A DNA stretch of 64,000 bases from Planctomycetota bacterium (GTDB taxonomy: Bacteria > Planctomycetota > Planctomycetia > Gemmatales > Gemmataceae): NCBI GenBank assembly GCA_003671255.1, contig QWPF01000003.1, forward strand, positions 1 to 64,000, read 5' to 3'. The position numbers were made by a program, and so were the translations under genes. This document shows positions 1-64,000 of the stretch, piece by piece. Numbering within the stretch: position 1 is the first letter of the stretch; every line of letters begins with the position of its first letter. Under the pieces are notes generated by a model. It worked only from the letters and a program-made list of their open reading frames with translations. It had not been told where the DNA came from and made no database searches.

Positions 1-641
1 TTAAGGAAGGAGGCACCATTGGTGTCATTACCATTCAACAAGGCAGCACCATTTAACAAGGCAGCACCATTTAACTCGGCAGCACCATTTAAGGCGGCAG
101 CACCATTTAAGGCAGGGGCAGAAATATTCATACCAAGCTGAACCATTGCAGGTTTTGATTCAGGTATTGCAGCAGCCCACCTTTGCTTGCATTCGGTTAG
201 AATTCTGCGAACTTCCTCTACATAGGTGCGGTGATCCTTGGCATCCCGCAAATCGAGGCAAAAAATAAACCGATCCTGAACTTTAACAGATCCAATGCCC
301 TTGGGTTTACTGGCTTCTTCGCCTTCCTCATCTTCGTCGTCGTTGTTGTCAGCGGGCTTGATATTGGTTTCGCCGAGTTTTCCCTGAATGCCATCCCGAT
401 CCAACAACCAATAGGCTGCCCGGGGATAAAGCCAGGAAATCACGACCATGTCGCCTTGAACGCCTTCAAGATAAAGCCTGCCAGTATGGCCTTCATGCAA
501 ATCGTAAAGCGCGGGAACTATACCTAGGTCAATGCCTGGTTCCATTAGCAAGGCTGCTGCAATTTCTTCTTCTATGGCTCTGCGATTAGGGTCTTTACCC
601 TGTGCCTGAGACAAAACCACAGTAAGTTTTTTCTGACTCAT
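1..641 (-). CDS. Unrecognised acidic-linker protein with hexapeptide tail, 3' truncated
   Basis: I do not recognise this protein. The frame opens at an ATG (641-639) one base after the stop of the GcvH-like gene and stays open to the window edge, giving 213 codons with no stop, so the C-terminus is missing. The first ~95 residues look globular (motifs LYDLHEGHTGRLYLEGVQG and VISWLYPRAAYWLLDRDG). A very acidic linker around residues 100-115 (DNNDDEDEEGEE) is followed by a second globular stretch (VQDRFIFCLDLRDAKDHRTY). The end is a repetitive xLNGAA tail. The tight coupling to a lipoyl carrier and a radical SAM protein suggests they act together, but no catalytic motif is visible and function is unknown. 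Confidence 0.7.
   Translation of the reverse strand, partial: MSQKKLTVVLSQAQGKDPNRRAIEEEIAAALLMEPGIDLGIVPALYDLHEGHTGRLYLEGVQGDMVVISWLYPRAAYWLLDRDGIQGKLGETNIKPADNNDDEDEEGEEASKPKGIGSVKVQDRFIFCLDLRDAKDHRTYVEEVRRILTECKQRWAAAIPESKPAMVQLGMNISAPALNGAAALNGAAELNGAALLNGAALLNGNDTNGASFL
42..113 (-). repeat. Four tandem 18-bp repeats coding xLNGAA hexapeptides
   Basis: Four adjacent 18-bp units (42-59, 60-77, 78-95, 96-113) share ggcagcaccatttaa and differ only in the last three bases. They lie in frame inside the minus-strand gene 1-641. On that strand they encode ALNGAA, ALNGAA, ELNGAA and LLNGAA, followed by a decayed copy (LLNGND). There are no spacers, so this is an intragenic protein repeat and not a CRISPR array. 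Confidence 0.9.
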
Positions 642-642
642 A

Positions 643-1107
643 TTAATCATCCCCAATGTTCATTTTACCTTTTAACATGCGTTGGGCTTTTTCCCAATTC
701 TCTGCAAGAAAAACATGGTAGGCGTTTGCATCCATTAAGCTATCGATAGTGCCATCCATTTCAAACAACCAGCCTTTATCGTAACCATTCACATTAATTG
801 CAGAGGGATCTGCCAAAACTTCAGGATTAAAACAAAGCACTGTTCCCTCGAGAGGGGCAAAAAGGTCCGAAACAGCTTTCGATGTTTCAATATGACCGAT
901 TTGTTCCAGCAGAGCTACTTTATCCCCTGCATTCACCTGCCAATCAAGAAAATAAACATCTTGCATGAGTTTGATGGCATAGGAAGAAAACCCAAAGCGG
1001 GTTTTTCCAGCAACAACCCTGCACCAGAAATGATTACGGGAATAATACAAATCAGCAGGCACTTCTGCCGCATACTTACCCATCATGAATTGCAAAGGCT
1101 CGCTCAT
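643..1107 (-). CDS. Glycine cleavage H-like lipoyl carrier protein
   Basis: The 154-residue product is a GcvH-family protein, a swinging-arm carrier that holds lipoate on one lysine. The lipoyl hairpin is clear: GHIETSKAVSDLFAPLEG, with Lys77 in the place of the lipoylated lysine. Length is slightly above the 125-130 residues typical of GcvH because of N- and C-terminal additions. No gcvT or gcvP gene is nearby. It sits instead between a HemW-like radical SAM gene (25 bp upstream) and an unknown gene (1 bp downstream). A role outside glycine cleavage is therefore possible, although glycine cleavage genes elsewhere in the genome cannot be excluded. The start codon has only a weak ribosome binding site. 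Confidence 0.85.
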   Translation of the reverse strand: MSEPLQFMMGKYAAEVPADLYYSRNHFWCRVVAGKTRFGFSSYAIKLMQDVYFLDWQVNAGDKVALLEQIGHIETSKAVSDLFAPLEGTVLCFNPEVLADPSAINVNGYDKGWLFEMDGTIDSLMDANAYHVFLAENWEKAQRMLKGKMNIGDD

Positions 1108-1132
1108 ACTGTATCCACAACCTTACAAAAAA

Positions 1133-2449
1133 CTAAGTGTATCGGGCATTTAAATGATCAGGTTCAAAAAATCTGGGCAACAACCTGTCTACCTGAAGCA
1201 AACCATCCATGGTGACATCGGCCGAATTTTGACCAAGTTTCAACCATCCTTCTTTTTCAAGCGACCCCCACTGAGAGTCAAACTCCTTGAATATTTGGAC
1301 CTTGAATTTATTTTCAAAGTATTCTGATTCAAGGTGTCCGGTTTTAAGCTGCAAGATCATTTCTCGGATCAACTTTTGATGCTTTGTTACGGGAAGAGCT
1401 CTGCCCAAAGGAATACTTCCCTTCTGCAATTCACCAAGATAGTTATCCCAAGCATCCAAGTTTTGCAGGTGAACCCCATTGATATGCCCAAAGGAAGCCA
1501 CGCCTGTTCCAAACATATCTGCCCCATGCCAAAGCTCATCCCGGTAAACAAATTTCATCTTCGCCTTGCTCCGAACTAAAGTGTAGGCGCTGGATATTTC
1601 GTACCCATTTTCCATCAAAGTTTCAAAAGCATATTTTACCCAAGCTCGCTTCGTGGGCCAATCAGAAACGGCCAAAGGATCAGGTTGGTCAACCTGCTTT
1701 AATTCCTTTGAAAACACGGTGTTAAAAGGCAACTCCATCTGATAAATAGTGATGCAATCAGGTGCAATTTCAATTGTTTTCTTGATGCAATCTTTCCAGT
1801 TTTCTGTGGTTTCACCCACCATACCTGCAATGAGATCAATATTTATCAGGGGAAAATTCAGCTCCCGTGCCCAAGTGTATGCCTTAACTATTTCGGCCGA
1901 ATGATGGGCCCTGCCATTCGATTCAAGAATCTCATCATTAAAATTCTCAACCCCCAAGCTTAAGCGCGTGACGCCCATCTCCTTAAGCGCTGCGAGCTTA
2001 TGTTGCTGAAGAGTACCTGGCTCGCATTCGAAAGTAACTTCTCTAGCCCCATTCCAAGTAAAAGAGTTTTTTATGCCATTAAAAAGTTTTTCGAGCTGAT
2101 TAACACTCAAATAGGAAGGAGTGCCTCCACCAAAATAAACGAAGTCAAGATCTCTGCCGCCACGCACAGGCAATTGGGAACAAAGGGCAATTTCTTGGAT
2201 AAGCGCATCAAGGTAATTATCGACATCCTTGGCGTTTTTATCGGTATAAACCCTAAAGTAACAAAATTTACAGCGTTTCCTGCAAAAAGGAATGTGCGCA
2301 TAAAGCCCCAGAGGCGTGCCCGCTTCTGGCGCAGAGTTTAAAACCTTCTGGGCCTCTGATAAAAAAGAAGGCTTCCAAAAGGAAAAAGGAGGGTAGTTGG
2401 CTACAAAATAATTACCCAACTCGGTTTTTTCACTGGAGGGATCGCTCAT
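1133..2449 (-). CDS. HemW/HemN-like radical SAM protein
   Basis: This 438-residue protein belongs to the coproporphyrinogen III dehydrogenase-like radical SAM family (HemN/HemW). The 4Fe-4S motif is CxxxCxxC at Cys56, Cys60 and Cys63 (HIPFCRKRCKFCYF), followed by the glycine-rich SAM-binding stretch FVYFGGGTPSYLS and the family motif EVTFECEPGT. True HemN has one more cysteine directly after the cluster (CxxxCxxCxC). Here the next residues are Tyr-Phe, so a heme chaperone (HemW-like) or another radical SAM role is more likely than coproporphyrinogen oxidation. It is the first gene of a minus-strand operon with the GcvH-like carrier and the gene at the left edge. Confidence 0.85.
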   Translation of the reverse strand: MSDPSSEKTELGNYFVANYPPFSFWKPSFLSEAQKVLNSAPEAGTPLGLYAHIPFCRKRCKFCYFRVYTDKNAKDVDNYLDALIQEIALCSQLPVRGGRDLDFVYFGGGTPSYLSVNQLEKLFNGIKNSFTWNGAREVTFECEPGTLQQHKLAALKEMGVTRLSLGVENFNDEILESNGRAHHSAEIVKAYTWARELNFPLINIDLIAGMVGETTENWKDCIKKTIEIAPDCITIYQMELPFNTVFSKELKQVDQPDPLAVSDWPTKRAWVKYAFETLMENGYEISSAYTLVRSKAKMKFVYRDELWHGADMFGTGVASFGHINGVHLQNLDAWDNYLGELQKGSIPLGRALPVTKHQKLIREMILQLKTGHLESEYFENKFKVQIFKEFDSQWGSLEKEGWLKLGQNSADVTMDGLLQVDRLLPRFFEPDHLNARYT

Positions 2450-2600
2450 GAATCAAATTTCCCGGCTCGTTTCATAAATTATTATTCTAATATAATCTAC
2501 CACTAATCCACACTATCTTTCTCAAAAACCGTAAGTAAATCAAACTTTTTACAATCTAATGTTTGAAGTTTAAATCGCAATCGCTAAACTTAGAAGATAA

Positions 2601-2683
2601 GCCGAAGTGGCGGAATGGCAGACGCGCCGGACTCAAAATCCGGTACCCTCAAAGGTGTGTGGGTTCAAGTCCCACCTTCGGTA
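2601..2683 (+). tRNA. tRNA-Leu (CAA)
   Basis: A class II tRNA of 83 nt. The acceptor GCCGAAG pairs with CTTCGGT (G1:U72 wobble) and the discriminator is A. The anticodon loop CTCAAAA is closed by CCGGA/TCCGG and gives CAA. A long variable arm precedes the T arm GTGGG-TTCAAGT-CCCAC. CCA is not encoded. Confidence 0.93.
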
Positions 2684-2731
2684 CTATTCATTTAGACATC
2701 ATTTTATGTTGTTTTCCGGTCATTATCACTT

Positions 2732-4090
2732 ATGAAGTGGAAACCAAAAACCTGTAAAGTTGAAACTCTTGGTTGTAAAGTCAACCAATATGAGTCGCAA
2801 TATTTTAGGGAAATGCTCGAACTTAATGGCGTAGTCGAAGCTTTAGATAACGAAACCCCCGATCTTTGCATCATCAACACCTGCACCGTCACCCATGATG
2901 CAGACGCCAAAGGCAGAACATTAATTCGGAAAATCCACTCCCGAAACCCAAATACCAAAATCCTAGTAACGGGATGCTACGCAGAACGCGACCCCAAAAG
3001 CATTGCAAATATCGATGGGGTATCAAGCGTAATCGGTAACAAAGAATCCTTCCTTTCATCGCTTGCAGAATTTGGCATCGACCAACGCCCCTTAAACATT
3101 ACCCGATTTGATGACCACCAAAGGGCCTTTGTCAAAGTTCAAGACGGGTGCCTTTTAAATTGTAGTTACTGCATTATTCCATCCGTAAGGCCTGCCCTCA
3201 TCAGCAGAAAACCCGAGCTAATCCTTGCAGAAATTGCAGACCTTCAGCTTTCGGGTTATCAGGAAATAGTTCTTACCGGCATCCATTTAGGCCATTACGG
3301 TATCGATCTAAGTAAAGGTAAAGAAAAAAGCGAATGGTGCAGACTATGGCACCTGCTCGAAAAAATAAGTTTAAGATTCCCCAACCTAAGAATTCGCCTA
3401 AGCAGCATCGAGGCAGCAGAAGCTCGAGATGATCTGATCGAGGTAATGAAAACTCATCCCTTGGTCGCTCCTCACTTTCATTTATGCCTACAAAGCGGCT
3501 CAGACGAAATTCTGCGTCAAATGCGCAGGCGTTATTCAAGGCAGGGTTTTATCGATCGATGTGAACGCATTTCAAGTGCTTTGGATAGGCCGGGGTTTTC
3601 AACCGACATTATTATTGGATTTCCTGGAGAAACCGATGCCGATTTTGAATCCACCTGCGAATTAGCGCAAAAAATCGGGTTCTTTAAAATGCATTTGTTC
3701 CCTTACAGCCCGAGGGAAGGAACGCCCGCAGCATCCTTAAAAGACCCAGTTCCCGCACCGGTAAAACTGCAAAGACGAAAAATATTAGAGCAAATCGAAC
3801 AAGAGAACCTGCAAAAATACCAACAGCGCCTCTTGGGAATTAATGAACACATACTTGTTGAATCAAAATCGGTAAAAAGATCAGGCTGGGTGGAAGGCAC
3901 CTCCTCACGCGGAATTCGGGTAATGCTACCCGGTATGATTGAAGCAGTACGCCGTAAGATGATCCCAGTAAAAATAACAGGCATTTATCAAGGTATGCTT
4001 GAAGCTGAACCACTTCCCTATCAAGAAACAGACGAATTAATTCTGCTTCCAGCAAAACAAAGAATGCCCCTTGCATTAATCTCTGTATAA
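2732..4090 (+). CDS. mtaB: tRNA t6A37 methylthiotransferase MtaB
   Basis: MtaB converts t6A to ms2t6A at position 37 of tRNAs that read ANN codons. The 452 residues match the family length. The N-terminal UPF0004 domain has its three cluster cysteines at Cys15 (ETLGCKVNQYES), Cys51 (NTCTVT) and Cys82 (GCYAE). The radical SAM CxxxCxxC is Cys140, Cys144 and Cys147 (VQDGCLLNCSYCIIP). A TRAM-like RNA-binding domain fills the C-terminus from about residue 385. The N-terminal signature KVETLGCKVNQYES separates MtaB from MiaB and RimO. It lies 48 bp downstream of tRNA-Leu. Confidence 0.92.
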   Translation: MKWKPKTCKVETLGCKVNQYESQYFREMLELNGVVEALDNETPDLCIINTCTVTHDADAKGRTLIRKIHSRNPNTKILVTGCYAERDPKSIANIDGVSSVIGNKESFLSSLAEFGIDQRPLNITRFDDHQRAFVKVQDGCLLNCSYCIIPSVRPALISRKPELILAEIADLQLSGYQEIVLTGIHLGHYGIDLSKGKEKSEWCRLWHLLEKISLRFPNLRIRLSSIEAAEARDDLIEVMKTHPLVAPHFHLCLQSGSDEILRQMRRRYSRQGFIDRCERISSALDRPGFSTDIIIGFPGETDADFESTCELAQKIGFFKMHLFPYSPREGTPAASLKDPVPAPVKLQRRKILEQIEQENLQKYQQRLLGINEHILVESKSVKRSGWVEGTSSRGIRVMLPGMIEAVRRKMIPVKITGIYQGMLEAEPLPYQETDELILLPAKQRMPLALISV

Positions 4091-4237
4091 AATCTGCCTA
4101 TACAATTCCCTTTTTTAATGCCCGACGATTTTATAATTAAATTCGCCGTAAGTATTCCCTGCTTGACATTAGTAATGACTGGGCTAAATTAATAGAAGAG
4201 AATAATTTAACGCCATTGATCCGACCGGAGATTTCCC

Positions 4238-4597
4238 ATGAGCCAATTCAAATTTATGAGTTACGAAAGACAGGGTGATGGCCTCTGTCTAAGGTTTAAG
4301 AATTTAAGACCTTCCGAACTCGAGATCCAAGACTCATTTCAAGAAATCAAAAAGATCATAGCCGATGAAAAAGCCAACAAGGTTGCACTTAGCCTTGGGC
4401 CCAACATGGAATGCATGTACAGTGTGTTTCTCGGGAAAATAATCTCCCTACAAAGGCAATTAAATGAATTAGGCGGTAAGCTTGCTGTTTGCCATGTCAG
4501 CCCACAGGTAAAATCTATATTTGCAGCATGCAAATTGGATGACCGGTTTTGTTTCACCGAAGATTTTCCAAGCGCACTGCTAGCCCTGAACAAGTAA
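4238..4597 (+). CDS. STAS-domain protein (anti-sigma antagonist-like)
   Basis: The 119-residue product is a single STAS domain. The second half has the typical run of a central helix and strand (QRQLNELGGKLAVCHVSPQV) followed by IFAACKLDDRF. The segment where phosphorylatable antagonists carry D-S-S/T-G-L reads MYSVFLGK, so one serine is in about the right place but the context is divergent. It may act in partner-switching regulation or as a structural STAS protein. No anti-sigma kinase gene is nearby. A GGAG ribosome binding site precedes the ATG. Confidence 0.7.
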   Translation: MSQFKFMSYERQGDGLCLRFKNLRPSELEIQDSFQEIKKIIADEKANKVALSLGPNMECMYSVFLGKIISLQRQLNELGGKLAVCHVSPQVKSIFAACKLDDRFCFTEDFPSALLALNK

Positions 4598-4600
4598 GCA

Positions 4601-6037
4601 TCAGACTTTAACTGATTGCCACTTTCCAGAGCCAAACCTGTAAATCAGTAATATTCCCCGTACAAACAAATCGATAAACATAGCCAACCAAGCCCCGAGT
4701 AAGCCCAAAGCCAACTCGGGGAAAAAGATATCGTCTGATGGATTTCTTGCAAACAGGAATGCAGCAGGAATCCTTAGAAGAAAAAATCCAATGCAAGTAT
4801 AAAGCACGGGCACCCGAGTATCCCCCGCGCCCCTCAGCGCTGAAGTCATGATGATGCAAGAAGCCAGAAAAGGCATCGCAAAAGCTATTAACCTAAGTAC
4901 CGGCGCGCCAATCCGAACTATTTCAGCTTGAGCAGGATCAGGGCAAAAAACCAAGAACATAGCATCCGCAAAGAAAAAAAACAGCCCTCCCATGATCGAC
5001 ATGAATACAGCGCCCAAACCATAGGCTGTCCATGCACAACGGCTTGCCTCGTTTGGCAGCCCCGCTCCAAGGTTTAAACCCACAAGTGCAGTGGCTGCTG
5101 TGCCAAATGCAGCACCAGAAAGATACCCCAACGCTTCCCATCCCAATGCTATTCCATGCGCACCACCTGATGCCTCACCCAATCGATTGATAATCGCCAA
5201 GAATACAAACTGCCCTACGCCAATACCAAGGCTGTCAACCCCTGCGGGCAGACTCACCCTAAGTAACCTTCGAATCAATTCAAAATTTAATTTTTCTTTC
5301 CAATCCCATTGAAGCGAGGAAGTTCCCCTTAATAACAAGAACATAACTAAGAGACTTCCAGAAGCATGACTTATCGAAGTACCAAGAGCTATACCCGGGA
5401 AACCAAGCTGAACTATTCCCAGAAATCCCGTTGCAAGAATAAAAGATAAAGGAATGTTAAGCACGGTTACAAAACCAAGCACCATCAACCCTGTAAGTGT
5501 ATTTCCAGCCCCAACCATGCAAGCAATACCTGCAGCTTCCATCATTTGAAAGGGAAGCAGGATGAAGATATTAAAAAGAAAGCCATAAGCTTCTTGCGCA
5601 GCAACCCCCTGAAGCCCGATGAGGGACAAAATAAAGGGTACAAAAGTAATGGCAAGAATACTCGCAAGCAAGCCAAACAAAAACGCAAGAAGCAGGGATT
5701 GATGCACGACTTTGGATGCGGATTTAAAATCTCCCGCCCCGACAAATCGTGCAATTAGAGCGGTACTACCCACGGTAACAAGAACGCTATAACTAGAAAT
5801 CAGCCAAGAGAAGTATTGGCCTGTGGTTTGAGCAGATTGAATTGAAAGGTGTGAGGAAGAATCGCCAAGCAAAAATCTACCTGCGATAAAACGATCCCAT
5901 AGATTGATGATCAAATGAAGAAATTGAAGTATCAAAGCGGGCCAAGCCAGATAAAAAACTTTTAGCAGGGTGGACTTGCTTGGATCGGTGTAAAAGCTGT
6001 GCTTTACAACAGGATTTACTACTGCTGAACCACCCAT
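4601..6037 (-). CDS. MATE-family efflux transporter
   Basis: This 478-residue integral membrane protein belongs to the MATE (NorM/DinF-like) exporter family, which extrudes cationic or xenobiotic compounds using Na+ or H+ gradients. About 12 hydrophobic segments are visible, arranged as two related halves (WPALILQFLHLIINLWDRF near the start and VSLPAGVDSLGIGVGQF after the midpoint). Family features include ALIARFVGAGD and GAGDTRVPVLY. The start is supported by an AAAGGAG site 4 bp upstream. The first 19 bp overlap the end of the S4-domain gene upstream, so the two genes are probably co-transcribed. The substrate cannot be inferred. Confidence 0.88.
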   Translation of the reverse strand: MGGSAVVNPVVKHSFYTDPSKSTLLKVFYLAWPALILQFLHLIINLWDRFIAGRFLLGDSSSHLSIQSAQTTGQYFSWLISSYSVLVTVGSTALIARFVGAGDFKSASKVVHQSLLLAFLFGLLASILAITFVPFILSLIGLQGVAAQEAYGFLFNIFILLPFQMMEAAGIACMVGAGNTLTGLMVLGFVTVLNIPLSFILATGFLGIVQLGFPGIALGTSISHASGSLLVMFLLLRGTSSLQWDWKEKLNFELIRRLLRVSLPAGVDSLGIGVGQFVFLAIINRLGEASGGAHGIALGWEALGYLSGAAFGTAATALVGLNLGAGLPNEASRCAWTAYGLGAVFMSIMGGLFFFFADAMFLVFCPDPAQAEIVRIGAPVLRLIAFAMPFLASCIIMTSALRGAGDTRVPVLYTCIGFFLLRIPAAFLFARNPSDDIFFPELALGLLGAWLAMFIDLFVRGILLIYRFGSGKWQSVKV

Positions 6038-6258
6038 GTTTCTCCTTTAAGAAGACCAAACTTATCATTGGGATGAAGGGTAAAGCCCGGGGCGGTGACA
6101 ACCTGCCCGTTAACTTGGATTTGCCCCTCTTTAACCAAGAATTTAGATTGGCCCCCGGTACCCCCAATACCCGCTTTTTTCACCGCCTGGGCCAATGAAA
6201 TTGACTCGGTGGAAAGTTGCAATATCTTGTCACTTTTTCCTTCAGCTTGCTTATCCAT
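6019..6258 (-). CDS. S4-domain RNA-binding protein (YbcJ/YaaA-like)
   Basis: A small single-domain S4 protein of 79 residues if it starts at the ATG at 6258, which has a GGAG site six bases upstream. Upstream GTG/ATG starts at 6279/6276 are less likely. The S4 signature is SLAQAVKKAGIGGTGGQSKF followed by VKEGQIQVNGQVVTAPGFTL. Such small S4 proteins bind structured RNA, and relatives of YbcJ and YaaA are linked to ribosome or DNA metabolism. The exact role is unknown. The gene overlaps the MATE gene by 19 bp. Confidence 0.82.
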   Translation of the reverse strand: MDKQAEGKSDKILQLSTESISLAQAVKKAGIGGTGGQSKFLVKEGQIQVNGQVVTAPGFTLHPNDKFGLLKGETWVVQQ

Positions 6259-6360
6259 GAAATTCTCCAATGCCATCACTCAAAAATTAGGTATTATTAC
6301 ATTAGGCCAAATTGTAATTAAGGCCCCTGTCCCGACCATAAAACTTTGGGAACCCTTGCA

Positions 6361-7287
6361 ATGAATGATATTATCAAAGAAATCCAAGAACTAAAAAAAC
6401 AAAAAAAAGCTACGATTCTAGCTCATTACTATCAAGAAGGGGAAATCCAAGAAATCGCTGACTTCAATGGCGATTCTCTGGCTCTTGCCCGAGCAGCAAC
6501 CAAGGTGGAAACCCCCATCATTGTTTTTTGTGGTGTTCATTTCATGGCCGAAACAGCAAAAATTCTTAATTCTGCAAAAAAAGTATTACTCCCAGACCTT
6601 CAAGCCGGGTGCTCTCTCGCAGACAGTTGCCCTGCAGACAAATTGGCTAGGTACCAGGAAATGCTTCGAATCAATGGCAGAAAGTTCCAGACTGTAACTT
6701 ATATCAACAGTACTGCCGCTGTTAAAAGCCTTTGCGATTGGGTGGTGACCTCGGGGAATGCCGAATCGATTGTTAAGAAAGTGCCCTCAGATATGGAAAT
6801 TCTTTTTGTCCCCGACAGGCACCTTGGGCAATATCTGGAAGAAGTAACAGGCAGGAAAATGATTCTTTGGGATGGTGCATGCATGGTGCATGAAATTTTC
6901 AGTTTGGGCGACCTTTTGGCGATGAAGAAAAAGCTGCCCAGCTCCATGGTGCTTGCGCATCCAGAGTGCCCTGCTAATATCCGGGCTTATAGCGAATTTG
7001 TTGGTGGTACCGAAGCCATGCTAAATAAAATTGCAACTTTCAAAACCCCTACGGATTTCATAGTTGCAACGGAACCGAACATGATGTGGCAAATGCAAAA
7101 CCGTTACCCGCAGCACCGTTATCACCCGGTACCAGGGATAACCTGTGCCTGCAATAAATGCCCGCACATGGGTAGAAACACATTGGAAAAGCTAAGGGAT
7201 TGCCTAATAAACGAGTCGCCTGAAATTGTTTGGGATCCTTGTTTTGATCGAGCCAAGGAAGTATTAACCCGCAGTCTTTTAAATTAA
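6361..7287 (+). CDS. nadA: Quinolinate synthase NadA
   Basis: NadA condenses iminoaspartate with dihydroxyacetone phosphate to quinolinate in de novo NAD synthesis, using a 4Fe-4S cluster. From the ATG at 6361 the protein has 308 residues, the usual length of the short NadA class. The three cluster cysteines fit Cys84 ([10 protein letters not shown]), Cys174 (WDGACMVHE) and Cys267 ([13 protein letters not shown]). The N-terminal [15 protein letters not shown] and the HPECPAN motif are typical. The frame could also start at a TTG at 6346. Neither start has a good Shine-Dalgarno site and I prefer the ATG. nadB and nadC are not in the window. Confidence 0.95.
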
Positions 7288-7302
7288 GAAAGCATTGCTT
7301 CC

Positions 7303-8049
7303 ATGCAACCTGTACCTTCAAGATTCCTTATTCGGCTTGCACGAAAGTGCCTGAATCACCCTGGAGTACCCTTGGCCAAGGGAGATGCATTATTAGACCT
7401 ATCCAGCGAATATACCCTTGCTAATTTATCTGGTTTGGATGGGCAGGAAGAATTCGCAGAGATGCGGATGTGTTGGAATGCCCAAGGGTTGGGATTTCAA
7501 GCCACCATCAAGGGCAAAAAGCAACCCCCAGAAGGCGACCAAACCCGACCTAGAAGCTCCGATGGTATTACTCTTTGGCTTGACACCCGCGACTCAAGAT
7601 CAAGCCACAGGGCCACCCGATACTGCCATCAATTCCATTTTCTTGCATCGGGGGCAGGGCCGGATCGAGAAGACCCATGCTTCGTTCAATCGAAAATTCA
7701 CAGAGCCTTGCAGGATGCGCCTTTTTGCACTCCAAGTGAAATCATGTTTCGATGCACCAACGAACCAGGTGGTTATTTCATGGAAGCCTTTTTACCATCG
7801 CAAGCACTTGCTGGTTATGACTCAGAGGAATGCCCTAGATTAGGCGTTTGTATTCAGGTGCATGATAGGGAGTTGGGCAACCAGATATACGACAGCACCT
7901 TGGATTTCCCTTTTTCGGAAGATCCAAGTTTATGGAGCCAAATGATATTGGTTCAACCTGATCAGGATGAAAAGACAACTAAGAAGAAGGCAGGGAGAAC
8001 TTTAACTTCTAAAGCTGAAAAATCAAGCAGAAAAAAAACCGAACCCTAA
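7303..8049 (+). CDS. CBM9/DOMON-like beta-sandwich protein
   Basis: The 248-residue protein has no signal peptide. Residues ~25-215 resemble the carbohydrate-binding family 9/DOMON-type sandwich: [20 protein letters not shown], then [27 protein letters not shown] and [14 protein letters not shown], the core pattern of these domains in planctomycetes. The last ~30 residues are a lysine-rich tail ([20 protein letters not shown]) that may bind nucleic acid or simply be disordered. It starts 15 bp after nadA and is probably co-transcribed. Its stop overlaps the infA stop by four bases in convergent orientation. Ligand and role are unknown. Confidence 0.55.
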
Positions 8050-8306
8050 AGCCCTTCCTCTGCTGCTTCTGCATCCAGCTTCGCACGAAGTGGCCCACGG
8101 TAGGTGATTCTTCCTTTCGATAGATCGTAAGGAGATATTGCAATCGTTACTATGTCGCCAGGTAGGATTCTGATAAAGTTTTTACGGATTTTGCCAGCAA
8201 TATGCGCAACCAATTCATGCCCATTATCAAGTTTTACCTTAAATTGAGTATTTGCGAGGGCAGCCGTAACCTTGCCCTGAACCAACATCGCTTCTTCTTT
8301 TGCCAT
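8046..8306 (-). CDS. infA: Translation initiation factor IF-1
   Basis: IF-1 binds the ribosomal A site during initiation. The 86-residue product has the single OB fold ([51 protein letters not shown]) plus an acidic C-terminal tail of about 14 residues not seen in the 72-residue E. coli protein. The start at 8306 is set by GGGAGAG upstream. The frame extends further upstream but that part is not IF-1-like. infA usually lies between map and rpmJ. Here it stands alone about 45 kb from that place, directly behind the transaldolase terminator. Confidence 0.95.
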
Positions 8307-8349
8307 TAAAACTCTCCCAAGCCAAAAATATAAACCAAAACGAACACTT

Positions 8350-8382
8350 AAAAAATAAAGAGGGTTCACAAAGAACCCTCTT
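8350..8382 (-). terminator. Intrinsic terminator of transaldolase gene
   Basis: AAGAGGGTTC (8358-8367) pairs perfectly with GAACCCTCTT (8373-8382) around a 5-base loop. Read on the minus strand the stem is followed by TATTTTTT. It ends 17 bp downstream of the transaldolase stop and only ~45 bp upstream of the infA start. Confidence 0.85.
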
Positions 8383-8398
8383 CAAAAACAAAGCAGCA

Positions 8399-9451
8399 TT
8401 ACTTTGCAAGCTTGCTGCGTATTTCACCGATAGTTTTAAGCAGCCCTTTGAAAGGATCTGCAAACTTCCCCAAACCTTCAGACATCAAAGTTTCTTCCAG
8501 ATGCTTCATGTTAATCTTGGCATCAATATCATCCAAGATTGCCTTTGCAGGCATAACATCAACTTGCTTGGTGAAAGTCTGACCACTCTTCTGAGTCGCA
8601 TCATTCGTTTCAGGGGGATTCGTTTCGATATCCGAACCTGCAAACGCCGCTACATACTTGTATGGTGCATCAGAAGGCTTTTTAGTACCAGTGCTCGCAA
8701 AAATAATCTCTTGCTGCAATGGTAAATTTTTGTCAGCCCAGAACTTTTGGTTCATTGCACACAATCTTTTAGCGTTCACGATCCCCACCATGCCTTGAGC
8801 CTCAGCAGAAAGCGTAGGAGCATGTTGTTCGGTATAAACATCCAAACGGCTAACAAAAATACTATAAACCGATTTGAAGTTTTCGAGTGACTTACGACGC
8901 TGGGCACCGCGCCAAATTGCTGCTCTTGCTTCCAAGTATTGTCTCTCGGAAAAGATCAAAGTACAGTTCAGGGTAATACCAGCGGCACAAAGTTCTTCCA
9001 ATGCTGCCAAGCCACCGGGCGTTGCAGGAACCTTGATCATACGATTTTGGTGGCCTTTAGCCCACTTCTTACCAAGTTCGATGTAGTGAGCTGCTTTTTC
9101 TTGAACAGAAAACTTGCAGTCATTGTCTTCAAGCAGTGGATCCAATTCAAAACTTACATAACCATCATTACCTTTGGTGGAAGTCCAAACAGGAAGAAAA
9201 ACTTCTTGTGCTTGGGATACCAAAAGATCGGTCATTTTCCAAGCCAAGCCTGCATCATCAAGGCCTTCAGCAGCAAATTTGGTTATTTGATCATCAAAAC
9301 GATGTGTCCCCAATAATTTTGAAATGATGATTGGATTGGAAGTCGCACCTGTCGCGCCCATGGCACGATTCACTTTAACCAACTCTGGGTCGATGGAATC
9401 AAGCCAAAGTTTTGTGCCCGCAGTTATTAAAGATTGTAAAGGAGTACTCAT
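8399..9451 (-). CDS. tal: Transaldolase
   Basis: Transaldolase moves a dihydroxyacetone unit between sugar phosphates in the non-oxidative pentose phosphate pathway. The 350-residue product has the family signatures [13 protein letters not shown] near the N-terminus and [18 protein letters not shown], where Lys140 is the Schiff-base lysine. [15 protein letters not shown] and the late motif [20 protein letters not shown] also fit. It belongs to the larger transaldolase class rather than the ~220-residue MipB/TalC type. It is transcribed alone and ends at the terminator 8350-8382. Confidence 0.93.
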
Positions 9452-9621
9452 GCTATGCCCTCTGTAAAAATAAGTTATTCTTTTCTTCCAACATTTCCCA
9501 AACAGATATCTTAAGCATTTATACAGATTGTTGCTATTAGTTTTTCTAAAATTTAAGCTTATTCATCCAATATTTACATCTGTTTAGTCACATCAAGAGG
9601 AGAGAGAACAAAATTGGTGGG

Positions 9622-10308
9622 TCAAGGCACGGTTAACGATGCCCCATTATTAGCTTCATTTAAACCCAAAATGAAAGGCACCGCACTTTTCGCCCAAGTA
9701 TTTGCGGAGTGGTAACTCGAAGCGCCATCTCCAAATGCAGTTTTTAGCATATCGGTATTAATAATACCGGGGTTTAAAGGGATTGCAGCCATTCCTTTGG
9801 GCAATTCCTGCGCCAAGGCTTTAGTCAAACCTTCCACTGCATACTTCGTTGCACAATAAGGCGCAAAATTTCCAGAAACCGATCTACCCCAGGCAGAGCT
9901 TAGATTGACAATAATACCCTTTTTTGCAGCAATCATTGAAGGGACAAAAGAACGGATAACATTAGCAATTCCCTTGATATTTACATCGATTAAAAGGCTA
10001 AATTCTTTTTCGGAGATTTCCCATAAAGGAGCAGGTTTATTGATAAGTGCTGCATTATTGATCAGTAAATCAGGCAATCCATGCCCCAGCACAGATCTTG
10101 CCCAGCTCGCAACAGATTTTTCCTGCGTAACATCAACAACCGCAAATTTTCCTTGAGGCACCTTTTTTTGCAGTGCCTCCACATTCGCCTCTGATGTACC
10201 ACAACCATGAATCTCATGTCCAAGTTCAGCCATACCCAACACCAAAGCTTGCCCAAGGCCTCTTGTTGCTCCTGTAATCACAATTCTGAGTTTATCTTTT
10301 ACACTCAT
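9622..10308 (-). CDS. Short-chain dehydrogenase/reductase
   Basis: A classical SDR of 228 residues. The Rossmann cofactor motif TGATRGLG is at residues 12-19, NNAA at about 84-87, and the catalytic set is Ser137/138, Tyr151 and Lys155 (YCATK). The substrate is unknown. The start at 10308 is preferred because AAGGGA lies seven bases upstream; a start at 10350 would overlap the previous gene. It follows the D-2-hydroxyacid dehydrogenase gene by 13 bp, so the two are probably one operon. Confidence 0.88.
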   Translation of the reverse strand: MSVKDKLRIVITGATRGLGQALVLGMAELGHEIHGCGTSEANVEALQKKVPQGKFAVVDVTQEKSVASWARSVLGHGLPDLLINNAALINKPAPLWEISEKEFSLLIDVNIKGIANVIRSFVPSMIAAKKGIIVNLSSAWGRSVSGNFAPYCATKYAVEGLTKALAQELPKGMAAIPLNPGIINTDMLKTAFGDGASSYHSANTWAKSAVPFILGLNEANNGASLTVP

Positions 10309-10321
10309 CGGAATTCCCTTT

Positions 10322-11326
10322 TTAAAACCAGCGCGATTTATCAACTCCATTTAACAACGGTAACTGATTCAGAAACCTCTGCAAATTTTCCACAAGAAAT
10401 GCCAGATGCCTCGAAGCTATGGGCGGAGCATACCCCGCAACATGCGGAGTCAGAATCACTTTATCGCTCATTTTCCATAAAGGATGCGTTTCAGGCAGCG
10501 GTTCAATTTCAAAAACATCTAACCCCGCACCTGCAATCAAACCCTGTTCTAAAGCTTTTACAAGATCATCGAGCACAACAATGGCGCCTCTGCCTATGTT
10601 GATCAAAACTGCATCATGTTTCATCTTCTGGATTAAATCTAAGTTGAAAAGTTTTTCGGTAAGCGGTGTGTGAGGGGCAGCGATCACAACATAATCAGAG
10701 GATTTGAGAAATTCATCCAATCGTTCCATGGGCCAAGGTTGCGGAATTTCTTTTGAGGGTTCCAAGCAAAAAGGATCAAGCCCTATGCAACGCATATTAA
10801 ATGCAGCACCTCGCTTGGCAACTTCTTTTCCAATGCCCCCTAAGCCAAACACCCCGAGGGTCTTTTCGCTTAAGACTTGATGTTTAAGATCGATGGAATT
10901 AGTGACACCCGGGCCACTGGCAAAATCAACCCTGCCTTTCTCGCCCCCAAGAGGAGCCCATCTTCCCTCCACTTGCTGCATTACATATCTGTGCAGGTTT
11001 CTTGAAAAACTTAGCACCATGCCCATCGCATGATCTGCAACCACATCAGAAAAAATCCCCCGCATGTTCGTCAACACTGATGGATGTTTGATAAGATCGG
11101 GAAAAACATAATGTTCCAAACTGGCAGTCATCGACTGCACCCACTTGAGTTTGCCTGCCTTCCCTAGCAATTCGGGCGTGATTTTCCCTATAAATCCATC
11201 GGCATCAACAATTGCATCCATTGCGTCTTTTAACGAGTTGGCGTTAACCACTTCGTGAGGATCTGCAATTGCTTTAAATTTAGAAGCACGCTGTGCTTCA
11301 ACAGTCGGAAAGAGTACAATTTTCAT
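10322..11326 (-). CDS. D-2-hydroxyacid dehydrogenase (NAD-binding)
   Basis: This 334-residue protein belongs to the D-isomer-specific 2-hydroxyacid dehydrogenase family, which reduces 2-oxoacids with NAD(P)H. The nucleotide motif is GVFGLGGIGKEVAKRG. The usual catalytic landmarks follow in order: INIGRGAIV (catalytic Arg), LDVFEIEPLPETHPLW (Glu) and VILTPHVAGYAPP (His). The start at 11326 (MKIVLFPTVEA) fits the family N-terminus; a longer frame from 11383 would run into the upstream gene. The neighbours do not reveal a substrate. Confidence 0.9.
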   Translation of the reverse strand: MKIVLFPTVEAQRASKFKAIADPHEVVNANSLKDAMDAIVDADGFIGKITPELLGKAGKLKWVQSMTASLEHYVFPDLIKHPSVLTNMRGIFSDVVADHAMGMVLSFSRNLHRYVMQQVEGRWAPLGGEKGRVDFASGPGVTNSIDLKHQVLSEKTLGVFGLGGIGKEVAKRGAAFNMRCIGLDPFCLEPSKEIPQPWPMERLDEFLKSSDYVVIAAPHTPLTEKLFNLDLIQKMKHDAVLINIGRGAIVVLDDLVKALEQGLIAGAGLDVFEIEPLPETHPLWKMSDKVILTPHVAGYAPPIASRHLAFLVENLQRFLNQLPLLNGVDKSRWF

Positions 11327-11343
11327 TTTTACCGCATTCGAAT

Positions 11344-12108
11344 TCAAGCTGATTTTCGCGACATTGGCATCTCTTGCAAACAACTTGCATCGGTACCAAT
11401 CAAGATGGGATTATCATACATTTCGAAGGCGCTGTCGAGGGGTTTCGAATAACAAGCCACCGTTTTTATCATGAAGTAATAATGCATTAAGCTTCCTATG
11501 ATTACTACCATGTGAAAAACTTCATGCGGGCCTACCAAACCAGGAATGATCACGGGTTGATGGGCCAAATTAAATGCCGCTCCCAAACTATAGATGATCC
11601 CACCCATTATGAAAGGCCGGGCTTTTCTCTCTGTTAGCTTCTTCAACAATTGAAAATAAAGCAATAGCCCCATCCAACCCAACATGAGATAGACCGTGGT
11701 TCGCACATAAAGGGGCATCGTGGTACCACTTACAATAACGGTTATTCCTGCACAGGAAAAAAACCACATGCTGGATAGGAACATGAAGCGCCATCGCTTT
11801 TCCATGAACACTAATGCTATTGGAGTACAAGTACCTGCGATGAATAAAAAGATGCAAACATGATCGAGCGATCTACATGCTTCAATAATTCTTTCTGAAC
11901 CCCAGACGGAATGAAATAAACAACTGCTTGCAAAACACGCAAGCATACTCAAACCATAGATAAGCAAACCAAGAGTTTTAAGTTTATCCTTGCGGGTTCG
12001 CCTCATCAGCAATACCAATGCGGGGATGCAAAAAAGCACCCAGGCACCATGGGTCATGGCGCTGACAGGCTCTCGAATTGGTATTCCATCAATCATCCGA
12101 ACACCCAT
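11344..12108 (-). CDS. Hemolysin III/PAQR-family membrane protein
   Basis: A seven-helix membrane protein of about 254 residues in the HlyIII/YqfA (PAQR) family. Conserved metal-site positions are visible: SSCLFHS (Ser/His), SLDHVCIFLFIAGTCTP (Asp/His) and GPHEVFHMVV (two His). These residues bind zinc in PAQR receptors and fit a hydrolase-like function, but the bacterial physiological role is unclear. Three in-frame starts (12114, 12108, 12096) cannot be separated by ribosome binding sites. It is the first gene of a minus-strand run with the dehydrogenase and SDR genes. Confidence 0.85.
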   Translation of the reverse strand: MGVRMIDGIPIREPVSAMTHGAWVLFCIPALVLLMRRTRKDKLKTLGLLIYGLSMLACFASSCLFHSVWGSERIIEACRSLDHVCIFLFIAGTCTPIALVFMEKRWRFMFLSSMWFFSCAGITVIVSGTTMPLYVRTTVYLMLGWMGLLLYFQLLKKLTERKARPFIMGGIIYSLGAAFNLAHQPVIIPGLVGPHEVFHMVVIIGSLMHYYFMIKTVACYSKPLDSAFEMYDNPILIGTDASCLQEMPMSRKSA

Positions 12109-12318
12109 AACCAAGCAAATTTTCTAAAATGATGCCTAACGCTCACATCAATGGATCGACCCTGCTTCCAGCAAACTTTATGCAAATAAGCTTCAAATCA
12201 GATGAATTCAATACCTCTGAATCCAGTTAACCGTTAAATTTTAAAGAATAGAGCGATTTCTACTGCTAAATCGTTAAATAAGTCTATAAGTGAAGCATCA
12301 ATTTGAGGGTTTATTGCA

Positions 12319-14169
12319 ATGAGCTATCGAAATTTGAGGCAGTGCGTCACGGATCTTGAAAAACACAAGCACTTGATTCGTATCGATATTGAAGTTGATC
12401 CCCATTTGGAAGCAGCGGCTATCCATCGCAGAGTCTTTCAGGCAAATGGCCCTGCTATTTTCTTTACTAATGTCAAAAACTCAAAATTCCCCATGGTGAG
12501 TAATCTCTTTGGGAACATCGCCCGGGCAAAGTTCATATTCAGGCATCAACTTGCCACGGTGGAAGCCATGGTTGCCTGCAAGGCTTACCCCGAAAAAGTG
12601 CTTAAAACACCTCTGCGATGGCCTAAAGTGCTGTCTGGTTTATGGAACTCGCTTCCTCGAATTGTGCGAAGAGCCCCTTTGCTGGAAAATCAGACTCTTA
12701 TTTCAAAACTGCCTCAATTAGTTTGCTGGCCTAAGGATGGGGGGGCTTTTGTCACCCTACCTCAAGTGCACACCGAAGATGTGGACAGCCCGGGTTGGAG
12801 GTTTTCCAACATTGGTATGTATCGCATCCAACTATCAGGTAACCAATACAAAACCGATGAAGAAGTTGGATTGCACTACCAATTACATCGAGGCATTGGC
12901 GTTCATCACAGCAAGGCCATCAACAAGAACAAACCCTTCCGCGTTGCGATTTCTGTGGGGGGCCCGCCCAGCCTTGCGGTTGCTGCTGTTATGCCTTTAC
13001 CCGAAGGAATGCCTGAAATATGTTTTGCGGGCGCTCTTGGCGGCAGGCGAATGGACTTGGTTAAATTTCCAATGCCCTCCCCCGATATTCGACCCATGCT
13101 ACTTCCTGCTGAAGCTGATTTTTGCATCGTTGGCGTTGTTGATCCGACCAGACTTTTGCCTGAAGGGCCGTTTGGAGACCATCTCGGATATTACAGCCTT
13201 GCGCATGATTTCCCGGTTATGAAAGTTGAGGCGGTATACCACAGAACCAATGCGATCTGGCCTTTCACCGTGGTGGGCAGACCGCCACAAGAAGACACAG
13301 CCTTTGGCGACTTGATCCACGAATTGACCGGCCCCATTCTTCCCACGGTCATCCCGGGCATCCATGCTGTCAATGCAGTCGATGCAGCAGGGGTTCATCC
13401 TTTATTGTTGGCCATTGGCAGCGAACGATACACCCCATACAACGCTCTCGTAAGGCCCCAAGAGTTGCTGACCGCAGCCAACGCAATATTAGGCCAAGGG
13501 CAACTCTCTCTTGCCAAATTTCTACTGATCATCGCAAAGGAAGACAACCCTGAATTAGACATTAAAGATATCCCATTATTTTTCAGACATCTACTCGAGC
13601 GCATTGACTTCTCCAACGACCTTCATTTTCACACACGCACTACCATCGACACGCTTGATTACAGCGGCAGTGGTTTAAACCTCGGATCTAAAGTGGTATT
13701 TGCTGCTGCGGGCCCGGTGCGAAGAACGCTTCCCACAACCATCCCCGAAAAGCTTAATCTGCCCAATGGTTTTGATGCACCGAGGGTTTGTCTGCCCGGT
13801 ATTCTCGCAATCAAATCTCCACCCTTTCAATCTCCACAAAACCAAGATGCCTTGTATTTCTGTGATGCATTTAATCCCAGCGATACCATCAACCAATTCC
13901 CAATGATTCTTCTTGTCGACGACAGTGACTTCGTAAGTGCATGCGAGAGAAATTTTCTGTGGACGGTCTTCACCAAAACAAATCCCGCCAAGGATATTCA
14001 TGGCATAGCTTCGGTCATTAACGACAAGCATTGGGGCTGCATAGGTTCTTTGGTGATAGATGCAAGAAGCAAACCGCACCATGCCCCTGCTTTAGTCGAA
14101 AATCCTGCAGTGGAAAGGGCGGTAGATGCTTTGGGCGCAAGAGGCGGACCCCTTCACGGAATCATCTAA
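12319..14169 (+). CDS. UbiD-family prenyl-FMN-dependent decarboxylase
   Basis: UbiD-type enzymes (de)carboxylate unsaturated or aromatic acids with prenylated FMN. The family landmarks are SNIGMYRIQL with GLHYQLHRGIGVHH (prFMN and metal binding), AISVGGPPSLAVAAVMPLPE, ALGG, LPEGPFGDHLGYYS, and GRPPQEDTAFGDLIHELTGP, which carries the acidic residues of the active site. At 616 residues it is about 120 longer than E. coli UbiD. The extra length is a C-terminal domain (after ~500) ending ALGARGGPLHGII. No ubiX flavin prenyltransferase gene lies nearby. The substrate is not deducible. Confidence 0.88.
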   Translation: MSYRNLRQCVTDLEKHKHLIRIDIEVDPHLEAAAIHRRVFQANGPAIFFTNVKNSKFPMVSNLFGNIARAKFIFRHQLATVEAMVACKAYPEKVLKTPLRWPKVLSGLWNSLPRIVRRAPLLENQTLISKLPQLVCWPKDGGAFVTLPQVHTEDVDSPGWRFSNIGMYRIQLSGNQYKTDEEVGLHYQLHRGIGVHHSKAINKNKPFRVAISVGGPPSLAVAAVMPLPEGMPEICFAGALGGRRMDLVKFPMPSPDIRPMLLPAEADFCIVGVVDPTRLLPEGPFGDHLGYYSLAHDFPVMKVEAVYHRTNAIWPFTVVGRPPQEDTAFGDLIHELTGPILPTVIPGIHAVNAVDAAGVHPLLLAIGSERYTPYNALVRPQELLTAANAILGQGQLSLAKFLLIIAKEDNPELDIKDIPLFFRHLLERIDFSNDLHFHTRTTIDTLDYSGSGLNLGSKVVFAAAGPVRRTLPTTIPEKLNLPNGFDAPRVCLPGILAIKSPPFQSPQNQDALYFCDAFNPSDTINQFPMILLVDDSDFVSACERNFLWTVFTKTNPAKDIHGIASVINDKHWGCIGSLVIDARSKPHHAPALVENPAVERAVDALGARGGPLHGII

Positions 14170-14179
14170 ACAACCACAC

Positions 14180-15280
14180 TTATGGGGCCTTAGGCATTGG
14201 TTTTGGAGTAACACCTTTGATTGATTCCAAGGCATTTGCCGCGGCTTGCTTGACTGGTGCGTACACATCTTTTTTTGCTACCAGTTTCGTCAGGGGATCT
14301 CTTGCTTCTCTTGCCTCCACATTAAGGCTTCCAAGTGTTAGGCAAGCGTTAAAAACCACCCAGTTGTCTTTATCTTCAAGAAGATCAATCAAATCGGGGA
14401 CAGTGGGTTTTGCTAGAGCCCCTATCACCGAGATTGCACGCATGGCTTCCAACTTTACCTGCAGATCACCTTGTTTAAGCATACGGCTTAGAAACTGAAC
14501 ATGGGTTGCAGCACTTAACACATCTTGATTTGCCAAGCCCACCTTGGCCCAAATCGCAAAGATCTTGTCGCTGCCATTGGCTAACTCGGTCAAGGCTTTG
14601 TCTACCCCCGCAGACACCATAGCGTTATTTGGTTTACCTAGAAGCGCAATTGCTGTTATGGCTGCATATCGCACAGGAATAGCAGGATCTTTCAAGGCAA
14701 TTAAAGCCGCTGTTACCGCTTTGACATCTGGCCCTGTTGTTTTATCTATGCCAAATTTTACAAGGGCGATCAAAGCGATCCTCCGCACTTCATAAGCATT
14801 TGGATATTTTGACGCATCGACCAGAGCTGCGATGGTTCTTCTGGCATCTACAGGATCAAATCTTTGCAGGGCATTAATTGCAAGATAACGCACCTGAGCT
14901 TGCGGGTCTTCTTGGGCTCTTTTTGCAAGAGCATCAACCGTTCTGGGAATATCTTTGTCTAAAATTTCTAGTACGCTTAGCGCCATCACCGCTTTTACCC
15001 GCACTCCTGCATCGGGATCTAGGCAGCGATCAATGACGGCAGGAATCGCTTCCGAAGTGGAGGAACCATAATTAGGGATTGCACTAAGTGCAAAATCGCG
15101 CACGCTTGGGTCTTTATCTTTTAGATCAATAATCCAAGATTTCAGCGATTTAATCGGGATTTTTGGGGCAATATCTTTCTTTTCCCCACCCTCTTTCTTT
15201 TCTCCACCCTCTTGAGCCCATGATGATAAGCCTATGATCGTGAACACTAATAACGATATATTCCAAATTCCTATTCGCAT
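14180..15280 (-). CDS. Secreted HEAT-repeat protein
   Basis: The 366-residue product starts with a Sec signal peptide (MRIGIWNISLLVFTIIGLSS, likely cut after SWA) and a short lysine/glutamate-rich linker. The rest is a solenoid of about eight HEAT-like repeats with recurrent (P)xVRxxAxxAL patterns: DKDPSVRDFALSAIPNYG, DAGVRVKAVMALSVL, DPQAQVRYLAINALQRF, DPAIPVRYAAITAIALL. It is presumably an extracytoplasmic binding scaffold. GGGGGA precedes the ATG. The stop lies 11 bp from the convergent ubiD-like gene. Confidence 0.85.
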   Translation of the reverse strand: MRIGIWNISLLVFTIIGLSSWAQEGGEKKEGGEKKDIAPKIPIKSLKSWIIDLKDKDPSVRDFALSAIPNYGSSTSEAIPAVIDRCLDPDAGVRVKAVMALSVLEILDKDIPRTVDALAKRAQEDPQAQVRYLAINALQRFDPVDARRTIAALVDASKYPNAYEVRRIALIALVKFGIDKTTGPDVKAVTAALIALKDPAIPVRYAAITAIALLGKPNNAMVSAGVDKALTELANGSDKIFAIWAKVGLANQDVLSAATHVQFLSRMLKQGDLQVKLEAMRAISVIGALAKPTVPDLIDLLEDKDNWVVFNACLTLGSLNVEAREARDPLTKLVAKKDVYAPVKQAAANALESIKGVTPKPMPKAP

Positions 15281-15435
15281 GACTATCCCCCTGAAACTTT
15301 AGGGCTGACTAAATATAGAACAAGGATTCACAATACTTTTGCGCATAGCAAGACCGCTTTTCAGATATCTTACTTGCAGAATTGGTTTTTTATTGCCAAT
15401 ATAGGTGGAGTTAATCCTTCCAAAAGGTTTTTGAC

Positions 15436-16935
15436 ATGCCACATAATTTTCTGGTAGAACCCGAATTGAACATGAAACCACTCCTCCGAATAGCTTTGAC
15501 ATTCCTTGCCTTGATTCTGCCACAAAGCATAATTGCTGCAGAAGATAAAGTCAAAACAAACACCCTCACAAGTTATTTTAAAGATATCAGGCCGATTTTT
15601 CAGCAAAACTGCCAAGGCTGCCATCAACCCGCTAAAGTGCAAGGTAGCTATATGATGATCGACTTTCCTTCCTTATTTTTGAAAGGAGACCGGGATAAAA
15701 TTCAAATCTTTCCTGGGGACCCTCTAAAAAGTAACATTTATCAGGTAATGATTGCCCATGCAGACCAAAAAGCTGAAATGCCCAAAGGTAAAGACCCTCT
15801 AACCAAAGATCAAACCGAACTCGTTCGCAAATGGATATTAGAGGGCGCCAAAGACGATTCACCCAAATCCGCCAAGAAACTTGTCGATCCCGAACACCCC
15901 CCTATCTATTCCCTGCCCCCCGTGATTACTTCGATCGATTTCTCTCCCGATGGGCAACTTCTTGCTGTTTCTGGTTATCACGAAATCATATTGCACAAGG
16001 CTGATGGTACTGAAATCGTTGGCAGACTAATTGGCCTTGCAGAACGAATCGAATCCCTTGCGTTTTCACCCGATGGGAAGCAAATTGCAGCGGCTGCTGG
16101 CTCGCCTGGCCGTTTTGGGGAAATCCAAATCTGGGATGTTGCCAAGAAAAAACTCACCCTTTCTGTCCCTTCAACTTTCGACACCCTTTATGGAGTGAGT
16201 TGGTCTCCCGATGGCTCTAAAATCGCCTATGGATGGGCGGATAACTCCGTTCGAGCAATCGAATCTACCACAGGCAAACAAATACTTTATCAAGGTGCGC
16301 ATACCGATTGGGTGTTGGGCACTGCTTTTTCCCGCGATGGCCTTTTTCTTGCTTCCATCAGCAGAGATCGCTCCATGAAACTTACCGAAATTGCAACCCA
16401 GCGCTTTATTGACAACATTACCAGCATTACACCAGGTGCACTTAAAGGCGGACTTCAAACTGTCTCCGTCCGGCCTCGTAAAGATAAAACCATGGTCAAA
16501 GGTGCTGAGGGAACCGATGCTGCAGAAAAAGTTTATGAAGAGCTACTTATTGGTGGATCAGATGGCATTCCAAGGCTATACAAAATGCACCGGGTTACCA
16601 AGCGCGTCATAGGGGATGATGCCAACAAAGTGCGTGAGTATGAAGCCATTGCAGGCAGGATTTATGCCACATGCTTTGATAAAAGTGGCGCTTTATTTGC
16701 AGCAGGAAGCAGCTTGGATGGAAAAGGGTTTATTAAAATCTATCAAACGGAAGATGGTAAAGTGGTTACCCGGATTGAAACCGGGCTAAACCCCATCTAT
16801 TCCTTAGCTTTCACCCCCGATGGTTCAAAAATCGCAACCGCAGGTTTTGATGGAACCGTTAAATTGTTCAAGGTTCCGACAGGTGAAAAAGAAAAAGAAT
16901 TCGTTCCCGTACCAATTACAGTTAGTAAAAACTAA
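15436..16935 (+). CDS. PSCyt1-type cytochrome c / WD40-repeat secreted protein
   Basis: This protein of up to 499 residues is of a planctomycete-specific type. A hydrophobic signal region (MKPLLRIALTFLALIL, from residue 13) leads into a PSCyt1-type domain with heme motif CQGCH (FQQNCQGCHQPAKVQGSY) and the usual end ELVRKWILEGAKDD. From about residue 155 there are WD40-like blades with SxDGxxLA motifs (DFSPDGQLLAVSGY, AFSPDGKQIAAAAG, SWSPDGSKIAYGWA, AFTPDGSKIATAGFDG). AAGG upstream of 15436 favours that start, but the signal peptide would be more normal from 15472. It precedes and is probably co-transcribed with the DUF1549/DUF1553 gene. Confidence 0.88.
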   Translation: MPHNFLVEPELNMKPLLRIALTFLALILPQSIIAAEDKVKTNTLTSYFKDIRPIFQQNCQGCHQPAKVQGSYMMIDFPSLFLKGDRDKIQIFPGDPLKSNIYQVMIAHADQKAEMPKGKDPLTKDQTELVRKWILEGAKDDSPKSAKKLVDPEHPPIYSLPPVITSIDFSPDGQLLAVSGYHEIILHKADGTEIVGRLIGLAERIESLAFSPDGKQIAAAAGSPGRFGEIQIWDVAKKKLTLSVPSTFDTLYGVSWSPDGSKIAYGWADNSVRAIESTTGKQILYQGAHTDWVLGTAFSRDGLFLASISRDRSMKLTEIATQRFIDNITSITPGALKGGLQTVSVRPRKDKTMVKGAEGTDAAEKVYEELLIGGSDGIPRLYKMHRVTKRVIGDDANKVREYEAIAGRIYATCFDKSGALFAAGSSLDGKGFIKIYQTEDGKVVTRIETGLNPIYSLAFTPDGSKIATAGFDGTVKLFKVPTGEKEKEFVPVPITVSKN

Positions 16936-16973
16936 AACACACACACCAAGCCTGTTTTCAGGAGATTGTAAAT

Positions 16974-19900
16974 ATGAATAATCGATTCCCCAACATAAAA
17001 GCCTCTACTGCTTTTACTCTTACATTACTTTTTTTAGCGCAAGCAAATCTTGTTCTTGCGCAAGAGCCCGAAAAGCTGCCTGCTGGGGCCAAAGTTGAAA
17101 AAATCTCCATCACCCCGGCTTCGCTCGATCTGGCGGGCCCTTTCTCTTATTCCCAAGTTTTGCTAACAGGTATTTTAAACACAGGCGAAAATGCCGACCT
17201 TACCCGACTTGGTAAATGGACTGTTCCAGAAGACTTGGTTAAAATTTCTCCCTCGGGCCTTATCTCTTCCCTTAAAGATGGTGCGGGGATGATTTCCGCC
17301 TCTTTTGATGGAAAGACTGTTTCCATACCCATAAAAATTTCTCAGACTAAAAGCCTCGCACCCACTAGCTTTATCAACGATGTTATGCCTCTTCTCGCAC
17401 GAACCGGCTGCAACCAAGGCACTTGCCATGGTTCTGCTGAAGGAAAAAACGGCTTTAAACTTAGCCTTCGTGGCTACGATTCACTTTTTGATCACAGATC
17501 ACTTACCGATGACCTTGAAGGTCGAAGGTTTAACCGGGCTGCTCCTGATTCCAGCCTTATGCTCTTAAAAGCTTCCGGGCAAACCCCGCATGCCGGCGGA
17601 TCTCTCATCCAACCGGGCGACCGAACCTACGAAATTCTGCGAAAATGGATTGCTGAAGGCGTCAAGTACGACCCCTCCACTCCTAAAGTTTCTAGAATCG
17701 AGGTTTTCCCTAAAGATTTCGTTCTCCCACTTCCCGGCATGAAACAACAAATGCTTGTCAAAGCATTCTACCCAGACAACACCAGCAGAGATGTTACTGC
17801 CGAAGCATTTCTTGAAAGCAGTAATATCGATGCAGCACTTGTAGAAAAGAATGGCGTAGTACAAGGTTTGAGAAGGGGAGAAGCTACGGTTCTTGCTAGA
17901 TTTGAGGGCAATTATGCTGCCTCCACCTTCATCATCATGGGGGATCGCAAGAACTTTAAATGGGCGCCTCAGATCGAAAACAACTTTATTGATCACTTGG
18001 TATTTGAAAAACTTCAATCCATTAAAGTGCTGCCTAGCGGCCTATGCAGCGACACCGAGTTTCTGCGCAGAATCACTCTCGACCTTACTGGCCTGCCCCC
18101 GACTTCTGAGGCGGTAAAAGCCTTTCTTGCAGACAAACGCGAAAGTAAGACAAAGCGCGACGAAGTGATTGACAAGCTCGTTGGCTCAGCCGATTACATC
18201 GAACATTGGACCAACAAATGGGCCGATCTTTTACAAGTCAACAAATTATATTTAGGAGATCAAGGCGCAGCAAAGCTTAACAGCTACATCCGTGATTTAA
18301 TTGCAACCAACAAGCCCTACAACAAATTTGCCAGCGAAATCCTCACTAGCTCTGGGTCGAATTTGGAAAACCCTGCTGCAAGCTACTTTAAAATATTGCG
18401 AGACCCTGCTGCGGCTGCAGAAAATAGTACCCACCTTTTTCTGGGCGTCCGATTCAATTGCAACAAATGCCACGATCATCCATTCGAACGCTGGACCCAA
18501 GACCAGTACTACCAGCTTTCTGCTTATTTCGCCCAAATATCTAGAGTGGAAGACCAAAAGTACAAAGGTCAAAAAGTTGGTGGCAGTGCAGTTGAAGGTG
18601 CCCAACCCCTGGTTGAAGTGATTCAAGATTTAAAATCCGGGGAAATGAAACATGAGCGAACGGGATTGGTTGCACCGCCTCAGTTTCCTTTCGCATTGAA
18701 AGACAAAGCGGCTGATAACTCCAGCAGAAGACAGCAGTTGGCCCACTGGGTCACCTCGAAGGAAAACCCTTATTTTGCCCGTAGCTTTGTCAACAGGCAA
18801 TGGGCCTATTTAATGGGCGTTGGCCTTATCGAACCGATTGACGATATCCGAGCTGGAAACCCTTCTTCAAACCCCATGCTCCTCGAGAAACTTGCAGCAG
18901 AATTCATCCAAAGTGAATTCAACATCCAGCACATCGTCAAGCTTATTTGTAAATCACGGGTTTATCAGCTTTCTGTTCAAACCAATGATTGGAACAAAGA
19001 TGATGAATCCAATTTCTCCCATGCCTTGGCACGCAGGCTGCCTGCTGAGGTTCTCTTTGATTCCATTCATCGTGCAACCGGTTCTATCACCAAACTTCCA
19101 GGCGTACCCGCTGGCACCAGAGCCGCACAATTAGTTGATGCTTCGGTTGATGTTGGTGGCGGGTTCTTTCAATTGTTTGGCAAACCCCCACGCCAAAGTG
19201 CTTGCGAATGCGAAAGATCTTCCTCCATGATGCTCGGGCCCGTTTTAAGTTTGGTAAACGGCCCAGTCATTGGCGATGCTGTTCGCGACCCTAACAACCT
19301 TATCGCAAAGCTTCTAGGCACCCAAAAAGACGACTCAAAACTAGTTGAAGAATTGTTTCTCAGTGTTTTAAATCGGCCTCCAACCCAACCCGAAATCAAT
19401 GCAGGCTTAAAAGCCCTCAAAGATGGCGAACCAGAATTCCAACCCCTGATGGAAGAATTTAATCGCAGAGCAGAGGCCCTCGAAATTCACAAGAAAAGTG
19501 AATCACAGCGCATCACACAGTGGGAAAAATCCTACACCAAAGTTGCGGAGTGGGAAAACATCAAAACCTCCACGGCATCTGCGAAATCTAAAGCTAAATT
19601 GACAAAACTCGATGATGGAAGCTTTCTTGCCAGTGGCGAAAATCCACTCCAAGAAACCATCACTGTAAAAATCCCTGTTGATAAACAGGCTTGGACTGGC
19701 ATTTTGCTTGAAGTCTTACCCCACGACTCCCTACTACCAACCAAAGGGCCCGGCCGTGCGCCCAATGGCAACTTTGTTCTCAACGAATTTAAAGCTACTT
19801 TTAACCTCGATGGGCAAAAGCCCATGCCCCTTCCTCTTACTAATCCAAAGTCCACTTTTAACCAACCGACTTTCCCCATCGCCAACGCCATTGATAACAA

Positions 19901-20318
19901 TTTAACCACTGGTTGGGCTATTGCACCCGAGTTTGGCAAACCAAACTCCGCTTATTTTCAAATTCAAAACCCCGCACTTATCACTAATAAAGGTGAGATA
20001 ACCATTACTCTAATTCAAAATTTTGGCACCCAGCATACTCTGGGTAGGTTCAGAATTTCCCTCACTAAATCGCAGGGCCAAGTTCAGCCCTTCGGTGCAG
20101 AATCTGAGCTCGTTAAAATTCTACTGTTGGAACCTGCCAAAAGAAATCCCATGCAGATAAATGCTGTTTTAGCAGCCTTCAGGGATCAAGATGCAGAATT
20201 GATCCGACTGCAAAACAATCTTTCTTCCTTCGGTAAGCCAATCGATAAAAGACAGGTCGGGGCACAAGATCTCGTCTGGGCGTTACTTAACTCAAAGGCT
20301 TTTCAATTTAACCACTAA
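16974..20318 (+). CDS. DUF1549/DUF1553 planctomycete cytochrome protein
   Basis: A secreted protein of 1114 residues with a signal peptide ending near LVLAQ. A bacterial Ig-like (BIG2) stretch covers about residues 40-125. A cytochrome-like segment has an unusual CNQGTCH motif (Cys146, Cys151, His152), and a second Ig-like stretch follows at about 235-325. DUF1549 follows from ~340 (FLRRITLDLTGLPPT, then CNKCHDHPFERW with a normal CxxCH at Cys496-Cys499). DUF1553 starts near 600 (FARSFVNRQWAYLMGVGLI). The C-terminus holds an extra beta-rich region of ~200 residues before the closing LVWALLNSKAFQFNH. These proteins are numerous in Planctomycetota; their function is still unclear. The ribosome binding site is CAGGAG. 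Confidence 0.92.
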   Translation: MNNRFPNIKASTAFTLTLLFLAQANLVLAQEPEKLPAGAKVEKISITPASLDLAGPFSYSQVLLTGILNTGENADLTRLGKWTVPEDLVKISPSGLISSLKDGAGMISASFDGKTVSIPIKISQTKSLAPTSFINDVMPLLARTGCNQGTCHGSAEGKNGFKLSLRGYDSLFDHRSLTDDLEGRRFNRAAPDSSLMLLKASGQTPHAGGSLIQPGDRTYEILRKWIAEGVKYDPSTPKVSRIEVFPKDFVLPLPGMKQQMLVKAFYPDNTSRDVTAEAFLESSNIDAALVEKNGVVQGLRRGEATVLARFEGNYAASTFIIMGDRKNFKWAPQIENNFIDHLVFEKLQSIKVLPSGLCSDTEFLRRITLDLTGLPPTSEAVKAFLADKRESKTKRDEVIDKLVGSADYIEHWTNKWADLLQVNKLYLGDQGAAKLNSYIRDLIATNKPYNKFASEILTSSGSNLENPAASYFKILRDPAAAAENSTHLFLGVRFNCNKCHDHPFERWTQDQYYQLSAYFAQISRVEDQKYKGQKVGGSAVEGAQPLVEVIQDLKSGEMKHERTGLVAPPQFPFALKDKAADNSSRRQQLAHWVTSKENPYFARSFVNRQWAYLMGVGLIEPIDDIRAGNPSSNPMLLEKLAAEFIQSEFNIQHIVKLICKSRVYQLSVQTNDWNKDDESNFSHALARRLPAEVLFDSIHRATGSITKLPGVPAGTRAAQLVDASVDVGGGFFQLFGKPPRQSACECERSSSMMLGPVLSLVNGPVIGDAVRDPNNLIAKLLGTQKDDSKLVEELFLSVLNRPPTQPEINAGLKALKDGEPEFQPLMEEFNRRAEALEIHKKSESQRITQWEKSYTKVAEWENIKTSTASAKSKAKLTKLDDGSFLASGENPLQETITVKIPVDKQAWTGILLEVLPHDSLLPTKGPGRAPNGNFVLNEFKATFNLDGQKPMPLPLTNPKSTFNQPTFPIANAIDNNLTTGWAIAPEFGKPNSAYFQIQNPALITNKGEITITLIQNFGTQHTLGRFRISLTKSQGQVQPFGAESELVKILLLEPAKRNPMQINAVLAAFRDQDAELIRLQNNLSSFGKPIDKRQVGAQDLVWALLNSKAFQFNH

Positions 20319-20320
20319 TC

Positions 20321-20380
20321 AAATTGCAGATGCTGCATACCCGTTACATGAAACCATTTTTCTGGTATGCTTTGCAATTT
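20321..20380. other. Long two-part inverted repeat after DUF1549 gene
   Basis: AAATTGCA (20321-20328) pairs with TGCAATTT (20373-20380) and GCATACC (20335-20341) with GGTATGC (20364-20370), giving a 15-bp interrupted stem. There is no following T-run, so it is not a standard intrinsic terminator on the plus strand. It could stabilise or process the 3' end of the upstream mRNA. Confidence 0.6.
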
Positions 20381-20450
20381 TGAAACCATTAACTTTTATT
20401 GAACCCATTGTATTTGGTTTTTATCATTCATCGTTTGGAGCATTGTTGTC

Positions 20451-21260
20451 ATGGCAACAAAATGGATCGTACGGCATGGTGCAATGCGCTTGATGGGAGA
20501 ATACGATCCTGCTTTGACTACCTATGTTAAGGGCGCAACCGTCATCATTCAAACGCCAAGAGGTCAGGAATCTGGTGAAATTCTATGTGAATCAACGGCA
20601 GACTCACTTAAATGGCTGGTAGATCCAACCAAGGGCACAATTGTTCGCGAAGCAACCCTTCAAGATACCCAATGCATTGCGCAAAACAAAAAGCTGGAAG
20701 CAAGGGCCATCAATACCTGCTGCAAATTTTCCGAAAAAAGAGGCATTCAGCTTACGATGGTTGATGCTGAACTTCTATTTGGCGCAGAGAGGCTTATCTT
20801 TTATTACCTTTCCGATAGCAGAATTGACTTCAGGGATCTGGTAAAAGACCTTGCGAAAGAATTTCAAACTCGCATCGAAATGAGGCAGATAGGCGTCCGC
20901 GATGAAGCAAAACTTCTTGCAGACTTTGGAGATTGTGGCAAGCCTGTTTGTTGCAACTCTCATATGATCGAGATGCCTCCGGTTTCCATGAAAATGGCTC
21001 GCATGCAAAAAGCTTCTCTTGATCCTGCTAAAATATCTGGAAGGTGTGGCAGGTTAAAATGTTGCCTTCGGTTCGAACAGGATGTATATGATCAGCATCA
21101 GCAAGAATTGCCTGAGCTAGGGTCATTGATAATAACGGAAAAAGGCAAAGGCCGTGTATTAGCACAGGAACTTCTTTCGCGCAGGCTTCTGGTAGAGTTT
21201 GAAGATGGTCGTAGAATTTCCATTATGCATTCAGAAGTTCTAAATGTTTCTGCAAATTAA
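20451..21260 (+). CDS. ricT: PSP1-domain protein RicT (YaaT-like)
   Basis: The 269-residue product matches the PSP1/RicT family. In Bacillus, RicT (YaaT) forms an Fe-S-containing complex with RicA and RicF that stimulates RNase Y-dependent mRNA processing. The family cysteine clusters are present: GDCGKPVCCNS near residue 160 and GRCGRLKCCLRFE near residue 200. The PSP1 core (FGAERLIFYYLSDSRIDFRD) is also typical. TTTGGAG precedes the ATG. It is the first of three closely spaced genes with the Minf_1886 and small membrane protein genes. ricA and ricF are not seen. Confidence 0.9.
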   Translation: MATKWIVRHGAMRLMGEYDPALTTYVKGATVIIQTPRGQESGEILCESTADSLKWLVDPTKGTIVREATLQDTQCIAQNKKLEARAINTCCKFSEKRGIQLTMVDAELLFGAERLIFYYLSDSRIDFRDLVKDLAKEFQTRIEMRQIGVRDEAKLLADFGDCGKPVCCNSHMIEMPPVSMKMARMQKASLDPAKISGRCGRLKCCLRFEQDVYDQHQQELPELGSLIITEKGKGRVLAQELLSRRLLVEFEDGRRISIMHSEVLNVSAN

Positions 21261-21284
21261 ACACTTAGGGAATAAATAAAAGTC

Positions 21285-21707
21285 ATGGGTTCTTATCATC
21301 CTAAAATCCACGAAATCATAAAGAAAGACCCAAGGTTTCCCTATGAGGCCTATGAGTTTCTTTTTCAAGCACTTGCATATACTCAAAAAATGCTAGGGAA
21401 AATTAAGCCCCCCGATGGAGAAGAACCCGCCAAGGAACATCATGTTTCAGGCAGACAATTGATCGAAGGGATTCGAAAATTTGCTCTTGAAGAGTTCGGC
21501 CTGATGGCGCGGTGTGTTTTCAACCAATGGGGAATCAAAAAAACCGGCGATTTCGGAAACATGGTTTTCAACCTTGTCGAAATCGGACTCATGAGCAAAA
21601 CCGATAATGACTCCATGAATGATTTTGAAGATATATTCGATATTGAAACTGGGCTTATGCATGATTATGTGATTGCTTTTAGGCCTGAAAATGAGAGAGC
21701 ACGATGA
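21285..21707 (+). CDS. Minf_1886-family protein
   Basis: A 140-residue soluble protein of a conserved bacterial family common in Planctomycetes and Verrucomicrobia. Typical sequence includes DPRFPYEAYEFLFQALAYTQ, HHVSGRQLIEGIRKFALEEF and the end block DFGNMVFNLVEIGLMSKTDN. No enzymatic motif is visible and no function is known to me. The gene follows ricT by 24 bp and its stop overlaps the next start by 4 bp (ATGA), so the three genes probably form an operon. Confidence 0.82.
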   Translation: MGSYHPKIHEIIKKDPRFPYEAYEFLFQALAYTQKMLGKIKPPDGEEPAKEHHVSGRQLIEGIRKFALEEFGLMARCVFNQWGIKKTGDFGNMVFNLVEIGLMSKTDNDSMNDFEDIFDIETGLMHDYVIAFRPENERAR

Positions 21708-22162
21708 AGCCAAACCGCTTGAGGCTTCTCCTCGCCATGGGTTTGTTTTTATCTTGGATCAGTTATTTGGGATTTTTGGTCGCCCATACCACGCGTGGTA
21801 CGGATGGCAAACCTGTGCGCTTATCCCATCCCCAATTCTTAACCTCTGAACTCGACTTGATCCTTGAAGTTACCGACCAAGAAAACATCGTTCTTACCCG
21901 GGTTACCGAGGTCCTTTATTCTTCTTTAAAAGATAAAACGCCTAAAGTTGGTGATTCTTTAACAATTAACAATCTGGAACTACCCGGAAATTTAGTGAAT
22001 GAAAAAAAATCTTGGCTCGTCCCCCTTCGAACCACAGACTCAGGAAAATCATTTGAAATCATGCCGGTTCCCTCCTCACCCGGCTTTTCAGGCAGAACCT
22101 TAAAAATTTACCCTGCTTTAGATGGGGTTTTACGCCAATATAAGCTTTTACCCAAACCTTAA
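21704..22162 (+). CDS. Small membrane-anchored protein of unknown function
   Basis: The 152-residue protein starts with a membrane or signal segment (LLLAMGLFLSWISYLGFLVA) and continues with a beta-rich extracytoplasmic domain (SELDLILEVTDQENIVLTRV, KVGDSLTINNLELPGNLV). I do not recognise the family. Its start overlaps the Minf_1886 gene stop by 4 bp, which points to translational coupling. The next 120 bp hold only the candidate promoter of the tRNA cluster. Confidence 0.7.
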   Translation: MKPNRLRLLLAMGLFLSWISYLGFLVAHTTRGTDGKPVRLSHPQFLTSELDLILEVTDQENIVLTRVTEVLYSSLKDKTPKVGDSLTINNLELPGNLVNEKKSWLVPLRTTDSGKSFEIMPVPSSPGFSGRTLKIYPALDGVLRQYKLLPKP

Positions 22163-22229
22163 ATCCCTTCAAATGCATCAATATTTACAAAAAAACAAAT
22201 GTAAATACACTTAGAATGTTGTTTTCGCC

Positions 22230-22258
22230 TTGCCTTAAGACAATAGCTGGCCTATATT
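22230..22258 (+). promoter_or_regulatory. Candidate sigma70-type promoter of tRNA-tuf cluster
   Basis: TTGCCT (22230-22235) and TATATT (22253-22258) are separated by exactly 17 bases. Transcription would start near 22265, about 17 bases before the first tRNA. This rests on motif fit only. Confidence 0.5.
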
Positions 22259-22281
22259 TACTTTTCTCCAAGGCTAGCAAT

Positions 22282-22353
22282 GCTAGCGTAGCTCAATGGC
22301 AGAGCACTGGTTTTGTAAACCAGCGGTTGAGGGTTCAAGTCCCTCCGCTAGCT
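22282..22353 (+). tRNA. tRNA-Thr (TGT)
   Basis: A 72-nt cloverleaf. Acceptor GCTAGCG pairs with CGCTAGC, the anticodon arm is CTGGT-TTTGTAA-ACCAG and the T arm is GAGGG-TTCAAGT-CCCTC. It is the first gene of the tRNA cluster upstream of tuf. Confidence 0.95.
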
Positions 22354-22480
22354 CTGGTTGGGGCGGTTGGAAGATAGCTTTGTAGAAAATTTTGCAGGGA
22401 TTTGTTGGTTTTAATTTTTGCGCCTTCAGAGTTTGAACATGGGTGAGTGTAACTCTGCTTTTTAGGCGAAAAATTCAGCC

Positions 22481-22564
22481 GGGTAGGTGGCCGAGCGGCC
22501 AATGGCAACAGACTGTAAATCTGTCGGACTTTGTCCTACGGGGGTTCGAATCCCTCTCTACCCA
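22481..22564 (+). tRNA. tRNA-Tyr (GTA)
   Basis: An 84-nt class II tRNA. Acceptor GGGTAGG pairs with TCTACCC (G7:U66 wobble), the anticodon loop CTGTAAA gives GTA, a long variable arm follows, and the discriminator is A. Confidence 0.95.
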
Positions 22565-22592
22565 CTGGGATTTCTGTAAGATTATCTGCCAT

Positions 22593-22663
22593 GCGGGTGT
22601 AGCTCAATGGCAGAGCACCTGCCTTCCACGCAGGCTATGGGAGTTCGATTCTCCTCACCCGCT
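22593..22663 (+). tRNA. tRNA-Gly (TCC)
   Basis: A 71-nt cloverleaf. Acceptor GCGGGTG pairs with CACCCGC, the anticodon arm is CCTGC-CTTCCAC-GCAGG, the T arm is GGGAG-TTCGATT-CTCCT, and the discriminator is T. Confidence 0.95.
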
Positions 22664-22690
22664 TTGTGGTTCCCTAAAAAGTTCCACTAC

Positions 22691-22762
<72 letters not shown>

Positions 22763-22798
22763 ATTTAGTAAGTCCGGGCACTTACTACCAATGACTAT

Positions 22799-22831
22799 CC
22801 CAGTGTCTCACTGGGGGTTCACTTGTTTTTT
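22799..22831 (+). terminator. Intrinsic terminator between tRNA cluster and tuf
   Basis: CCCAGTG (22799-22805) and CACTGGG (22809-22815) form a perfect 7-bp stem with a 3-base loop. A run of six T ends at 22831. It would end the tRNA transcript or partly attenuate reading into tuf. Confidence 0.7.
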
Positions 22832-22929
22832 AAAATTTACAGGTGTATTTTATTGGTTTTTTCCTAGAATCTTGGATGTGGCTTTTGTAGGCATCCTTGT
22901 TAACCTTATTTTGATCTTTCGGAGGCGTG

Positions 22930-24144
22930 ATGGCTAAGGAAATTTTCAATCGTAATAAACCCCATGTTAATGTTGGAACCATTGGGCATATTGACCATGG
23001 CAAAACCACAACAACAGCGGCTATCGTCGCTCGTCGAGCTCACATCAACAAAATCCTGAAATTCAAGGATTACAAGGAAATCGCAAAAGGCGGTACCGTC
23101 CGCGATGATCTCAAAACCGTCACCATCGCTGTTGCACATGTTGAATACGAAACCAACAAACGCCACTATGCACACATCGATTGCCCAGGGCATGCTGACT
23201 ATATCAAAAACATGATTACTGGCGCAGCACAAATGGATGGTGCCATCCTTGTGGTTGCTGCAAACGATGGACCAATGCCACAAACGCGCGAACATATTTT
23301 GCTCGCCCGCCAAGTGGGTGTGCCTAAAGTGGTTGTTTACCTTAACAAAGTTGATCTCGTTGATGATCCAGAACTTCTTGAACTTGTGGAAATGGAAATT
23401 CGCGAACTTCTTAACAAGTATGAATTCCCAGGCGACGAAGTGCCAATCATTCGTGGAAGCTCGCTTCCTGTTATGCTTTCAGGTGGCAAAGATGATGCTG
23501 CTGGCAAATGCCTCGACGACCTTATGGATGCCTTGGATACCTATATCCCTGACCCTATTCGTGAAGAAGACAAGCCTTTCTTGATGAGCATCGAAGATGT
23601 GTTCTCAATCAAAGGTCGTGGTACTGTTGCTACTGGCCGTATCGAACGCGGTGCTTGTAAAGTTGGTGACGAAGTTGAACTTCTTGGGCTTCGCAAGGAT
23701 CCAGTGAAAACCGTTATCACAGGTATCGAAATGTTCCAGAAGACCCTCGACAGAGGCCAAGCTGGTGACAATGTTGGTGTTTTGCTTCGTGGTATTGACC
23801 GCGATGGCGTTGAACGAGGTCAGGTTCTTGCAAAGCCAGGCAGTATCAACATTCATACCAAATTCGAATGTTCAATCTATGTGCTTAGCAAAGAGGAAGG
23901 TGGTCGTCACACCGCATTCTTCAGCGGCTATCGTCCCCAATTCTATTTCCGTACCACCGATGTTACAGGATCTGTAACTTTGTCTGCTGGGGTTGAAATG
24001 TGTATGCCCGGTGACAATGTTAAAAGTTTAGTGGTTCAACTTTTGCCAGATTCTCCAATTGCTATGGAAGAAGGCCTCCGCTTTGCAATTCGAGAAGGTG
24101 GCAGAACTGTTGGATCAGGCGTGGTAACCAAGATTCTTGAGTAA
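22930..24144 (+). CDS. tuf: Elongation factor Tu
   Basis: EF-Tu delivers aminoacyl-tRNA to the ribosome. The 404-residue product has all GTPase motifs: GHIDHGKT (19-26), DCPGH (84-88) and NKVDL. Domains 2 and 3 are normal ([31 protein letters not shown]). Switch I is divergent: the usual ARGITINTSHVEYE is [13 protein letters not shown] with a two-residue longer approach ([11 protein letters not shown]). The Mg2+/GTP threonine is kept as Thr65. The ATG at 22930 is chosen because GGAGG ends 4 bp upstream; the GTG at 22927 is too close to that site. It follows four tRNA genes. Confidence 0.97.
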
Positions 24145-24166
24145 TACCACCAAGGTTAAAGCCGTG

Positions 24167-24212
24167 GGGCGCCCGCACGGGAAAGATTTCCATTCGGGTG
24201 CCCTTAGTTTTT
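24167..24212 (+). terminator. Intrinsic terminator after tuf
   Basis: GGGCGCCCG (24167-24175) pairs with CGGGTGCCC (24195-24203) with one G-U pair, followed by TTAGTTTTT. It lies between tuf and rpmG and should reduce or end tuf transcription. Confidence 0.8.
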
Positions 24213-24237
24213 AGGCCATTTGTTATTGGAGTTTAAG

Positions 24238-24390
24238 ATGCGTGAATATGTTTGGCTAGAATGCACTGAATCAGGCGAACGCAACTACAGGGCTCAGAAA
24301 GAAACTCGTGGCCCAGAACGCCTCGAACTTAAGAAATATTGTCCAAAATTGCGTAAGGTTACTATTCATAAAGAAACCCGCAAAAAGTAA
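24238..24390 (+). CDS. rpmG: Ribosomal protein L33
   Basis: A 50-residue L33 of the large subunit (REYVWLECTESGERNYRAQK, then RLELKKYCPKLRKVTIHKE). Zinc-binding L33 has two CxxC pairs. Here only one cysteine of each pair remains (Cys9 and Cys35), so zinc binding is probably lost. It lies between tuf and tRNA-Trp, the usual place for rpmG near secE in many bacteria. Confidence 0.95.
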   Translation: MREYVWLECTESGERNYRAQKETRGPERLELKKYCPKLRKVTIHKETRKK

Positions 24391-24394
24391 TTTC

Positions 24395-24430
24395 AACCAA
24401 CCTGGTGTTTGTGATAAGATGGGGTTGGTT
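24395..24430. other. 8-bp inverted repeat between rpmG and tRNA-Trp
   Basis: AACCAACC (24395-24402) and GGTTGGTT (24423-24430) are perfectly complementary across a 20-base loop. It may be a processing signal ahead of the tRNA. There is no T-run. Confidence 0.45.
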
Positions 24431-24441
24431 TCATGGATAAT

Positions 24442-24514
24442 ACGGGTGTAGCTCAACTGGCAGAGCACCGGTCTCCAAAACCGGGGGTTGAAGGTTCGAC
24501 TCCCTCCGCCCGTG
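24442..24514 (+). tRNA. tRNA-Trp (CCA)
   Basis: A 73-nt cloverleaf. Acceptor ACGGGTG pairs with CGCCCGT, the anticodon arm is CCGGT-CTCCAAA-ACCGG and the discriminator is G, as expected for tRNA-Trp. It lies between rpmG and secE, a placement conserved in many bacteria. Confidence 0.95.
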
Positions 24515-24624
24515 TTCTTAATAATATTATCGGGAAAAAAAATATTTTTCTCATATGATCTTCTTTGGCGAACAATTGCTAACTCGCCTGGTTTTTTCAA
24601 ACTGTCGGTATTCGTAGGACAAAA

Positions 24625-25905
24625 ATGGCATCGACCATTAAAAATAAGCCCGAATCAACCTTAGCTTCTGTAAACGCAAATCCTGCGATTTATAGTCTGG
24701 GATTCCTCGTTCTTTTTGTAGCAATTGCTTTCGCTTTGCTTCAATTACTACCTTGGGCTTGGTTTAATTTGTTACATCTTCCCTCTACCTCTACTTCAAA
24801 TATCACACTTGCTTTAGCAGGCTTTGGACTTGGTATTTTTGCTCTTATCATCATTGGTAAAAACAAAATATTCCACGAACTTCCTGGAATCAAAGCAGGG
24901 ATCTTCATCGCATTCGTTCTTGCTCTTGCCAACCTTTATTTGGATTCTTGGTGGGGTAAATTTACCGAAAGCCTTGTATTTGATAAAAGAGCTTTCCCCG
25001 AATCTTTTGGAATGGGCTTGGCTGGTGCGGGCGCCGCTCTTATCGCAATTGGTTCTTTCATCTTTTTCTTTCGTCCTGCAAACTTGAAGCTTTTTAATCG
25101 TATTGAAGAACAAGGTTGGTTCTCCCGCGATTCATTCAAACAAAATCAAGGTGCGAAAATTCGAAGAGGTACCATCATGTGCCTTCTGATTCTTTTCGGT
25201 ACAGGCATCATGGTTCTTGTTCGTAACGATAGCCTTGCAAGAAATGGATCGAACTGGCAGATTGAAATCCCCTACACCGGCAAAGTGAAAATTAATCCCG
25301 ATAAAATTGGCGATGCGCTTGCTATGCTTCAAACTGCGGGTTACAAACCTGAAGAACAGTTATTGGTTTCTCGGGAAGCTTTTCGCGCAGCAAATTCAGC
25401 TATCGACCCGAACCTTTTTATTAAGATTGGTTTATTGACTGGCGATTCTAAATACAAAATCGGGGAAATTGTAACTAAAGATTCTTATCAAGATGAATCT
25501 CGTGAATTAACTAAAAACGATCGTAAACCTGCTGAATCTGTTCCTTTAAAAGTTGCAGAAGGAACGGTGATTTATCATTCCTTTATTCTGCTCCCAGGCG
25601 TTCAGTTTTCAGGCCCGATTCTTTTGATCATTCTCGCTTTATGGGTCTCGTGGAAAGTTGTCAATATTCCGGTGTTTGCCGATTTCTTGATCGCAACTGA
25701 AGCCGAGATGAATAAAGTTTCTTGGACAACTAAAAAGAAGCTGTTTCATGATACCATAGTGGTATTAACTACTTTGGTTTTGATGTCTGTCTTTTTGTTT
25801 GCAATGGATCAGTTTTGGAGAATTTTCCTGACAAAAGCGGGGGTGCTTCGTTTCGGTCAGGATAATGTTCAGAAAAATACAAGTGTTGACCTTAAAAAAT
25901 GGTAA
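24625..25905 (+). CDS. secE: SecE with long multi-helix N-terminal extension
   Basis: The last ~75 residues are a normal SecE: amphipathic FADFLIATEAEMNKVSWTTK (351-370) followed by one membrane helix (TIVVLTTLVLMSVFLFAM). SecE clamps SecY in the Sec translocon. Ordinary bacterial SecE has 60-130 residues; this one has 426. The extension has about five hydrophobic segments (roughly 23-47, 61-79, 89-107, 128-149, 182-199), a non-cytoplasmic-type loop of ~115 residues (200-315) and a sixth segment (319-345) just before SecE. AGGA precedes the ATG, and nusG follows by 21 bp, so this is the genuine secE locus. Confidence 0.88.
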   Translation: MASTIKNKPESTLASVNANPAIYSLGFLVLFVAIAFALLQLLPWAWFNLLHLPSTSTSNITLALAGFGLGIFALIIIGKNKIFHELPGIKAGIFIAFVLALANLYLDSWWGKFTESLVFDKRAFPESFGMGLAGAGAALIAIGSFIFFFRPANLKLFNRIEEQGWFSRDSFKQNQGAKIRRGTIMCLLILFGTGIMVLVRNDSLARNGSNWQIEIPYTGKVKINPDKIGDALAMLQTAGYKPEEQLLVSREAFRAANSAIDPNLFIKIGLLTGDSKYKIGEIVTKDSYQDESRELTKNDRKPAESVPLKVAEGTVIYHSFILLPGVQFSGPILLIILALWVSWKVVNIPVFADFLIATEAEMNKVSWTTKKKLFHDTIVVLTTLVLMSVFLFAMDQFWRIFLTKAGVLRFGQDNVQKNTSVDLKKW

Positions 25906-25926
25906 ACAACTGTTTCGGAGTTCGAA

Positions 25927-26568
25927 ATGGTATCGGATAATTTAGAACAACCTGTTGACCCTTCAGTCGATACTGAAAGTCATCCCGTTCAAAGTTCTAC
26001 ACCTGAAATTAGTGCAAAGCCTAGCTTGGGCAAAAGCTGGTATGTTGTCAAAGTTCAGAGTGGTAGAGAAGAATCCATCAAAGAGGCTCTCGAAAAAAGA
26101 GTCAAAATTGATGGTTTGGAGGAATTCTTTGGCCAAATTCATATTCCGATTGAAAAAGTAACGGAAATGCGCAGAGGCAAAAGAGTTTCCAGAGAAAGAA
26201 AACTTTTTCCAGGCTACCTCATGGTCGAAGTAGAATTTAACGACCCGATCTTGTACCTGTTCCGCGAAACCACTGGAGTGGGTGATTTTGTCGGTGGCAC
26301 CGCCACTCACAAACTTCCCACTCCTATGAGCGAGCGGGAAATCGAACGAATGTTGCGCGTTAAAGGCGACAATGTTGCGCCCACTGTTGTTAGCAGGCCC
26401 GCATTTGATGCAGGCGATCGAATCAAGGTAAAGGATGGAACCTTTGCGGGCATGGATGGCGAAGTCAAAGAAATCATGGAAGCATTGGGCCGTGTAAAAG
26501 TGGAACTCACTATTTTTGGAAGGCCAGTTCCCGTTGAATTGGAATACTGGCAAGTTGAAATCGTTTAA
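25927..26568 (+). CDS. nusG: Transcription factor NusG
   Basis: NusG binds RNA polymerase, suppresses pausing and links transcription to Rho or to the ribosome. The 213-residue product has an N-terminal tail of about 36 residues rich in S, P and E before the NGN domain (SWYVVKVQSGREESIKEALE). The NGN motif FPGYLMVEVEF is present. The C-terminal KOW domain is FDAGDRIKVKDGTFAGMDGE. E. coli NusG has 181 residues. The site CGGAG precedes the start. It lies in the standard order secE-nusG-rplK. Confidence 0.96.
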   Translation: MVSDNLEQPVDPSVDTESHPVQSSTPEISAKPSLGKSWYVVKVQSGREESIKEALEKRVKIDGLEEFFGQIHIPIEKVTEMRRGKRVSRERKLFPGYLMVEVEFNDPILYLFRETTGVGDFVGGTATHKLPTPMSEREIERMLRVKGDNVAPTVVSRPAFDAGDRIKVKDGTFAGMDGEVKEIMEALGRVKVELTIFGRPVPVELEYWQVEIV

Positions 26569-26581
26569 ATAAGGGTTTGAA

Positions 26582-27046
26582 ATGGCAAAGCAAGTTACAG
26601 CACAGATTCGTTTACAATGTCCAGGTGGCCAAGCCACTCCTGCACCACCCGTTGGCCCAGCATTGGGGCAACATGGTGTGAATATCGGGGCATTTGTTTC
26701 CCAATTTAATGAACGAACAAAAGATAACAAAGGTATTATCGTACCTATTGTTATCACTGTTTATTCTGATCGTTCTTTTGAATTTATTGTTAAAAGCCCA
26801 CCAGCTTCTATCCTTCTGAAAATCGCTGCGGGAATTCCACCTGAAAAGAAAAAAGGTGGCGATGTAATTCCTGGGGATGAAAAAACTAAGGGAAGTGGCA
26901 AATACAAGGGATTTAAAGTATCTCAAGCACAGGTTCGAGATATTGCACAAAAGAAGCTTGTAGACCTTAATGCCCGTGATTTAGACCATGCCGCTCGTAT
27001 CATTGCTGGTACCGCTAGAAGCCTTGGTTTAACAGTCGAAGCCTAA
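26582..27046 (+). CDS. rplK: Ribosomal protein L11
   Basis: L11 forms the base of the factor-binding stalk on 23S rRNA. The 154 residues show the N-terminal proline-rich domain ([20 protein letters not shown]) and the C-terminal rRNA-binding domain ending [19 protein letters not shown]. Length is slightly above the usual 141-142 because of a lysine/glycine insertion in the middle ([19 protein letters not shown]). AGGG lies upstream of the ATG. It is 13 bp after nusG. Confidence 0.96.
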
Positions 27047-27070
27047 GCGTAAATAAAAATCGTCAAGAAA

Positions 27071-27090
27071 CGGCCAATATCTAGTGGCCG
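27071..27090. other. Small hairpin between rplK and rplA
   Basis: CGGCCA (27071-27076) and TGGCCG (27085-27090) form a 6-bp stem with an 8-base loop in the rplA leader. It is a possible site for L1 autoregulation, but it lacks a clear match to the L1-binding consensus. Confidence 0.35.
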
Positions 27091-27143
27091 ATCTTGCTAT
27101 TTGTATCTACTATAAATATTCACGAATAATTTGGGAAATAGTC

Positions 27144-27974
27144 ATGGCAAAATCAGAAAAAGAATCAAAAGTGTCAGAAGAAGTAACAACACCTGTTGCT
27201 CCACCTAAGGCTGCTCCTGCCGTAACTTCCGAATCCACTGGTAAAAGGAAGGGCAAGCAACCCGGTAGGCCACCACATAAAGGCAAAAAGCTTAAAGCAC
27301 AAATTGCTTCAATTTATGCTAAGGTAACTAAAGAAGGCCAAGTTTCTTTAGATAAAGCAATAACCATTCTAAAGCAAGTTAAACGCGCTAAATTCGATGA
27401 ATCCATTGAAATTCATATGAGTTTGGGAATCGACTCCGCTCAAAGCGATCAAATGATTCGTGGTAGCGTAGCTCTTCCTCATGGTGTGGGTAAGAAAGTT
27501 CGCGTTCTGGTTTTCTGCCAGGGCGATAATACCACCAAAGCGAAAGCCGCTGGTGCGGATTTCGTAGGCGAAGGCGATCTAATTAAGAAAATTCAATCTG
27601 AAAACTGGTTGGATTTCGATGTTGTACTTGCAACCCAAGACATGATGGGGCAAGTAAGCCGCCTTGGTAAAGTGCTTGGGCCCCGTGGTTTAATGCCAAC
27701 TCCAAAGGCAGGAACTGTTATTGGTTCAGGTCAAGATATTGCTGCAATCATCAAAGAATTTAAATCGGGTAAAGTTGAATACCGTTCAGATAAAGGTGGC
27801 AATGTGCATGCAGGCATTGGCAAAATCAGTTTCGATGCTGATAAAATTGCATCTAATGCTTTGGCTTTTGTTGAACAAGTTCGTGCATCAAAACCAACGG
27901 GTATTCGAGGCAACTATATTAAGTCGGTAACAATATCAGCAACGATGTGTCCTGGAATTCCAGTCACTCTTTAA
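27144..27974 (+). CDS. rplA: Ribosomal protein L1 with extended N-terminus
   Basis: L1 builds the mobile L1 stalk that guides E-site tRNA and often represses its own mRNA. The 276-residue product starts at 27144, supported by GGGAAA upstream; a longer frame from 27084 is not L1-like. The canonical fold begins near residue 50 ([20 protein letters not shown]) and includes VRVLVFCQG and [15 protein letters not shown]. The first ~45 residues are a lysine/proline/alanine-rich tail ([20 protein letters not shown]) absent from E. coli L1 (234 residues). Confidence 0.96.
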
Positions 27975-28034
27975 TTAAATCAAAAGGATAAGATTGAACC
28001 CTAGAGTTTGATCTAAAGCAGGAATACAGAAAAC

Positions 28035-28628
28035 ATGAGCAAGCTAATAAAAGGTATGGAAATTGAAGCCCTTCGTAAGGACTTTAAAAATGTAAAGGAT
28101 CTGGTTTTCCTTGAGGTTCAAGGGATTACCGCTCAAAACAACACAGCCCTCCGTGCTACACTTAGAAAAAAGAAAATCCACTTTAAAGTTGTTAAAAACA
28201 CCTTGGCTCGCATGGTTTTAACAGAGCAAGGTATTAATATTGGCAAAGATTCCAAGTATTTTCATGGGCCTACTGTTTTGGTTTGGGGTGCTAATTCCAT
28301 TGCAGAATTGTGCCGCACACTTGAAGCCGAATTAAAGAACCCAAAAACCTCTGCAGGTTACAAAACTACTGTTAAAATTAAAGGTGCGGTCGCTGATTCG
28401 CTTCCTGTTACCTTTGATGTTGCGATCAAAATGCCAACTCGCGAAGAAGCGATTGGAACAATTGCAGGCATGATTCTTGCACCTGGTGCAAGGCTTGTTA
28501 GCCAGATAACTTCAGTTGGCGGCATCATTGCCAGCCAAATCAAAACAATTTGCGAAAGAATTCCTGCGGAAACCACTGGGGTTGCTGCAGAGTCTACTGG
28601 GGGCACTGCAGAACCTGCTGCAAGCTAA
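28035..28628 (+). CDS. rplJ: Ribosomal protein L10
   Basis: L10 anchors L7/L12 dimers to the ribosomal stalk. The 197-residue product shows DLVFLEVQGITAQNNTALRA, KIHFKVVKNTLARMVL and the C-terminal L12-binding helix region, then a low-complexity Ala/Thr/Gly tail (VAAESTGGTAEPAAS). E. coli L10 has 165 residues. Only 60 bp separate it from rplA, too short for the large L10 leader found in E. coli. CAGGAA lies upstream of the ATG. Confidence 0.95.
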   Translation: MSKLIKGMEIEALRKDFKNVKDLVFLEVQGITAQNNTALRATLRKKKIHFKVVKNTLARMVLTEQGINIGKDSKYFHGPTVLVWGANSIAELCRTLEAELKNPKTSAGYKTTVKIKGAVADSLPVTFDVAIKMPTREEAIGTIAGMILAPGARLVSQITSVGGIIASQIKTICERIPAETTGVAAESTGGTAEPAAS

Positions 28629-28703
28629 AGGGGTCTTTTTAACCGTTATTACGCACCAATTGCTGCTAAGCTTCAAGCAGCGTTTTAAGAAAGGAAAGTT
28701 TTC

Positions 28704-29114
28704 ATGTCCGATGCAACAACTTACGCTCCTGAGATTAAAGATCTTGGAGAAAAAATCGTTTCCCTTACCTTAGGCAAGGCAGTCGAATTGGCTGATTACC
28801 TTGAAAAGGTTCACAATATTAAACCCGCTGCTGGTGGTGCCGTTGTTATGGCCGCCGCTGGTGGTGCTGCTGCAGGCGCTGAAGCTGCCCCAGCTAAAAC
28901 TGAGTTTACCGTGGTTTTGGATGGCGTTGTTGCTGCTGACAAGAAAATCAGCATCATCAAGGTTGTTCGCGAAATCACCGGTCTAGGCTTGAAAGAAGCC
29001 AAGGACTTGGTTGAAGGCGCTCCAAAGAATGTTAAAGAAAACATTGCTAAGGATGAAGCTGAAACCGTGAAGAAGAAGCTTGAAGATGCTGGCGCAAAAG
29101 TAAGCTTGAAGTAA
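28704..29114 (+). CDS. rplL: Ribosomal protein L7/L12
   Basis: This is the multi-copy stalk protein that recruits translation GTPases. The 136-residue protein has the N-terminal dimerisation helix ([17 protein letters not shown]), an alanine/glycine hinge ([15 protein letters not shown]) and the conserved C-terminal domain ([34 protein letters not shown]). AAGGAAAG precedes the ATG. It is followed by a 526-bp spacer with terminator-like hairpins before rpoB. Confidence 0.97.
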
Positions 29115-29125
29115 TCAAACTAATC

Positions 29126-29190
29126 TTGATTCCGGGTAGCTTCTTTAAGCAATTAAAGATGTTCTCCGGAATTGATTTGTTTTTTATTTT
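29126..29190 (+). terminator. Structured terminator or attenuator after rplL
   Basis: ATTCCGG (29129-29135) pairs with CCGGAAT (29166-29172) and three more pairs (two G-U) extend the base. Inside, TCTTTAA (29142-29148) pairs with TTAAAGA (29153-29159) across a GCAA tetraloop, with 6x6 unpaired bases between. A T-rich tract follows (29176-29190). Most rplL transcripts may stop here. Confidence 0.75.
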
Positions 29191-29373
29191 GAAAAGCTTA
29201 GTCTTTGTGGTTTAATACGAAAATGAATTCGTTGGTTTGATGTTTGCTCTGAATTAAGGAAATGGATTCCCTTTGTTTAGAATTGCTGCTGTTTGAAAGG
29301 GAAAGCTCACTTAAATATGTCAGCAAAAGGATATCTTATTATCGAGCTATTATTTGACTTTACTAAGGCACTT

Positions 29374-29395
29374 AGCCAGGTTCTTATACCTGGCT
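29374..29395. other. Perfect hairpin in rplL-rpoB spacer
   Basis: AGCCAGGT (29374-29381) and ACCTGGCT (29388-29395) pair over 8 bp with a 6-base loop. There is no T-run. It is a possible RNase III site or part of an attenuator. Confidence 0.55.
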
Positions 29396-29531
29396 TTAGC
29401 TATTTTGGGAGATTTTATCTTATGCCAAAAAATCTTGGTAATGTCTATATCTCTTTAAACCATAATCTTACTAAGCGCTCAGATATTGTTTTAAAGTTGT
29501 TGAGTCCTCCGGCTTTTATTTTTAACTTTTG

Positions 29532-29564
29532 ATGTTCCCGTTGGGCTGACTTGGGAACGTTTTT
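29532..29564 (+). terminator. Terminator-like stem upstream of rpoB
   Basis: ATGTTCCC (29532-29539) pairs with GGGAACGT (29553-29560), 8 bp including one G-U, followed by five T ending at 29564. It lies ~77 bp before rpoB, where a conditional attenuator for RNA polymerase synthesis would fit. Confidence 0.65.
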
Positions 29565-29640
29565 GGTTTGTCACCTCTTTCGTACCTGTCGGCATTATTG
29601 AACTTTGCTTGGAATCCACCAAGGGTAGGAGCTACTTGCC

Positions 29641-32600
29641 ATGCCCATTACTTCTAAACGCACGATCACCCCAGAAGTTGTTAGAAACTTCGGTAGATTT
29701 GGCGATACTATTGATGTTCCTTCGTTAACCGACATCCAGACTAAATCTTACGATAGATTTATTCAATTGGATGTGCATCCTGAAAAACGCGATGCCTCCG
29801 GCTTAGAAGGCGTTCTTAAAGAAATATTCCCCATCGAAAGCTACGACAAGACGATTCGTCTTCAGTATCTTCGTTATGAATTGGGCAAACCTCGTTTTGG
29901 CCCTGATGAATGTAGACAGCTAAGGCTGACCTACGGCAGGCCATTTAAAGTTTGGCTCCGTCTTGAAAAAGAACAACCCGTTGAAGAAGAAGTTTTCCTC
30001 GGGGAAATGCCCATTATGATTGGTGGTGGTGAATTCATCATCAACGTTGCAGAACGAGTTGTCGTAAGTCAACTTCATCGGTCTCCGGGCGTTGATTTCC
30101 AGAAGACTATCGATGGCGATAAGGAACTGCACAGCTGCAGAATTATTCCTGAACGCGGTAGTTGGATTGAAATCAATGTAACCAAAAAAGATGCGTTAAG
30201 CGTCCGAATTGATCAATCCGGCAAGTTTTCTGCAATGACTTTACTTCGTGCCATGGATCCTAATTATTCCACTGATGCGGATATCATCAAGGAATTTTAC
30301 GAAACTGAAGTTGTAAAGATGACAGCGGCAGGAAAAGCCAAGTTAAAAGCAGCTCAGGTTGTTGGGGATGTCATCGACCCACAAACGGGTGAAATTTTCG
30401 CTGAGAGTGGCGAAATTCTCACCGAAGAAAAAGTTAATGCTATTTCTCTTACGAATGTAAAAGAAATTACCATTCTAAAAACTATTCCAGCTCCAGCCGT
30501 ACAGAATGAGAATAGCCCGAAAAAACCTGATCAAAAGGCTTTAGACCCTATTATCATGGCATCATTGAAAGATGATGCAACAAGCACCCACGAAGAAGCG
30601 TTGCTGAAAATTTATCAGAGGCTCCGTCCAGGTAATCCTCCCCAGTTGCAAAAGGCCAAGGAACTCTTCAAAGAAAAGTTCCAAGATCCTAGCAGATATC
30701 GTCTGGGTAAAGTTGGTCGCTTCAGGCTTAACCGAAAGTTCGATCAGGAAATTCAAGAGTCCGAAATGACCCTGCGTTCCATCGACTTCCTTAATGCCAT
30801 CAAATATGTTCTCAAATTGCGAGCCAAGGATGGTTACGCTGATGATATCGATCATCTTGGTAACAGGCGCGTTAGAACAATCGATGAACTTGCTGCTGAT
30901 GAGTTGCGCAAGGGATTTCTTAAATTGAAGCGTACCGTTCAAGAACGCATGAGTATGCGCGAACAAACGGATATGACTCCAAGGCAATTGATCAATCCTA
31001 AGAGCATTTCCGCTGCCATCGAATACTTCTTTGGCCGGGGTGAACTTAGTCAAGTTGTGGATCAGACCAATCCATTATCGCAGTTGACGCATGAAAGGCG
31101 ACTCTCTGCCCTTGGGCCTGGTGGTTTGAACAGAAAAAGGGCGGGCTTCGATGTGCGCGATGTGCATATCTCCCACTATGGGAGAATTTGCCCAATCGAA
31201 ACTACTGGAGGGACTAATATCGGCCTCATCTCCCACCTTAGCATTTATGCTGGCGTTGATGATTATGGCTTCCTTATTACTCCCTACAGGGCTATCAAAA
31301 AGCGCAAGTTGACCACTGAGGTTAAATGGTTACGAGCTGATGAAGAAGCTCTTGCTAACCTTGCCCCAGCGGACGCCCCATCCGATGGCCAGAAAATTAC
31401 CGAAGAGCGCATCATTGCCCGTCATGAAGGCGACTTCAAACAGGTTGGCGCAGATGATATTCAATACATCGACATCAGCCCGAAGCAGATGGTTGGTGTT
31501 TCTGCAGGCCTTATTCCATTCTTGGAACATGACGATGCAAACCGTGCATTGATGGGTTCCAACATGCAAAGGCAAGCGGTTCCTCTGCTAATAACTGAGG
31601 CTCCTCTTGTTGCCACCGGTCTTGAAAAAGATGTTGCTTACAATAGCGGCATGGTTCTCAAATCCCCGCTCGATGGTTACATTACTTATGTCGATTCCGA
31701 TCGCATTATTGTAGGCCATCATAAACTTCCTGATACTGGTGAAGGAAGCGTTCTTGATCGAGCACGCGCTCAATCTGGGTATCGCGAATTACTCCTTCGT
31801 AAGTTCGTAGGCCTTAACGAACATACCTGCCAGAACCACAGGCCTCTCATTAAATTTGGTCAAAAAGTTAAAAAGGGTACCGTGCTTGCTGATGGAGCTG
31901 CAACCAGTCATGGTGAACTAGCCCTAGGCAGAAATGTGCTTGTCGCATTTATGTCATGGGATGGTTATAACTTTGAAGATGCCATCATCATCAGTGAGAA
32001 ATTAGTTCACAACGATACCTATACCAGCATTCACATTGAGCATTTCGAAATCGAAATCCGTGAAACCAAACTGGGTAAGGAAGAGTTTACCCGCGATATC
32101 CCCAATGTTTCACCCAAGGCACTTGCAAACCTTGATGAGCATGGTGTGGTTCGTATTGGGACTTATGTTCAACCAGGCGACATTCTTGTAGGCAAGGTTT
32201 CACCCAAATCCAAGAGTGAACTTACCCCCGAAGAAAAACTGCTTTACGCAATCTTCGGCCGTGCTGGCGAAGATGTCAAGAATGACAGTCTCGAAGTTCC
32301 TTCAGGCATTGAAGGGATTGTTACTGAATCCAAGAGATTCTGTCGCAAATCCAGCATGACTGATGAGGAAAGAAAGAAACTTGATAAAGAATCCCGTGAT
32401 GAAGAATCCCATTACAACAAGATGATCATCGAAGAATTCCGCTCGATGCTTACCGAGTTGGGTGGCGTTCTAGACAAAAACCTTGTCAAGGATTTTGCAG
32501 GCAAGTCTTCAACCGACAAAGATGAAAAAGCTTTGCTCGACCTTGCTCAGCACTTCACCATGGATCGGCTCGATATTCGCAGCCCAGAACGGAAAAAAGA

Positions 32601-33444
32601 TTGTACCGAAGTTTATGGCAGACATCGCGAACGCTTAAACACCTTGTTTGACGAAAAAGACCGCAAGCTCAACATCCTTAAAATGGGTGATGAACTTCCT
32701 CCGGGCGTTCAACAAATGGTCAAAGTTTATGTTGCTGCAAAACGACAGATTTCTGTTGGTGACAAAATGGCTGGTCGCCATGGTAACAAGGGTGTTATCT
32801 CCAAGATTTTACCAGTCGAAGATATGCCTTATCTTGCTGATGGTACTCCTGTAGATATTCTTTTGAATCCTCTTGGTGTTCCTAGCCGTATGAATGTGGG
32901 CCAGATTCTTGAAACCCATCTCGGCTGGGCAGCTTCCAAGCTAGGATTCAAGGCGATCACCCCTGTATTCGATGGAGCAACAGAAGAAGAAATTCGTGAT
33001 GTCTTGAAAGAATGTGGCTTACCTGTTTCGGGCAAAAGCTATTTGTTCGATGGTAGAACAGGTGAACGATTCGAACAGGCTGTCACCGTCGGTTATATTT
33101 ACATGCTTAAATTGCATCACCTTGTTGATGATAAAGTGCATGCGCGAGCAACAGGACCCTACTCACTTATTACCCAACAACCCCTCGGTGGCAAAGCCCG
33201 CTTTGGTGGACAACGCTTTGGGGAAATGGAAGTATGGGCGCTTGAAGCTTACGGTGCTGCTTACATCCTTCAAGAACTTCTCACCGTCAAGAGTGACGAT
33301 GTTGAAGGCAGAACAAAAATTTACGAATCCATGGTTAAAGGTGAAAACACCCTCGAAGCTGGCACACCTGCAAGCTTTGATGTTTTAACCAATGAAATTC
33401 GTGGGTTGGCGCTGAACATGCAACTAGAAAAGAAGCGATTATAG
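29641..33444 (+). CDS. rpoB: RNA polymerase beta subunit
   Basis: This is the catalytic beta subunit, 1267 residues. The rifampicin pocket is of the sensitive type: [20 protein letters not shown] with Asp474, His484, Arg487 and Ser489 in the places of E. coli D516, H526, R529 and S531. Catalytic and late regions are normal ([41 protein letters not shown]-equivalent LEAYGAAY). The near-universal motif ETPEGPNIGLI is changed to [11 protein letters not shown] at residues 520-530. AGGAG precedes the ATG. rpoC follows after 111 bp. Confidence 0.98.
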
Positions 33445-33454
33445 TTAATTTACA

Positions 33455-33484
33455 CCCTGGCTTGGTTTGTTTACTTTGCCGGGG
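33455..33484. other. Hairpin between rpoB and rpoC
   Basis: CCCTGGC (33455-33461) and GCCGGGG (33478-33484) form a 7-bp stem with one G-U pair, followed by a T-rich but interrupted stretch. It may act as a weak attenuator. Confidence 0.4.
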
Positions 33485-33555
33485 TTTGTGTTATTTATTG
33501 AGATTTTTCCTATAGGTCGGCCGGGGTTTTTACCGGATTCTTCACTGCGGAGGCG

Positions 33556-36500
33556 ATGCTATCTATGAGCAATGCTAATAATGGTGATAGTTCTTATGAT
33601 CGTATTAATGACTATGGTGCTGTTCGCATCAGTCTTGCTAGCCCACATGACATTCGTAATTGGTCATTTGGCGAAGTAAAGAAACCTGAAACCATCAATT
33701 ATCGAACTTATCGACCTGAAAAAGATGGTCTCTTTTGCGAAAGAATTTTCGGACCTGAAAAAGATTGGGAATGCTCCTGCGGTAAATATCGCGGCATGAA
33801 ATATAAAGGCATGATTTGTGACCGTTGTGGTGTTAAAGTCGCCCATAGTCGCGTTCGTAGAAAACGCATGGGCCACATCGAACTTGCAGCCCCTGTTGTT
33901 CATATTTGGTTCTTCAAGGCGATGCCCTCCCGCCTTGGTACCTTGCTTGATATGAAAACCACAAGCTTGGAAAAGATTATTTACTTCCAAGATTATGTCG
34001 TTACAGACCCTGCTGAAACTCCACTTAAGAAAAGCCAACTTCTCACCGAAGATGAATATCGTAAGTATCGTGAAAATTATGGTGATGGTTTCAAAGCTGA
34101 AATGGGCGCTGAAGCTATCCGAAAACTTCTTACCGGGCTGAACCTTGTCGATCTTTCCATCGATTTAAGAAAACGCCTTGATACCGAAGAAAAGAAAGAC
34201 AAACCCAGCAAACAAAAACTGAAAGACCTTGTTAAAAGGCTTAAAGTTGTTGAAGCTATCCGCGATTCCGGATTGGGTGGCCCACAAAACAAACCCGAAT
34301 GGATGGTCCTTGAGTGCGTGCCCGTGATTCCACCAGACCTTCGTCCTTTGGTTTTGCTAGACAGCGGTAACTTCGCAACTTCAGATCTTAATGATCTTTA
34401 TCGCCGTATCATCAACCGTAATAATCGTCTTAAAAAATTGGTCGACCTCAATGCACCTGAAGTTATCATTCGTAATGAAAAACGCATGCTGCAGCAGTCG
34501 GTTGATTCCCTGTTTGATAACAGTCGTTGCAAGCGACCCGTACTCGGATCCAGCAACAGACCGTTGAAATCCCTTACCGACATGATCAAGGGCAAGCAAG
34601 GTCGATTCCGCGAAAACCTTTTGGGCAAGCGCGTCGATTACTCCGCCCGTTCGGTTATCGTTGTTGGCCCAGAACTCAAATTGCACCAGTGTGGTCTTCC
34701 CAAAAAGATTGCTTTGGAATTGTTCCAACCCTTCATTATTCGAAGGCTTAAAGAATTAGGCCACGCAGACACCATCAAGTCTGCCAAGAAAATGCTTGAA
34801 AGAAAAGACGACCATGTGTGGGATATTCTTGAAGAAGTCATCAAGAATCACCCTGTCCTTTTGAATCGTGCACCTACCCTGCATCGTATGGGCATCCAAG
34901 CTTTCGAACCTGTCCTTATTGAAGGTAATGCCATTCGCATTCATCCTTTGGTTTGCAAAGGTTTTAATGCCGACTTCGATGGCGATCAGATGGCAGTGCA
35001 TCTTCCTCTTTCAATCGAAGCACAAGTTGAAGCAAGCGTGCTGATGATGTCTACCAATAACATTTTCAGCCCTGCAAATGGCCAGCCTATTATCAGTCCT
35101 TCCCAGGATATTGTTATGGGTTGCTATTACTTGACTGCAACTCGCGGAGAAATGGGCGAAAGCGGAGAAGCAGGCGAAGGCAAGACTTTTGCCAGCGTCA
35201 AAGAAGTTTTCACCGCCTTTGATTTGCGCAAAATTGGCATTCATGCCCGGATTCATGTGCGACTCCCCATCCACAAAAAATTCATCTCCGAAATTCGTTT
35301 CGAAAAAGATAAAACCAAGGTTGAAGAACTTCCAAGAAAATCCAATGGCCTTGTTACAAGCACCGTTGGACGCGTTGTCTTCAACAACATCCTTGATGAT
35401 CGCATGGCCTTTTACGACCTTGCCCTCTCTACCAAAAATCTTTCCCGCATTATTGCTGAGTGCTACCAAGCCCTTGGCAGACGCGCTACCATCGAACTTC
35501 TTGATCGTATGAAAGAAATCGGTTTCCGCGAGTCCACCAGATCAGGCCTTTCCTTTGCCACCGACGATCTGCGCACTCCTGATACCAAGCAAAAAATCCT
35601 TAACGAAGCCGAAAAGGATGTCGAGAAAATTCGCAAAAATTACGACAAAGGCAATATTACTGAACGCGAACGCTACAATAATGTCATCGATCTTTGGACC
35701 AATGCAAGTAAAGCCATCACCAAGCAGATGATGGAAGATCTTCGCAACGACACCCGTCCTGATGAGACTGGCAAAAAACGCCCTTATCTTAATCCTATTT
35801 TCTTGATGGCTCACTCCGGTGCACGCGGTGGTATCGAACAGATCCGCCAACTTGCTGGTATGCGCGGTCTAATGGCAAAACCTAACGGTACCATTATCGA
35901 AACTCCTATTAAGGCGAACTTCAAGGACGGTCTTTCCGTTCTTGAATACTTCAGTTCAACTCACGGTGCTCGTAAAGGCTTGGCGGATACCGCACTGAAA
36001 ACTGCAGATTCAGGTTACCTCACCAGGAAACTTGCTGATGTGGCTCAAAATGTGGTTATCACAATGCATGATTGTGCCACCTCTTCGGGTATTGATAAAT
36101 CAGCTATTCTTAAGGGTGAAGAAACCGAACGCTCACTTGCTGAAACGATTCGTGGTAGGGTTAGCAGGGTAACCATTGTTAACCCTGTTACTGGTGAAAC
36201 TATCGTTGAAGAAAACGATATGATTTCTACCGAAGCTGCTCAAAAACTTGAACTTTATGGCATCGACAAGATTACTGTTCGAAGCCCCATGACTTGTCTG
36301 GCACCTCTTGGTATCTGCAGACTTTGCTACGGCATGGATCTTTCAACTGGTTCGCTAGTTGAAGAAGGCATGGCTGTAGGTATTATTGCTGCTCAATCAA
36401 TTGGGGAACCCGGAACTCAGCTTACCATGCGTACTTTCCACATTGGTGGCGTGGTGAAACGCGAAGTTGGTGAGAGCGAACACAAGGCTAAAAAGGCCGG

Positions 36501-37923
36501 TATCGTCAGCTACGAACGCCTCGACATCGTTATCAACGACAAGAAGGAAAAGATTGCTCTTACCCGTAATGGTGAAATTAAAATTCTTGGACCCAAAGAT
36601 AAAGTCCTTGAAACCTATGCTGTTCCTAACGGATCGATTCTCTTTGTTGAAAAAGGACAGACTGTTGCTCCCGGTCAAATGCTTTGCAAATGGGATCCAC
36701 ATATTATTCCAATTATTGCTGACCGTGGCGGAAAGATTTCTTTCGACGATATCGTCGAAGGCGAGACTTTCAAAAAGGAAGGTGATGAAGTCACCGGTGC
36801 AGAGCGCTATGTAATTATGGAACATAAGGGTGAACTTCATCCACAAGTGTTCATTAATGATGAGCGTGGCCAAAAACTCATGTTCTATTACATGCCTGAA
36901 AAAGCCGTCCTCGAAGTTCGTGAAGGCCAAATGATTTCTGCGGGCGCCCTTATTGCTAAAACTCCCCGCGAAGTTTCTGGTACACAGGATATTACTGGTG
37001 GTCTTCCCCGCGTTACAGAAATCTTTGAAGCTAGACGCCCTCGCGATCCTGCAGTTATGGCGGAAGTGGCTGGGGTCATCGAAATTGGCGATAAGCGTCG
37101 TGGCAAACGAACTATCTGGGTTATTCCAGTTGATGATCACGGCAAGCCTTCCGGTACTAAGATCGAACATCTTGTTCCTCCAGGCAAACATCTTCGAGTT
37201 CATGCTGGCGATAGGGTTCGTGAAGGCGATGCCTTGGTTCAAGGGCCTCTTGCTCCTCATGATATTCTTCGCATCAGCGGTACCGAAGCTGCTCAAGCTT
37301 ACTTGGTTCGTGAAATTCAAGCTGTTTATCGAACGCAGCGTGTTGATATCGATGATAAACATATTGAAATCATCGTTTCGCAAATGCTTCGCAAAGTCAA
37401 AGTTGAAAAAATGGGCGATACCGGATTACTACCCGGCTCAGTCATCGATCGTTTTGCTTTCCAGCATGTCAACCAACGACTTCGTGAATGTGTTAAGATC
37501 AAAAAAGTTGGTGACTCCAAGTTTGAAGAAGGCAAGATCATTGCAAAGGATGTCTTTGAAGAAGAACGAGCACTGCTCGAAGCTGATGACAAAGTGCTTC
37601 CTACCTTCACCAAACCCGAACCCGCTACTTGCAGCACACAGCTCCTTGGTATTACCAAGGCCTCGGTTCAGTCTGATAGCTTTATCTCGGCTGCGTCCTT
37701 CCAAGAAACCACCAAGGTTCTTACTGAAGCAGCTTTAGCAGGTAAGGTTGATTATCTGGTTGGGCTTAAAGAAAATGTTATTCTTGGTCACTTAGTTCCT
37801 GCTGGAACTGGTTTTAGTGATCATCAGAATTCCGAAGTTAAGGTTAATTCTCCTTATGTTGATGAAAGCTCAGGAAACATCCTAGGCAAATCAGACGACA
37901 AAGAAGCACTCTTAACCAACTAG
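33556..37923 (+). CDS. rpoC: RNA polymerase beta' subunit
   Basis: This is the largest core subunit, up to 1455 residues. The N-terminal zinc finger is [20 protein letters not shown]. The catalytic Mg-binding motif NADFDGDQM is at residues 471-479. The second zinc site uses CATSSG near residue 845 and [13 protein letters not shown] near 915. Bridge-helix and trigger-loop segments are present ([16 protein letters not shown]). Two starts are possible: 33556, only 2 bp after GGAGG, or 33565, 11 bp after it. E. coli RpoC has 1407 residues. Confidence 0.98.
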
Positions 37924-37936
37924 TATGTATAGACTT

Positions 37937-37968
37937 AGGTGTTTTTGAATTAGTTTTCGAAAACACCT
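37937..37968. other. Hairpin downstream of rpoC
   Basis: AGGTGTTTT (37937-37945) and AAAACACCT (37960-37968) form a perfect 9-bp stem. The 3' side is not followed by T, so it is more likely an mRNA-end stabiliser or a weak terminator than a standard one. Confidence 0.45.
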
Positions 37969-37983
37969 GATTGAAGCAGTTAC

Positions 37984-38012
37984 TTGACCTTGTGTAGATA
38001 TGTTCCTAATTT
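37984..38012 (+). promoter_or_regulatory. Candidate promoter of rpsL-rpsG
   Basis: TTGACC (37984-37989) and TAATTT (38007-38012) are spaced by exactly 17 bases, ~73 bp upstream of the rpsL ATG. This suggests independent transcription of the str genes. The evidence is motif fit only. Confidence 0.5.
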
Positions 38013-38085
38013 AAATGTTTACAGTTATTGCGCCCTTTGTGGTTCTTTATCTGTGTAACAGAAACTCTTGTTGTGGTTTGACACT

Positions 38086-38460
38086 ATGCCAACGATTAAT
38101 CAATTAGTTCGAAAGCCCAGAGTTCAACAATATAGCAAACCCAAGCATCCTGCGATGCAAGGGTGCCCTCATAAAAAGGGTGTTTGCTTGCAAGTTAAAA
38201 CTATGACCCCTAAGAAGCCTAACTCTGCGCTTCGTAAGGTCGCCCGTATTCGTCTCTCTAACCAGATCGAAATTACGGCTTACATCCCTGGCGAAGGTCA
38301 CAACCTTCAGGAACATTCAATTGTTCTGGTGCGTGGCGGTCGTGTACGCGATTTGCCCGGGGTTCGATACCATATTGTTCGTGGTGTACTCGATTCACAA
38401 GGTGTATCTGATCGTAAGCAAGCTCGTTCCAAGTACGGCACGAAGCGAGAATCAAAGTAA
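38086..38460 (+). CDS. rpsL: Ribosomal protein S12
   Basis: S12 sits at the decoding centre. The 124 residues start at 38086 ([12 protein letters not shown]), the family N-terminus; six extra upstream codons in frame are not S12-like. The streptomycin-interaction loop is wild type ([19 protein letters not shown]). The [20 protein letters not shown] block is normal apart from Gln-Glu-His for the usual LQEHS context. There is no strong Shine-Dalgarno site. It is followed by rpsG after 40 bp. Confidence 0.97.
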
Positions 38461-38500
38461 TCATTCCTCAGGATCCAAGCACAAAGGTAAGAAGAATATC

Positions 38501-38971
38501 ATGGGAAAAAGGACTGCTAGCGCTGAAACGCTTAAACCCGATCCAGTTTACAATTCCAAGCTGGTTAGCAAATTTATTAATTGCGTCATGACTTCTGGCA
38601 AGAAGCAGACCGCTTGTCGCATCTTCTATGATGCGATGGCACAAATCAAAAAGCGTATCCCCGACATGGATCCGCTCGAAGTTTTCACCCAAGCTGTTGA
38701 GCATGTAAAGCCAACGGTTGAAGTCCGTAGCAAACGAGTTGGTGGCGCAACTTATCAGGTCCCTATGCAAGTTAATCGTTCTAGGCAGCAGAGCCTTTCG
38801 ATTCGCTGGATCGTTGGCGCTGCTCGTGATAAAGTTGGCCGTCCTATGTACCTGCGCTTGGCTGATGAACTCATTGCTGGTTTTCGTCGTGAAGGTGAAG
38901 CCATGTCCAAACGCGAAAACACCATCAAGATGGCAGATGCTAACAAGGCGTTTGCGCATTTTGCCTGGTAA
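38501..38971 (+). CDS. rpsG: Ribosomal protein S7
   Basis: S7 nucleates assembly of the small-subunit head. The product is 156 residues from the ATG at 38501 (MGKRTASAETLKPDPVYNSK). The frame stays open upstream into rpsL, but that part is not S7. Family motifs include KLVSKFINCVMTSGKKQTA, VEVRSKRVGGATYQVPMQV and KRENTIKMADANKAFAHFAW. A terminator-like stem follows 22 bp after the stop. Confidence 0.97.
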   Translation: MGKRTASAETLKPDPVYNSKLVSKFINCVMTSGKKQTACRIFYDAMAQIKKRIPDMDPLEVFTQAVEHVKPTVEVRSKRVGGATYQVPMQVNRSRQQSLSIRWIVGAARDKVGRPMYLRLADELIAGFRREGEAMSKRENTIKMADANKAFAHFAW

Positions 38972-38993
38972 GTTTTTCACCCTCTCAAATCAC

Positions 38994-39029
38994 CGGGCCT
39001 TCTGGATTTTACTCCAGCGGGCCTTTTTT
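38994..39029 (+). terminator. Terminator between rpsG and fusA
   Basis: An inner CTGGA-ttttac-TCCAG stem extends outward through GGGCC-type pairs with one mismatch and ends in six T (39024-39029). It separates rpsL-rpsG from fusA. Confidence 0.7.
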
Positions 39030-39061
39030 ATTTAATCCCTTCTTCTTTCTTGAGTTGTCCA

Positions 39062-41182
39062 ATGGCCAATGAAAAACTCGACCTCTCCAACTTTCGTAAC
39101 ATTGGTATCATTGCTCACATCGATGCAGGCAAAACAACAACCACTGAACATGTTCTTTATTATGCAGGCGTTGTTCATAGGTTAGGGGCGGTTGATTCTG
39201 GCAATACCACCACCGATTACGATGAAGAAGAACAAGAACGCGGTATTACCATTTACAGCGCTTGCATCCCTTTCCAATGGCGCGAAACAAGAATCAACCT
39301 TATCGACACCCCAGGCCATGTCGATTTTACTGCTGAAGTCGAGCGCAGCCTTCGAGTCCTTGACGGATGCGTTGTCGTCTTTGATGCCCAAAAAGGCGTG
39401 GAAGCTCAATCCGAAACCGTCTGGAGGCAAGCTGATAAATACGAAGTCCCTCGATTGGTTTTTGTCAACAAAATGGATGTGGTTGGCGCTAACTTCGAAA
39501 ACGCTATTTCAGAAATCACTTCTCGCCTCGAAGCAAAACCCGTCCCTATCATCATCCCGATGGGCAGTGGTTCTATTAAAGATAGTGATAATCCTTTTCA
39601 TGGAATCATCGACCTTGTCGAAATGAAAGCTCTCGAATTCGATCCAGCCAACCAAGGAAAAACAATCAGGATATTTGATATCCCTGAAAAGTATCAAGAC
39701 TATGCCAACACTTGGCGCGAAAACCTCATCGACAAAATCAGTGCGATAGATTCGAAAGATCGAATAGCTACTTTTTATCTAGAAGGCATGGAAATACCGA
39801 CGAACCTTATTCGTGAAGTATTGCGCGAAGGAACTCTTAGAAGAATTATTCAGCCCGTTCTCTGCGGCAGCGGTCGCGAACACATTGGGATTCAAACTTT
39901 ACTTGATGGGGTAAGTTGGTACCTCCCAAGTCCGCTAGACAAGCCTCCTGTCAAAGGGATCAATCCTAAAAAGAAAGACAAAGAAGAAAGCCGAAACTCC
40001 GATACTAAAGATCCTTTTTGTGGCCTTGTATTTAAAATCACCTCTGATGCACATGGGGAACTCTTTTTTGTGCGCATCTATTCAGGCGTTTTAAAAGTGG
40101 GCAGTAGAGTTCTTAACACCGGGCGCGATGTCAAAGAGTTTGTGGGAAAAATCTATCACACCGCAGCAGACCCAGCCAGCAGAACAGAATTAACCGAAGC
40201 TTTCGCTGGAGACATCGTTGCGGTGGTTGGCATGAAAGAGGCAATTACCGGAGACACTATTTGCGACCCTATTAATCCGATTTTGTTGGAGAAAATCAAA
40301 TTTGCGGAAGCGGTTGTAAGCCGTTCGATTGAACCAGAATCTTCCGCGGACAAACAAAAGTTGATAGACACCTTAAATATTTTGCGAAAAGAAGATCCTA
40401 CTTTTTCGGTTAAAATCGATCCCGAAACAGGGCAAACACTGATGAGTGGTATGGGAATGCTGCATTTAGAAATCAAGCAGCATAGGATGGAGCGGGATTT
40501 CCGGCTTAAAGTTCGCGCAGGAAAACCCAGGGTCAGCTATCGTGAAACCCTTAAAAAAGCATTGCGTGTTGAAGGAGAATGCATCAGGCAATCGGGGTCC
40601 GCTGGCCTTTTTGCCAAGCTCGTAGTTGAATTTTCTCCTTATCCACCAAATTCTGACAAAAGCGAAGATAACATCAAAGTTTCACACAAACTTAAACCAG
40701 ATGATTTGACTCAAATCCTGTTAAATGCTGCTGAACAAGGCATTAAACTTGCTCTCCAATCAGGGGAACTTGGATACCCGGTGATGAATGTACAAGCAAT
40801 TATTACCGCTGCAAAAATGGATGAGCAGTTATCTACGGAGGTAGCTTTTCAGTCTGCTGGGGCTGATGCGGTTCAAAAAGCCCTAAAAGACAACATGATT
40901 TTATTAGAACCGGTCATGAAACTTGAAGTAACCCTACCAGAAGAGTATTTAGGGCCCATTACCGCTGATTTGAACGCTAGGCGGGCCGAAATACGCGAAT
41001 TGCATATTCGTGGCAAAATGAGGGTTGTTGAAGCAATAGTACCCATGGCAAAACTATTTGATTATGCTGATAAGGTGCGAAGTTTAAGCCAAGGCCGCGC
41101 TTCTTCCACTATGGAACCTTACTCTTACTCCCCTGCCCCGAATGAAGTCCTAAAAAATATGCTGAATCCGTTTGCTTTTTAA
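39062..41182 (+). CDS. fusA: Elongation factor G
   Basis: EF-G catalyses ribosomal translocation. The product is 706 residues from the ATG at 39062 ([10 protein letters not shown]). GTPase motifs are AHIDAGKT (18-25), EERGITI-type [13 protein letters not shown] (58-70), DTPGH (82-86) and NKMD. Domains II-V are all present ([20 protein letters not shown], ending [12 protein letters not shown]). Two features differ from ordinary FusA: the switch I context [20 protein letters not shown] instead of [20 protein letters not shown], and a charged insert near residue 305 ([17 protein letters not shown]). The position in the str cluster argues that this is the main EF-G. Confidence 0.94.
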   Translation: [706 protein letters not shown]

Positions 41183-41301
41183 CCTTTAAATAGCCTAGTC
41201 TTTTTGCCTAATTAGGGTTTTTCTTTTGTTTGTTGTTGAAAAGAACGGATTATTCCTTATTTTATGTGTTTGGATGCTTTGCACTTATATTTTTGGGAAT
41301 C

Positions 41302-41330
41302 TTGACAGTCGGTTCCTAAGTGCATATTCT
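41302..41330 (+). promoter_or_regulatory. Strong candidate promoter of the S10 cluster
   Basis: TTGACA (41302-41307), a perfect -35 box, lies 17 bases from TATTCT (41325-41330). The start point would be near 41337, about 45 bases before the rpsJ start codon. It is the best sigma70-type match I found in the window. Confidence 0.7.
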
Positions 41331-41382
41331 TACTGTTTCCCTTTATATCGGGAATAATGAAGTAATCGTGAGGAGCGGAACG

Positions 41383-41718
41383 GTGGCTAGCAGTAAAGAA
41401 AAAATCAGAATTCGGATGGAAGCATATGACCACGAAGTTTTGGACAGAACTGCCCAAGAAATCGTCTTAATTGCAGAACAATCCGGCGCTATCGTTAATG
41501 GCCCTATACCACTGCCTACACGCGTGGAACGATACACAGTGTTGCGGAGTCCGCACATTGACCGGAAATCAAGAGAACAGTTTGAAATAAGAACTCACAA
41601 ACGATTGATTGAGATTCTTCAACCTCAAGGTAAAACCATTGAAGCCCTTAATAAAGGCCTCAGTTTACCACCAGGTGTAGATATCAAAATTCGCGTGATG
41701 GCAGGCGCCACAAAATAA
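41383..41718 (+). CDS. rpsJ: Ribosomal protein S10
   Basis: S10 is a small-subunit head protein that also pairs with NusB in antitermination. I use the GTG at 41383 ([20 protein letters not shown]), preceded by GAGGAG at good spacing, giving 111 residues. The frame from 41320 would add 21 residues overlapping the promoter. Family motifs: [20 protein letters not shown] and [15 protein letters not shown]. The C-terminus ([16 protein letters not shown]) is slightly longer than the usual 102-residue form. Normally rplC follows; here the next gene is rplD. Confidence 0.96.
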
Positions 41719-41908
41719 CTTTGGTGATTACTTCCTTCCGGATTAAAGGCATTGAGCCTCTGGAATGATTAATCCTCAAGATTATTATTGATTTGTTGTG
41801 ATAATTTAAGTTTCTGGCAGCCGATTCGTGCCGAAAACAGTAGTATTTGTAATAATGATTGATCTTTAAGTATTGATTGATCAGGGCGATAAAACAGGCG
41901 GGATGGAT
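41719..41908. other. Structured rpsJ-rplD spacer where rplC is missing
   Basis: These 190 bp hold no L3 remnant in any frame that I can see. GGATTAA (41740-41746) pairs with TTAATCC (41769-41775) around a nested AGGC-attga-GCCT stem. It may serve as the leader of rplD, whose product L4 autoregulates the S10 operon in E. coli. Confidence 0.5.
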
Positions 41909-42538
41909 ATGTTAACAGTAAATGTCTTTAATAAACAAGGCGAGCAAGTTGGTAGCGAAAGCATCAACCCTGCTGATTTTGGTGGCGAAGTTAAAAAACA
42001 ACTTCTACACGATGTCGTGATTATGCATCTTGCCAACCAACGCGCTGGTACCCATAGCACCCTCCGTAGGGGCGAAGTTGCAGGCAGCACCAAAAAGCTG
42101 TTTCGCCAAAAGGGAACTGGTAATGCGCGAGTTGGTAACAAACGAACCAACAAACGCCGTGGTGGGGGTACCGCTAAAGGTCCTAAGCCACGAGATTACG
42201 AATATCATCTTCCTAAAAAAGCAGTTCGAGCAGCCACAAGAATGGCTCTCTTGAGTAAGTTTCAAGATAACGAAGCTTTGATTATTGATGATTTGACACT
42301 CGCAGAAATCAAGACCAAAGGAATTTTAACAATTCTTAAGGCTTTAAAACTTGATGAAACAACCTGCCTGCTTGGTATTTCAGGTGTTAACAAGAAACTC
42401 TACCTCTCTGCAAGAAATTTGCATGGAGTTAAAGTTCTTCCCGCATCAGAATTAAATGCCTATATAGTTTTAAGACAAAAGCGTTTGGTTCTCACCAAGG
42501 AAGCCTTGGAAGAACTTAAAAACAAAAAAGCTAACTAG
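41909..42538 (+). CDS. rplD: Ribosomal protein L4
   Basis: L4 lines the peptide exit tunnel and, in E. coli, represses the S10 operon. I prefer the ATG at 41909 (MLTVNVFNKQGEQVGS; 209 residues), with AGGCGG about eight bases upstream. The ATG at 41903 or TTG at 41873 are alternatives. The rRNA-binding tunnel loop is typical: RAGTHSTLRRGEVAGSTKKL, QKGTGNARVG and RRGGGTAKGPKPRDYEYHLP. It directly follows rpsJ without an intervening rplC. Confidence 0.95.
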   Translation: MLTVNVFNKQGEQVGSESINPADFGGEVKKQLLHDVVIMHLANQRAGTHSTLRRGEVAGSTKKLFRQKGTGNARVGNKRTNKRRGGGTAKGPKPRDYEYHLPKKAVRAATRMALLSKFQDNEALIIDDLTLAEIKTKGILTILKALKLDETTCLLGISGVNKKLYLSARNLHGVKVLPASELNAYIVLRQKRLVLTKEALEELKNKKAN

Positions 42539-42569
42539 TTTATCGATTGTGATATTAGGATAAATAGCG

Positions 42570-42899
42570 ATGAATACTTCAATGCATAGTAGAAGAACGA
42601 AATCTGGTGGCCCAAAGCTTGATGCTCACCAAATTGTTATTCGACCTTTAATTACTGAAAAAGGTACACATCAGTCTACCCATAAGGCTGCTTACCCTTT
42701 TGAAGTTAATCCTTGGTCGACCAAAGATGAAATCAAAGGCGCAATTGAAGAACTTTTCAATGTTAAAGTCGCCAGGGTTAGAACTGCTAATCGCTTGGGT
42801 AAAAACAAGCGCTTTAAAAATAGAATCGGGAAACTTTCTAACTGGAAAAAGGCTATTGTTACCCTTAAACCAGATAGTCCCAAGATCGAATTATTCTAA
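42570..42899 (+). CDS. rplW: Ribosomal protein L23
   Basis: L23 sits at the tunnel exit and docks SRP and trigger factor. The 109 residues contain IVIRPLITEKGTHQSTHKAA, YPFEVNPWSTKDEIKGAIEE and LFNVKVARVRTANRLGKNKR. An N-terminal basic tail (MNTSMHSRRTKSGGPKLDAH) is longer than usual. AGGA lies nine bases upstream of the ATG. It is 31 bp after rplD and 35 bp before rplB. Confidence 0.96.
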   Translation: MNTSMHSRRTKSGGPKLDAHQIVIRPLITEKGTHQSTHKAAYPFEVNPWSTKDEIKGAIEELFNVKVARVRTANRLGKNKRFKNRIGKLSNWKKAIVTLKPDSPKIELF

Positions 42900-42934
42900 A
42901 TACTGTTCGTTATAGATTTTAGTTGAGGTGAGAC

Positions 42935-43789
42935 ATGGCAATTAGACAATACAAACCGGTTACTCCCGGCCGTAGACAAGGCAGTGTCAGCGACTTCGCT
43001 GAAATTACTGACCGGAAACGAAAGCCTGAGAAAAGCCTACTGCTTCCCAAGAAAAAAACAGGGGGCCGTAATAACCAAGGGGTTACCTGCACGAGGTTTC
43101 GTGGGGGTGGTCACAAACAAAAATATCGAATTATCGATTTCAAACGAAATCACGATGGTATTGTAGCTACCGTAATTTCAATTGAATACGATCCAAACAG
43201 AAGTTCCCGCATCGCTTTGCTTGAATACCAAGATGGCGAAAAGACTTATATCCTTGCACCTGAAGGTTTGGCTGCAGGCGATAAGGTTATGAGCGGTGAA
43301 GATGTTGAACCAAAAATTGGCAATTGCATGCCGCTAAAGAAAATTCCTTTAGGCTTAATTGTTCATAATGTTGAACTTCAACCAGGGCATGGTGGTCAGG
43401 TTTGCAGAAGTGCAGGCACCAAAGCTACCCTTACTGCTCGCGAAGGTAAATGGGCTCAAATTACTTTGCCTTCAGGCGAAGTACGAAGAGTGAGCAATGA
43501 ATGCAGAGCAACCATTGGCATGATTGGAAATACCGATCATATGAATGTAAGCTTGGGAAAAGCAGGCCGCTCTAGATGGATGGGTCGTAGACCTCATAAC
43601 CGCGGTACTTCGATGAATCCTGTGGATCATCCAATGGGTGGTGGTGAAGGTAGAACTGGTGGTGGTAGAAATCCTTGCGGACCTACAGGTGTACTTGCCA
43701 AGGGTGGTAAAACTAGGCAGAAACGAAAACCATCGAATTCTTCCATTGTTAGAAGAAGAAGACCTGGCCCGCGTAATGCAGGATCATAA
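42935..43789 (+). CDS. rplB: Ribosomal protein L2
   Basis: L2 is a primary 23S rRNA binder close to the peptidyl transferase centre. The 284-residue product carries [40 protein letters not shown] and [14 protein letters not shown]. The first His of the DHPxGGGEGR block (linked to activity in E. coli) is kept; the second is Met, as in some other phyla. The C-terminus is extra basic ([20 protein letters not shown]). GAGGTGAG precedes the start. Confidence 0.97.
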
Positions 43790-43858
43790 TTATAACTGGT
43801 CAGAGTCGAAAGTTACACTACACTATGTAGATACGGTTTTTTTGGAGCTAATTCGAGC

Positions 43859-44131
43859 ATGAGTCGATCGTTAAAAAAAGGACCACATGTCGATGAAAAA
43901 CTTTTTACGAAAGTAGAAAAGTCGATCAAAACTAACAATCGTGAACCTATTAAAACATGGTCTCGAGATTGCACTATTATTCCTGAATTTGTTGGGGCCA
44001 CTTTTCTTGTTCACAATGGAAAGTTATTCCTCAAAGTTTATGTAACTGAAGACATGGTTGGCCATAAACTTGGTGAGTTTTCACCAACAAGAACTTTTAG
44101 AGGCCATAGTGGCGGTAAAGCCAAAGCTTAG
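43859..44131 (+). CDS. rpsS: Ribosomal protein S19
   Basis: S19 is a small-subunit head protein near the A-site finger. The 90 residues include [40 protein letters not shown] and [20 protein letters not shown]. Length is normal. GGAG lies 11 bases upstream of the ATG. The stop is followed 13 bp later by the initiator tRNA gene, which interrupts the usual rpsS-rplV junction. Confidence 0.97.
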
Positions 44132-44144
44132 TCGTTTAACATAC

Positions 44145-44216
44145 CCCGGGGTGGAGCAGAGGTAGCTCGCCAGGCTCATAACCTGGAGGTCATAGGTTCA
44201 AATCCTGTCCCCGGAA
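44145..44216 (+). tRNA. Initiator tRNA-fMet (CAT)
   Basis: A 72-nt tRNA with initiator hallmarks. The first acceptor pair is a C1 x A72 mismatch (CCCGGGG against CCCCGGA), the D stem begins GGAGC (purine 11), and the loop CTCATAA gives CAT. The anticodon stem is CCAGG/CCTGG, so the usual three G-C pairs are A-U, G-C, G-C. It lies between rpsS and rplV. Confidence 0.93.
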
Positions 44217-44253
44217 TTATTGATAGTGTTCTAGTAAGTTTTAGAGGTGGGTT

Positions 44254-44604
44254 ATGCAGTATAACGCTATACACAGATATGCAGATATGTCGCCTAGAAA
44301 AATTAGGCCCTTTGCTACTTTAATTCGAGGCAGAACTGCTGAAGAAGCTCTCGAGCTTTTACGGTTTGTTCATAACCGAAGCGCTAGATTACTTGAACAA
44401 GTAGTTAAAAGTGCTTTGGGTAATGCAGAATTCCGTGGCGCCCGTGATATCGAAGAACTTATTGTGAGTGAATCTCGTGTAGATGGTGGCCCGATCATGA
44501 AGCGTATTATGCCTCGTGCTCGTGGAACTGCTTATCCTATCAAGAGAAGAATTGCACATATTCATGTTACGCTGTCCGATGGTCAACCGGAAGCTGCTGA
44601 ATAA
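44254..44604 (+). CDS. rplV: Ribosomal protein L22
   Basis: L22 lines the exit tunnel with its long hairpin. The 116 residues include RYADMSPRKIRPFATLIRGR, LLEQVVKSALGNAE and, for the tunnel hairpin, PIMKRIMPRARGTAYPIKRR followed by IAHIHVTL. Length is normal apart from a short acidic tail (SDGQPEAAE). GAGGTGGG precedes the ATG. It follows the initiator tRNA by 37 bp. Confidence 0.97.
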   Translation: MQYNAIHRYADMSPRKIRPFATLIRGRTAEEALELLRFVHNRSARLLEQVVKSALGNAEFRGARDIEELIVSESRVDGGPIMKRIMPRARGTAYPIKRRIAHIHVTLSDGQPEAAE

Positions 44605-44663
44605 TTTTTGTTACCTGTATATTTCATTGCGACTGAGATTATTAGTCTTAAGGATTAGTTAAA

Positions 44664-45365
44664 ATGGGACAAAAAGTACGACCAACAGGTTTTAGAACAG
44701 GTATCTTCCTTCCTTGGCAGAGCACTTGGTTTGCTGGGAAAAAAGATTTCGCTGAACTGCTGTTTGAAGATTTGAAAATCAGGAGGTTTATCCTTGGCCG
44801 TTACAAAGCCTCGGGTATCTCCAAAATTCGTATCGAACGAACAAGGGAAAAAGTCGTTGTTAATATTCTTACTGCTAAAGTTGGTGTGATTATTGGTAAA
44901 AAAGGTCAGGAAGTCGAAAAACTTACCAAAGACCTCGAAACCCTTTGTCACCGCCATATTGAAGTTAAAACGATTGAAATAGCAAGACCCGAAGTCGATG
45001 CCCAACTTGTTTCTCAAGAAATTGCAGAACAATTGGCAAAGCGTGCAAGTTTTAGAAGAGTTACCAAGCGTGCCCTGGAAACAACAATGGAGGCTGGTGC
45101 CAAAGGCATCAAAGTCCAACTTTCAGGTCGTCTTGGTGGTGCTGAAATGGCAAGGACTGAAGGTGCGATGGCAGGTAGCGTCCCACTTTCAACTTTGCGT
45201 GCAAAAGTTGAGTTCGGCTTCACCGAGGCCGTAACTGGACAAGGTAATATAGGCGTTAAAGTTTGGATTAATAACGGTGATTTCCTGACTGAGGAGACTA
45301 TCGATGGCCCTGATGCCAAAGCGGGTAAAGTTTCGAAAAAGCCAACGCGGCAAAATAAAAGGTAA
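44664..45365 (+). CDS. rpsC: Ribosomal protein S3
   Basis: S3 is part of the mRNA entry helicase. The 233-residue protein has the N-terminal MGQKVRPTGFRTGI, the KH domain (VGVIIGKKGQEVEKLTKDLE) and the C-terminal domain (RRVTKRALETTMEAGAKGIK, SGRLGGAEMARTEG). The last ~20 residues (DGPDAKAGKVSKKPTRQNKR) are encoded inside the overlap with rplP. AAGGATTAG lies upstream of the ATG. Confidence 0.97.
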   Translation: MGQKVRPTGFRTGIFLPWQSTWFAGKKDFAELLFEDLKIRRFILGRYKASGISKIRIERTREKVVVNILTAKVGVIIGKKGQEVEKLTKDLETLCHRHIEVKTIEIARPEVDAQLVSQEIAEQLAKRASFRRVTKRALETTMEAGAKGIKVQLSGRLGGAEMARTEGAMAGSVPLSTLRAKVEFGFTEAVTGQGNIGVKVWINNGDFLTEETIDGPDAKAGKVSKKPTRQNKR

Positions 45366-45726
45366 CGCCCATAGGGGCAATACCGTAAGCTATGGTGACT
45401 ACGGCTTACAGTCGCTGGATTCTGGGTGGTTATCTGCACAAGCTATAGAAGCAGGCCGTATTACGGCTTCGCATGCTATAAGTGGTGAAGGTAAATTATT
45501 TATTCGGGTTTTCCCAAATAAATCCATTACCTCTATTCCTGCTGAAACCCGTATGGGTAAAGGCAAGGGTGAGCCAGAATACTGGGCTGCTGTCGTAAAA
45601 TCTGGCATGATTTTATATGAAATTGGTGGTTTGCCTGAATCCATCGCAAAGGTTGCACTAAGCAAAGTTGCTTATAAAATGCCTTTCCGTTGCAGGCTTG
45701 TTACTAGAAGGCCAAGTATTGGATAA
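45304..45726 (+). CDS. rplP: Ribosomal protein L16
   Basis: L16 organises the A-site region of the large subunit. The 140-residue product starts MALMPKRVKFRKSQRGKIKG, the family N-terminus, and includes SGEGKLFIRVFPNKS, ETRMGKGKGEPEYWAAVVK and the C-terminal KMPFRCRLVTRR. The start lies inside rpsC: the genes overlap by 62 bp. GAGGAG seven bases upstream of 45304 supports this start. It implies translational coupling with S3. Confidence 0.96.
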   Translation: MALMPKRVKFRKSQRGKIKGNAHRGNTVSYGDYGLQSLDSGWLSAQAIEAGRITASHAISGEGKLFIRVFPNKSITSIPAETRMGKGKGEPEYWAAVVKSGMILYEIGGLPESIAKVALSKVAYKMPFRCRLVTRRPSIG

Positions 45727-45762
45727 TTATCAGGTTATTCCTGATAGGTGAGGTAAATTATT

Positions 45763-45984
45763 ATGAAATCTGTAGATTACAAAGGGATGAGCGATGAGCA
45801 GCTTGAGCTGTCTTTGAAGGATTTGGTTAAAAACCTTTTCCATCTTAGATTTCAGTCTGCAACTGATCGCCTTGAAACTCCTAGTGAGATTCGTAAGGCA
45901 AAGAAAGAAATTGCAAGGGTTAAAACTTTTCAACGAGAGCGTGCTATTCTTAAAGAACGCGCTTTAAGTTCAGGGAGTAAGTAG
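45763..45984 (+). CDS. rpmC: Ribosomal protein L29
   Basis: A 73-residue L29 made of two helices. DYKGMSDEQLELSLKDLVKN and LFHLRFQSATDRLETPSEIR are the conserved core, followed by KKEIARVKTFQRER. It sits beside L23 at the exit tunnel. GAGGTAAATT precedes the ATG. The rpsQ start follows 3 bp after the stop. Confidence 0.95.
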   Translation: MKSVDYKGMSDEQLELSLKDLVKNLFHLRFQSATDRLETPSEIRKAKKEIARVKTFQRERAILKERALSSGSK

Positions 45985-45987
45985 CAA

Positions 45988-46296
45988 ATGTTGGAGGCGC
46001 AAAACACTCGTGGTCGAAGGCGTGTTATGGTTGGTGTAGTCACCAGCGATAAACGTAGTAAAACCCGCACTGTGGTAATTCCCCGCTTGGTAAAACATCC
46101 TAAGTATGGCAAATACATCCGTAGAAGTACGACCTGCCATGTTCATGATGAAAACAATGAATCTCACATTGGTGATACCGTTGAGATTGTAGAATCAAGG
46201 CCATTTTCCAAGACTAAGTTTTGGCGCTTGTCAAGTATTGTTAAAAAGGGTCAATCAGCATCTCCTAGTGTTAAGGAAATTGCTCAACCGGTTTAA
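45988..46296 (+). CDS. rpsQ: Ribosomal protein S17
   Basis: S17 binds 16S rRNA early in assembly. The 102-residue product shows [40 protein letters not shown] and [20 protein letters not shown]. The serine/valine-rich tail ([17 protein letters not shown]) makes it ~18 residues longer than E. coli S17. An AT-only hairpin (46302-46325) lies in the gap before rplN. Confidence 0.96.
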
Positions 46297-46349
46297 ATTA
46301 AAAATAATAGTTTTATCTATTATTTAACTCAGAAAATATTGGGTTCCTT

Positions 46350-46718
46350 ATGATTCAGATGTACAGTTACTTAGATGTTGCAGATAATACAGGTGCAAAA
46401 GAATGCATGTGCATTAAGGTGCTAGGTGGCACCAAAAGAAAAGCTGCTGGTTTGGGTGATGTGATTGTATGCAGCGTTAAAAAAGCCATGCCCGGTGGTG
46501 AAGTAAAACCTGGTGAAGTGGTTAAAGCTGTGATTGTGCGAGTAAAAAAAACAACCCGCAGACCCGATGGCAGTTATGTCCGTTTCGACAGAAACGCATT
46601 GGTATTGGTGGATGCCGAATTGAATCCCCGTGGCACTCGTATTTTCGGTGCTGTTGCTCGTGAATTAAGAGATTGTGGTTTTGCCAAAATTGTTAGCCTT
46701 GCTTCCGAAGTTGTTTAA
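46350..46718 (+). CDS. rplN: Ribosomal protein L14
   Basis: L14 is at the subunit interface and also the target of the silencing factor RsfS. The 122 residues match the family length: [60 protein letters not shown] and [14 protein letters not shown]. The start codon is ATG with GGGTTCC rather than a clear AGGAGG upstream. Confidence 0.97.
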
Positions 46719-46759
46719 CTTCCTCCCTTAGGATTTGCTGAAGAAGAAGAGATTAAGCC

Positions 46760-47095
46760 ATGCATGTAAAAAAAGATGATCTTGTTGAAGTTATTTCAGG
46801 CGATGATGCCGCCAAGGGTCGAGCCCAAAAAGTTCTTCGTGTAATTACATCCAAGAACCGGGTTGTGATCGAAGGTGTGAACCGTGTGTACAAGCATGTG
46901 AAGCCTAACAAGTTAAATCCCCAGGGCGGGCGGCTATCAGTAGAAGCTCCGATCGATGTTTCGAATGTTTTACTTTTTTGCCCAAACTGCAAAAAAGGTA
47001 TTCGATACACTCGTAAGATAGCTGCAGATGGTAGAAAATTCCGCGAATGTAAGAAGTGTAAATCCGATTTAGGTACGATTTCCAAGGCCAAGTAG
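46760..47095 (+). CDS. rplX: Ribosomal protein L24, zinc-ribbon type
   Basis: L24 is an assembly initiator of the large subunit. The KOW domain is MHVKKDDLVEVISGDDAAKG followed by RAQKVLRVITSKNRVVIEG. The C-terminal half has CPNCKKG and RECKKCKSDLG, two CxxC pairs that would bind zinc, the C+ form known in several phyla. 111 residues is normal for this form. Confidence 0.95.
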   Translation: MHVKKDDLVEVISGDDAAKGRAQKVLRVITSKNRVVIEGVNRVYKHVKPNKLNPQGGRLSVEAPIDVSNVLLFCPNCKKGIRYTRKIAADGRKFRECKKCKSDLGTISKAK

Positions 47096-47159
47096 AGTTA
47101 TTTAGCTTTTGATTGGCAATTTTATAATAGTTTTTGGGCTAAAGCCCGGTGAGTGAAAT

Positions 47160-47699
47160 ATGGCAAGGTTATTAGAACGATATCATAAAGAAATAGTTCC
47201 CCTGATTTCCCAGAAACTTGGGAGGACTAATGTTTTTAGCCTACCAAGGCTTTCAAAAATCGTTATCAATATGGGTGTGGGTAAAGCGTTGCAGGATAAA
47301 TCCAGAATGGAACAATCTGCTGACCAACTTGCTCATATTGCAGGCCAGCGCCCTCAGATCACCAAGGCAAAATTAGCGGTAAGCGGTTTTCGCCTTCGTG
47401 AAGGTAATGCCATCGGTTGCAGAGTGACTCTGCGAGGCAAAAGAATGTACGAATTTCTTGACCGCTTGGTGAGCATGGCTCTTCCTCGTATTCGCGATTT
47501 TCGTGGTTTGAACCCGAAGAGTTTCGATGGCCAGGGTAATTACAGCATGGGTATTGCTGAACAAGGTGTATTTCCAGAACTTGATCCAGACAAATTAAAT
47601 TTTGTTCAAGGTATGGATATCACTTTTGTTACCAATACTAAAAGTGATGAAGAGGCGCGTGACCTACTTCGTGCTTTTGGTATGCCCTTCAAGGAATAA
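47160..47699 (+). CDS. rplE: Ribosomal protein L5
   Basis: L5 binds 5S rRNA. The 179 residues equal the usual length. Conserved blocks are PRLSKIVINMGVGKALQDKS, AGQRPQITKAKLAVSGFRLR, GCRVTLRGKRMYEFLDRLVS and MGIAEQGVFPELDPDK. It is followed by rpsN after 18 bp. Confidence 0.97.
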   Translation: MARLLERYHKEIVPLISQKLGRTNVFSLPRLSKIVINMGVGKALQDKSRMEQSADQLAHIAGQRPQITKAKLAVSGFRLREGNAIGCRVTLRGKRMYEFLDRLVSMALPRIRDFRGLNPKSFDGQGNYSMGIAEQGVFPELDPDKLNFVQGMDITFVTNTKSDEEARDLLRAFGMPFKE

Positions 47700-47717
47700 T
47701 TACGGGAAAAAGTAAAA

Positions 47718-47954
47718 ATGGCAACGGACGCAAAATTAGCTCGGTTTCGCAGAGATATGGCGAGACTAGACAAAAACAAGAAAGACCCTAAAAATCATCC
47801 CATGCTTCCTAGGGATAAGATTCGGGTAAGGCTTCGTTGTAAGATTTGTGGTCGACCCAAAGCGGTTTATCGTAAATTTGGTATTTGCAGAATTTGCTTT
47901 AGAAATCTTGCAAGTGATGGTTTGATTCCTGGTGTAACCAAGGCTAGCTGGTAA
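47718..47954 (+). CDS. rpsN: Ribosomal protein S14, zinc-binding type
   Basis: The 78-residue S14 has both zinc CxxC pairs ([20 protein letters not shown], then [14 protein letters not shown]). It is longer than the ~61-residue type Z protein because of an N-terminal basic segment ([20 protein letters not shown]) but shorter than the zinc-free 100-residue form. It assembles late in the small-subunit head. It lies 12 bp before rpsH. Confidence 0.95.
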
Positions 47955-47966
47955 GGTACTCCTAAA

Positions 47967-48413
47967 ATGATGACAGATCCGATTTCAGATATGCTCACTC
48001 GTATTCGTAATGCCAATCGCATTGAGCGTCCTCTTGTGGATATGGATTCCACTAATTTTAAAGTCAATGTTGCTAAGGTTCTCAAGGATGAAGGTTTTAT
48101 TATTGATTATCAGGTGGGCACTATGCAAAAAGATGCTCATGGTGCAAAGGTTTTGCATCCTGAAACTGATCTCAATAAATCTCACCTCATTCTTCGGGTA
48201 TTTCTTAAATATGGCCCTGAAGGCGAAAAAGTCATCAGGCATATTGAACGCAGTAGTAAACCTGGTAGAAGGTTCTATTGCAGAAGCAACCAGTTGAGGC
48301 CTGTCCTTGATGGATTGGGCATCAGCGTGCTGTCAACCAGCCAAGGCGTTATGAGTGATCGTGTTGCACGCGTCAAGAAATTGGGCGGCGAAATGATTTG
48401 TAAGGTTTGGTAA
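47967..48413 (+). CDS. rpsH: Ribosomal protein S8
   Basis: S8 binds the central domain of 16S rRNA and represses the spc operon in E. coli. The 148 residues start MMTDPISDMLTRIRNANRIE (either of the two adjacent ATGs) and end with GLGISVLSTSQGVMSDRVAR followed by GGEMICKVW. A middle insertion (QKDAHGAKVLHPETDLNKSH) makes it longer than the usual ~130 residues. Confidence 0.96.
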   Translation: MMTDPISDMLTRIRNANRIERPLVDMDSTNFKVNVAKVLKDEGFIIDYQVGTMQKDAHGAKVLHPETDLNKSHLILRVFLKYGPEGEKVIRHIERSSKPGRRFYCRSNQLRPVLDGLGISVLSTSQGVMSDRVARVKKLGGEMICKVW

Positions 48414-48429
48414 ACTAAGGGATCTTCCC

Positions 48430-48981
48430 ATGTCGAAAATTGGTAAAAAATTAATTGTTGTCCCAGCCACTATCAAGGTAAAAATTGATGGTTCCAAGGT
48501 TTTCTTGGAGGGGCCCAAAGGTAAGCTTGATTTGATTCCTCATCAGAATATCAAAGTAAGCTACGATGATGCTGCTAAAACCATTCATGTTGAACGCATT
48601 AATGATGAGCGCCTTAGTAAGTCTGTTCACGGCCTTACTCGCACTCTTATTGCTAACATGGTTGAAGGTGTTCTTAAGGGCTTTGAAAAAAGACTTAGAA
48701 TTGAAGGTATTGGTTATCAAGCAAAAATGGATAAGAAAGCTGTAGAGCTTACTGTCGGTTTTGCCAATAAAATCAAAGTTCAACCTCCTGAAGGTGTGAC
48801 TGTTGAAGTTCCGGAACCAACCGTGGTTCTTGTGAAAGGTGCGGACAAACAGATGGTTGGTCAGTTTGCTGCCGATGTCCGGGCAGTTCGTCCGCCTGAA
48901 CCCTACAAGGGTAAGGGTATTCGTTACGATTATGAAATTGTACGCCGCAAAGAAGGTAAAGCCTTCGGTAGCGGTGGTTAA
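48430..48981 (+). CDS. rplF: Ribosomal protein L6
   Basis: L6 lies next to the sarcin-ricin loop. The 183 residues consist of the two similar domains: MSKIGKKLIVVPATIKVKID in the first and EGVTVEVPEPTVVLVKGADK in the second, ending PPEPYKGKGIRYDYEIVRRK EGKAFGSGG (split here for length). The spacing of 16 bp to rpsH and rplR fits the spc operon. Confidence 0.97.
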   Translation: MSKIGKKLIVVPATIKVKIDGSKVFLEGPKGKLDLIPHQNIKVSYDDAAKTIHVERINDERLSKSVHGLTRTLIANMVEGVLKGFEKRLRIEGIGYQAKMDKKAVELTVGFANKIKVQPPEGVTVEVPEPTVVLVKGADKQMVGQFAADVRAVRPPEPYKGKGIRYDYEIVRRKEGKAFGSGG

Positions 48982-48997
48982 GGTTGGAAGATAAAAA

Positions 48998-49366
48998 ATG
49001 AGCGAACAAAAGTTAAAAGAAATCCGTAGAATCCGCAGACAAAATCATGTTCGAAGAACAGTGATTGGGTCTGTTATCAGGCCAAGGCTTACTGTGTTTC
49101 GAAGTTCGAAGCATATCTATGCACAGCTTATTGATGACTCCAATGGTTGTACTCTTGCTTCTGCAAGTAGCAACAGTCCCGAAATTAAAAAATCATTATC
49201 CTATGGTGGTAATGTTCTTGCTGCCAAGGCTGTAGGCAAACAAATTGCTGAAGCTGCGAAAGCTAAGGGTATTTTGAAGGTGGCATTTGATCGAGGATAT
49301 TATCGATATCATGGCAGGATTAAAGCTCTTGCTGATGCTGCTCGTGAAGGTGGTTTGCTGTTTTAA
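48998..49366 (+). CDS. rplR: Ribosomal protein L18
   Basis: L18 binds 5S rRNA with L5 and L25. The 122 residues show [57 protein letters not shown] and the ending [26 protein letters not shown] (split for length). It follows rplF by 16 bp. Confidence 0.97.
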
Positions 49367-49408
49367 TTTTCCTCCAGGTAGTTTTCCCATAACAGGTATT
49401 CAGAGATC

Positions 49409-49906
49409 ATGGCAAAAGATCGGGAACCAAAACAAGAAGAACTTCAAGATCGCGTGATTAAAATCCGTAGATCTGCAACTGTGGTCAAAGGTGGCCGTCG
49501 TTTTAGCTTCAACGCTTTAGTCGTTGTAGGCGATACCCGCGGCAGAGTTGCTGTGGGATACGGCAAAGCAAAGGAAGTTCCTCCTGCTGTTGAAAAAGCG
49601 ACAAAAGATGCCCAAGGGGCAATCAAAAGATCAAGGAGAGTATCGCTGCGTGGCGACACTATTCCGCATCGAGTGATTGGCCGTTTCGGGGCCAGTCGGG
49701 TTATTATGGTTCCTGCGGGACCTGGCACAGGTGTAAAAGCTGGTGCTGGCGTTCGCGATGTACTTGAAGTATGTGGTGTTAAAAACATCTTGACGAAAGT
49801 GCATGGCAGTACAAACCCAATCAATTTAGTTAAAGCAACAATAGATGGCTTGCAACAACTTCGATCTCGTTCAGAAGTTGCAATGCTTCGTGGAGTTACA
49901 CTCTAA
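49409..49906 (+). CDS. rpsE: Ribosomal protein S5
   Basis: S5 contributes to decoding accuracy and mRNA entry. The 165-residue protein has IRRSATVVKGGRRFSFNALV, VAVGYGKAKEVPPAVEKATK, SRRVSLRGDTIPHRVIGRFG and VRDVLEVCGVKNILTKVHGS. Its stop overlaps the rplO start by one base (TAATG). In many bacteria rpmD (L30) lies between these genes; here there is no room for it. Confidence 0.97.
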   Translation: MAKDREPKQEELQDRVIKIRRSATVVKGGRRFSFNALVVVGDTRGRVAVGYGKAKEVPPAVEKATKDAQGAIKRSRRVSLRGDTIPHRVIGRFGASRVIMVPAGPGTGVKAGAGVRDVLEVCGVKNILTKVHGSTNPINLVKATIDGLQQLRSRSEVAMLRGVTL

Positions 49907-50418
49907 TGGATTTGACACAAGTACACAAAGGCGTGAATAAGCTTAAAACCAAAAAGCGCGTAGGTCGTGGTGTAGGTAGCGGTCATGGTAAAACTGCATC
50001 CCGTGGTCATAAAGGCCAGTGGGCAAGTGCAGGTTCTGACAAGCCAATCGCGGTGTTCGAAGGCGGACAGATGCAGTTGTTTCGAAGAATTCCAAAGCGC
50101 GGTTTCAGCCACGGTATGTGGGATAAGAAATTTCATGTTGTTAACTTAGGTGCAATTGATGCACATTTTAACGATGGTGATCTAGTTGACGCTGATACAT
50201 TAAAGAAAAAAGGTTTGGCAAACGGTCCTTCGGATGGTATTCGTATTCTTGCAAAAGGTGATCTTTCCAAGAAACTTACTGTACGCGCAAACCATGTTTC
50301 CAAAGCAGCACTTGAAAAAATTATCGCAAAAGGCGGAGTTGTGGAAATTATTCCACCTCCAGCAAAACCGGTCAGAAACAAAATGGGAACCAAGAACAAT
50401 GTGGGAACCAAGTCTTAG
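49906..50418 (+). CDS. rplO: Ribosomal protein L15
   Basis: L15 is a late-assembly large-subunit protein with a long basic N-terminal extension (KKRVGRGVGSGHGKTASRGH, KGQWASAGS). The globular part has FEGGQMQLFRRIPKRGFSHG and LTVRANHVSKAALEKIIAKG. 170 residues is longer than E. coli (144), mainly through a C-terminal tail (KPVRNKMGTKNNVGTKS). Translation is probably coupled to rpsE through the TAATG overlap. Confidence 0.96.
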   Translation: MDLTQVHKGVNKLKTKKRVGRGVGSGHGKTASRGHKGQWASAGSDKPIAVFEGGQMQLFRRIPKRGFSHGMWDKKFHVVNLGAIDAHFNDGDLVDADTLKKKGLANGPSDGIRILAKGDLSKKLTVRANHVSKAALEKIIAKGGVVEIIPPPAKPVRNKMGTKNNVGTKS

Positions 50419-50557
50419 TATTAAGATTTTGCTTTCCTGAGAATTTTTGTTGTTTCTTTCAAGCGGTTTAAGATTACCATTCTGGGATTAGATTTAGGGT
50501 AATCCGGATTGTTCTCAATTGGCAATCTGCGGTATACCCAACTGCAGGAGCCATAGT

Positions 50558-51925
50558 ATGGGCAAGTTAAGTGCAATTTTAGCTATTCCGGAACTTCGGA
50601 ATAAAATTCTTATTACTCTTTTGTTTCTTGCCGTCTACAGGGTGGGTTACTCCATCCCTCTTCCTTTCGTTGATCAGAGTTTGATGAACCGCAATGTGGG
50701 TCAGGGCGGCCCTTTGGGTGATATCCTTGGATATGTTTCGTTATTTAGCGGTGGCGATTTAAGTAATGCAACCCTTTTCGGTTTGGGCATTATGCCCTAC
50801 ATTTCCGCATCGATCATTTTCCAACTTTTAGGTGCTGTTTATCCTCCCCTGGAAAAACTCCAAAAAGAGGGTGAATCTGGGCGCAAGAAAATTAACAACT
50901 ACACTCGCTGGGCTACTGTTGTCATCTGTTTCTTCCAAGCCTTTATGTATGTTCAATTTATCATGCAACCCTCTTCCAGAGGTGGGCAGGGGTTCGCTTT
51001 GACAGAGCCCATTGATTATAATGTCGGTTATTATTGGATCACCATGGTTCTTATGATGACCACGGGAACTATGTTCCTCATGTGGATGGGCGAGCAAATT
51101 GATGAATACGGCATTGGTAACGGTATTAGTTTAATCATCATGGCGGGTATCGTTGCTAGAATACCTGCTGCTACTGCTTCCTTACTTTTCGAAAACGGCA
51201 AGTTCAAAGAATCGATTTTTACTCTTGGTGGCGGGTCCAGCCAAGATATTAGTTTTGAAAAACTGGTTGTTCTAATGCTTCTTTTCGTTATGGTAGTGGT
51301 TGCAGTAATTGCAATTACCAAAGCGCAAAGGAGAATACCAACGCAATCTGCGAAACATGTACGGGGTCGAAAAGTATACTGCGGTACCAGGCAGTTTCTA
51401 CCTTTAAAAGTGAATCAGGCTGGGGTTATGCCTGTGATTTTCGCAAGTAGTTTGCTAGTTCTGCCTTATTTTATATTTAACTTTATTTCGAGTGCAACGG
51501 AATGGAGCTGGGCCCTTGCGTTGAAAGATGTTTTTGAAAGACAAGGTTGGGCGTATACTGTACTTTTTGTTGTAATGATTTACATATTTTGTTATTTTTG
51601 GACAGCAATTATCTTTAATCCAAAAGATGTTGCTAATAATTTGAAAGACTTTGGTAGCTTTATTCCTGGTTACAGGCCAGGTAAAAGAACTTCAGAATAT
51701 CTCGAAAAAGTGATGATGCGAATTACTTATGTTGGTGCAGCTTTTCTCGCTATTATTGCAGTTACTCCTACGTTGATAACAAGCACGATGGATGTCAGGC
51801 AGGAAGTTGCTAGTTTTTATGGTGGCACTGGCCTTCTTATCGTGGTCAGCGTTGCATTGGATTTAGTTCAAAAAATAAATAGTCATCTTGTAATGCGAAA
51901 CTACCCCGGCCTAACAGAAGATTAA
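50558..51925 (+). CDS. secY: Protein translocase subunit SecY
   Basis: SecY forms the protein-conducting channel. The 455-residue protein starts at 50558 (MGKLSAILAIPELRNKILIT), set by CAGGAG seven bases upstream. Ten membrane segments are expected. Signature stretches are LFGLGIMPYISASIIFQLLG (TM2 and plug), GIGNGISLIIMAGI and, in the cytoplasmic loop, RIPTQSAKHVRGRKVYCGTR. The C-terminus is RNYPGLTED. Its partner SecE in this organism is greatly extended. Confidence 0.97.
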   Translation: MGKLSAILAIPELRNKILITLLFLAVYRVGYSIPLPFVDQSLMNRNVGQGGPLGDILGYVSLFSGGDLSNATLFGLGIMPYISASIIFQLLGAVYPPLEKLQKEGESGRKKINNYTRWATVVICFFQAFMYVQFIMQPSSRGGQGFALTEPIDYNVGYYWITMVLMMTTGTMFLMWMGEQIDEYGIGNGISLIIMAGIVARIPAATASLLFENGKFKESIFTLGGGSSQDISFEKLVVLMLLFVMVVVAVIAITKAQRRIPTQSAKHVRGRKVYCGTRQFLPLKVNQAGVMPVIFASSLLVLPYFIFNFISSATEWSWALALKDVFERQGWAYTVLFVVMIYIFCYFWTAIIFNPKDVANNLKDFGSFIPGYRPGKRTSEYLEKVMMRITYVGAAFLAIIAVTPTLITSTMDVRQEVASFYGGTGLLIVVSVALDLVQKINSHLVMRNYPGLTED

Positions 51926-52047
51926 TATTTTTGTAAGAGAATATTCTTTCCTTCCTTTTTGTTTACTCCGCTGATTTGTTTTGGTTTTGAAGACATGATT
52001 TAGGTACTTGTTTTTATTCCAAAATCCTGCATTGAAACGGTTGTTCC

Positions 52048-52698
52048 ATGCGCATAATTTTAGTAGGCCCTCCTGGATGTGGTAAAGGTACCCAAGCTAA
52101 ACTTCTTTCCAAAAGAATGAAACTTGAGCACATTGGTACAGGCGATCTCCTTAGAGAAGCCATTCGAAACGAAACTTCGGTTGGACGCAGGGCCAAACCT
52201 TATGTCGAGGTTGGTAATCTTGTCCCAGATGAACTCGTTAACGATCTAGTCAGCGAACGGTTCCAACGCGAAGACCGTCCCAAAAGTTTTATTCTTGATG
52301 GTTATCCAAGAACTCTAATGCAGGCAAAATCTTTAGATGTTGTTTTAGCATCACATGGTTTACCTTTGACTGCGGTTGTGTTGCTTGATGTGTGTGATAC
52401 AGAAATTGTGAAAAGAGTAACAGGCAGATGGAGTTGCCCTAAATTAGGGTGCAAAGCAACATTTCACACGCTAAGTAATCCAAGCAAGATCTCGGAGATT
52501 TGTGATGATTGCCAAACAGTTTTAGTTCAGCGCGCAGACGATAATGTTGAAACAGTAAAATCAAGGTTGACGGTTTATCATAAAGATACGGTACCATTGT
52601 TGCCTTACTACGAACAACATGGTCTGCTTAAAAGAATCCATGGGACAGGCGATATCGAACAAATCTATCAATCCATGGTAAATGCTTTAAGCATTTGA
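52048..52698 (+). CDS. adk: Adenylate kinase
   Basis: Adk balances ATP, ADP and AMP. The 216-residue product has the P-loop GPPGCGKGTQAKLL (residues 6-19), the AMP-binding GTGDLLREAIRNET and DGYPRTLMQA. The lid domain carries four cysteines (CPKLGC and CDDC), so it is the zinc-binding lid form. It lies between secY and map, the standard place. Confidence 0.97.
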   Translation: MRIILVGPPGCGKGTQAKLLSKRMKLEHIGTGDLLREAIRNETSVGRRAKPYVEVGNLVPDELVNDLVSERFQREDRPKSFILDGYPRTLMQAKSLDVVLASHGLPLTAVVLLDVCDTEIVKRVTGRWSCPKLGCKATFHTLSNPSKISEICDDCQTVLVQRADDNVETVKSRLTVYHKDTVPLLPYYEQHGLLKRIHGTGDIEQIYQSMVNALSI

Positions 52699-52704
52699 GG
52701 ACCA

Positions 52705-53514
52705 ATGTTGCGGAACCTTTTTGCAAACAAGCCTGAGCTGAAATCACCTCGCGAAATCGAGTTTATGCGCGAGGCAGGTAAATTGGTCGCTGGTGCACTC
52801 AAACTGTGCAAATCCATGGCGAAACCAGGCGTTATAACTGCGGATATCGATAAAGCTGTTGAAGATTTCTATAAACAAAATAACGCACTTTCCCTGTTTA
52901 AAGGTTATCCAGGTAAAGTACCCTTTCCTGCTGTCACCTGCATTTCAGTCAATGAGCAAGTGGTGCATGGAATTCCAGGCGGAAAAGTGGTCCGCGATGG
53001 TGATATTCTAAAAATAGATACAGCTTGCAAACTCAATGGTTGGTGTGCAGATGCCGCAATTTCTATTCCGATAGGAATAGTGAGCGACGAAAAAAAAAGG
53101 CTTATTGAAGTAGGGGAGCAAGTTCTTGACATTGCAATAAGAGAGCTATCTCGATGCAAATGGTGGACTGAAGTTGCAACAAAAATGCAAAAAGCTGCAG
53201 AAGACGCAGGATTTAGTGTTGTAACCCAATATGTGGGGCATGGTATAGGGAAATTAATGCATGAACACCCCCAAGTACCAAACTATGTTAACCGAGAAGT
53301 TAAAAAACAGGATTTCAAGCTCGAGGAAGGCCTAGTTCTTGCGGTAGAGCCCATGATTAACATGGGAAAGGCCGAAACTGAGGTCCTAAGGGATCATTGG
53401 ACCGTTGTTACCAGGGATGGCCTGCCTAGTGTTCATGTAGAACATACTTTGGCATTAACTAAGCATGGGGTTTTTGTATTAACTGCAGAAGAAGATTTAG
53501 TTATAAAAATATAA
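52705..53514 (+). CDS. map: Methionine aminopeptidase type I
   Basis: Map removes N-terminal methionine from new proteins. The 269-residue protein has the five metal ligands of the family: DTACKLNGWCADAAIS (two Asp), YVGHGIGKLMHEHPQVPNYV (His), EEGLVLAVEPMINMG (Glu) and VHVEHTLALTKHG (Glu). GAGG lies upstream of the ATG, six bases after the adk stop. In many genomes infA follows; here 143 bp without a gene come before rpmJ. Confidence 0.96.
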   Translation: MLRNLFANKPELKSPREIEFMREAGKLVAGALKLCKSMAKPGVITADIDKAVEDFYKQNNALSLFKGYPGKVPFPAVTCISVNEQVVHGIPGGKVVRDGDILKIDTACKLNGWCADAAISIPIGIVSDEKKRLIEVGEQVLDIAIRELSRCKWWTEVATKMQKAAEDAGFSVVTQYVGHGIGKLMHEHPQVPNYVNREVKKQDFKLEEGLVLAVEPMINMGKAETEVLRDHWTVVTRDGLPSVHVEHTLALTKHGVFVLTAEEDLVIKI

Positions 53515-53657
53515 AAAGCTAAAACCTTCATTTTGTTGAAGAATTTGAAGAAAAACGATGATTTGGACTTGTTTTTTCTATCAACTACTTGCCGAAGACC
53601 CTTAACCATGGTAAAAAAATAGTTTACCTTAATCCGTCAGAAGGACGGGAGTGAAAT

Positions 53658-53771
53658 ATGAAAGTTAGAACTAGTGTAAAACGAATTTGCGAAAAATGCA
53701 AATTGGTGCGTCGTCAAGGTAAAGTTTATGTAATTTGCAGCGATCCTCGCCATAAACAAAGGCAGGGTTGA
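53658..53771 (+). CDS. rpmJ: Ribosomal protein L36, zinc-binding form
   Basis: A complete 37-residue L36. The zinc ligands Cys11, Cys14, Cys27 and His32 are all present ([19 protein letters not shown] followed by [10 protein letters not shown]). GGGAG precedes the ATG. It lies 16 bp upstream of rpsM, at the start of the alpha operon. Confidence 0.96.
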
Positions 53772-53787
53772 TCAAGGGAGCCAGAGA

Positions 53788-54174
53788 ATGCCGCGTATTC
53801 TAGGTGTTGATATTCCAAATGAAAAGCCAACCCATATAGCCCTACGCTATATTTATGGGATTGGGCCCGCTCTTGCATTGCGCTTGTGTGAAGAAGCTCG
53901 GGTTGACCCGCTTCGCCGGGCAAAAGAACTTAACGAAGATGATGTTAGCCGTTTGGCAAACATCCTTGACCGAGAATATGTAGTGGAAGGGCCTCTTCGC
54001 AGGCAAATTCAACAAAATATTGCTCGATTAAGAGATATCGGATCCTACAGAGGCTCGCGCCATCGTCGTAGCTTACCTGTTAGGGGTCAGCGAACAAAAA
54101 CAAACGCCCGCACCAGAAAAGGTCCAAGAAAGACCGTCGCTGGTAAGAAGGGTGTTAAAGAGCTTAGAGGTTAA
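53788..54174 (+). CDS. rpsM: Ribosomal protein S13
   Basis: S13 contacts P-site tRNA and forms an intersubunit bridge. The 128 residues include [60 protein letters not shown] and [25 protein letters not shown] lies upstream of the ATG. Order rpmJ-rpsM-rpsK-rpsD-rpoA-rplQ is that of the alpha operon. Confidence 0.97.
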
Positions 54175-54206
54175 TTGTAATTTAATTTTCACGGAGATAC
54201 TCTTTC

Positions 54207-54581
54207 GTGTCCAAGAAGAAAAAACAGCGTCGTAATGTCAGTCGGGGAGTAGCTCATATACTTGCTACCTTCAACAATACCATAGTTACCATTACTGATA
54301 CTAATGGTGATACTCTTTGTTGTGCATCGGCAGGAACCTGTGCATTCAAAGGAAGCAGGAAAAGCACTCCTTTTGCAGCTCAACGAGCAGCGGAAGAAGC
54401 AGCATCCCGAGCTTTGAAATTTGGGCTTAAAGAAATTGAAGTCCGAGTCAAAGGCCCAGGTTCAGGTAGAGAGTCTGCGATTACTGCACTCCAAGCTTCC
54501 GGCTTGAATGTAAAAGCAATCGAAGATGTAACGCCACTTCCTCACAATGGTTGTAGGCCGCCTAAGCGTCGTCGAGTATAA
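54207..54581 (+). CDS. rpsK: Ribosomal protein S11
   Basis: S11 forms the platform of the small subunit near the E site. The 124-residue product starts with GTG (54207), preceded by GGAG about ten bases upstream. Motifs are [40 protein letters not shown] and [20 protein letters not shown]. It ends [13 protein letters not shown] as usual. Confidence 0.97.
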
Positions 54582-54644
54582 TAGGAATATGTATCCATCA
54601 GGAAGATTTATAACTTTTAACCGCTAGAGATAGTAATAACATCC

Positions 54645-55277
54645 ATGGCAAGAATCACCGATCCAGTATGTAGAATTTGCCGAAGAGAAGGCGTAAAGCT
54701 TTATCTTAAAGGCCTTCGTTGTGAGTCGCCTAAGTGCGCAATCGAAAGACGCAATCAACCGCCCGGTATGCATCTTCGTCGCGGTAAACCCAGCGAATAC
54801 GGTATTCGTCTTCGTGAAAAACAAAAACTTAAAAGGTTTTATGGTTTGCTCGAAAGGCAATTCCGAAGATATTTTGAAATCGCAAGCCGTTCAAAGCAAA
54901 ACACTGGTGAAGTTTTAATCACCTTGTTAGAACGCAGGCTTGATAATGTTGTATTCCGTTTAGGATTCGCACCAAATCGTGCAGCAGCAAGGCAACTTGT
55001 AGCTCATGGGCATGTGACGATCAATGGCGTACCAACCGATATTCCAAGTTTGATCATGAAACCAAACGATGTTGTTGCAGTGAAAAACCGCAAGCGTTCC
55101 ATCGACTTGGTTAGGTTGCAAGTACAACAAACTTCGCCAAATATTCCTGACTTTTTGACTATTACTAATCAGGAACCTCCCGAAGGAAAAATGACACGGA
55201 TGCCGACTCGTGGCGACATGGATCCACATATTGAAGAAATTCGTGAACAGTTAATCATTGAATTCTGCTCCCGTTAA
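54645..55277 (+). CDS. rpsD: Ribosomal protein S4, four-cysteine form
   Basis: S4 is a primary 16S binder and fidelity protein. The 210-residue product keeps four N-terminal cysteines (CRICRREG and CESPKC), so it is the zinc-binding form. The S4 RNA-binding domain is RRLDNVVFRLGFAPNRAAAR followed by QLVAHGHVTINGVPTDIPS. In E. coli S4 represses the alpha operon. Confidence 0.97.
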   Translation: MARITDPVCRICRREGVKLYLKGLRCESPKCAIERRNQPPGMHLRRGKPSEYGIRLREKQKLKRFYGLLERQFRRYFEIASRSKQNTGEVLITLLERRLDNVVFRLGFAPNRAAARQLVAHGHVTINGVPTDIPSLIMKPNDVVAVKNRKRSIDLVRLQVQQTSPNIPDFLTITNQEPPEGKMTRMPTRGDMDPHIEEIREQLIIEFCSR

Positions 55278-55352
55278 AAATTGGTAATCTTTTATTTGAT
55301 CATAATCAGGCTTGAGATATCGGCCTTTAAATAGTTTAGGAGTGTTTTAATT

Positions 55353-56348
55353 ATGCGTATTCGATGGCGCGGTTTGGAATTACCGAGTAGGGTTAATGGC
55401 GATCGATCCACTCTTTCCGACACCTACGGTAAGTTTTATGCAGAGCCCTTTGAAAGGGGTTTTGGTGTTTCGATTGGTAATAGCATTCGCAGGATTCTTC
55501 TTTCAAGCCTTGAAGGAAGTGCTATAACCCAAGTTAAAATCGAAGGCGTTCAACACGAAATCACTACCATTCCTGGCGTGGTTGAAGATGTTATCGACAT
55601 TATCCTAAATATTAAAAGCTTGGTTGTTAAAAACATAAGTGATTTGCCACAAACCATCCGCATCGAAAAGCATGAAAAAGGTGTGGTTACTGCTGCAAAT
55701 ATTATTACAACTGAAGCTGTTCAGATTATTAATCCTGAACATGTAATTGCAACACTTACAGACGATGTGCCTTTCAAAGTCGAAATGACTGTTGAAAATG
55801 GTCGTGGTTATCGCATGGCTGAAGAAAATGTAGCAGGAGATCGAGAGATCGGTGTAATACCAATCGACTCAAGTTTTACGCCTGTTATTCGAGTTAAATA
55901 CGAAATCGAAGATACTCGAGTTGGCCAAAAAACCAACTACGATAAATTGATTTTGGAAATCTGGACTAATGGAACGGTAACTCCACAAATGGCACTTGTT
56001 GAAGGTGCAAAGATTCTTCGAAAACACCTCAATCCCTTTATTCAATATGCAGAACCCGGCCCAGAAGTTGGTCTGGAACATATTCAGGAACCTGTTGCAT
56101 CATCCACGGTTGATGTTGAACTTGAACGCAAGCTTAATATGAGCCTTGCTGAATTGGAATTGTCGGTTAGGGCAACCAATTGTTTGGAATCTGAAGGTAT
56201 CTCCACCGTACGCGACTTGGTAATGCGTTCTGAAGAAGAACTGCTTGAAGTTCGTAACTTTGGTGAAACCACCCTTAAAGAAGTTAAGATTAAACTTGAT
56301 GAGCGAAATCTTAAACTAGGTTTAAGATCTTCTGCTCTTCGTAAGTAA
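55353..56348 (+). CDS. rpoA: RNA polymerase alpha subunit
   Basis: Alpha dimerises to start RNA polymerase assembly and contacts activators and UP elements. The 331-residue product has the N-terminal domain ([38 protein letters not shown]) and the C-terminal domain ([40 protein letters not shown]). Length is normal. TTAGGAG lies upstream of the ATG. Confidence 0.97.
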
Positions 56349-56384
56349 ATTGTAATTTTCATAACTAAAAGTAGAGATTGAGCC

Positions 56385-56804
56385 ATGCGCCATTTAAGAA
56401 GAGGCAGACAACTAGGAAGAAATCAGGACCATCGAATTGCGTTGTTCCGAAATCTTACCCGGGCTTTATTTACTCACCGTCGAATAATCACCGGCCTTGA
56501 AAAAGCCAAGGAAGTCCGGATATTCGCTGAAAAGCTTATTACCTTGGCTAAAAAAGACACCCTGCATTCCCGCAGGCTTGCTCTTTCCCGACTCCGCGAC
56601 AAAGAAGCTGTTGAGCTTCTTTTCAAAGAAATCGCACCCCTGTTCGCCAATCGTGCAGGTGGTTACACACGAGTTTTAAAGCGTGAAGAAAGGCGTCTTG
56701 GAGACGGTGGCCAAACTGCATTTCTTGAGTTGGTATTAGAATCTCGAACCAAAGATGTCAGCACTGCTGCACCCGTAATTATTGATGCAGATGTAAAAAA
56801 ATAG
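56385..56804 (+). CDS. rplQ: Ribosomal protein L17
   Basis: L17 is at the tunnel exit side of the large subunit. The 139 residues show RHLRRGRQLGRNQDHRIALF, RNLTRALFTHRRIITGLEKA and RAGGYTRVLKREERRLGDGG. It is the last gene of the 34-kb block; a strong terminator follows 20 bp after the stop. Confidence 0.97.
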   Translation: MRHLRRGRQLGRNQDHRIALFRNLTRALFTHRRIITGLEKAKEVRIFAEKLITLAKKDTLHSRRLALSRLRDKEAVELLFKEIAPLFANRAGGYTRVLKREERRLGDGGQTAFLELVLESRTKDVSTAAPVIIDADVKK

Positions 56805-56824
56805 TCTCACAATTTAGATAAAAC

Positions 56825-56860
56825 AAGAAAGCCGGGGTATTATTACCCCGGCTTTCTTTA
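56825..56860 (+). terminator. Strong terminator ending the ribosomal protein block
   Basis: AAGAAAGCCGGGGTA (56825-56839) pairs perfectly with TACCCCGGCTTTCTT (56844-56858) across a TTAT loop, with U-rich sequence at the 3' side. Because the stem is symmetrical and A-rich on the 5' side it could also work from the minus strand. Confidence 0.92.
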
Positions 56861-56958
56861 CTTTCCCACCTTAATTAATTGCCAACCTAGGGTTGACTAC
56901 ATTTTTGCATGAAGGTATTACCCCTTTACGGTGTTTACTTTTATGGTTGGAGAATGCG

Positions 56959-58278
56959 ATGTTTACCCTTCAGTTTGTTGCCGCAGTGTTACTTTTTCTT
57001 TCAAATCAGAATGCTGTTTCTTTCAAAGAAACGCCACAGGCTGATGATTGCTTAAAAATAGAATTGTCGCTAAATTTAAAAGGCGAAATGAAGGTGCAAC
57101 GCGATGGAAAAATGGTTGCCATCCCAATGGTTGCCAATGCCAGTCACCATTTTGAAGAGCGAATCATCCATTTATCTTCCACCGGAATTCCAGATAAAGT
57201 TGCAAGGAATTATTCGAAAGCAGATGCTTTATTTAACATTGAAGGCAACAAATCTGAAAGAACACTACGCAAGCAAAGAAGTTTGATTGTAGCTCAAAGG
57301 CCGGAGAATTCTATTTTTGTTTACAGCCCAAAAGGCCCGTTAACGAGAGAAGAGTTAGAACTAACAGGAGAACACTTCGACACTTTATCCTTGGCCAATT
57401 TAATTCCAGATAAAGGGCCAATTCCAACAGAAGCATGGAAGCTAAAGGATTTTACAGTTCAAGCCATTTGTAATTTCGAAGGTCTATCTGAGCATACACT
57501 CACAGGAAAAGTTGTTTCCAATGAAAACGGGATTGTGACTTTTAAAATTGAAGGAACCGCAACGGGTGTTGAATCAGGTGCAAGCGTAACATCAACAGTA
57601 AATGCGACAGGTACTTGGACCGAAAAAGCTGCAAAAATCACAAATCTAAACTGGAAACAAAGTGACAACAGAGAGGCTGGGCCAGTTAATCCTGCTTCTA
57701 AAACAGAAATGGAAATCATAATTAAACGCGAAGTTCTTGAAACACCACAAACTCTTAATGATGCTGCTCTAGTTTCAATACCCCAAGATTTTGATGTGCC
57801 TAATTTAATGACTTATGTTGAATTCAAAGACCAGCAAGGTCGATTTGATTTATCGATGAGCAGAGATTGGCAACTTGTTGCAAAGACTGAAAACCACTTG
57901 GTTTTGCGCTTGGTTGAAAAGGGCGACTTTATTGCTCAAGCTACTGTATCTGTATGGAGCAAAGCAGAACCAGGCAAACATCTTTCGGTTGCAGAATTCA
58001 AAACTATCACAGAACGAACTCCAGGCTGGGTGGTTGAAAAAGACCTACAAGAAGGAGAAGTTCCTTCCGGTGACAAAGGCCGTTGGGTTTACAGAATTTC
58101 CGCTTTGGGCCAACTTGATAATGTCCCTACCATGCAAAATTATTATGTAGTCACCAGTCCCGGTGGCGAGCAGGTTGTTGTAACATTCAGCTTATCGCCT
58201 AAGCAGGCAGAGAAATTAGGGACAAAAGATTTGTCATTGATAGGCAGCTTGGAATTACCTGGAACTGCAGGAAAGTAA
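56959..58278 (+). CDS. Secreted protein of unknown function
   Basis: I do not recognise the family. From the ATG at 56959 (GGAG six bases upstream) the protein has 439 residues with a signal peptide (MFTLQFVAAVLLFLSNQNAV). The middle is beta-rich and repetitive in style (FKIEGTATGVESGASVTSTV, NATGTWTEKAAKITNLNWKQ). The last ~150 residues (FDVPNLMTYVEFKDQQGRFD, DWQLVAKTENHLVLRLVEKG) look like a PsbP-like or lipid-binding fold in pattern only. It stands alone between the ribosomal terminator and the convergent DMT permease. Confidence 0.75.
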   Translation: MFTLQFVAAVLLFLSNQNAVSFKETPQADDCLKIELSLNLKGEMKVQRDGKMVAIPMVANASHHFEERIIHLSSTGIPDKVARNYSKADALFNIEGNKSERTLRKQRSLIVAQRPENSIFVYSPKGPLTREELELTGEHFDTLSLANLIPDKGPIPTEAWKLKDFTVQAICNFEGLSEHTLTGKVVSNENGIVTFKIEGTATGVESGASVTSTVNATGTWTEKAAKITNLNWKQSDNREAGPVNPASKTEMEIIIKREVLETPQTLNDAALVSIPQDFDVPNLMTYVEFKDQQGRFDLSMSRDWQLVAKTENHLVLRLVEKGDFIAQATVSVWSKAEPGKHLSVAEFKTITERTPGWVVEKDLQEGEVPSGDKGRWVYRISALGQLDNVPTMQNYYVVTSPGGEQVVVTFSLSPKQAEKLGTKDLSLIGSLELPGTAGK

Positions 58279-58385
58279 CAACCCAACAAAGCCTAAGGGG
58301 ATTCTCGTTCATGATTATTAGGAAGAATGAAGCTGCCTAGTGAAGTGAAATCCATTTCTTTGCCATCACAACCGCAGCAGAATCG

Positions 58386-59276
58386 TCACTGATTTATCTC
58401 TGGATCATCCTTAAGCATCACCCAGCCAGTTGGTAAAAGAATAAGCAAAATGCCTAAAACTTCTGCAATAGCCAAAGACTTTTGCCAAAACAAGACATCA
58501 CCAATAACTGCGAAAACAACTTGACTAAGGCCTACAACCGAAATTTTAGTTGGGGTACCACTTGAAAAGGCGAGCGTTAAAAAGTTCTGGCCTATGGTTG
58601 CGGAAATCCCTATCCCCAACAAAAGTAATACGATTTTAAAATCCAAATCACTAATGGTAGCGCCCACATTAGGGGTAAAAGGTAAAATTAAAAGGCATAA
58701 GGCAGTTGCGACTCCAGAAAAGTGAACCACAATAGCTTGGGTTGGAATGCCTTTGATTTTATGCAATCCGATCATTGCCAGTGCAGTAAAAAACGAAGCG
58801 GTAATCGCGGAAGCAATTGCCAAATAATTATCACTCAGGAGTGGTTTTTGAATCAAACCAACGCCAATAATCCCCATGCAAACAGCAACCCAATCCGAAA
58901 AGGATGGTTTCTTTTTTAACATGGGCCATGACAACAAAGCCACCCATAACGGAAACATATTGGTAACGGTAAGAACCAACGAAAGCTGCAATTTAGTTAA
59001 AGCATAGAAAGAACAAACCAGGGATACACTGCCAGCTATACTTCGAAGCCAAAGGCTTCGCGACCCCATAACCACAGGGTTGATTCGAAAAGCCATAGCA
59101 AGGATGAATGAAAACAGGAAAACTAAAAAAGCTCTAAAGAATGCGATAATCTGCCAATCAAGGCTAATTCCCATTGCTGAGATATGGCCTAAAGCAAAGG
59201 TAAAATTACCCATAAAGGTGAATGCAACGCAACCACTTACCATCCACAAATATGGCATAAAAGCAGACCGATTCAT
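58386..59276 (-). CDS. EamA/DMT-family permease
   Basis: A 296-residue membrane protein with about ten hydrophobic helices arranged as two EamA halves, the drug/metabolite transporter layout. Typical features are IIAFFRAFLVFLFSFILAMA and the mid-protein PLWVALLSWPMLKKKPSFSD, followed by WVAVCMGIIGVGLIQKP. Members export amino acids, nucleosides or other metabolites; the substrate is not deducible. It is 44 bp upstream of nothing on its strand except the end of the window's minus-strand run, and may follow the cytochrome gene in one transcript. Confidence 0.85.
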   Translation of the reverse strand: MNRSAFMPYLWMVSGCVAFTFMGNFTFALGHISAMGISLDWQIIAFFRAFLVFLFSFILAMAFRINPVVMGSRSLWLRSIAGSVSLVCSFYALTKLQLSLVLTVTNMFPLWVALLSWPMLKKKPSFSDWVAVCMGIIGVGLIQKPLLSDNYLAIASAITASFFTALAMIGLHKIKGIPTQAIVVHFSGVATALCLLILPFTPNVGATISDLDFKIVLLLLGIGISATIGQNFLTLAFSSGTPTKISVVGLSQVVFAVIGDVLFWQKSLAIAEVLGILLILLPTGWVMLKDDPEINQ

Positions 59277-59320
59277 TCTCTACTGCCCATTTGTGTTATT
59301 AAAAATAAAGAGATAAATGG

Positions 59321-60988
59321 TTACTCAGATGCTGGAGAAGGGTGTGCAACTTTAGGCCATTTTCGTTCAAAGCCCTTGTTCGTCCAGGTAACATCATTAT
59401 CGATATCATGACATTTTTGGCAGGACTGATCAATTTTACCGAGCCTAGATTCTTTGGCGGCAGGGTTTTCATCGGGAGAGGCTTTCCATGGATTAATAAG
59501 TTTAAGCCAAGTCTCATCGTTAGGTTTTTTAACATGTTCGCTAGAAGGGCCATGGCAACTTTCGCACCCAACATTCGTAAGATTGGGTGTTTTTTCAAAA
59601 GTAGTAAAACCCGATTGGTACCCAAAACCAACGGTGTGGCAAACAATGCACTCGGGGTCATAGTGTCGCAAAGAGGGTTCCTTGGCATCAACAAGGGTTT
59701 GGTAGGCATGACTATGAGTCGATTTTTTCCAGACATCATAAGCACCTTCGTGGCATTTCTTACATTTTTCAGAACCGACATAAACAGGATTTGATTCGGG
59801 GGCAGAAACTTGAACCGAGTGCCTAGCTTGTCCAAACCGGGACAGGTAATTTTCGTTTTTGAGTTCTTTGGAGTAGGATTCCATGAGTTCCATTACAGGA
59901 TGGTTCTTTTTTGCGGATTCAGTCGTCATGTAATCTTCAGACATTTGTTCAATGGTATACCTGAATTTAAAAGGCTGAATCGGGTCGCCTGTTTTATAAA
60001 CACCCAATACCCCAACATATTTACCCTTGGTGCCCATCCTGATAATAAGGGATTGTTTTTTATTATCGTGGTTGATGGTGATCGGGTTCGAGGAAGGTTC
60101 ATCTTCTTCACTGAGGCACATTAGTATTTGAAATTCGGGATAGGATTGTGCAGCTTTTAAAGCTTCAGTCGCAGGTTCTCCCTTTGGACTGCGATTAAGT
60201 ACACCTTGATAAAGCAGGACTTTAAGCTGAATATTTTCTTGCGTCATTTCTTTTAACACGGAATCTAGCCCCGCTTTTGATGGTCCAAACTTAACCCGGG
60301 GGTCTTTGATTTTTTCAGCAACATTTGGGCTGACAACACCTGTTACTCCCAGCTTGATATCCGATCCCTTGATATCAACTTTCTGCCACGCAGACACTTG
60401 ATCAGGAAATTCTTTTTCTCGATCTAGAAGATTCGCTGCAACAACTCGTGGGGTAGGTTCATTAAGTGCGAACTCAGCAAGGGCGTTAAACAAAGGCATG
60501 GCTGTTTCATACTCTCCAAAACCAACAACCGAATAACCAATTTTTTTCTGAGCATTCATGGCATAGCGATATTTAATCAGCCCTTGTTCATTGGGTAGGG
60601 AAACAGGCCCTTGTTTCTGAGGAAGATCTCCAAGATCTAAGGCAGTAAGGTTCCACCCATTAGTTTTAAGGGCTTGAATAAAATTATAGCGCCTTTCCAA
60701 ACCACCTACTTGCGGCCTAGAACAACCGCAGGGTAATAAATAGCCATGCTGCTGAGCGGTAAGAATAATAGTAAGGTCGGGTTTTTCCCACTTTAATAAA
60801 GACTTAGGAATGGGAGTTGTCGAGGCAATCGCAATCGGTTCTTTGCCTTTAATTTCTTGGGCGAGAACATTGGCAAATAATCCCCAATGATATGCAGCTA
60901 TAAAAACAGAACCTAAAATAACTGCAGAAACACATATTTTTTTAGAAGTCACGCAATTTCTTAGTAATACAACAATCTTAGTTATCAT
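59321..60988 (-). CDS. Tetraheme cytochrome c with degenerate nucleotidase-like domain
   Basis: A 555-residue exported protein, anchored or secreted through VSAVILGSVFIAAYHWGLFA. Residues ~70-350 resemble the UshA-type calcineurin phosphatase fold (LTIILTAQQHGYLLPCGCSR, ALDLGDLPQKQGPV), but the metal-binding Asp-x-His is replaced by Gln-Gln-His, so this part is probably not catalytic. The C-terminal ~150 residues hold four CxxCH heme sites (Cys409/412, Cys447/450, Cys475/478, Cys523/526) in a cytochrome c554-like order. AAGGTGA precedes the ATG. A role in extracytoplasmic electron transfer is likely. Confidence 0.85.
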   Translation of the reverse strand: MITKIVVLLRNCVTSKKICVSAVILGSVFIAAYHWGLFANVLAQEIKGKEPIAIASTTPIPKSLLKWEKPDLTIILTAQQHGYLLPCGCSRPQVGGLERRYNFIQALKTNGWNLTALDLGDLPQKQGPVSLPNEQGLIKYRYAMNAQKKIGYSVVGFGEYETAMPLFNALAEFALNEPTPRVVAANLLDREKEFPDQVSAWQKVDIKGSDIKLGVTGVVSPNVAEKIKDPRVKFGPSKAGLDSVLKEMTQENIQLKVLLYQGVLNRSPKGEPATEALKAAQSYPEFQILMCLSEEDEPSSNPITINHDNKKQSLIIRMGTKGKYVGVLGVYKTGDPIQPFKFRYTIEQMSEDYMTTESAKKNHPVMELMESYSKELKNENYLSRFGQARHSVQVSAPESNPVYVGSEKCKKCHEGAYDVWKKSTHSHAYQTLVDAKEPSLRHYDPECIVCHTVGFGYQSGFTTFEKTPNLTNVGCESCHGPSSEHVKKPNDETWLKLINPWKASPDENPAAKESRLGKIDQSCQKCHDIDNDVTWTNKGFERKWPKVAHPSPASE

Positions 60989-61060
60989 GATCAGTCACCT
61001 TCCATGGTGTTAAATAATTAACCATACAATATAGTTATAGGCCTGCCTGGGTGCAATTAA

Positions 61061-62455
61061 TTAGTTATCGGCACGGCCTTCAACAGGAACACGGATTGAC
61101 CTTGAGGCATTACCTTGGGATTTTAAGTAGAAAGAACTATCGCGAAAGAATTCATCATCCCTTGGAAAAGGGCCACTAACGGTGTTAGGTGCTATTTCGA
61201 TGGAGTACTTCCAAGTTCGTCGCCCAGAAACATCCTGAGGCCATCCGGGAACAAGCTTTACCTTGAGGTAAGTAGTAGTTTTAGAGATATCTAATTCAAG
61301 ATCTATTCCTTGCAAATCGGTTTCGATTTTCAACTCCTTTTTGGCGCCCAGCCCTCTTTGAAAAACCCCCATGGAAAGCCTACCCCGTTGTTCTGCATCA
61401 AGAATTCGAAACTCGCCCTCAACCTTTCCAGAGATTTTGGCTTCAACCCGGCTATCAGATTCTAAATCCTTTTGATTATTTTTTGTAATAACGAACTCAA
61501 TTTGTCTGCTAAAAGGGCCAAGTTCCATCAAATCTTTACCTCCGGGTACGGTATAAGAAGCCGTGATCGGAACCATGTAACCGCATAAAAGAGGGGCGCC
61601 GCCGAACTGTTTTTCATCATTTTTAAGTTCTTCATTAGTCAAGGGAACAGGTTTTCCAATGATGATGGTTTCGTCAGGCCTAGGTCTTGTCATTTTGACA
61701 ATAAAGTCGAAGGATTTTCGTGTGGAAGAATAACATTTAAAAGCTACTTTTTTTTCTGAAACTAGAGGAGACAAAACATCCAATGCGATTTCTACAGGAT
61801 TAACAAAGAGCGCAGGTTGCACATTGACCAAAGCTTCAAGCCTAGATTCATTTCCCCCACCTTTTTTTCCCATCCACATGTTCGCGGTCAAACGATTAGG
61901 GCCCATTTTTTCAGTTTTCCACTGAAGCCTGATCCATCCAACGGTCCCGCCATTCAAAACAGGTTGCTCATTTTGTTCCAAGGCAACAGGGGTAACTTGT
62001 TTTTCAAGAGTAGCTTTAACATCAGCTTTGGCCAAAGCTTCTTCAATTTTCAAGAGGTTGATTTTTCCCATAGCATCTTTGGTGCTATTATTTTTCAACC
62101 ATTCTGTTGGGATTTCGAAAACAAGAACACTCGTACAGGTACAGTTTTTACTATCGAGGCCAATTTTAAGAGGTAATAAACCTTCATGGGCGAAGAGATA
62201 ATCCTGCTTTCCCCCCATTTTGTACTCATTTTCAAGAGCATTTATACCATCAGCAGGATAGACTTTTTGCAAAAAAGTGAGTTCTTGATTAGAACCGTCA
62301 TCCGCAGTATCGGAAGACTTTTGCGTGCTATTATCTTTGTTTTGGACTTGTGTTTTAGGTTCGTTGAAACCGCCTAGATAATTCATTGCAAAGGTAAGAC
62401 CAAACACCATAATAACAAAAAGCAAAACAGCAATAATTCCCTGCGAAGACTTCAT
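61061..62455 (-). CDS. Membrane-anchored protein with CxC motif, unknown function
   Basis: A 464-residue protein with one N-terminal membrane anchor (GIIAVLLFVIMVFGLTFAMN), a polar linker (NKDNSTQKSSDTADDGSNQE) and a long beta-rich extracytoplasmic part. PLKIGLDSKNCTCTSVLVFE resembles the CGCT motif region of DUF1573 domains, which are frequent in planctomycetes, but the match is partial. Start 62455 is set by GAGGTG seven bases upstream; a TTG at 62461 is too close to that site. It lies between the tetraheme cytochrome gene and the thioredoxin-like gene, all on the minus strand. Confidence 0.7.
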   Translation of the reverse strand: MKSSQGIIAVLLFVIMVFGLTFAMNYLGGFNEPKTQVQNKDNSTQKSSDTADDGSNQELTFLQKVYPADGINALENEYKMGGKQDYLFAHEGLLPLKIGLDSKNCTCTSVLVFEIPTEWLKNNSTKDAMGKINLLKIEEALAKADVKATLEKQVTPVALEQNEQPVLNGGTVGWIRLQWKTEKMGPNRLTANMWMGKKGGGNESRLEALVNVQPALFVNPVEIALDVLSPLVSEKKVAFKCYSSTRKSFDFIVKMTRPRPDETIIIGKPVPLTNEELKNDEKQFGGAPLLCGYMVPITASYTVPGGKDLMELGPFSRQIEFVITKNNQKDLESDSRVEAKISGKVEGEFRILDAEQRGRLSMGVFQRGLGAKKELKIETDLQGIDLELDISKTTTYLKVKLVPGWPQDVSGRRTWKYSIEIAPNTVSGPFPRDDEFFRDSSFYLKSQGNASRSIRVPVEGRADN

Positions 62456-62580
62456 AACCAAACACCTCTACATGAAAATGTACGACCAGTATAATAACAT
62501 AAGCAGGATAATTATTGCAAATATGAGGAAAAGATTCTGCTAAAAATACTTCGTTAAATGAAGTAAAAGAAAAACCTTCT

Positions 62581-63219
62581 TCATTTCCCCTTGGGAAGTT
62601 CAAGCAATTGATCCAATGCTTTTGAAAACCCTTCTGCATTAGCACTAGGAGCATCTAATTTAAGCATCTTAATGACCTTCAGATTTTCGCATCGCGCCAT
62701 TAAAACTATATTTTGCTGATCAAGTTTATAGTTTTTCAAATCGTCTAGATCATCAACCCCAACCTCAACAAAATCCGATTTATCTTCAGCAATTAAAGAA
62801 CGAATACCTTTTACAAATTCGTTTCGTTTCTCATCATCTTTTACAACATTTTTAATATCTGGGCTTACAAAAATTGCCATGGCTGAAGTTGGAAAACCCT
62901 TGCTTTTATTACCTTTAATTTTTGCGTTAAGATCTTCAAGAGATTTGGGAAGATATTCAGGAACGGATGCCCCTTGAAAAAACATCAGAATGAAAGTTTT
63001 GTCTGGTTTCTCGTTGATCAAGGCACGCAACCGATCTTTTCGCATTCCATTTACAATAAAAGGGTAGAATGGCCCAGGTAAAATCTCCCCTTCTTTAAAT
63101 ACCAACTCGGTCACAGGCGAACCTTTATCCTGATTAACAGGGGCACTTTTATCTTGGGCAGCATTAAGCACTTCAAAACAAATAAGGGTAATCAACAACG
63201 AAGAAAAGATTCTCATCAT
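62581..63219 (-). CDS. Secreted thioredoxin-fold-like protein without CxxC
   Basis: The 212-residue product has a signal peptide (MMRIFSSLLITLICFEVLNA) with TAGGAG upstream. The pattern after residue ~65 looks thioredoxin/redoxin-like: DKTFILMFFQGASVPEYLPK then LEDLNAKIKG, AMAIFVSPDIKNVVKD and NIVLMARCENLKVIKMLKLD. The usual CxxC or peroxidatic cysteine is absent at the expected place (GASVPEY), so it is probably not a redox enzyme. The assignment rests on pattern alone. It is 54 bp downstream of the DUF1501 gene. Confidence 0.6.
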   Translation of the reverse strand: MMRIFSSLLITLICFEVLNAAQDKSAPVNQDKGSPVTELVFKEGEILPGPFYPFIVNGMRKDRLRALINEKPDKTFILMFFQGASVPEYLPKSLEDLNAKIKGNKSKGFPTSAMAIFVSPDIKNVVKDDEKRNEFVKGIRSLIAEDKSDFVEVGVDDLDDLKNYKLDQQNIVLMARCENLKVIKMLKLDAPSANAEGFSKALDQLLELPKGK

Positions 63220-63273
63220 AAAACTGCTCCTAAAGATTGCATAAGCATCTAAAAAAATATTACACAGATTCAA

Positions 63274-64000
63274 TCAAACTAATATTTTCGAAATAACCTC
63301 ACCATGAACATCCGTTAAGCGCATATCTCTGCCACCAAATCGGAATGTTAACTTTTTGTGATCGATCCCAAGTAAGTGCAACATAGTTGCATGAATATCA
63401 TGAATTTCAGCTTTACCCTCAATCGCATGATAACCAAAATCATCGGTAGCCCCGTAATTCGTGCCACCTTTAACGCCACCACCTGCCATCCAACAGGTAA
63501 ACCCGAAGGGATTATGATCCCTACCGTCATTTCCTTGAGCAAAAGGGGTTCGCCCGAACTCGCCTGACCAAAGTATAAGTGTAGAATCGAGCATACCCTT
63601 TGCCTTAAGATCATGAATCAACCCAGCGATGGGTTGATCAACAGCAAGCGCGTTTTTTTGATGGCCATCTTTCAAATTGCTATGCTGATCCCACCTGTCG
63701 CTGCCCACAGAAGGGCAAGTCAACTCAATAAACCGTGCACCTCGTTCAAGCAAACGCCTGGCAACAAGGCATTGGGTGCCAAAAATTTTAGTTGGGGCAT
63801 TGGGGGAATTCACTCCATAAAGATCCTGCGTTGCCTTTGATTCGGTTTTAATATCCATCAAATCTGGGATGGATGTTTGCATGAGAAAGGCGGTTTCTTG
63901 ATTGGCGATGGCAGACTCAATCTGATCATGAGTTCCATTTTTCTGCATGTTCAAACGATCAAGGCGACTAACAAGATCCAGTTTATCCTTTTGAATCTTT
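63274..64000 (-). CDS. DUF1501 protein, 5' end outside window
   Basis: The C-terminal 242 codons of a DUF1501 (sulfatase/alkaline phosphatase-like superfamily) protein, a hallmark family of Planctomycetota. The frame is open to the right window edge, so the N-terminus is missing. Signatures are RLLERGARFIELTCPSVGSD, LWSGEFGRTPFAQGNDGRDH and the FGFTCWMAGGGVKGGTNYGA block, ending DMRLTDVHGEVISKILV. DUF1501 genes usually follow a DUF1549/DUF1553 gene, so one is expected just beyond the window. Confidence 0.92.
   Translation of the reverse strand, partial: KIQKDKLDLVSRLDRLNMQKNGTHDQIESAIANQETAFLMQTSIPDLMDIKTESKATQDLYGVNSPNAPTKIFGTQCLVARRLLERGARFIELTCPSVGSDRWDQHSNLKDGHQKNALAVDQPIAGLIHDLKAKGMLDSTLILWSGEFGRTPFAQGNDGRDHNPFGFTCWMAGGGVKGGTNYGATDDFGYHAIEGKAEIHDIHATMLHLLGIDHKKLTFRFGGRDMRLTDVHGEVISKILV

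Follow-up and report, generated by a model that had tools for sequence, protein, structure and literature searches.

SecE, ordinarily a minimal protein, belongs to the best-conserved components of the Sec translocon, in which its final helix is predicted to clamp the two halves of SecY to each other. The secE gene of the planctomycete contig analyzed here (QWPF01000003.1, of which the first 64,000 nucleotides are called the window) encodes a much longer protein, and the question that it raises is what the residues preceding the SecE core are and where they came from. We conclude that the protein is a three-transmembrane (three-TM) SecE with a four-TM module added at its N-terminus and a domain of ~95 residues inserted in a loop. 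The account as a whole, comprising this anatomy, stepwise addition of the parts, and derivation of the inserted domain from rpoC, is in our judgment likely to be correct; that estimate excludes a docking role for the insert, which is graded separately below.

The secE ORF begins with ATG and runs for 426 codons in one continuous frame. It is preceded by tuf (22927–24144) and a tRNA-Trp gene (24441–24515) and is followed directly by nusG (25927–26568), the standard secE-nusG placement recognized in the initial annotation. A search of the genome showed that secE is present in a single copy, with no second SecE. PF00584 matched residues 354–402 alone (4.7e-11; 42.9 bits versus a cut-off of 22.7), and the NCBIfam family TIGR00964 was matched at 39.6 bits (cut-off 27.55), in agreement with the ordinary C-terminal core that had been described. 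Residues 1–345 searched alone matched no Pfam family, and sequence searches of Pfam, NCBIfam, and the PDB with residues 1–345 or with the loops gave nothing significant. A weak LPXTG-anchor match and a PIN-domain PDB match obtained in these searches were set aside as chance. The SecY gene is present at 50519–51925, and SecG, YidC, and SecDF were each found in the same genome. Because all three are present, nothing obvious has been replaced by the additions to SecE, and the extension as a substitute for any of them was rejected. At G000:C110:5844-6455 and G000:C121:15742-17499 of this genome, YidC lies in an 810-codon frame and SecD and SecF, apparently fused, in a 1063-codon frame.

The full-length extension was retained in six congeners at 77–90% identity. 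Values of dN/dS were low in every region, approximately 0.09 in the N-terminal module and 0.04 in the loop, and approximately 0.04–0.1 within the genus, synonymous sites being saturated in some congener pairs. Substitutions fell mainly at third codon positions, and all length differences were in-frame. Judged from this pattern of change, the extension is genuine coding sequence. The true SecE might instead begin internally near residue 315, a start that the initial annotation had already contemplated, with the remainder being an overlapping or mistaken ORF; the product would then have the size of an ordinary SecE. Because the full frame is conserved, with its four N-terminal TM segments found in Gemmatales generally, and because dN/dS is low and changes are biased to third positions, we consider such a start very unlikely indeed.

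Hydropathy analysis identified six hydrophobic segments before that of the core, the number originally reported, but two of these, TM5 and TM6, correspond to TM1 and TM2 of an ordinary three-TM SecE and are not additional. In the AlphaFold2 model, helices spanned residues 20–49, 56–79, 89–121, 126–149, 177–200, 326–347, and 370–405, and the hydrophilic loop between TM5 and TM6 (~201–325) was folded. A conserved cytoplasmic motif, K..QG....R..T, lies around the start of TM5. A phmmer search matched residues 313–397 to E. coli SecE, and in the alignment other Planctomycetia SecE proteins had TM5, TM6, and the core but were without TM1–4. Because the short SecE proteins of other orders thus possess these three elements, and because phmmer extended the similarity to the E. 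coli protein, we divide the protein into three parts, in which TM5, TM6, and the core, as aligned, constitute an E. coli-like three-TM SecE (Table 1). The protein resembles the E. coli three-TM SecE (PF00584/TIGR00964) in its core helix and clamp TM, the two TMs preceding them, its place before nusG, and its single copy; it differs in the four extra N-terminal TMs and in the folded ~95-residue domain of the TM5-TM6 loop.

Table 1. Features of secE and rpoC in the window, with the evidence for each
Feature	Coordinates	Strand	Evidence
secE, 426 aa, seven predicted TM helices	24625..25905	+	ORF; Pfam/NCBIfam SecE at residues 354–402; AlphaFold2 pLDDT 79
N-terminal four-TM module, residues 20–149	24682..25071	+	AlphaFold2 helices; profile A6
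TM5, residues 177–200, aligned with TM1 of three-TM SecE	25153..25224	+	Conserved in other Planctomycetia SecE (L026, L027)
Inserted domain, residues 220–313, predicted extracytoplasmic; almost certain RpoC β'-bD7/sLC homologue	25282..25563	+	Profiles, hhalign, Foldseek
TM6, residues 326–347, aligned with TM2 of three-TM SecE	25600..25665	+	phmmer, alignment, AlphaFold2
SecE core, amphipathic cytoplasmic helix and clamp TM, residues 354–402	25684..25830	+	PF00584, 4.7e-11
rpoC, β' subunit, 1455 aa, putative donor gene	33556..37923	+	ORF
Tandem β'-bD7 (sLC) domain of rpoC	37393..37635	+	SecE-loop profile matches; named by position (PMC11515920 Table 2)

Searches of 119 genomes of the class with profile A6 found the four-TM module in most sampled Gemmatales SecE proteins and gave weak, scattered matches alone outside Gemmatales SecE. 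No standalone homologue of the module was found in these 119 genomes; the non-SecE matches had E-values of 7e-4 to 6e-3 and fell in varied ORFs. The initial proposal of a lineage-specific, multi-TM module fused to SecE was therefore upheld, whereas its suggestion of a fused translocon accessory found no freestanding counterpart, and the extension is not planctomycete-wide: the four-TM module belongs to Gemmatales and the loop domain to a subclade of Gemmataceae. What other Planctomycetia SecE proteins do share is TM5, TM6, and the core, and not TM1–4 beyond Gemmatales.

The length of the TM5-TM6 loop between anchors was bimodal, ~53–121 residues in SecE proteins without the insert and at least 164 (up to 353) in those with it. 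A profile of the loop searched against 41 whole genomes matched SecE and, in nearly every genome, one more place, rpoC (6.2e-8 for the rpoC of the same genome; best, 3e-12). In 102 Gemmatales genomes the profile again matched SecE and, in nearly all of them, rpoC. In 294 Planctomycetota genomes the listed matches outside the window's SecE were rpoC-sized frames or fragments (own rpoC, E = 2.7e-9), and none among the matches listed resembled another SecE. In the reciprocal direction, an HMM made from RpoC segments alone scored 16 of 16 loops at 22–60 bits; the highest score among 9,600 shuffled loops was 9.8 bits, and SecE without the loop scored below 0. Alignment of the loop and RpoC families by hhalign gave a probability of 99.2% (E = 1.7e-19) over 82 collinear columns, with repeat 1 (~220–260 in this SecE), repeat 2 (~266–299), and the tail (300–313) in the same order in both. 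Even the single comparison of this loop with the RpoC of the same genome by BLASTP gave E = 1e-5. The loop, which had been described as long and extracytoplasmic, thus retains that likely location and is not featureless; it holds a domain homologous to part of RNA polymerase β'.

The structural comparisons agreed. With the full AlphaFold2 model, the best 50 Foldseek matches listed were all β'/RNA-polymerase entries, and with the loop modeled from SecE rows only, the best 50 listed were likewise all RNA polymerase. The best matches of the loop model, 9n9q_G and 9n9p_D, had a probability of 1.00 and a TM-score of 0.60 (2.7 Å, 100 columns). Given the small size of the domain, Foldseek E-values were no better than modest, the lowest being 1.6e-3. 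On predicted models, the insert therefore has the same fold as the RpoC β'-bD7 domain, which is the small left claw (sLC), CATH 3.30.60.280 (PMC11515920). The homologous RpoC segment is flanked by HIEIIVxQML and LLGITKA; its name was taken from this position and from Table 2 of PMC11515920, not from a CATH search, and by position it is bD7 (sLC) and not bD5 (BEAN) or bD6 (HABAS). In planctomycete RpoC, bD7/sLC consists of two tandem repeats, as in the β' subunits of 8dkc and 9n9p (PDB); most other bacterial β' matches covered one repeat. SecE contains the sLC alone, without the universal catalytic domains of RNA polymerase, and the window also contains an intact rpoC. The SecE and RpoC domains are alike in sequence, two-repeat order, and predicted fold. 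They differ in that the SecE copy is part of a membrane protein and presumably lies outside the cytoplasm. Its cysteines have been lost, and in most carriers it is without the GDTxLLPG turn of repeat 1.

In a maximum-likelihood tree inferred from SecE and NusG with the loop columns excluded, the insert required one change; 26 of the 27 carriers formed one clade (96/92), and the 27th (G018) was compatible with that clade at a placement support of 43/36. In a tree of 87 columns with weak inner branching, the SecE inserts formed one clade (98/95) among the RpoC segments. An independent second gain in G018, considered for its very RpoC-like repeat 1, is not favored, because a single change suffices on the best loop-free tree and the insert joins the SecE clade, though the support for this is weak. 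The domain is present in rpoC of nearly all Planctomycetia genomes searched and in SecE of the Gemmataceae subclade alone, which makes RpoC to SecE the simplest direction. In carriers with both genes on one contig, secE and rpoC are ~12 kb apart on one strand. A single origin of the insert from rpoC is very probable, and rpoC as donor is well supported, as is the direction that we infer.

Two other readings of the likeness were weighed against these data. Convergence on a common β-α-β motif would be helped by the shortness of the motif and by the single-pair similarity of only ~30%; the reciprocity of the profiles, the collinearity of repeats and tail, and the failure of any other protein in the searched genomes, or of any shuffled loop, to score similarly make it very improbable. 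That the two domains are homologous is, in our view, almost certain. The insert might alternatively have come from a source other than planctomycete rpoC, such as a horizontally acquired Bacteroidota-type two-repeat rpoC, since 8dkc and 9n9p also align over two repeats and the SecE branches are long on the short-domain tree. On the same weakly resolved tree, however, the SecE inserts group with planctomycete RpoC, away from the 8dkc/9n9p outgroup, and the donor proposed here lies nearby on the same strand; a foreign source is thus improbable. In the history favored here, the four-TM module would have joined the N-terminus of SecE as the first step, near the base of Gemmatales. Later, and once, in a Gemmataceae subclade, a copy of the rpoC tandem bD7 would have entered the extracytoplasmic TM5-TM6 loop. 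Because secE and rpoC, which is ~12 kb downstream, belong to one ribosomal/RNA-polymerase cluster, ectopic duplication inside the cluster is the simplest putative source.

Placement of the insert on the extracytoplasmic side was deduced because of the topology of the SecE core, the positive segment before TM5, and the near loss of cysteines, of which there was 1 in 2015 residues of SecE loops versus 61 in 3057 of the RpoC segments; such scarcity is as expected outside the cytoplasm. There the insert would fold as a compact β/α cap at the exit side of SecYEG, possibly a permanently attached docking or stabilizing platform for the translocon, and the four-TM module may form a membrane annex beside SecY. 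Nothing that resembles an active site is conserved in the loops, and because conserved polar residues of catalytic type are absent, an enzymatic role is disfavored. The purifying selection described above points to a fold that matters. A docking or stabilizing role is our tentative suggestion. The insert could equally have persisted without a partner, as a non-adaptive passenger in a permissive loop, kept through harmless folding; this would change its role and not its origin. Carrier loops vary from 164 to 353 residues between anchors, diverge faster than the core (31–49% loop identity between genera), and have nearby relatives that live without the insert, all of which a passenger would explain. 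The low dN/dS within the genus and the retention of the insert across approximately nine genera, among which the best tree shows no clear loss, are less easily explained in that way. A passenger is a serious possibility, about as likely as the docking or stabilizing cap, which we propose with modest confidence. It is similarly possible that in one bacterial family a cytoplasmic RNA-polymerase domain was copied into SecE within the cluster, moved across the membrane, and became a translocon domain with a function of its own, and that such insertional domains are still mobile between adjacent genes.

Related events are known: some DST-group bacteria carry a HABAS insertion in NusG, and archaeal uL10 carries BEAN (PMC11515920). 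The SecE insertion is an event of this type, in that a protein whose gene lies near rpoBC contains an RNA-polymerase-type insertional domain; it differs in that the domain is sLC, the recipient is a membrane protein, and the carriers are part of one family. In SecE the domain also seems to have moved across the membrane. Because it is lineage-restricted, the SecE insertion should be more recent. Insertions of this type have been argued to be early and then declining, with an unclear mechanism of spread in which gene neighborhood was suggested as a factor, and SecE was not mentioned (PMC11515920). Our literature search, which covered few subscription papers, found no description of this SecE architecture. 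Here SecE has gained both extra membrane helices and an RNA-polymerase-homologous domain. A candidate donor, empty-site relatives, and carriers are all available, so the spread of insertional domains is directly testable, and any effect on export of this natural extracytoplasmic addition to SecYEG can be assayed.

Several SecE proteins have unusual loops. The strongly diverged long loops of L114, L115, and L118 were matched by the SecE-loop profile at 93% and weakly by RpoC (49.6%), and they are likely descended from the insert. SecE proteins of L119–L121 likewise have long, strongly diverged loops. In G018 (L011, 523–2127), a spacer parts the two RpoC-like repeats, and a hydrophilic C-terminal tail of ~85 residues follows the core. 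The much longer loops of L010, L080, L081, and L122 contain further repeat-like pieces, which suggests additional internal growth of the insert.
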